Part shown: piece after piece, positions 1 through 22,787 of the stretch | Layout: the number at the start of each line of letters is the position of its first letter | Position numbering within the stretch: position 1 is the stretch's first letter | IMG/VR virus record: IMGVR_UViG_3300025736_000218 | Coordinates: 1 to 22,787 of that record | DNA: 22,787 nucleotides | Direction: 5' to 3' (one strand) | From: a virus | Notes under the pieces: generated by a model | What the model saw: the letters and a program-made list of their open reading frames with translations, nothing else | Databases searched by the model: none | Told to the model about the DNA's origin: nothing | Position numbers and translations under genes: made by a program

Positions 1-2002
1 CATCTCCATCTGCCTTGGCTTTTGTTTCTGCTCCTAAGTAAACAGAGTTTAAAGAAGTTTGATTTGCAGTTGAGCCACCTGTGATGTATCTACCTGCTTC
101 GTATCCGTTAGCTGTGTTTTGAATTCCTGTTGTGTTTGAATATAGAGATTGGTATCCGTTAACTGTGTTGTAACTTCCTGTTGTGTTTGAATATAGAGAA
201 GCGTATCCGTTAGCTGTATTGTAATTTCCTGTTGTGTTTGAACGTAGAGAGTACATTCCGTTAGCTGTGTTTTGAGTTCCTGTTGTGTTTGAATATAGAG
301 AGTACATTCCGTTAGCTGTGTTGTAACTTCCTTCTGTATTTAAAAATAGAGATTGGTATCCGTTGGCTGTGTTTTTAGTTCCTGTTGTGTTTGAATATAG
401 AGAAAGGTATCCGTTGGCTGTGTTAAACCTTCCTGTTGTGTTTGCATATAGAGATTGATATCCGTTAGCTGTGTTACGGTCTCCTGCTGTGTTGGAGTAT
501 AGAGAAGCGTATCCGTTAGCTGTGTTGTTATATCCTGTTGTGTTTGAATATAAAGCTTGATATCCGTTAGCTGTGTTTAGAGTTCCTGTTGTGTTTGAAT
601 ATAGAGAATTATATCCGTTAGCTGTATTGTAATTTCCTGTTGTGTTTGCATATAGAGATTGATATCCGTTAGCTGTGTTGTGACTTCCTTCTGTATTTAA
701 AAATAGAGAATTATATCCGTTAGCTGTGTTTTGAATTCCTGTAGTGTTTGAAAATAGAGAATTATATCCGTTAGCTATATTACTACTTCCTGTTGTGTTT
801 GCATATAGAGAATTATATCCGTTAGCTGTGTTGTTATTTCCTGTTGTGTTTGAATATAGAGATTTGTATCCGTTGGCTGTGTTTTGAGTTCCTGTTGTGT
901 TTGAACGTAGAGAGTACATTCCGTTGGCTGTGTTGTTATCTCCTGTAGTGTTTGCATATAGAGAGTACATTCCGTTAGCTGTGTTGTAACTTCCTTCTGT
1001 ATTTAAAAATAGAGATTGGTATCCGTTGGCTGTGTTGCTACTTCCTGTAGTGTTTGAAAATAGAGATTGGTATCCGTTGGCTGTGTTGCTACTTCCTGTA
1101 GTGTTTGAAAATAGAGATTGGTATCCGTTGGCTGTGTTGCTACTTCCTGTTGTGTTTGAATATAGAGAAATGTATCCGTTAGCTGTATTGTTATAACCTG
1201 TTGTGTTTGAACGTAGAGATTTGTATCCGTTGGCTGTGTTGTTATTTCCTGTTGTGTTGTTGTATAAAGATTGGAATCCATTTGCTGTGTTAGATGTAAT
1301 ATTTCCAGCACCTATACCTACCGTTATACCATTTATTATGGAGTCTGCACCTGCTGTCAATCCTCCTGTTATAGCTAAATTCCCACCCACATTAAGATTT
1401 TCAACGATACCAACACCACCAGCCACTCTAAAAGCACCTGTTGTAGTTGTGGTTGACGTGGTTGTTTCGTCAATATAAACTTGTCCCTTTGTTGCATCTG
1501 GTGTTGATCTTAAAACTAAGTTGTTTCCTGATGCATCACCACCTATAATAGTTTGACCGCCTGTTCTACCAGCTAGATAAGCATACTGTGTATGTACATC
1601 ACCTACTGCTAAACTACTTAAATTATTGTGATTTATTTTAGTCTCATCAAATTGAATCCCAAAATCTTCATCAGCACCATTATTTATAATATAAGTCTCA
1701 ATAGGATCAACTAAGTTAGTACCAACATCTGCGTAAACTTTATCAGTTAAGAAGTTAGGTGTTGTATCGGCAGAGGAAACCTTCACTGTATAAGTATCTA
1801 CACCACCAGCTCCAGCCGAAATAGAATCTACTCTAACTTTTCTTTTTTTATTATTATCCGCAGAATCTTCTATAATTAGATGATCAGCATCATCAGGTAC
1901 AGGCTTTTCCTCCAACCCAAAGAATTCATTTTGCTCGTTAGTATGTACCGCATCTTTATCATTGAAGCCTGTAAAAGCGCTCCATATACTATTAAATCCC
2001 AA
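1..2002 (-). CDS. Tail fibre / receptor-binding protein, C-terminus beyond the window
   Basis: Read in the frame beginning with TTG at 2002, the minus strand is open for 667 codons to the left edge. AGGAG at 2014-2010 lies 7 bases before the TTG, and no in-frame ATG is near. Residues 1-235 form an N-terminal region including HTQYAYLAGRTGGQTIIGG (about 135-153) and GAFRVAGGVGI, phrases common in phage tail fibres. From about residue 238 to 645 there are 24 copies of a 17-residue repeat, NTANGYxSLYSNTTGxx. The visible part ends with SVYLGAETKAKADGD, a motif that often follows such repeats in fibre proteins. The repeat probably builds a trimeric beta-structured shaft carrying a distal receptor-binding or chaperone domain outside this window; that is inferred from family resemblance. 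The shared 17-base motif at 2034-2050 may be its promoter. Confidence 0.88.
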   Translation of the reverse strand, partial: MGFNSIWSAFTGFNDKDAVHTNEQNEFFGLEEKPVPDDADHLIIEDSADNNKKRKVRVDSISAGAGGVDTYTVKVSSADTTPNFLTDKVYADVGTNLVDPIETYIINNGADEDFGIQFDETKINHNNLSSLAVGDVHTQYAYLAGRTGGQTIIGGDASGNNLVLRSTPDATKGQVYIDETTTSTTTTTGAFRVAGGVGIVENLNVGGNLAITGGLTAGADSIINGITVGIGAGNITSNTANGFQSLYNNTTGNNNTANGYKSLRSNTTGYNNTANGYISLYSNTTGSSNTANGYQSLFSNTTGSSNTANGYQSLFSNTTGSSNTANGYQSLFLNTEGSYNTANGMYSLYANTTGDNNTANGMYSLRSNTTGTQNTANGYKSLYSNTTGNNNTANGYNSLYANTTGSSNIANGYNSLFSNTTGIQNTANGYNSLFLNTEGSHNTANGYQSLYANTTGNYNTANGYNSLYSNTTGTLNTANGYQALYSNTTGYNNTANGYASLYSNTAGDRNTANGYQSLYANTTGRFNTANGYLSLYSNTTGTKNTANGYQSLFLNTEGSYNTANGMYSLYSNTTGTQNTANGMYSLRSNTTGNYNTANGYASLYSNTTGSYNTVNGYQSLYSNTTGIQNTANGYEAGRYITGGSTANQTSLNSVYLGAETKAKADGD
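79..1302 (-). repeat. Tandem 51-bp coding repeat array, 24 copies
   Basis: The block ATCCGTTAGCTGTGTT with its following spacer recurs exactly every 51 bases: CCG anchors at 105, 156, 207, 258 and so on to 1227, with a diverged copy at 1278. On the coding (minus) strand one copy is a 17-residue unit. Asn-Thr-Ala-Asn-Gly and Asn-Thr-Thr-Gly are nearly constant. The residue after GY varies (Q, K, I, N, E and others), as do the Y/F/R after SL and the two residues between units. Copies between about 1023 and 1150 are almost identical at base level, which suggests recent unit duplication. Outer limits are approximate because the edge units grade into unique sequence. Confidence 0.93.
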
Positions 2003-2033
2003 TTTATATCTCCTAAATTACTTTATTTCTATC

Positions 2034-2050
2034 TAAGTATATAGTTAAAA
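2034..2050 (-). promoter_or_regulatory. Candidate late promoter of the tail fibre gene
   Basis: On the minus strand this reads TTTTAACTATATACTTA and ends 31 bases before the TTG start at 2002. A 17-base sequence differing at one position lies upstream of the other minus-strand unit at 22398-22382. No TTGACA-like -35 lies 17 bases upstream, so it differs from the plus-strand promoters. The promoter role is inferred from position and recurrence. Confidence 0.5.
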
Positions 2051-2079
2051 TATATAATAAAAATAAGTTAAGAAATAAG

Positions 2080-2108
2080 TTGACAAGATAGAGTAAATAG
2101 TGTATACC
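2080..2108 (+). promoter_or_regulatory. Sigma-70 type promoter for 2128-2744
   Basis: TTGACA at 2080-2085, a 17-base spacer and TATACC at 2103-2108. The expected start point near 2115 falls at the first base of AAGGAG (2116-2121), giving a leader of about 13 bases before the ATG at 2128. Confidence 0.8.
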
Positions 2109-2127
2109 TTAATGTAAGGAGTTTAGA

Positions 2128-2445
2128 ATGAGTAGAGAACTAGAAAAAAGAATTGTTGCTTGGTGGAATGATAATGCTTTTTGTGGATATAATGTAGAAG
2201 AGTTAGATGATATAATAGAGTTGACTCAAGATGATACTATTTTCTATTATAGCTCTATAACACATATGCTTAAATATCATCAAAAGCAGACTGAATTACA
2301 TACAAAGTATTATGCAGAGTTTAGAAAAATGACAGGTTTAAGTTATCCTAGTCAATTAGATGATATACTAGATAACCCTGAAACATTAAGGAATTATTAT
2401 TTTAATGAAAATTTAAAGTTTATTTATTATAAGGAGGGTGAGTGA
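2128..2445 (+). CDS. Small hypothetical phage protein
   Basis: This 105-residue protein begins at ATG 2128 behind AAGGAG with a 6-base gap and is the first gene after the promoter at 2080-2108. It is acidic and rich in Tyr, Asp and Glu (for example EELDDIIELTQDD near residues 24-36), with a predicted helical middle. There is no signal peptide, membrane segment, Cys cluster or nucleotide-binding motif. I do not recognise the family. It is coupled by a one-base stop-start overlap (TGATG at 2443-2447) to the zinc-finger gene downstream, so the two are probably translated together. Its place at the first promoter beside the divergent control region fits an early, small, host-directed or regulatory protein, but nothing in the sequence proves this. 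Confidence 0.75.
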   Translation: MSRELEKRIVAWWNDNAFCGYNVEELDDIIELTQDDTIFYYSSITHMLKYHQKQTELHTKYYAEFRKMTGLSYPSQLDDILDNPETLRNYYFNENLKFIYYKEGE

Positions 2446-2744
2446 TGAAAGTAGAATTATTTGATATATTAAAGTGTATTAGTGAAATTAAAAGTGATTT
2501 TAAAAAGATGGATGGTTTTAATAGTTCAGAAGCTGCTTTAAGTTTAGTGCAAGAGGTATTGGTTAATAAGTATACAAAAGTGGAGTGTGCTACTTGTAGC
2601 GGAACTGGTATTATTGAAGATTATTGTTGGAAATGTAATAAGGATGGAAGTCGTAAAGGTACTAATGTGGATTGTGATAGGTGTAATAACACAGGGTATA
2701 TTGATTATATTTGTGATGATTGTAATGGTGAGGGTGTATTATGA
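2445..2744 (+). CDS. DnaJ-type zinc-finger protein lacking a J domain
   Basis: I place the start at ATG 2445, 7 bases after AAGGAGG (2431-2437), rather than the GTG three bases earlier. The 99-residue protein has a helical N-terminal part (1-45) and then four CxxCxxxG repeats: Cys48-Cys51, Cys61-Cys64, Cys77-Cys80 and Cys90-Cys93, each with a Gly four residues after the second Cys. This is the layout of the DnaJ/Hsp40 cysteine-rich domain, which binds two zinc ions and holds unfolded clients. The J domain with its HPD motif, which stimulates Hsp70, is absent, as is the DnaJ C-terminal domain. Similar minimal domains occur in assembly factors and small phage proteins. It may act as a zinc-dependent holdase or scaffold; function is inferred from the zinc finger alone. 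Confidence 0.8.
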   Translation: MKVELFDILKCISEIKSDFKKMDGFNSSEAALSLVQEVLVNKYTKVECATCSGTGIIEDYCWKCNKDGSRKGTNVDCDRCNNTGYIDYICDDCNGEGVL

Positions 2745-2788
2745 ACTATAAAGAGCCAGCACTAGGTGTATTAGACCACCCACAATAG
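2741..2788 (+). CDS. Possible 15-residue coupled micro-ORF or gene remnant
   Basis: An ATG at 2741 overlaps the stop of the zinc-finger gene (ATGA) and is preceded by GAGGG at workable spacing. The frame ends at TAG 2786-2788 after only 15 residues (MNYKEPALGVLDHPQ). After the TAG the same frame stays open for 23 more codons. It may be a tiny peptide, or the head of a gene cut off when the endonuclease-derived segment downstream arrived. Evidence for expression is limited to the coupled start. Confidence 0.2.
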   Translation: MNYKEPALGVLDHPQ

Positions 2789-2796
2789 AATGAAAC

Positions 2797-2839
2797 TTTA
2801 CACCACAAATACTTGAATAATAGGTTAATGTGGTGTAAA
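2797..2839 (+). repeat. 11-bp perfect inverted repeat, possible terminator hairpin
   Basis: TTTACACCACA at 2797-2807 is exactly complementary to TGTGGTGTAAA at 2829-2839, with a 21-base loop. It lies after the first plus-strand unit and before the endonuclease remnant. There is no T-run after it (TTATATTTAA follows), so it is a poor intrinsic terminator. A regulatory hairpin or protein-binding palindrome is also possible. Confidence 0.5.
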
Positions 2840-2849
2840 TTATATTTAA

Positions 2850-3173
2850 CTATTAAATAAGTACAACATAAGCCATGAAACTCAACATTATTTTTCTGAT
2901 TGTAGAGGAGAGCATTTACCTTTACCTTTTGATTTCTTTATACCTGAGATGAATATACTTATAGAAGCTCAGGGTTTACAGCACTACTTTTATAGAACAC
3001 ACTTTTATAAAACACACTTTTATAAAACATTTAAGGACTTCTTTAAAAGAACTAGGTATGACTTAATTAAAAAATTATATTGTATAGATAATGGCATCAA
3101 ACTACTTGAGATAAAATATAATGAGATAGATGATATTGAGAGTATTTTGAAGAAAAATAACATAATCACTTAA
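2850..3173 (+). pseudogene. 5'-truncated Vsr-like (EDxHD-type) homing endonuclease remnant
   Basis: The frame is open from 2850, but its first start codon is ATG 2949, halfway into the recognisable domain. The conceptual translation contains NKYNISHETQHYFSDCRG, then LPLPFDFFIPEMNILIEAQG and LQHY, and near the end DNGIKLLEIKYNE. This order (KYNI-HE-x-F-DCR, LPFDFxxP, NILIExxGxQH, NxIKLLEIxY) is typical of the C-terminal nuclease domain of free-standing phage endonucleases with a Vsr-like PD-(D/E)XK fold. The upstream zinc-binding DNA-recognition repeats are missing. Three 15-bp repeats (2986-3030) insert FYRTHFYKTHFYKT just after the QH motif, where family members carry a short linker. No ribosome site precedes ATG 2949. 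It is most likely a decayed mobile endonuclease lying against the terminase gene. Confidence 0.68.
2986..3030 (+). repeat. Three tandem 15-bp repeats inside the endonuclease remnant
   Basis: ACTTTTATAGAACAC (2986-3000), ACTTTTATAAAACAC (3001-3015) and ACTTTTATAAAACAT (3016-3030) follow one another without gaps. Because 15 is divisible by three, the reading frame is kept and the peptide gains repeated HFYKT units. Strand slippage is the simplest origin. Confidence 0.9.
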
Positions 3174-3189
3174 TTTAACTATAATATTA
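3174..3189 (+). promoter_or_regulatory. Late-motif-like sequence directly before TerL
   Basis: TTTAACTATAATATTA here, with the preceding base, agrees with the minus-strand motif TTTTAACTATAWACTTA at 14 of 17 positions. It abuts the ATG at 3189. If it acts as a promoter, transcription would start at or after the ATG, which conflicts with the annotated start. It is recorded as a weak candidate only. Confidence 0.22.
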
Positions 3190-5261
3190 TGGATTATAAA
3201 ATAAATAATGATAATGAACAGAAGAAAGCCCTAATAGTAGATGTAATAGCTGGAGACGAAACTACGGCGAATAGAGAAGATTTTAAAATTTTAGAAAAAT
3301 CTGAGTTATATACTAGTATAAATGCGATTATAAACAACCCTTTATTAACCAGTGAGTCTAAAACTTATATATTAAATAATACATGGAGAGTTATATATAA
3401 ACAAAAACCACCTAAAGATATTTCTGATTTTTTAACGTCTACATGGTTAGGTAGTGTAAGTGATAATATATATCCTCATGTAAGAGAGGAATTGATTGAG
3501 TTTTTTGATCCTACAAAAGCATATAGGAAACATTTCATGGCTAGCTGTATAGGAGCTGGTAAGAGTTTTCAAACTTCAATTTCTATACTCTATATACTAA
3601 CAAATCTAGCTATTATGAGAAACCCTAAAAAAGTATTTAGAGTTAATACTGCTTCATCTATCGTAGCTGTATTAGGTAGCTTTACCCAAGATAAAGCAAC
3701 GCAATTATTGTTAGGACCATTATATAATATTGTAAAAAGCTCTCCTAAGTTTAGAAATGTTAGGATGAGTGAAAGAATTAGCCCTACACAAGATGATGAA
3801 TATAAATCGGGTAGTAATAAGATAGTGTGGACAAGTGCAAGTAGACTTAAAGGTAAAATGGAGCTTTCAAATGATCTTCATGTACTACTAGTCAGTGATT
3901 TTAGTAACCTATTGGGATTATCCATAATTTGTGGTGCATTATCGGAGCTTAGTTGGTTTTTAGAACGGGGCATTTCTCCTGATGCTATTGAGAGATTTAG
4001 AACAGATTTAGAGAGTAGAATATATAGTAGATTTGATAATAATTATTGGGCTAGAAGCATAATAGATTCGAGTCCCTATGATAGTGAAAAATCCCCTATT
4101 GATAAATATATATTTAGTGGGCTAGCTGCACAAGACCCCCAGAACTATATTACAAACAAGCGGCAATGGGATTTATTCTCTGATAAATACCCAATATGGG
4201 AGAAAACAAAAGAAACCTTTCCTGTATTTAAAGGAACATCAGGTAAACCTCCTAAATTATTAACCTTAAATGAAATAGGTGAATATAGATCTGATGATAT
4301 AGTAGATGTGCCTATTGATATAAAGAAGTTTTTTACTGAAACAACTTTAGTCAAATCGTTAAAGGATTTTGCAGCAGTGCCGGCAGGATCAGAGGATAAG
4401 TTAATTACTGATTTTAAATTGATAGATAACATGTTTTATAAACACTTGCCTAATGAATATGATGCAATAGAAGCTCCTGCTGATAAAGATCCTAAAAGAC
4501 AAATATGGAATCAAATATATAGGAAGTATTTTATTGAAACTTCACCTGGGCATTTTGAATTTCATAAAGCACCAAACGAAAAAAGATATTTAGCTGTAGA
4601 TTTAAGTGAAACTAAAGATATTACTAGTATTGGTTGCTACCATCCTGAATTAGATAGTAGAGGGGAAACAGTGGTGGTACAAGATTTTAATATACCTATA
4701 AAGGCAGGAAAAGTTAGAATAAGTATAGAAGCATCAGGTGAGTTTATATTAGACTTAGCTAAAATAGGTAATATAAAGTTTGCCGCTATAAGTTTCGATG
4801 GTTACCAAAGTTCGGCAATGAAAACAAAAATAGAAAGAGAATTAGAAATGAAAATAACTAGGTCTAAGGCTGACTTAGATAAAAACGTCTATTATACTAT
4901 GGTTTCATGGATGCAAAATAAGAAAATTAAATGTGGATATTCTATCTTCTTAAAAAATAATCTTAAGTCCATACAAGAGATAACAAAAGATTCAGGTAAT
5001 AAAAAGATAGACCACTCCAAAGGTGCTCTAGTAAATGAAATAGTGCATGGTGTAGATTGGCAGACTGACCTAAGAGGGCAAAATGCAAAAGACTTAAGTG
5101 ATACCTTATCTCAATGTGTTTATATGTTAGCATCTACCTATAAAGGTATCCCACGTTATCAATGGAAGGAAGTGGTACACACGCAATCTACTGAGCAAAA
5201 GAAAGTTGAGCTACTTGACAATATTAAATCTAAATATGGGTTAAAGGAATGGGTTAAATAA
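3189..5261 (+). CDS. terL: Terminase large subunit (DNA packaging ATPase-nuclease)
   Basis: This 690-residue protein has the two-domain layout of large terminases, the motors that cut concatemeric DNA and pump it through the portal into the prohead. The ATPase part contains a Walker A, GAGKS, at residues 122-126, and a coupling motif III, DSSP, at 293-296 after IYSRFDNNYWA. The Walker B candidate is LHVLLVSDF with Asp237; the usual following Glu is Phe. The C-terminal RNase H-like nuclease has its first acid in AVDLSETKD (Asp471), the second in SFDGYQ (Asp537) and the third in KDLSDT (Asp635/Asp638). No ribosome site lies before ATG 3189 and no alternative in-frame start is near, so initiation is unusual. 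It sits on the plus strand with replication genes, away from the minus-strand virion genes, and a partial paralogue follows. Confidence 0.9.
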   Translation: MDYKINNDNEQKKALIVDVIAGDETTANREDFKILEKSELYTSINAIINNPLLTSESKTYILNNTWRVIYKQKPPKDISDFLTSTWLGSVSDNIYPHVREELIEFFDPTKAYRKHFMASCIGAGKSFQTSISILYILTNLAIMRNPKKVFRVNTASSIVAVLGSFTQDKATQLLLGPLYNIVKSSPKFRNVRMSERISPTQDDEYKSGSNKIVWTSASRLKGKMELSNDLHVLLVSDFSNLLGLSIICGALSELSWFLERGISPDAIERFRTDLESRIYSRFDNNYWARSIIDSSPYDSEKSPIDKYIFSGLAAQDPQNYITNKRQWDLFSDKYPIWEKTKETFPVFKGTSGKPPKLLTLNEIGEYRSDDIVDVPIDIKKFFTETTLVKSLKDFAAVPAGSEDKLITDFKLIDNMFYKHLPNEYDAIEAPADKDPKRQIWNQIYRKYFIETSPGHFEFHKAPNEKRYLAVDLSETKDITSIGCYHPELDSRGETVVVQDFNIPIKAGKVRISIEASGEFILDLAKIGNIKFAAISFDGYQSSAMKTKIERELEMKITRSKADLDKNVYYTMVSWMQNKKIKCGYSIFLKNNLKSIQEITKDSGNKKIDHSKGALVNEIVHGVDWQTDLRGQNAKDLSDTLSQCVYMLASTYKGIPRYQWKEVVHTQSTEQKKVELLDNIKSKYGLKEWVK

Positions 5262-5331
5262 ACTTACTTTTAATTCCTCTTCTTAAACTTAATAATTCAC
5301 TTATAGTATATAGAGTAACAAAAAATAACAC

Positions 5332-5360
5332 TTGACAACCTTCCTTAACTATGATATAGT
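5332..5360 (+). promoter_or_regulatory. Sigma-70 type promoter for 5410-7263
   Basis: TTGACA at 5332-5337, a 17-base spacer and TATAGT at 5355-5360, in the 148-base gap after TerL. The expected leader is about 43 bases before GTG 5410, the longest of the seven plus-strand promoters. Confidence 0.85.
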
Positions 5361-5409
5361 ATCTAGTAAACCTTAAATATTAGGGTTAAATTGATATAAG
5401 GAGTGTTTA

Positions 5410-6228
5410 GTGTTATATAATGAAATGGAAAAGGTGGCTAATGCATCTATGGGAATTAAAAAGTTTAGTGATGAGGTAAAAGAAGATTTATGGAAAATTT
5501 ACTTTTGGAATAAGCCTGCTAGTATTGAGGAGTTCTTAACTGAAGAATACTTAGGTACTTTATTGGTAAGTTTATACCCTGAGGTTAAGCAAGATATTAT
5601 TGCTTTTTATAAGTCAGGTGAAAGCACATGGTTAAATAATAATGGATTAGGTACAGGAAAAACATTAAGTAGTATAGTGTGTGCTTTGTATAATATTTAT
5701 TTATATTTAAATACTAGAGAACATACAGCTGGAGGAAGTCTATCTTCAGTGGTAGCTTTATATTCTGAGCCTAAAATAAATGATATTACTGCATTTAATC
5801 TAAACATATCCCCTTTTCTAAATATTATGGGTAAGGGTGGTATTTTTAAGCAAGTTAAAAGTATTAGAGTTTTGAGAAAAAAACAAAATAGAGCAAGAGT
5901 TGAAGGTAGATGTGTACTCTATTATACTGTAGAAAACAAGGAATTAGAATTTGCTAACAATCTTAAAGTATCTACTTTTTCGGATAAAGCTAGTATGATG
6001 AGTACAAATATAATAACAGCTATAGCTTTGACTCAGTATAATAGTGAATACTCTTTTAAAAGTAAAGATTGGTTTAATGATGCTAGTTTAAGGGTATTTA
6101 GCAGACATGGAACTGCAAATTATGCTAAAGGTATTGTCGATAGTGTAATTAAAAATAACTCTAACACATTCATAATTAAAGAGAACTCTAATGTATTTGT
6201 AACTAATAGAGAAAAGAAATTAAAATAA
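5410..6228 (+). CDS. Truncated TerL ATPase-domain paralogue
   Basis: The start is GTG 5410, 6 bases after AAGGAG (5398-5403). The 272-residue protein is visibly homologous to the N-terminal half of TerL. IEEFLTEEYLGTLLVSLYPEV matches the TerL segment ISDFLTSTWLGSVSDNIYPHV; GLGTGKT (residues 79-85) matches the TerL Walker A; and SSVVALYSEPKINDIT and LRVFSRHGTANYAKGIVDS match SSIVAVLGSFTQDKAT and SRIYSRFDNNYWARSIIDS. It ends after the ATPase core and has no nuclease domain. The Walker B region reads VSTFSDKA and motif III (DSSP in TerL) reads DSVI, so hydrolysis and coupling may be impaired although nucleotide binding could survive. It has its own promoter. Possible roles are a packaging regulator, a subunit poisoning or modulating the motor, or a duplicate in decay. 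Confidence 0.8.
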   Translation: MLYNEMEKVANASMGIKKFSDEVKEDLWKIYFWNKPASIEEFLTEEYLGTLLVSLYPEVKQDIIAFYKSGESTWLNNNGLGTGKTLSSIVCALYNIYLYLNTREHTAGGSLSSVVALYSEPKINDITAFNLNISPFLNIMGKGGIFKQVKSIRVLRKKQNRARVEGRCVLYYTVENKELEFANNLKVSTFSDKASMMSTNIITAIALTQYNSEYSFKSKDWFNDASLRVFSRHGTANYAKGIVDSVIKNNSNTFIIKENSNVFVTNREKKLK

Positions 6229-6246
6229 AAAAGGAGATTACAGCTT

Positions 6247-6480
6247 ATGGCACAAAACGAACTTAAGGTTAATTTAAACGAGGTACAGGTGACTTTTACG
6301 GGGCAAAGGATTAATGATATTGTGACTTCTTTGTATGAAATCCCGGCTAAGTATAGTGAAGCATTTATTAATTTGTTTAAGCAAGAGTTGAACACGGCTA
6401 TCAATGCTAAATATGCTACTACTATTGAAACGGATAAAAAAGATAATCCTAACATGATTAAGTTAGAAGAGGATAAGTAG
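6247..6480 (+). CDS. Small hypothetical protein
   Basis: This 77-residue protein starts at ATG 6247 behind AAAAAGGAG with a short AT spacer. The sequence alternates hydrophobic residues early (LKVNLNEVQVTFTG), then a helix (IPAKYSEAFINLFKQELNTAINAKY) and an acidic-basic tail. There are no cysteines, membrane segments or catalytic motifs, and I do not recognise the family. It lies 18 bases after the TerL paralogue and abuts the next gene (TAG then ATG), so it belongs to the unit read from 5332-5360. The fold suggested is a small strand-plus-helix domain; function unknown. Confidence 0.72.
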   Translation: MAQNELKVNLNEVQVTFTGQRINDIVTSLYEIPAKYSEAFINLFKQELNTAINAKYATTIETDKKDNPNMIKLEEDK

Positions 6481-6624
6481 ATGAGTGATAAAATTACATT
6501 AAATGAAAAGGTTATTACATTAGAAGAGTTTGAAGCTTTTAAAAAAGATGAGCTTAGTAAGATGAAAGGTGTTAAGTTGAGAGAAGTTGCACCAGGTGTT
6601 TATAAGACGGTTTTAGAGGGGTAA
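6481..6624 (+). CDS. Small hypothetical protein, 47 residues
   Basis: ATG 6481 follows immediately after the TAG of the previous gene, with GAGGA at 6469-6473 giving a 7-base gap. The product is a charged peptide, MSDKITLNEKVITLEEFEAF and onward, with a helical amphipathic middle (TLEEFEAFKKDELSKM) and a basic end. There are no membrane or metal-binding features. Codon use matches the neighbours and the frame lies snugly in the operon, which supports a real gene despite its size. Phage genes of this kind often encode small structural or regulatory peptides; no function can be assigned. Confidence 0.6.
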   Translation: MSDKITLNEKVITLEEFEAFKKDELSKMKGVKLREVAPGVYKTVLEG

Positions 6625-6628
6625 TATT

Positions 6629-6892
6629 TTGATTGTAAATGATATGTATTATGAGACCTTTGATGGTACGGATAGATCATTCATTAGCAATATAGAAGAT
6701 GCTCTTTTTGATACGGTGAGGTTGTGTGATACAGCCTCATTTGTGTTTACGGTTATTCATAGTGAGGTTAATAGTAAAGTAATTACTCAAGTATTTAAAA
6801 GTGAAGAAAGAGCTTTGAATGAATATAGTGAATTAATGAGTCTAGTGAATTTAAATAAAGAAGGTAATGCTTCTAATGAAAATAAGGATTGA
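6629..6892 (+). CDS. Small hypothetical protein with TTG start
   Basis: The best start is TTG 6629, which has GAGGGG at 6616-6621 and a 7-base gap; the in-frame ATG at 6644 has no ribosome site. The 87-residue protein contains a predicted strand-rich middle (SFVFTVIHSEVNSKVITQVF) and a helical C-terminus (ERALNEYSELMSLVNLNKE). It has no metal-binding cluster or membrane segment. It overlaps the leader of the next gene, whose ribosome site AAGGA lies inside its last codons. I do not recognise the family. The use of TTG matches the tail-fibre gene, so rare starts are a habit of this genome. Confidence 0.65.
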   Translation: MIVNDMYYETFDGTDRSFISNIEDALFDTVRLCDTASFVFTVIHSEVNSKVITQVFKSEERALNEYSELMSLVNLNKEGNASNENKD

Positions 6893-6894
6893 AT

Positions 6895-7263
6895 ATGTTA
6901 TTTAGTAAAGAGTCTGAGAGAATTATAAGTGATTTAGAAATTAGATCTGGAGTACCTAACGTACAGATAAAGAAAATATTTAGATTATTATTGAATGAGG
7001 TGCTTTGTAATTATCATGATAAATCTACAAGTGTTACAAACATTCCATTGATAGGTACTTTGGGATTGGAATTCAATGGTGATAAAACAATTAAAAAAGA
7101 TGGTAAATTCCTTAAGCAAGCCGATGTTAGTTTAGTGTTTAGCTCGGATGATCACCTTAAAAGATGTGTTGGTCAGCTAGAGGATGGGGATACTACCGAT
7201 GTTGAGACTTATCAAATGAAATTAATAGCACAGAACTTGCATTTAGAATATAGTAATGATTAA
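6895..7263 (+). CDS. Small protein, possibly HU/IHF-like
   Basis: I choose ATG 6895, 6 bases after AAGGA (6884-6888), rather than TTG 6889. The 122-residue product has two N-terminal helices (ERIISDLEIRSGV and QIKKIFRLLLNEVLCNY, residues 8-40) followed by VTNIPLIGTLGLEF (47-60). This helix-helix-strand order with a Gly-containing turn before the beta arm resembles HU/IHF DNA-bending proteins (VxLxGFGTF). The rest of the beta arm and the conserved proline-tipped DNA-contact loop are not obvious, and the C-terminus is longer and acidic (EDGDTTDVETY). It could instead be an unrelated small phage fold. It ends the unit read from 5332-5360. The HU-like label is a weak inference. Confidence 0.6.
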   Translation: MLFSKESERIISDLEIRSGVPNVQIKKIFRLLLNEVLCNYHDKSTSVTNIPLIGTLGLEFNGDKTIKKDGKFLKQADVSLVFSSDDHLKRCVGQLEDGDTTDVETYQMKLIAQNLHLEYSND

Positions 7264-7271
7264 AATAGTAC

Positions 7272-7300
7272 TTGACATTATTTAATATTTATTTTATTGT
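7272..7300 (+). promoter_or_regulatory. Sigma-70 type promoter for 7321-8776
   Basis: TTGACA at 7272-7277, a 17-base spacer and TATTGT at 7295-7300. The expected start point near 7307 is the first base of AAGGAG (7307-7312), so the mRNA would begin with its ribosome site. Confidence 0.8.
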
Positions 7301-7320
7301 AAAGGTAAGGAGTGATATGG

Positions 7321-8049
7321 ATGAGTAATTTTATACCTTGTAATAAAGGTGATTGTAATAATGGTTATATCAAAACATATGATGATGGGATAGATTCTAT
7401 AACTCCTTGCATTTGCCGTTTAACGCACCACCACGAACTAGAATTAGAAAGCAAGTACATTGTAGCAAACATACCTAAGAAGTCGTGGTCGTACAGTATA
7501 AGTGACTATGTGGGTTTAGATGCTCAAGGTAACATACCTAAGCTAAAAAAGTTTGTAAATGAGTTTGATGAGAAGTTTAAAAACAAGCACTTATATTTAA
7601 AGGGTTTATATGGAACACAGAAATCTAGTTTAGCTAGGTGGCTTGTTAAGGAATTATTGAGAAGAGGTAAGACGGCTCATTATAATTTGCTTGATGACAT
7701 TATCAAGCAACTAGTTAAGTTGAGAGATGAGGATAAGGACATTGATGAATTAGAAGTACTTAATTGTGATTTCTTAGTTATAGATGAAGCCGATGCGGAG
7801 AAGTGTACTATTTATCAATCAGGATATCAATTAAGTTTTCTAACTACTTTTTTAAAGAAACGTTTAGAGTTGGTAGGTAAAAGTACTATATTTATTAGTA
7901 ACTCGGATATAGGTTGTGAAGCGTTTTTTAATAAGTTTGGTGGTACTATACAAGATTTAATTAGAAGAGAGCTTGATGATACTTTAATATTTGAAGATAA
8001 TTATGAAGCATTAAGTAAAGATTTTAATTTGGAGAGCTTATGGGATTAA
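7321..8049 (+). CDS. DnaC-like replicative helicase loader (AAA+ ATPase)
   Basis: The start is ATG 7321, 8 bases after AAGGAG (7307-7312); the upstream GTG at 7312 overlaps the ribosome site. The 242-residue protein begins with a Cys-rich stretch (CNKGDCNNGY then CICR, residues 7-36) like the zinc region before the ATPase core in many phage DnaC-type loaders. The AAA+ core has Walker A GLYGTQKSS (G95-S103) and Walker B FLVIDEAD (Asp155, Glu156), then a sensor-like IFISNSD. The Walker A is odd: the Gly before Lys is Gln. The C-terminal part includes IQDLIRRELDD, a likely arginine-finger region. It would load the DnaB-like helicase encoded at 8821-10224. It is the first gene after its own promoter and overlaps the next gene by 10 bases. 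Confidence 0.82.
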   Translation: MSNFIPCNKGDCNNGYIKTYDDGIDSITPCICRLTHHHELELESKYIVANIPKKSWSYSISDYVGLDAQGNIPKLKKFVNEFDEKFKNKHLYLKGLYGTQKSSLARWLVKELLRRGKTAHYNLLDDIIKQLVKLRDEDKDIDELEVLNCDFLVIDEADAEKCTIYQSGYQLSFLTTFLKKRLELVGKSTIFISNSDIGCEAFFNKFGGTIQDLIRRELDDTLIFEDNYEALSKDFNLESLWD

Positions 8050-8186
8050 TTAAAAGATTCATAACACTAATGACTAAGCGTAAACCCTCATTAAGAGTAC
8101 GTATAAATGGTAAGTGGTGTAAAACTAATGATGACTTCATGAAGATGCATGAAGAAACTTGTAAAGCATTAAATAGGAAGAAATAA
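8040..8186 (+). CDS. Small basic hypothetical protein, 48 residues
   Basis: ATG 8040 lies inside the end of the helicase-loader gene, with GGAG at 8031-8034 and a 5-base gap. The product is MGLIKRFITLMTKRKPSLRV and onward, then NGKWCKTNDDFMKMHEETCK. It is strongly basic, with an amphipathic N-terminal helix and two cysteines 18 residues apart that do not form a clear metal site. The overlap with the loader gene and the frame-appropriate codon use support translation. It could be a small DNA- or membrane-associated peptide; no family is recognised. Confidence 0.6.
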   Translation: MGLIKRFITLMTKRKPSLRVRINGKWCKTNDDFMKMHEETCKALNRKK

Positions 8187-8189
8187 ACA

Positions 8190-8363
8190 ATGATAACTAA
8201 TGTAAGTATACAATTTAAAGATAATTTAAAGGTAGAAGTAAATCTTTTAGATGGTAGTGCAATTTGTTCTAAAGGAATAGGTGCTATAGAAATGCAATCC
8301 TTTACTTATATAAAGCCGACAATTAAACAAAGGTTAAGGTTTCTATTTAAAGGAGGTGTTTAA
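8190..8363 (+). CDS. Small hypothetical protein, 57 residues
   Basis: ATG 8190 has AGGAAG at 8175-8180 at slightly long spacing. The product is beta-rich at first (TNVSIQFKDNLKVEVNLLDG) with a basic C-terminal stretch (IKPTIKQRLRFLFKGG). There is one cysteine and no membrane segment. It sits three bases after the previous small gene, and its last codons contain the AGGAGG ribosome site of the next one. It is probably a genuine member of the helicase-loader unit. I cannot assign a function. Confidence 0.58.
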   Translation: MITNVSIQFKDNLKVEVNLLDGSAICSKGIGAIEMQSFTYIKPTIKQRLRFLFKGGV

Positions 8364-8364
8364 T

Positions 8365-8598
8365 ATGTTTATATGGTTTATACTTACAGTATATTTCATG
8401 GGATTCTTGTTTAATCTTACGATATTAATGATGATAGTAGATAATACCAATAATATGTTTTTAAAAAGATTTGCTATTCTATTTATATTAGTACCATACA
8501 TTCTTTTGATAGCAGGTACATTATACTCTTTAGGAGCTATGTTTATATCATTTATATCTTTTATAATAGATACATGGAAAGGCACAAATAATGAATAA
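8365..8598 (+). CDS. Small multi-pass membrane protein
   Basis: The start is ATG 8365, 8 bases after AGGAGG (8351-8356); the GTG at 8356 overlaps the ribosome site. The 77-residue product is almost entirely hydrophobic: one segment at about residues 2-25 (FIWFILTVYFMGFLFNLTIL) and a long one at about 36-70 that could cross once or twice, followed by a short charged tail (DTWKGTNNE). There is no signal-peptidase site. It could be a small inner-membrane protein altering host envelope physiology, a holin or antiholin-like protein, or a superinfection-exclusion factor. It is transcribed with the helicase loader rather than the lysis genes, which argues against a main holin. It overlaps the next gene by 8 bases. 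Confidence 0.68.
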   Translation: MFIWFILTVYFMGFLFNLTILMMIVDNTNNMFLKRFAILFILVPYILLIAGTLYSLGAMFISFISFIIDTWKGTNNE

Positions 8599-8776
8599 TA
8601 ACCTAGATAAAACCCTCTGCTATGGTAATGATTGTAAACTAAAACATACTTGTGCAAGGTGTAATAAAAACAATAGTATAGGTGAACGAACTTATACGTT
8701 TACCTCCCCTCCATTCACTCTAGCTTATACATTTAAAGTGGAGTGTGAATTCTATATAAAATTACTTGACAAATAG
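8591..8776 (+). CDS. Small cysteine-rich protein, probable zinc binder
   Basis: ATG 8591 overlaps the end of the membrane-protein gene (ATGAATAA). The 61-residue product has Cys10, Cys15, Cys21 and Cys24 in its first half (LCYGNDCKLKHTCARC), then another Cys near residue 53. The CxxxxCxxxxxCxxC spacing suits one zinc ion. A similar small protein is common in phage genomes without a known role. Only AAAGG lies upstream, so initiation probably depends on coupling. The last codons overlap the -35 of the next promoter (8766-8771). Confidence 0.65.
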   Translation: MNNNLDKTLCYGNDCKLKHTCARCNKNNSIGERTYTFTSPPFTLAYTFKVECEFYIKLLDK

Positions 8777-8794
8777 AAGTAAATAAGATACACT
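8766..8794 (+). promoter_or_regulatory. Sigma-70 type promoter for the DnaB-like helicase
   Basis: TTGACA at 8766-8771, a 17-base spacer and TACACT at 8789-8794. The -35 lies within the last codons of the preceding gene. The expected leader to ATG 8821 is about 20 bases. Confidence 0.75.
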
Positions 8795-8820
8795 AAGATA
8801 TATTAAATCAAAGGTATAAA

Positions 8821-10224
8821 ATGGGAACAAAAGCAATCACTACTACAGAAAAGCAAATACTAGCTATTTGTTTGAAAGATAAAAGTCACATAATTAAATT
8901 AGATGCAAACCACTTCTTATCCGAGATAGGACAGTTACTATACAAAGCATTTACTACAATGGAAAGCAAGGATAAAGAGCTAGAATATTCTAACACTAAT
9001 ATTGTTATATTTGCAAACAACGATGTAATAGATATACCTACGCTGGAAATGCTTAGAGGATTAGAAACTAATGTAGATTCATTTGACATCTACCTCGATG
9101 AACTTAGAAAAATGAAAGCCTTAGATAATATACGTGTATTAAATGAGAAATTATTCCGTATAGGTGAGGGTAAAAATAGCTTAAGTTTAAAAGAAACTAA
9201 ATTACTTAGAGATGAATTAGATAAAAATATTAGGGTGATAGAGGGTGATACTAAAAAGATTTATACAATGCCTGAGATGTATGAGAAGTATCAAGATATA
9301 ATAGAGGAAAGACTAGATGGTACAGAGTCAATATCCACAGGAGATCCCTATTTAGATCAGAATTTGACGTTTAAGTTCCAAATGCAAAATATTACAATTG
9401 TAGGTGGTCAAAGTGGTTCTGGTAAATCGGCTTATGCTCTACATCTATTTGAGAAAATGGCTAATAAAAGTATACCTGTTTTATATATGAACTTAGAGCT
9501 TAACTTAGAAACACAAGCTACTAGAATATTACAAATGAGACAAAAGCTAAGTAGTGATGTTTTAAATTTCACCTCAGATAATTTTGATAATGAGCATATA
9601 GCGGATAGAATAGAAAATGAAAAATTAAGAATGAGTAAAAATAAAAGAGCTATGTTAAGCTTTGAAGAGTCTATTGATTTATATGAGTTAGAGGATATAA
9701 TAGAGAATACCAAAAAAAAGATGGGTGTTGATCACTTAGTAATAATTATAGATTTATTACCCTTGCTTGGAAGTTGGCAAACTAGCCCTTTAGGTCAAAT
9801 AGAATGTATTGATGAGCTACATAGGATAGTAAGACGAACTAATAGTCATGTAGTAGGTTTGGTACAATTAAATAGAAGTGCTGAAGCTAATAGTAATATA
9901 GCAGAACCTAGTGATATTGATAAATTCTTACGTCCAAAGATTTCTAGTATTTTTTCGGGGAGTGCTTTTGAGCAAAGAGCTAGAACTATCCTATTACTTT
10001 ATAGGAAGAAGCATTTTATGACTAGGTATTTTCCTGATGATGATATGACAAAAACAATGGATGATATAGCGGAGATAAGTATAGCAAAACAGACTCAAGG
10101 GCCATTAGCTAGATTATATTATTTATTTGATACTGAAACATTTAATTGGTACAAATATGATAAAGATAAAATGCTATTAAAAAAAGCAGAATTGATTAAA
10201 CAGCAAAATAAACTTATAGAATAA
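8821..10224 (+). CDS. DnaB-like replicative DNA helicase
   Basis: This 467-residue protein starts at ATG 8821 behind a modest AAAGG site. The N-terminal 110 residues are helical and resemble the DnaB N-terminal collar. After a linker helix comes the RecA-like motor, introduced by STGDPYLDQNLTFKFQMQNI. It has Walker A GGQSGSGKS (about residues 195-203), the conserved YMNLELNLE, Walker B HLVIIIDLLPLL and the GLVQLNRS motif, with arginines near the end (RARTILLLYRK). Family members form hexamers around the lagging-strand template and unwind the fork 5' to 3'. No primase domain is attached and no primase gene is in the window. The DnaC-like protein at 7321-8049 is the likely loader. It forms its own unit between two promoters. 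Confidence 0.9.
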   Translation: MGTKAITTTEKQILAICLKDKSHIIKLDANHFLSEIGQLLYKAFTTMESKDKELEYSNTNIVIFANNDVIDIPTLEMLRGLETNVDSFDIYLDELRKMKALDNIRVLNEKLFRIGEGKNSLSLKETKLLRDELDKNIRVIEGDTKKIYTMPEMYEKYQDIIEERLDGTESISTGDPYLDQNLTFKFQMQNITIVGGQSGSGKSAYALHLFEKMANKSIPVLYMNLELNLETQATRILQMRQKLSSDVLNFTSDNFDNEHIADRIENEKLRMSKNKRAMLSFEESIDLYELEDIIENTKKKMGVDHLVIIIDLLPLLGSWQTSPLGQIECIDELHRIVRRTNSHVVGLVQLNRSAEANSNIAEPSDIDKFLRPKISSIFSGSAFEQRARTILLLYRKKHFMTRYFPDDDMTKTMDDIAEISIAKQTQGPLARLYYLFDTETFNWYKYDKDKMLLKKAELIKQQNKLIE

Positions 10225-10234
10225 ATAATTTAAC

Positions 10235-10263
10235 TTGACAACTTATTATTAAAAGCCTATACT
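10235..10263 (+). promoter_or_regulatory. Sigma-70 type promoter for the GroES-like gene
   Basis: TTGACA at 10235-10240, a 17-base spacer and TATACT at 10258-10263, a close match to consensus. The expected leader to ATG 10294 is about 24 bases and contains AAGGAG at 10282-10287. Confidence 0.87.
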
Positions 10264-10293
10264 TAATTAGGTTTAACTAAAAAGGAGTGAATT

Positions 10294-10680
10294 ATGATAG
10301 ATTTTCCACTTAAGCAATCTATAGCTTTACTAGTTGTAGCTATTCTTATAATGCTTACGGTTGGTAGCTGTATTAGAGATCTAATTAATAAAGAAAATAA
10401 AATAAAGGAGGACTCATTTATGGGTAAAAGAGTTACTAAAGAGATGATGCTAATTGATGTCGTTGAGGAGCAAAAGACATCTGAAACAGGTTTGATTTTG
10501 GATGCAGGAAATGGTGAAACAACGGAGGGTAAAATCGTTGCTATCGGTGCTTTAGTTAAAGAGGTTAAGGTCGGGGACACTGTAGTGTGGATGACTAGAG
10601 CTACTAAACATTGGACTACGGATGGTGATAAGAATCTAGCGGTTGTGCATGCTGATAATGTTTTGACAATCAATGACTAG
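10294..10680 (+). CDS. GroES-like co-chaperonin with membrane anchor and internal second start
   Basis: Two in-frame starts are well served. ATG 10294 has AAGGAG (10282-10287) at 6 bases, and ATG 10420 has AAGGAGG (10405-10411) at 8 bases. The long form (128 residues) begins with a hydrophobic segment, residues 10-25, ending in GSC, which could be a membrane anchor or lipobox-like site, then a charged linker. The short form (86 residues) is the Cpn10-like part: KTSETGLILDAGNGETTEGK, then IVAIG, EVKVGDTVVW and a final VVHADNVLTI. This matches the GroES order (SAGGIVL, GEVLAVG, VKVGDIVIF and a C-terminal strand). GroES caps GroEL during folding; phages such as T4 (gp31) encode versions for capsid folding. 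An anchored form has no counterpart I know of. The gene is flanked by its own promoter and a hairpin terminator. Confidence 0.75.
   Translation: MIDFPLKQSIALLVVAILIMLTVGSCIRDLINKENKIKEDSFMGKRVTKEMMLIDVVEEQKTSETGLILDAGNGETTEGKIVAIGALVKEVKVGDTVVWMTRATKHWTTDGDKNLAVVHADNVLTIND
10405..10411 (+). promoter_or_regulatory. Internal ribosome site for the short GroES-like form
   Basis: AAGGAGG, one of the strongest Shine-Dalgarno sequences in the window, lies in frame inside the coding sequence, 8 bases before ATG 10420. The position marks the boundary between the hydrophobic leader and the Cpn10-like domain, so it probably decides a second start rather than arising by chance from Lys-Glu codons. Confidence 0.7.
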
Positions 10681-10700
10681 GTTTATTTAAGTTAAGTAAT

Positions 10701-10729
10701 AGGGTGGTATAATAGCCACCTTAATTTTT
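10701..10729 (+). terminator. Hairpin with T-rich tail after the GroES-like gene
   Basis: AGGGTGGT at 10701-10708 pairs with GCCACCTT at 10715-10722 (two G-T wobbles) around the loop ATAATA, followed by AATTTTT. This fits a factor-independent terminator for the unit ending at 10680. The same bases contain TGGTATAAT (see the separate entry). Confidence 0.68.
10705..10713 (+). promoter_or_regulatory. Extended -10 element before the FEN nuclease gene
   Basis: TGGTATAAT is a perfect extended -10 (TG, one base, TATAAT), 32 bases before ATG 10746. No TTGACA lies 17 bases upstream (ATTTAA at 10685-10690). It overlaps the terminator hairpin, so stopping the upstream unit and starting the next may share the same bases. 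Confidence 0.45.
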
Positions 10730-10745
10730 ATGTAAGGGAGTAATA

Positions 10746-11744
10746 ATGAATTTTACTAAAATATTAATTGATATGTCTAACATTTACCACCGTAATTATA
10801 ATGTATATAAAGATATGACTCACAAGGTTTATGGTAAAGAGATTATGGTGGGTGGTATTTATGGTACTTTAAAATCTATTGAAGCTATTGAGAGGAATTA
10901 TAAAGGTACTAATGCTATACTTTATTATTTATATGATAACAATACATCTAAAGATAAGCTTAGAGACCAAATGGATACACACTATATGGAGCGTAAATAT
11001 ATAGATCCTGAGTATAAGTTGAATAGGTCGCTTCGTGAACCTGCTTTTTATAAGGGATTAGATTTACTTAAGTTAATGCTAGAATGTAGACAAGATAATT
11101 GTGTTAGTATACGTGTTACAGGATATGAAGCTGATGACTTAGTAAAGCCTGTATTAGAAGAAGTGAATTCAATTGATCCTCATGGACGTAAACTAATTGT
11201 GAGTGAGGATATGGATTGGGCTAGGGTTATAAATAATAATACTTTTTGGTTAGCTAAGAAAAGGATATGGACACCTAAAGATTTTGAAGATCATTATGGA
11301 TTTAAAGTTGAAGGTAAAAGTGTTGCTTTATATAAATCTATTCGTGGTGATAGCTCTGATAATATCCCTGCCGGTATACCTAGAATTCGTGAGGATAAAG
11401 TATTAAGGATTGTAAATGAATTCAAAGATGTTTATGACTTTCTTGCTAATTACCAAAACCTTGGCTACTTAACTGATAAATGGAAAAAAATAATTAATGA
11501 ACAGGCAAGTAGATTGAGATTAAACCATCAGTTGGTAGACTTTATAGATGTATCTAAGGAAAATATTGACAATGGTACGAATGTATGTTATAGTCATACT
11601 ACTAAGTATAAACAATTATTAAATGTACTTGGTTTTGATTTAAATGAATTTATGGGTGAGGGTTACACTAATCTAATTAAAAAAGATAATGGTGTTATTG
11701 ATCCATTAGACCCATTTTCTCAGCCTACATTAGAGAGATATTAA
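10746..11744 (+). CDS. FEN-family 5'-3' exonuclease
   Basis: ATG 10746 follows TAAGGGAG with a short spacer. The 332-residue protein has the acidic residues of the flap-endonuclease family: ILIDMSN (Asp9), GYEADD (126-131 with Glu128, Asp130, Asp131), VSEDMDW (Asp155, Asp157) and IRGDSSDNIP (Asp202, Asp205), the last beginning the helix-hairpin-helix DNA-binding region. A disordered-to-helical arch region (KYIDPEYKLNRSL) precedes the GYEADD motif. T4 RNase H, T5 D15 and the PolI 5' nuclease domain belong here; they remove RNA primers and flaps on the lagging strand. It is a stand-alone nuclease with no polymerase attached. It leads the unit that continues with the SNF2 helicase. Confidence 0.88.
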   Translation: MNFTKILIDMSNIYHRNYNVYKDMTHKVYGKEIMVGGIYGTLKSIEAIERNYKGTNAILYYLYDNNTSKDKLRDQMDTHYMERKYIDPEYKLNRSLREPAFYKGLDLLKLMLECRQDNCVSIRVTGYEADDLVKPVLEEVNSIDPHGRKLIVSEDMDWARVINNNTFWLAKKRIWTPKDFEDHYGFKVEGKSVALYKSIRGDSSDNIPAGIPRIREDKVLRIVNEFKDVYDFLANYQNLGYLTDKWKKIINEQASRLRLNHQLVDFIDVSKENIDNGTNVCYSHTTKYKQLLNVLGFDLNEFMGEGYTNLIKKDNGVIDPLDPFSQPTLERY

Positions 11745-11761
11745 AAAGGAGCTTTGGGTAA

Positions 11762-13597
11762 ATGGTAACAATCAAGCAACTAAATAATGATAGCTACTCA
11801 GTAAAGTTTTATACTGATGATAATTTTGATGATATTCTCAATCTATGTAAAGAGAGTGGTATGAAATATGATCCTGATAATAAACAATGGATTGCGGATA
11901 AGTTTACTATTTATAATTACTTAAGTGAATTTGAGGAAATGGAAGAGGTTAAATTACCTACTACTAGAGAGCAGTTGCTAAAGGATTGTAAGCCTATCCC
12001 ACGTATTAAAAAAGTGAGGTTTAAAGTAGATGAAAGCTTATTTGTATATCCTCCAATGAAAGGGAAACCTCCTTATGAGAATTATCAATATGAGGGAATT
12101 AGAGATAGTATACAATCTAATGGTAGATATTTTATGTGGGACATGGGGCTAGGTAAAACCTTTTTAATTGTAAATACTATAAACCAACTAATGAATAAAA
12201 GTAAAGTAGGTGCTGTATTAATTATATGTGTTCCTGAAGTATTATATACCTGGAGACATGAATTATTAAAGTTTGGTAGTGTAGGTATTACGGAGGATGA
12301 TATTTATATAGCTGATAAAGATAATAGAAAGCCCTTTGAATCTGATAAAAAAATAGTTATAATGACCTATCGTACATTAATTACTATTTCAGATACTTAT
12401 AAAAAGCAGGATATTAAACTAACTAAAAAGAAATATTCTAGTAATTATAGATCTGTGGATATAAGACTAAATGAATGGTATAATAATGTAAATAAGATGC
12501 TAGTATTAGATGAATCACATAAAGTTAAATCTACTAAAACTAAGACATATAAACTACTTAAGATGCAATTAGATTATTTCACACATAGATACTTATTAAC
12601 AGGCACTCCAGCCCCTCAAGGTGTGGGGGATTATTATTCTCAATTACAAATATTAGATGAAACTATTATACCTGTGAGCTATCAACAATGGATTAAAACA
12701 GTTGCTAATATAGGGAATCGTTTTAGTAAGTATGCTATAAATTATTATTATGAAGATAAAGTTAAATTATTTCTTAATAGCTTATCACCTTATGTTAGTA
12801 GGTTATTTTCTAAGGATGTACTTGACCTACCTGAATTACTTATAAAAGAAAATTATTGCAATTTAAGCGGTAAACAATTGAGAATTTATCAACTATTAGT
12901 ACAGCAAGAACTAGGTATAATTAAGGAAACAAAAGGTGTATTAGAGTCTAAAGATGTAGTACAAAAGTTTCCTTATATGACTTTAGCTTTACATGAGCCA
13001 TGTATATTAAAAGGGAAGATAGATATAGATAGAAGTCCTGAATTATTTGATCTAGTTAATAAATGGAAATTCAAAGATAATTGTAAAATAGAAGTATTAG
13101 ATGGATTAGTTGATACTTATATAGAGGAAGGACATAGAATTATTATATGGTCTAGTCATCCTAAAACAATAGATGCTTTACAAGAGCATTTAAAAAAACA
13201 CAATCCCTTTGCTATACATGGTCAAACTGATACTCAAGGATTAGATAGAAGTTTATTTAAAGCTAAATTAGTTGATGAATTTAAAAAAGATGAAAGTAGT
13301 AGAATACTTATTGCCTCATCTCTATCACTAAGTACTGGAATAACTTTGAATGAATGTGACCGTGTTATTTATTTTGACCGTAACTATAGTTTAGAGACTT
13401 ACTTACAATCAATAAAACGTAACCATAGAATAGGGCAAACTAATAATGTAATAACTAATTTATTAATACTTGATAATTCATTAGAGGTTAAGCAGCATGC
13501 TATGTTACAAGATAAAGAAAAATTAAATAATACAGCTTTTGATAATAAAGTCATGAGTAAACAGGATATTTTAAATGTATTTGGGAGTAGTAAATAA
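11762..13597 (+). CDS. SNF2/superfamily 2 DNA helicase-like ATPase
   Basis: ATG 11762 lies 10 bases after AAGGAG. The 611-residue protein has an N-terminal extension (1-110), then the SNF2 motor. Motif I is MGLGKT (128-133), motif II is DESH (250-253) with KSTKT, and motif III is LLTGTPAP. In the second lobe, IIIWSSHPKTI and INECD-like GITLNECDRVIYFD precede motif VI, QSIKRNHRIGQ (549-559). This set is typical of HepA/RapA/HARP-like phage proteins that translocate on double-stranded DNA and remodel protein-DNA complexes or forks. The first 45 residues (VKFYTDDNFDDILNLCKESG, then WIADKFTI) resemble the small N-terminal domain of HARP/SMARCAL1-type proteins, a weak comparison. Role: fork restart, recombination or displacing bound proteins. 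It overlaps the next gene by one base. Confidence 0.9.
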   Translation: MVTIKQLNNDSYSVKFYTDDNFDDILNLCKESGMKYDPDNKQWIADKFTIYNYLSEFEEMEEVKLPTTREQLLKDCKPIPRIKKVRFKVDESLFVYPPMKGKPPYENYQYEGIRDSIQSNGRYFMWDMGLGKTFLIVNTINQLMNKSKVGAVLIICVPEVLYTWRHELLKFGSVGITEDDIYIADKDNRKPFESDKKIVIMTYRTLITISDTYKKQDIKLTKKKYSSNYRSVDIRLNEWYNNVNKMLVLDESHKVKSTKTKTYKLLKMQLDYFTHRYLLTGTPAPQGVGDYYSQLQILDETIIPVSYQQWIKTVANIGNRFSKYAINYYYEDKVKLFLNSLSPYVSRLFSKDVLDLPELLIKENYCNLSGKQLRIYQLLVQQELGIIKETKGVLESKDVVQKFPYMTLALHEPCILKGKIDIDRSPELFDLVNKWKFKDNCKIEVLDGLVDTYIEEGHRIIIWSSHPKTIDALQEHLKKHNPFAIHGQTDTQGLDRSLFKAKLVDEFKKDESSRILIASSLSLSTGITLNECDRVIYFDRNYSLETYLQSIKRNHRIGQTNNVITNLLILDNSLEVKQHAMLQDKEKLNNTAFDNKVMSKQDILNVFGSSK

Positions 13598-14091
13598 TGT
13601 ATTATAGAGACAATAAAGTATATGGTGTAATTTGTCCTAAGTGTGGTAAAGAATCATTCTATCCAGAGCAAGTTGTATTTGAAGGGATTTCACTTCCTCT
13701 ATATGATAACCTACAAGATATAGAAGAAGATGAAGAAGAAACTTTAGTATTACCTTATTCATGGAGGTGTGCTCAAAAAGATTGTGAATTCAAACAAGAT
13801 GTTAATTTAGTTCTAGGTGATACTGTTCCTAATTACTTAATGAGTATAGATGATAAGGTTAAATCTATATCTGACTTACAAGAGTCTACTAATGAAACTA
13901 TTAAGATATTATTTAATAGATTTGGATATTTAAAGTTATTTAACATAGATGATACTATTGATGAATCTAAATTTACTACGGTTATTAAGGATAAAAAGAT
14001 ATTCTCGGCAACTAAGATATTTGGTAGATTTTATATAGTACATGATGTTACAAAGGATTTTAATAAAGGCGGTAGTTATGAGCAGAGGTAG
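13597..14091 (+). CDS. Zinc-ribbon hypothetical protein
   Basis: The ATG shares its first base with the stop of the SNF2 gene (TAATG), so translation is coupled. The 164-residue product carries Cys13-Cys16 (ICPKCGK) and Cys58-Cys63 (WRCAQKDC), a two-knuckle zinc ribbon with a wide loop that includes an acidic run (DIEEDEEE). The middle and C-terminal parts show a helix (VKSISDLQESTNETIKILF) and strands (KIFSATKIFGRFYIVHDV). Zinc ribbons in phages often contact nucleic acid or the transcription machinery. No family is recognised. It overlaps the next gene by 14 bases. Confidence 0.7.
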   Translation: MYYRDNKVYGVICPKCGKESFYPEQVVFEGISLPLYDNLQDIEEDEEETLVLPYSWRCAQKDCEFKQDVNLVLGDTVPNYLMSIDDKVKSISDLQESTNETIKILFNRFGYLKLFNIDDTIDESKFTTVIKDKKIFSATKIFGRFYIVHDVTKDFNKGGSYEQR

Positions 14092-14377
14092 TCGACGTAA
14101 AATGACAAAAAAGACATCACAGCTATTCCATGCAAGACGTAAGTGTAAAGATAGATATGGTTTTAAATTAACTAATGAGATATACTCGGATATTATAGAT
14201 CAAATATTAACTAGGAATGCTGACTTAATTAGCAAACAATCTAATAGGGTTTATATATTTGATGTGAGTCTCAATGGTAATAAAGTTAGGGTGGTGTATG
14301 ATGACATTAGAGTGTCTTTGGTTACATTTTTAAAGCCTGATTGGACAGGGGTTCTCGACTTACCTAAAAATAATTAG
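14078..14377 (+). CDS. Basic hypothetical protein
   Basis: The start is ATG 14078, shortly after AAAGGCGG, rather than the ATG at 14042 that lies deep in the previous gene. The 99-residue product starts with a very basic patch (SRGSRRKMTKKTSQLFHARRK) and continues with a helix and a strand region QSNRVYIFDVSLNGNKVRVV followed by YDDIRVSLVTFL. The C-terminal strands resemble a small domain found in many phage and mobile-element hypotheticals (xxVYxVxxxGxxVxVVYDxxxxxIVTxL). It may bind nucleic acid. It is the last gene before the promoter at 14396, so it closes the FEN-SNF2 unit. Confidence 0.68.
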   Translation: MSRGSRRKMTKKTSQLFHARRKCKDRYGFKLTNEIYSDIIDQILTRNADLISKQSNRVYIFDVSLNGNKVRVVYDDIRVSLVTFLKPDWTGVLDLPKNN

Positions 14378-14395
14378 TAAAAGTAAGGAAATAAG

Positions 14396-14424
14396 TTGAC
14401 ATTTAGAAAGTAATGTAGTATAGT
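14396..14424 (+). promoter_or_regulatory. Sigma-70 type promoter for 14443-16879
   Basis: TTGACA at 14396-14401, a 17-base spacer and TATAGT at 14419-14424. The expected start point near 14431 coincides with the first base of CAGGAG (14431-14436), giving a leader of about 12 bases. Confidence 0.87.
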
Positions 14425-14442
14425 AGTATTCAGGAGTTAATT

Positions 14443-14706
14443 ATGGATAAGTTTTTAGTAGATAATTTAAAGTACTTACTTAAAAAGAAGGGGTGTTGTA
14501 AACACATGAAAAGGTATACTTGCTGTGAGGATAGTTGTGCTTTACATGGTTATTATAAGGATGAGGATAACCAATTAAGTTGTGTCCCTACTGACTTATA
14601 TGATTGTAGTTATAAAGTACGTTGTGCATCAAGGATTAAGTTAGCTAAGAAATTACTAAAAGAAATAGGTGAAGATGATCTAACTTTCATGTTTAAAAGA
14701 ATGTAG
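14443..14706 (+). CDS. Cysteine-rich small protein
   Basis: ATG 14443 follows CAGGAG by 6 bases. The 87-residue product has eight cysteines: 18, 19, 27, 28, 32, 47, 55 and 61, in GCCKHMKRYTCCEDSCALHG and then SCVPTDLYDCSYKVRC. With nearby histidines (21, 35) they could bind one or two zinc ions or a metal cluster, or form disulphides if exported, but no signal peptide is present. The C-terminus is a lysine-rich helix. It is the first gene after a strong promoter, a position where phages often place small host-takeover proteins. No family is recognised. Confidence 0.7.
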   Translation: MDKFLVDNLKYLLKKKGCCKHMKRYTCCEDSCALHGYYKDEDNQLSCVPTDLYDCSYKVRCASRIKLAKKLLKEIGEDDLTFMFKRM

Positions 14707-14731
14707 TTAAAAGTAATAAGGATTAAAAGAA

Positions 14732-15505
14732 ATGTGTAAAAGTTTTAAATTAAAAATAGTAGTGATGGGTTTAATAGCCTGTCACTTTTCAATGTATGGT
14801 AAGATAACCTGGCTAAATAACAGATATAAAAATATAATTGAGCCTAACTCCGAGTATTCATTTAGTGAATATAAAAAGGAATTAAATTTTTGGATGGATA
14901 GATTACCTAATAGTTTGTACCGTCATGTGATAATTGATAATGCTATTGTAGAGGATGTTCCTATTGAGTATATCTATTCTATAGCACACACTGAGACAGG
15001 TAATTTTAGATTCATGAGATCAATAGTGCCTAATAAAAATGGTACAATAGATCATGGTATTATGGCTGTAAATAGTGCTAATTTAAAGAAGGATAGATTT
15101 ATGGATACTTATTTCTATGATTCATTCTATACACGGTTTAATATTAACAATCAGTATCACATAGGTAAGATTGGAGTTAAGTATTTTAAGGATTTATTAA
15201 ATAAAACTAAGTGTGTGGATGGTGCGATTAAGTCTTATAATTGTGGTTATCATGCTTGGTCACAGGGTAGAGTACCTGAGTCCACTATAGGTTATGAATT
15301 AAAAATAAGTAACTTAATTAAAGTAGTACAAAAGGAACGATTTACATATATATTTGATGATATTATTAATATGTGTAAAATTCATATTGACAATCAATTA
15401 CATTTAGTGCATAAAGTAGGTAGAGTAAAAGTTAATTATACTAAAGTCTTACACGGTAGGAGGTATTTAATTTATATGGATGGTATAATTTACTTAGTAG
15501 CATAA
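14732..15505 (+). CDS. Lytic transglycosylase (SLT-like) with N-terminal membrane segment
   Basis: ATG 14732 has AAGGA about 9 bases upstream. The 257-residue protein opens with lysines and a hydrophobic segment (residues 7-22, LKIVVMGLIACHFSMYG), a signal or membrane anchor. The core carries the soluble lytic transglycosylase signature: YSIAHTETGNF with catalytic Glu88, then DHGIMAVNSAN in place of the usual SxGLMQIxP, and AIKSYNCGYHAWSQG for AxxAYNAGxG. These enzymes cleave the MurNAc-GlcNAc bond of peptidoglycan to the anhydro product. The C-terminal 60 residues (from about 195) are not part of the fold. In phages such an enzyme may open the wall during DNA entry or help lysis. It sits in a plus-strand, early-type unit, not with the M23 peptidase. 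Confidence 0.75.
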   Translation: MCKSFKLKIVVMGLIACHFSMYGKITWLNNRYKNIIEPNSEYSFSEYKKELNFWMDRLPNSLYRHVIIDNAIVEDVPIEYIYSIAHTETGNFRFMRSIVPNKNGTIDHGIMAVNSANLKKDRFMDTYFYDSFYTRFNINNQYHIGKIGVKYFKDLLNKTKCVDGAIKSYNCGYHAWSQGRVPESTIGYELKISNLIKVVQKERFTYIFDDIINMCKIHIDNQLHLVHKVGRVKVNYTKVLHGRRYLIYMDGIIYLVA

Positions 15506-15516
15506 AGGATTATTAA

Positions 15517-16206
15517 ATGGACGGACAAATGTTAAGGTTTAAGCGAATAATGGATCGTAATGAAATGGAGTTTATTGTGAGTTCTAAAGGGTATAATCTA
15601 GGATTCTACTCACCAGGGCAACGGCGATGGATAGATTACAAAATAATTGATGGGTATTTATATGATTTAGATTGGACAAAACCCCATGCAGTTTGTATAA
15701 GAGTAAGTACTACAAAACTAGTAAATAATAGTATTATTATGGATAACCTACTTTATTACAATGATGAACTATACCCTTTACCCTATAAAGGAGTAAGTAA
15801 TCATCTAAACTTAAGGGACTTGGTTGAGATTTCTAAAATAATTAAAAAAAACTTTAAAGATAAATCTAGTTATGGTTGGGTAAGCTATTTAGAGTCTACC
15901 TATCGTTATGAAGTTAAATTAGAAGAAAAAGATATATATAGTTTTGAGCTAGCTAACATTATATTTAATAAGCACATCACAGATAGTGTAAACTGGAAAA
16001 AGCTCTCAGATACTAAATCATTTGGTTTCTATAAAGAAAGTTTATATTATTTAGAAGAGGGTGAACTATTCTATATTCCTGTTTTAGATGAATTTTCTTA
16101 TGGAGTTACTTACTTTCATGATGAAGCTAAACTCTTTTTCGTAGCTTTAAAGTATAGAATAGTCACAGAAATAGTAAACCACAATACCGAGGGTCACAAT
16201 GGGTAA
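15517..16206 (+). CDS. Hypothetical protein, 229 residues
   Basis: ATG 15517 follows AAAGGA by 7 bases and 11 bases after the transglycosylase gene. The protein is rich in Tyr, Lys and Asp, with several strand-like stretches (for example LGFYSPGQRRWIDYKIIDGY and KYRIVTEIVN) and one helix (NLRDLVEISKIIKKNFKD). There is no signal peptide, membrane segment, Cys cluster or nucleotide-binding motif, and I do not recognise the family. It overlaps the start of the methyltransferase gene by 8 bases, so it is co-translated with it; a link to DNA modification is possible but only by position. Confidence 0.68.
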   Translation: MDGQMLRFKRIMDRNEMEFIVSSKGYNLGFYSPGQRRWIDYKIIDGYLYDLDWTKPHAVCIRVSTTKLVNNSIIMDNLLYYNDELYPLPYKGVSNHLNLRDLVEISKIIKKNFKDKSSYGWVSYLESTYRYEVKLEEKDIYSFELANIIFNKHITDSVNWKKLSDTKSFGFYKESLYYLEEGELFYIPVLDEFSYGVTYFHDEAKLFFVALKYRIVTEIVNHNTEGHNG

Positions 16207-16879
16207 GAATTTCTCAGCTAATAATAAAGCAGAAAATAGAAATAAAAATGATCTTTACTCCACACCTAAAAGTTTGACAAGATTGTTTTTAGATAAGTTT
16301 AGTCATAACTTTAATATTGATGATATTATTGCCGAGCCTTGCTATGGTAAGGGTGCAATGTATGATGTAATAAGGGAGTATTTTAAAGGTGGTTTGATCT
16401 CATCGGATATTTACAATTATATTACAAATGAGTATGATGAGAGTATGAACTTTTTACTAACTAATAACCATTATCAAAAGAATAAAATTGAGGTAGATTA
16501 TATAATCACAAATCCTCCTTATAAGTTAGCTACGGAGTTTGTGTATAAATGTAAAGAAGTTGCTAATAAAGGTTTTACTATGTTACTACCCTTGTCTTAC
16601 TTACATGGTTATGCACGATATGATACTATTTTTAATAAAGAGGATAATTATAAATTAAAAACTGTAGATGTGTTTACTAGATACCCTTTATTAGAGGAGA
16701 ACTTTTCAGATGATGGTACTCACTCTACAGGAATGATGGTTTATAGTTTCATGTATTGGGAAAAAGGATATAATGGATTACCTACTATTGACTGGCTTGA
16801 TAATAATCCATTTATAAAAGGTAGTAAAAAGCGATTATTAAAAGATGAAAGTAAAGGTTTGTTTGATGGAATGTATTAA
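16199..16879 (+). CDS. DNA adenine-N6 methyltransferase
   Basis: ATG 16199 lies behind GAGGGT inside the end of the previous gene. The 226-residue protein opens with NDLYSTPKSLTRLFL, the usual lead-in of phage adenine methyltransferases. It has the SAM-binding motif AEPCYGKGAM (45-54), an acidic residue after the next strand in SSDIYN, and the catalytic NPPY (105-108) of enzymes that methylate the amino group of adenine or cytosine. FTMLLPLSYLHG and YSFMYWEKG follow the expected motif order. No target-recognition domain is obvious, consistent with a small orphan enzyme. It may protect phage DNA from host restriction. It is the last gene of the unit read from 14396-14424. Confidence 0.85.
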   Translation: MGKNFSANNKAENRNKNDLYSTPKSLTRLFLDKFSHNFNIDDIIAEPCYGKGAMYDVIREYFKGGLISSDIYNYITNEYDESMNFLLTNNHYQKNKIEVDYIITNPPYKLATEFVYKCKEVANKGFTMLLPLSYLHGYARYDTIFNKEDNYKLKTVDVFTRYPLLEENFSDDGTHSTGMMVYSFMYWEKGYNGLPTIDWLDNNPFIKGSKKRLLKDESKGLFDGMY

Positions 16880-16891
16880 TTAAAATAATAC

Positions 16892-16920
16892 TTGACATTA
16901 GGTTAAAATAAGATTAAAGT
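16892..16920 (+). promoter_or_regulatory. Sigma-70 type promoter for 16938-19921
   Basis: TTGACA at 16892-16897, a 17-base spacer and TAAAGT at 16915-16920. The expected start point near 16927 falls in AAGGAG (16926-16931), so the leader is about 11 bases. Confidence 0.8.
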
Positions 16921-16937
16921 AGATTAAGGAGTAAGTA

Positions 16938-17714
16938 ATGAAAATAAAGTCAGAAGTAATTGAAGTATTAAGCAAGTGCATGATAGTAGATAATACATTA
17001 GAGTTAGTGGGAGAAGTTGATAGAAAATTATATTTGGATACGACCAAAGTATTAAAAAATATAGGTATTGTATGGGATAAAAAACTCAAGACACATATAT
17101 GTACAAAGGATATAGATTTAAAGGAATCTATTGATAATCTAGTAGATACTGGGGTTTATGTAGATCTTAAAAAGGAATTACAATTTTTCCCAACACCAGA
17201 TAAAGTAAGAAAACTAATGTATTCTTATTTAAATTTACATACAGGTAGCTATATTTTAGAACCTTCAGCAGGTACCGGTAATCTAATTAGTAATCTTCTT
17301 AATTTAAACTTAGTGGTAGATTGTGTAGAGATACATAATGAGAATATAAAAGAATTAGAAATTTTAAAGCAATATGAGGAAGAACGAGGTACTAATAAAA
17401 TAAATATATTCCAAGCTGACTTCCTAGATGATATACCTTATCTACGTGATTATTATGATATTGTAATAATGAATCCATCTTTTTCTAAGAATCAAGATAT
17501 TAAGCATATAACAAAAGCTTTGAAATTTATAGAAGGAGGTGGGGAATTAGTAGCTATTGCCAGTTATGGTAGTGTAAATAATACACAAAAAACAAATAAA
17601 GAATTCATTAAACTATTGGAATCTTATAATGCTGAGATTGTAGAATTAAATGAAAAGGAATTTAAAGAGTCAGGAACTAACGTAAATACAATTATGATTT
17701 ATATAAATAAATAA
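16938..17714 (+). CDS. SAM-dependent DNA methyltransferase-like protein
   Basis: ATG 16938 is 6 bases after AAGGAG. The 258-residue protein has an N-terminal region of about 85 residues and then FFPTPDKVRKLM, the common lead-in to the catalytic domain. SAM motif I is LEPSAGTGNL (107-116), with VDCVEIHNEN after the next strand, FQADFLDD, and motif IV MNPSFSKNQDIKHI (Asn179-Pro180-Ser181-Phe182). Family members normally read NPPF; the second proline is serine here, which may or may not reduce activity. GGGELVAIASYGS follows as expected. It differs from the methyltransferase at 16199, so the phage carries two distinct enzymes in adjacent units. Likely target: adenine amino groups in phage DNA. 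Confidence 0.8.
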   Translation: MKIKSEVIEVLSKCMIVDNTLELVGEVDRKLYLDTTKVLKNIGIVWDKKLKTHICTKDIDLKESIDNLVDTGVYVDLKKELQFFPTPDKVRKLMYSYLNLHTGSYILEPSAGTGNLISNLLNLNLVVDCVEIHNENIKELEILKQYEEERGTNKINIFQADFLDDIPYLRDYYDIVIMNPSFSKNQDIKHITKALKFIEGGGELVAIASYGSVNNTQKTNKEFIKLLESYNAEIVELNEKEFKESGTNVNTIMIYINK

Positions 17715-17733
17715 ATAGATTAAGGAGACAAAA

Positions 17734-18180
17734 ATGAAAACAACAATTAAAAGTATTTTAGAAGCAAGCCCCGAGAAGTATATCTGTGGAGCAATGGATA
17801 GAAATGAGGACATATATTTATATATGGTTAAACCTCTAATTGATGATAGAAGGTGGGAAATACAAGAAGGATGCTTAAGGGTAGATGGTAGACTTATTGA
17901 AGAATTACCTACCAACTGGAGAGAATCTTTAGTGTTTAGAGAGGGTTATGAGCCTAAAATAGAGTTTCCCTTTAAAACATGGGATAGGGTTTTAATTAGA
18001 GATCAAGAAGATGAGTTATGGATAGCAGCGGAGTTCAGTCATATAGATAGTGATGGTAACTTATACTTAGTAGGTGGTGAATATTACGATTATAACATAG
18101 CTTATAAAGGTAACGAGGATTTAGTAGGTACAACTAAAGAAAGTAATACTAAAGTATGGACTAAAAAAGATTTTGAGTAG
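17734..18180 (+). CDS. Conserved phage hypothetical protein
   Basis: ATG 17734 lies behind AAGGAG. The 148-residue product contains FPFKTWDRVLIRDQEDELWI, AAEFSHIDSDG and a C-terminal GNEDLVGTTKES, a pattern I recognise from small hypotheticals in many phages (a beta-rich domain with regularly spaced Trp and Asp and a terminal GNExLxGT). The first 50 residues form a less conserved part (ASPEKYICGAMDRNEDIYLY). There are no membrane or metal-binding features. Function is unknown in every case I know of. It lies between the second methyltransferase and the macro-domain gene in one unit. Confidence 0.75.
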   Translation: MKTTIKSILEASPEKYICGAMDRNEDIYLYMVKPLIDDRRWEIQEGCLRVDGRLIEELPTNWRESLVFREGYEPKIEFPFKTWDRVLIRDQEDELWIAAEFSHIDSDGNLYLVGGEYYDYNIAYKGNEDLVGTTKESNTKVWTKKDFE

Positions 18181-18190
18181 GGAGTATATT

Positions 18191-18646
18191 ATGAAAGTAG
18201 TAAAAGGTAATTTAATAACTTTAGCCAAGCAAGGTGAGTTTGATGTAATAATACATGGATGTAATTGTTTTAATACAATGGGAGCAGGTATTGCTAAACA
18301 GATAAAAAATGAGTTCCCTGAAGCCTATGAAGTAGATCAGAAAACTAAAAAAGGTGATGTGGCTAAGATGGGTTCATTTACTCATGCTTCTATCCTGTTA
18401 GATGATACTACGGAATTAGCAGTAGTTAATGCTTATACTCAATTTGATTTTGGAGGAGGTCAAGTGAATGCTAGTTATGAATCTATAAGAGAAGTCTTTA
18501 AGTTTATATCAAGTTACTTCACTAATAAAAGAATAGGTTATCCAAAAATAGGTGCTGGATTAGCTCATGGAGATTGGAATATAATAAGCAAGATTATAGA
18601 TGAGGAATTAGAGGGATTAGATCACACATTAGTAGTTCTCTCATGA
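18191..18646 (+). CDS. Macro-domain protein (ADP-ribose binding/hydrolysing)
   Basis: The start is ATG 18191, 6 bases after GGGAG, rather than an upstream ATG inside the preceding gene. The 151-residue protein is a single macro domain: VVKGNLI at the start, DVIIHGCNCFNTMGAGIAKQ near residues 19-38 (the ADP-ribose-binding loop with its Gly-Ala-Gly), VVNAYTQFDFGG, and YPKIGAGLAHGDW for the phosphate-binding loop. This arrangement matches the ADP-ribose-1''-phosphate phosphatase/ALC1-like group. Members hydrolyse ADP-ribose-1''-phosphate or remove ADP-ribose from macromolecules. In a phage it could recycle NAD products or counter defences that use ADP-ribosylation or NAD-derived signals; that role is inferred. 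Confidence 0.88.
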   Translation: MKVVKGNLITLAKQGEFDVIIHGCNCFNTMGAGIAKQIKNEFPEAYEVDQKTKKGDVAKMGSFTHASILLDDTTELAVVNAYTQFDFGGGQVNASYESIREVFKFISSYFTNKRIGYPKIGAGLAHGDWNIISKIIDEELEGLDHTLVVLS

Positions 18647-18697
18647 TAATAGTAAATGGATTAAATAAAGCTCATTAGAGCTATATAGGAGGTCACT

Positions 18698-19018
18698 GTG
18701 AAGGGAATGATGCAAAATCATAAAACTACACCACTTAGAGGTAAAGCCCCTCTAAGGCACACTATTAACGAGATATCAAAGTGGTGCAAATTGGATACTA
18801 TGACAGGTAGAGATGGTAGTATGGAATTTTTGGTGTATGAAGTAAAAGATAAAAAGGAGGTTAAGTCTAGGTTATTGGATTATTTATTTTATGTAAATGG
18901 TTATGACTTAGAGGAAGAGGTGCAGGAGAATAAGGAATACATTTGTTATACGGTTTATAGCGAGTATTTAGAATGGGAAGATTATTTATACGAGGAGAAA
19001 AAAGATGTGGTTAGGTAA
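18698..19018 (+). CDS. Hypothetical protein with GTG start
   Basis: GTG 18698 follows AGGAGG (18687-18692) by 5 bases, and no better start exists. The 106-residue product begins with a basic peptide containing a short internal repeat (TPLRGKAPLRHT), then a globular part (INEISKWCKLDTM) and a very acidic, aromatic C-terminus (YSEYLEWEDYLYEEKKD). The repeat is encoded by an 8-bp inverted repeat (18734-18741 with 18749-18756) near the start. No family is recognised. A 14-base overlap links it to the next gene. Confidence 0.65.
   Translation: MKGMMQNHKTTPLRGKAPLRHTINEISKWCKLDTMTGRDGSMEFLVYEVKDKKEVKSRLLDYLFYVNGYDLEEEVQENKEYICYTVYSEYLEWEDYLYEEKKDVVR
18734..18756 (+). repeat. Inverted repeat just inside the gene at 18698
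   Basis: CTTAGAGG (18734-18741) is exactly complementary to CCTCTAAG (18749-18756), with a 7-base loop, some 36 bases downstream of the GTG start. In mRNA it would form a stable hairpin. The stem encodes a PLR-PLR peptide repeat, so protein-level duplication could also explain it. Confidence 0.6.
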
Positions 19019-19487
19019 AGAGGAATATGAGAATTTAGTAGAGCGTAAGGATAGTGCAATTAAATATCATGGTGAAATTAAAGAAAAGTTAATTAAGGTT
19101 CTAGGTATACCTTCTTTTATGTACGAATGTTATGATGTCAATAATATAATAAGCCTCTGTGATATGGTTAATGATTTAATTAAAAGTAAAGATTTAGAAA
19201 TTAATATACTAGAAACATCAATTAAAGCTGCTGAGAATGCTTTACTAATGTATGAGAATAAAGAAAATGAGGTTACTAAACAAGAATTACTTAAACAACT
19301 TCATATCACAGTGTTATCTGGTGCTTCAACTAACCTGAAATATACTAAGATTTCAGATGTACTTATTTGGACGGATACACATAAGAAGTTTCTTACATCA
19401 AGTGGTACAGTAGAATTACATAATACTAATATTATTAGTAACTTTGATGATCTAAGCTTAAGTGAATTCATTAATAAAGAGGTTTAA
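19005..19487 (+). CDS. Coiled-coil hypothetical protein
   Basis: ATG 19005 lies in the end of the previous gene after a purine-rich GAGGAG. The 160-residue protein is mostly helical: residues 4-35 and 58-95 read like heptad-containing helices (for example DLEINILETSIKAAENALLM), followed by a possible strand region (LIWTDTHKKFLTSSGTVEL). It has no membrane segment. Family unknown. It precedes two small genes and may be part of a small assembly, but nothing shows a partner. Confidence 0.66.
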   Translation: MWLGKEEYENLVERKDSAIKYHGEIKEKLIKVLGIPSFMYECYDVNNIISLCDMVNDLIKSKDLEINILETSIKAAENALLMYENKENEVTKQELLKQLHITVLSGASTNLKYTKISDVLIWTDTHKKFLTSSGTVELHNTNIISNFDDLSLSEFINKEV

Positions 19488-19489
19488 CC

Positions 19490-19774
19490 GTGAGTGAAGA
19501 AAATCAATTGTTTAGTGACTTAGATGATAATTATGCAGCACCTAAAAAGGATAAACCAAAAGTGGTTGTTGCTGAGGTAGAAGAAAAAATTAAACCTACT
19601 AAAAGTATTAACCGTCCTGAAGGTATTTATAAATTTAAGGATGATTTACTATTTAGTTTAGGTGAGTTGTTAGAGAAGGAAAAGAATAAAGAAAAACTAT
19701 TGCCACGTATTAATACACTTTGTTTAAAAACAATAGATAAGGTTGCAATGGAGTTTGGTAGTAAATATTTATAG
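19490..19774 (+). CDS. Hypothetical protein with charged N-terminus
   Basis: GTG 19490 follows GAGGTTT, two bases after the previous stop. The 94-residue product has a disordered, Lys-, Glu- and Val-rich front (PKKDKPKVVVAEVEEKIKPT) and a helical C-terminal half (LFSLGELLEKEKNKEKLLPR). The layout of an unstructured linker plus a small helical module resembles adaptor or tail-like extensions, but no family is recognised. It precedes the membrane peptide gene by nine bases. Confidence 0.62.
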   Translation: MSEENQLFSDLDDNYAAPKKDKPKVVVAEVEEKIKPTKSINRPEGIYKFKDDLLFSLGELLEKEKNKEKLLPRINTLCLKTIDKVAMEFGSKYL

Positions 19775-19783
19775 GGGATAAAA

Positions 19784-19921
19784 ATGATGAATATACTTTA
19801 TATAATTACAGGAGTAAGCTTACTAGCTAATATAGTAATAGCAATAGTAAACGAGAATATTTCAAGCTTACTTGGATGGGTATGTGCGATGGTATGGTTT
19901 GTAGGATATTTGCGTAAGTAA
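19784..19921 (+). CDS. Small two-pass membrane protein, 45 residues
   Basis: ATG 19784 (or the adjacent ATG 19787) follows AGGGG. The product has two hydrophobic segments, about residues 3-22 (ILYIITGVSLLANIVIAIV) and 29-42 (SLLGWVCAMVWFVGYL), joined by a short polar turn (NENISS) and ending LRK. Two-helix peptides of this size are common as holin-like, antiholin or envelope-altering phage proteins. It is the last gene of the plus-strand block, directly before the terminator. Confidence 0.65.
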   Translation: MMNILYIITGVSLLANIVIAIVNENISSLLGWVCAMVWFVGYLRK

Positions 19922-19927
19922 TTAGTT

Positions 19928-19959
19928 GGGTATCATACTATTATGGTGTCCTTTTTTTT
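19928..19959 (+). terminator. Factor-independent terminator at the convergent junction
   Basis: GGGTATCATA (19928-19937 region) pairs with TATGGTGTCC (19942-19951) over 10 base pairs with some G-T pairs and a CTAT loop, followed by eight T. It ends the plus-strand block. The downstream half also encodes the last codons of the minus-strand gene at 19933-20148, so the hairpin is embedded in that gene's end; the T-run serves the plus strand only. Confidence 0.85.
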
Positions 19960-20148
19960 ATCAACTCGTGTATATTTACTTAGTTCACCATGTAGGTAAT
20001 CTTTATACCCTTCATATTCTACAATTAAATCCTCATCTAACCTAGATATTTCTAAGTGTTTCTCTTTATCTTTTAAATTAAAATAAATTACAAAACCATA
20101 AGATATTATTAAAACTAATACCGCCACTATTACCATTATACTTGTCAT
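19933..20148 (-). CDS. Small single-pass membrane protein of the late operon
   Basis: The ATG at 20148 shares a base with the stop of the upstream gene (TAATG). The 71-residue product has one N-terminal membrane helix (about residues 4-24, IMVIVAVLVLIISYGFVIYF) and a charged, probably coiled C-terminus (KDKEKHLEISRLDEDLIVEY). This N-in single-anchor shape with a long soluble tail is seen in inner-membrane spanins and pinholin-like proteins, and the neighbours include a peptidoglycan peptidase, so a lysis role is reasonable. No lipoprotein partner is visible nearby. Last gene of the operon. Confidence 0.68.
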   Translation of the reverse strand: MTSIMVIVAVLVLIISYGFVIYFNLKDKEKHLEISRLDEDLIVEYEGYKDYLHGELSKYTRVDKKKDTIIV

Positions 20149-20846
20149 TATTTTATCCCTATTAAATATTTTATTTGCTCATCCGTATGTACTAAAGTTC
20201 TATATGCTACATCTATGGTAGTAGATAAGTCTACCGTAAGATTATATAATTCTATATTAATATATTCTTTTACTTTATCTTTGTTTATCTCAGCTAACTT
20301 TATAAAGAATTCATCTATTTGCTCATTACATAATTTAGTAGTTTGATTAAGTATAGTCTCATCTTTAAATGTATGTAAACTAAGCTCAGAAAGTACTTTA
20401 TCATATAGCACATCTTGTATCTCGGTCTTTAATGAATATGTATTTTCTTTAGTTTCAGCCTCATAGAATCTTAATATCCTTAACTTAGATGTAGAGTAAA
20501 AACTTCTATCTAATCCTAGAAATTTTCTTGTCAATTTACCATGAGTAAATAAACTAGCTGATGTATCTAATTTCTCTAGTATAGTAGTTTGAAACGAAAC
20601 GAACTTTAAACATAATTTAGTAAGCTCTACATTTATTTTAATAGTATCTTTTTGAATTCTAATTTTATCTAATGTTTTCTTGTCGGCAAACTCTCTATCC
20701 TTTCTTGTTAGATATCTTTTAAACAATTGCCACAACATAAATCCTACATAAATTAGTAAAGCTAATAATATTACTTCCCAATAGCCTATAGCCTCAAATA
20801 CTGCGGTCAAGGACTTACTTGTTTCTTGTATATCATTTGGTGTCAT
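20148..20846 (-). CDS. Membrane-anchored helical protein of the late operon
   Basis: The ATG at 20846 lies 14 bases inside the end of the upstream gene. The 232-residue protein has one membrane helix near the N-terminus (about residues 21-42, YWEVILLALLIYVGFMLWQL) followed by a basic stretch (KRYLTRKDREF) and a long predominantly helical domain (about 60-230). There is no known enzyme motif. The arrangement suggests an inner-membrane protein with its bulk in the cytoplasm. Being between the multi-pass protein and a small membrane protein, and downstream of the M23 peptidase, it may take part in lysis control or be a virion-associated membrane component. No family is recognised. Confidence 0.7.
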   Translation of the reverse strand: MTPNDIQETSKSLTAVFEAIGYWEVILLALLIYVGFMLWQLFKRYLTRKDREFADKKTLDKIRIQKDTIKINVELTKLCLKFVSFQTTILEKLDTSASLFTHGKLTRKFLGLDRSFYSTSKLRILRFYEAETKENTYSLKTEIQDVLYDKVLSELSLHTFKDETILNQTTKLCNEQIDEFFIKLAEINKDKVKEYINIELYNLTVDLSTTIDVAYRTLVHTDEQIKYLIGIK

Positions 20847-21444
20847 TATGTCCCCTTGTTAATCCTATAATGTGAAAAATAAATCCTACCATTATTAGTA
20901 GGTAATAAGATAAGTAAGAGTTTATTAGCTTCAATTCATAAAAGCCCATTAAAGCACAAAATGTACCATAGCCTATGTAGGAAATTATAAATGATATATC
21001 ATAACCTAAGTTCTTACCTTTAAACAACCTAAATAAAACAACTATAATCGCTAATAATGCCATAAAAGCGGTGTGTAGTCTAATATAACAAGTGTTATTA
21101 TAGAGTAGAGTCGTAAATAAAAATAGTAATGATATCCCTGTTAGCTCTATATAGCATCTCAATATATCTTGTCTTTTAAAGGTATACTTAACCTCTTTCA
21201 AAAATAGAAAAATTGTACCCATGTCAATAGTGAGCATAGCATATGTTTGTATAGTATAAGATAGATCTGGATGTTGTGGGATTGTTTTTGCTATCTGTAA
21301 TACTAATGTAGCAAATATAAATATGATCAAGGCCTTTAATCCAAAATGATTATTGTTTATTCTTTTAAGAAAATAGTTGATTAAAACTAAATATCCCATA
21401 AGAAAAGCTACTACTAGAACATTACTTCCTTCTATATACCACAT
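20833..21444 (-). CDS. Multi-pass membrane protein of the late operon
   Basis: The ATG at 21444 follows the peptidase stop by one base (TAA, A, ATG). The 203-residue protein shows about six or seven hydrophobic segments, near residues 8-27, 37-55, 66-83, 100-116, 124-141, 148-167 and 177-195, separated by short charged loops (for example KEVKYTFKRQD and KGKNLGYD). It has no signal-peptidase site. A holin would fit the position beside a peptidase with no signal peptide, but holins with this many helices are uncommon, so transport or superinfection roles remain possible. It overlaps the next gene by 14 bases. Confidence 0.7.
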   Translation of the reverse strand: MWYIEGSNVLVVAFLMGYLVLINYFLKRINNNHFGLKALIIFIFATLVLQIAKTIPQHPDLSYTIQTYAMLTIDMGTIFLFLKEVKYTFKRQDILRCYIELTGISLLFLFTTLLYNNTCYIRLHTAFMALLAIIVVLFRLFKGKNLGYDISFIISYIGYGTFCALMGFYELKLINSYLSYYLLIMVGFIFHIIGLTRGHNDTK

Positions 21445-21445
21445 T

Positions 21446-21937
21446 TTATTTTAACCACATACCTTCATTTTCTTTAATGAATTTAATAGGATCTATTGCA
21501 TTACCTATTTCTTTACAATAACCTAAATGATTAGTAGGCATTTTATCACACTTAAATAAACCAAAATGACAATGAGTAAGCACCACTCCATTAGATGTGA
21601 ATGAATTCACTTTACCTAACACATCGGTTTCTAATACATATTCACCTAATCTAACTTGTATATCATCTAAATGACCATATATACCATAATAAGTTTCATC
21701 ATTGAATTCATGTCTTATTATAACACAACCACCTTTAGTGCTAGGAAACAAACTACCAAAGCCATTCATTTGTCCTGCAAATAATACATGACCCTTCATT
21801 ATACTTCTTACTTTAGTTCCTTTAGGTACATTGAAATCATATCCTAAATGATAAGTATCACCTTCAAATAATTTACCACTTCTTTTTGTTCCAAATCTTC
21901 TATAACCACCTTTATCGGTGTATACTGGAAATATCAT
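21446..21937 (-). CDS. M23 family peptidoglycan endopeptidase (probable endolysin)
   Basis: The ATG at 21937 begins a 163-residue protein without signal peptide or membrane segment. It has all the zinc and catalytic residues of LytM-type M23 peptidases: HLGYD (His30, Asp34), YGHL (His89) and THCHFG (His122, His124). These enzymes cut cross-links in peptidoglycan peptides. The protein is a single compact catalytic domain without a wall-binding module. Because it lacks an export signal it needs a holin-type exit, supplied perhaps by the membrane proteins encoded next in the operon, or it may be part of the virion. The gene follows a probable structural gene by 17 bases. Confidence 0.85.
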   Translation of the reverse strand: MIFPVYTDKGGYRRFGTKRSGKLFEGDTYHLGYDFNVPKGTKVRSIMKGHVLFAGQMNGFGSLFPSTKGGCVIIRHEFNDETYYGIYGHLDDIQVRLGEYVLETDVLGKVNSFTSNGVVLTHCHFGLFKCDKMPTNHLGYCKEIGNAIDPIKFIKENEGMWLK

Positions 21938-21954
21938 ATTAAATCACCCTTTTA

Positions 21955-22359
21955 TTAAGCATTTTTTGAATCTTTAAACTTAACTAATTTCTTAGCACTT
22001 ATATAGCAACCTTTTACTATTTGATCAATCAAAGCTTTTATATTCACAGTATCATCTGTACTCCCATTAACCGTATTTAGTAAACTAATTTTAAAGACCT
22101 TTACATCAGGGCTAGTTGAATTATAAGATATAGCTAGGTTATCATAAGGAGAAATTCCTGGATCATTTTTATCTAAAATAAACTCACCTACTATATCATC
22201 ACCTATACTATCTGATCCATTTGCATAGGCATCATTATCTTTATAGCCTTTTAATTGAAAGTTTACGTTATCTCTATCTTTATTTAAACTGAAAGAACTT
22301 ACTGACCAATATACTGCATCATATCCTGTATTTGTTTTAATTACTTTATTTAAAGCCAT
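21955..22359 (-). CDS. Probable virion structural protein
   Basis: The ATG at 22359 is preceded by AAGGAT at a long spacing. The 134-residue product begins MALNKVIKTNTGYDAVYWSV and continues with a beta-rich domain (VNFQLKGYKD, IVGEFILDKND). This opening resembles a class of small phage proteins (MALxKxIxxxxGxxxxYWxI) usually encoded among tail or head-fibre genes, which I recall as structural. The C-terminal helix (TVNIKALIDQIVKGCYISAKKLVKF) ends in a charged tail. It is the first gene of the unit behind the shared 17-base motif (22382-22398). The structural role is an inference from sequence style and place. Confidence 0.68.
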   Translation of the reverse strand: MALNKVIKTNTGYDAVYWSVSSFSLNKDRDNVNFQLKGYKDNDAYANGSDSIGDDIVGEFILDKNDPGISPYDNLAISYNSTSPDVKVFKISLLNTVNGSTDDTVNIKALIDQIVKGCYISAKKLVKFKDSKNA

Positions 22360-22381
22360 ATTTATTATCCTTATTATTACT

Positions 22382-22398
22382 TAAGTTTATAGTTAAAA
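22382..22398 (-). promoter_or_regulatory. Candidate late promoter for 22359-19933
   Basis: On the minus strand this reads TTTTAACTATAAACTTA and ends 22 bases before ATG 22359. It matches the motif before the tail-fibre gene at 16 of 17 positions. The -35 position holds only T bases. The sequence also lies at the edge of the plus-strand open frame at 22397-22705. Confidence 0.52.
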
Positions 22399-22471
22399 AT
22401 TAAAATATAAAAAAAGAGGTATTGAGGGTGCTTTTGACTGGGAAAATCCGGAGGAAGTAAATGCAAGTAAA

Positions 22472-22705
22472 GTGGGTAATTGTGTTAGTCGATGTAGTTA
22501 TGCAGGTTGGGTAGCTTATCAGTATTACGATTTAAAGCCCTCATTTATTGCCTTAGAGGATATAAATACACAAGAATTACATTTTGCTTTGAAATTTAAT
22601 AACTGTATACTAAGTGATATGGAAAAGTACAAAGTATTTGATGGTAATATAAAAATAAATTATACTTTTGATGAATTCTATAAAACAGTAGAGTATATCA
22701 AATAA
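22472..22705 (+). CDS. Isolated plus-strand frame, probable 5'-truncated gene
   Basis: The frame is open from 22397 to 22705, but the only standard start is GTG 22472, whose nearest purine-rich site (GGAGGAAG at 22449-22456) is 15 bases away. Upstream of it the same frame encodes GAFDWENPEEVNASKVGNCV, which looks like real protein, so the true N-terminus is probably missing or starts at a non-standard codon such as ATT 22421. From GTG the product is 77 residues, with Cys residues near the start and a beta-helix style C-terminus (KINYTFDEFYKTVEYIK). GGAGG does suit ATG 22461, but that frame stops after 16 residues. It is the only plus-strand frame among minus-strand genes and probably a remnant. 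No family is recognised. Confidence 0.42.
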   Translation: MGNCVSRCSYAGWVAYQYYDLKPSFIALEDINTQELHFALKFNNCILSDMEKYKVFDGNIKINYTFDEFYKTVEYIK

Positions 22706-22709
22706 TATT

Positions 22710-22787
22710 TTATGTTACATTTACATAGTTTATAAAACAAACTTGAACATCAACATCTATTGCAGTTGTAGAGGCATCAAAAGTAAT
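22710..22787 (-). CDS. C-terminal end of a minus-strand gene (partial)
   Basis: Reading the minus strand from the right edge, 25 sense codons (ITFDASTTAIDVDVQVCFIN then YVNVT) end at TAA 22712-22710. The peptide is beta-rich with alternating Thr and Val, in keeping with a virion or fibre protein. It ends four bases beyond the stop of the convergent plus-strand frame. Only the tail of the gene is present, so no function is assigned. Confidence 0.5.
   Translation of the reverse strand: MTFDASTTAIDVDVQVCFINYVNVT

Follow-up and report, generated by a model that had tools for sequence, protein, structure and literature searches.

In a virus fragment of 22,787 bases (record IMGVR_UViG_3300025736_000218, a single contig with a G+C content of 30%, hereafter the window), we found a groES-like gene on the plus strand that can be read from two in-frame starts. 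The full open reading frame (ORF; 10294-10680) encodes a long form of 128 amino acids composed of a hydrophobic leader, a linker, and a Cpn10 domain, and the inner start gives a short, Cpn10/GroES-like form of 86 amino acids (10420-10680). As a feature of the sequence, the dual start is well supported. We tentatively favor the interpretation that this gene, equipped with its own promoter and terminator, gives rise to both a soluble and a membrane-anchored co-chaperonin, with a plausible but putative function for the membrane-anchored form.

The two ATGs at 10294 and 10420 lie 126 nt apart in the same frame and share the stop codon at 10678-10680. They are preceded by AAAAAGGAGTGAATT and AAATAAAGGAGGACTCATTT, respectively. 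Measured as pairing energy to the anti-Shine-Dalgarno sequence ACCUCCUUA, the AAGGAG of the first start (approximately 10283-10288) reaches -8.2 kcal/mol and the AAGGAGG located 8 nt 5' of the second ATG (10405-10411) reaches -11.6 kcal/mol. The latter is the strongest site found among the 98 internal in-frame ATGs of the window's genes, and a stronger one was present at only two of the 21 gene starts tested. Both sites are of gene-start quality, which bears out the initial annotation of this DNA, where two in-frame ATGs at this distance, each with a good ribosome site, had been pointed out. Another very strong internal ribosome site with an ATG (-11.5 kcal/mol) was observed at 15459-15478, toward the end of the transglycosylase ORF (14732-15505); the in-frame stretch downstream of that ATG is short.

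Based on sequence profiles and the structural model, residues 43-128 can be firmly assigned to the Cpn10/GroES family, as a short type without the roof loop. This part of the protein matched Pfam PF00166 with an E-value of 5.8e-7 (28.2 and 29.9 bits, above the curated cut-off of 21.1) and PHROG 3188, "co-chaperonin GroES", with an E-value of 2.2e-13. The Cpn10 profile matches begin at residues 46-49 and the homologues start at about residue 43, so that the earlier proposal of a Cpn10-like domain beginning at the second ATG is borne out by both profiles and by the structure search. In the AlphaFold2 model of the full ORF, which is of modest confidence (mean pLDDT of 73), a beta domain follows the leader helix, and a Foldseek search with this model returned solved Cpn10 structures as top PDB matches and GroES proteins as top matches in the viral library (E-values of about 5e-6). 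T4 gp31 (1g31) ranked lower among the structure matches, with 14% identity over the match. A model of the short form alone reached a pLDDT of 66 and was left out of the fold search; structure prediction of both forms had been suggested as a check at the outset, and the full-length model agrees with a Cpn10-like fold. The roof beta-hairpin is absent, as about 9 residues are missing between VAIG and VKVGD, and this loss is common to the nearest phage relatives. Since these relatives and gp31 alike lack the hairpin, the element is not defining for the Cpn10 family. The putative GroEL-binding mobile loop, KTSETG-LIL, aligns to the TTxSGIIL of the relatives but is one residue shorter and has low confidence in the model; its hydrophobic tripeptide would be LIL, compared to IVL in E. 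coli GroES.

The sequence between the two starts consists of a leader and a linker. The leader (MIDFPLKQSIALLVVAILIMLTVGSCIRDLINKENKIKEDSF) has a 19-residue Kyte-Doolittle peak of 2.69, and its hydrophobic part terminates in Gly-Ser-Cys, followed in the same frame by a charged linker, just as initially described. Residues 1-26 (10294-10371; hydrophobic segment MIDFPLKQSIALLVVAILIMLTVGSC) are predicted to form a signal anchor with a weak lipobox fit, and the structural model shows a helix at residues 4-44. The linker (IRDLINKENKIKEDSF; 10372-10419) is encoded by DNA that includes the second ribosome site. While every other gene start checked has an in-frame stop 0-11 codons upstream, ATG 10420 is preceded by 43 open codons, and of 14 such 48-nt stretches preceding gene starts, the linker alone lacks an in-frame stop. 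In composition shuffles, the probability of 42 open codons was 0.018 and that of an equally hydrophobic product, given an open frame, was 0.0008; these values are post hoc, as the stretch had been chosen by eye. An open and hydrophobic leader is unlikely to have arisen by chance. The leader has a codon score of 0.14 in frame compared to -0.84 and -0.60 in the other two frames, which is on the low side of the range of real genes but inside it. We do not use the score of the linker by itself as evidence: the scores of genuine intergenic sequence overlap with it, and codon usage is thus no proof that the linker is translated.

With respect to transcription, a predicted sigma-70-type promoter (TTGACA-17-TATACT, 11 of 12 consensus matches) is located at 10235-10263, 30 nt before ATG 10294. 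It belongs to a set of six strong TTGACA-17 promoters on the plus strand (5332, 7272, 8766, 10235, 14396, and 16892), all of which have a gene start 17-49 nt downstream, which suggests host-sigma-70-type transcription units across the region. On the 3' side of the gene, an intrinsic-terminator-like hairpin with a 9-bp stem followed by ATTTTTAT spans 10700-10723. Both elements are predictions from consensus matches, and groES is best read as a transcription unit of its own that would begin just 5' of the leader. As the promoter precedes ATG 10294 and the terminator follows the gene, both starts should share one mRNA. An imperfect palindrome, AAGCCTATACTTAATTAGGTTT, spans the -10 box of the groES promoter (10250-10275) and is a possible operator.

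According to the ORF list and profile matches, the gene lies within a replication module that comprises a DnaC-like loader (7321-8049), a DnaB-like helicase (8821-10224), a 5'-3' exonuclease (10746-11744), and an SNF2-type helicase (11762-13597). Several further ORFs of the window deserve mention. An open ORF of 667 amino acids on the minus strand (2-2002), which extends past the window edge, contains many near-identical repeats of the NTANGYQSLYSNTTG type and looks like a tail-fibre or adhesin repeat protein; a Pfam search with it gave zero matches. Directly 3' of the terminase gene, a 272-amino-acid ORF (5410-6228) can be matched to terminases of related phages, in their N-terminal half, with 28-29% identity over about 240 amino acids, and resembles a truncated second copy of the ATPase part. 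The product of 18173-18646 has a weak macro-domain match (PF01661, E-value of 0.003, under the cut-off of that family) and is possibly ADP-ribose-related.

In order to place the gene among its relatives, we compared 15 distinct GroES loci, namely those of Bacteroides phage SJC03, Cellulophaga phages phi13:2 and phi18:3 (with the near-identical sisters of the latter counted together with it), Vibrio phage D69, a faecal phage contig, five IMG/VR contigs (L007-L010 and L016), the 155-kb phage G001, and four bacterial metagenome-assembled genomes. All 15 relatives are distant, and each has its start at the position of the second methionine or no more than a few residues away from it; none, including that of the related phage G001, carries the hydrophobic leader. 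The conservation of both starts and of the leader that the initial annotation had proposed to look for was therefore not observed, only the second start being shared. In the viral contigs and phages scanned, we found no close relative by which the conservation of either start could be judged: when the full ORF, DnaB, and the SNF2 helicase were each used as a single-protein query against viral contigs, no relative came up, and a DNA-level phage search gave no match. Alignments of the terminase, the exonuclease, and SNF2 served as profiles for further scans, a pattern-based approach that can miss relatives, and these yielded two usable kin. Compared to the window phage, G001 showed identities of 41-43% for the terminase, 37% for SNF2, and 30% for DnaB, and G010 (a 13-kb fragment) showed 43% for the exonuclease and 47% over the best segment of SNF2. 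The groES gene of G001 is of the soluble type, is distant from the exonuclease gene, and has a Shine-Dalgarno-led start at MNIK. In the vicinity of this gene (L029, 145094-148366), several otherwise different ORFs share an N-terminal motif like MKxRxTFVSNSSSSSF. No groES was found in the G010 fragment, in which a GIY-YIG-like endonuclease ORF, assigned by eye, lies upstream of the exonuclease gene. Taken together, the different location in G001 and the different occupant in G010 make groES look like a passenger in its slot. As far as seen, the leader appears to be private to the window contig. The structure matches also pointed to two viral GroES proteins of greater length, which could not be located.

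Under the reading that we prefer, transcription would start from the promoter just 5' of the leader. Initiation at 10420 would produce an ordinary soluble lid subunit of 86 residues that partners with the GroEL of the host. No GroEL family match was present in the 22.8-kb fragment or in its kin G001 and G010. Initiation at 10294 would extend the lid subunit by one hydrophobic helix and a charged linker, most likely yielding a membrane-anchored minority. According to the positive-inside rule, the basic flank of a membrane helix stays cytoplasmic. The leader helix is followed by four basic residues and preceded by one, which argues for a cytoplasmic Cpn10 domain (N-out/C-in). Given that Cpn10 assembles into heptameric rings, a ring could contain subunits of both forms, and such mixed rings might keep GroEL-lid complexes tethered to the membrane on its inner face. 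Translation from both starts, insertion in this orientation, ring mixing, and tethering are all steps that we infer. In a more specific and rather doubtful extension, mixed rings with a minority of anchored subunits would draw host GroEL, capped by the phage lid, to the membrane, allowing capsid proteins or membrane-associated proteins of the phage to fold where they are assembled. The anchored and soluble forms envisaged in the initial annotation are thus in line with the domain, the leader, the ribosome sites, and the single predicted transcription unit, and they find no parallel for the leader in any of the 15 relatives.

The main rival to the dual-start reading is a fusion relic or a sequence error, which we regard as a realistic though less probable explanation. 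Here, a tiny membrane ORF with its own ribosome site 5' of groES would have lost its stop codon, by a single mutation or by an assembly error, leaving the short form as the working protein and the fused product as incidental. This would account for the start of all relatives near the second methionine and would fit the varying surroundings of groES, which lies elsewhere in G001, while in G010 the endonuclease ORF precedes the exonuclease gene. It would also fit the linker, which resembles a typical AT-rich 5' untranslated stretch bearing a Shine-Dalgarno sequence, and the fact that a single substitution would create a stop in 11 of the 42 leader codons (seven in the linker). However, free-standing ORFs of 15-60 codons with a strong Shine-Dalgarno sequence were not found elsewhere in the window, so that a separate tiny leader gene would be without parallel here. 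A leader existing as a separate gene in relatives had been named beforehand as an argument against the dual start; no convincing leader homologue, separate or otherwise, was found in phages, PHROGs, or the fetched loci. Moreover, both forms would be expected from the sequence as it stands, even if the fusion is recent.

Two further explanations accept the leader as functional in other ways. The leader might be regulatory, in that co-translational membrane targeting or ribosomes crossing the second Shine-Dalgarno sequence tune the yield of the soluble form and the long protein has no role of its own. An upstream in-frame start with a moderate ribosome site near the predicted 5' end of the mRNA, followed by a stronger inner site, is consistent with this idea, but mRNA folding near the starts is ordinary (z = +0.9) and a long hydrophobic run would not be needed, and we consider it improbable. 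Even less credible is a lipoprotein, in which TVGS-C would serve as the lipobox, Cys26 would be lipidated, and the Cpn10 domain would reside outside the cytoplasmic membrane in a role unrelated to GroEL. The PS51257-like pattern does fit, Lys7 and Cys26 falling within its permitted ranges, while the stricter G+LPP pattern fails; in addition, we know of no partner for a Cpn10 domain outside the cytoplasm.

Co-chaperonins are treated as soluble lids, and a membrane-anchored isoform, if true, would provide a simple and testable route to GroEL-dependent folding at the membrane. Some phages begin head assembly at the membrane, and by eliminating either start one could ask genetically whether it matters where folding takes place. 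In the literature searched, which covers the field in part, we found no report of a membrane-bound GroES or an anchored co-chaperonin isoform. The closest named phage proteins are the GroES of Bacteroides phage SJC03/DAC and of Cellulophaga phages phi13:2 and phi18:3 (26-38% local identity), which likewise lack the roof loop and have similar end points but, unlike the window ORF, begin near the position that corresponds to the second methionine and carry no leader. Host co-chaperonins such as E. coli GroES and M. tuberculosis Cpn10 have the same fold; the window protein is about 9 residues shorter at the roof, and its long form adds the N-terminal helix. To our knowledge, T4 gp31 occurs only as a soluble, single-start protein, in contrast to the dual-start gene described here. 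Like the window gene, T4 gp31 and RB49 CocO represent phage-encoded Cpn10 proteins, and these two work with host GroEL, although the sequence of gp31 is not recognizably close to that of the window GroES beyond the low identity over the structural match. In T4, gp31 is required for folding of the major capsid protein (PMC3012670). With regard to the gene arrangement, the nearest analogy is a different one. The S holin gene of phage lambda uses two in-frame starts in one gene, whose products differ in the N-terminal part that governs membrane behavior; it belongs to another protein family, and in the case presented here one of the two forms would be entirely soluble.
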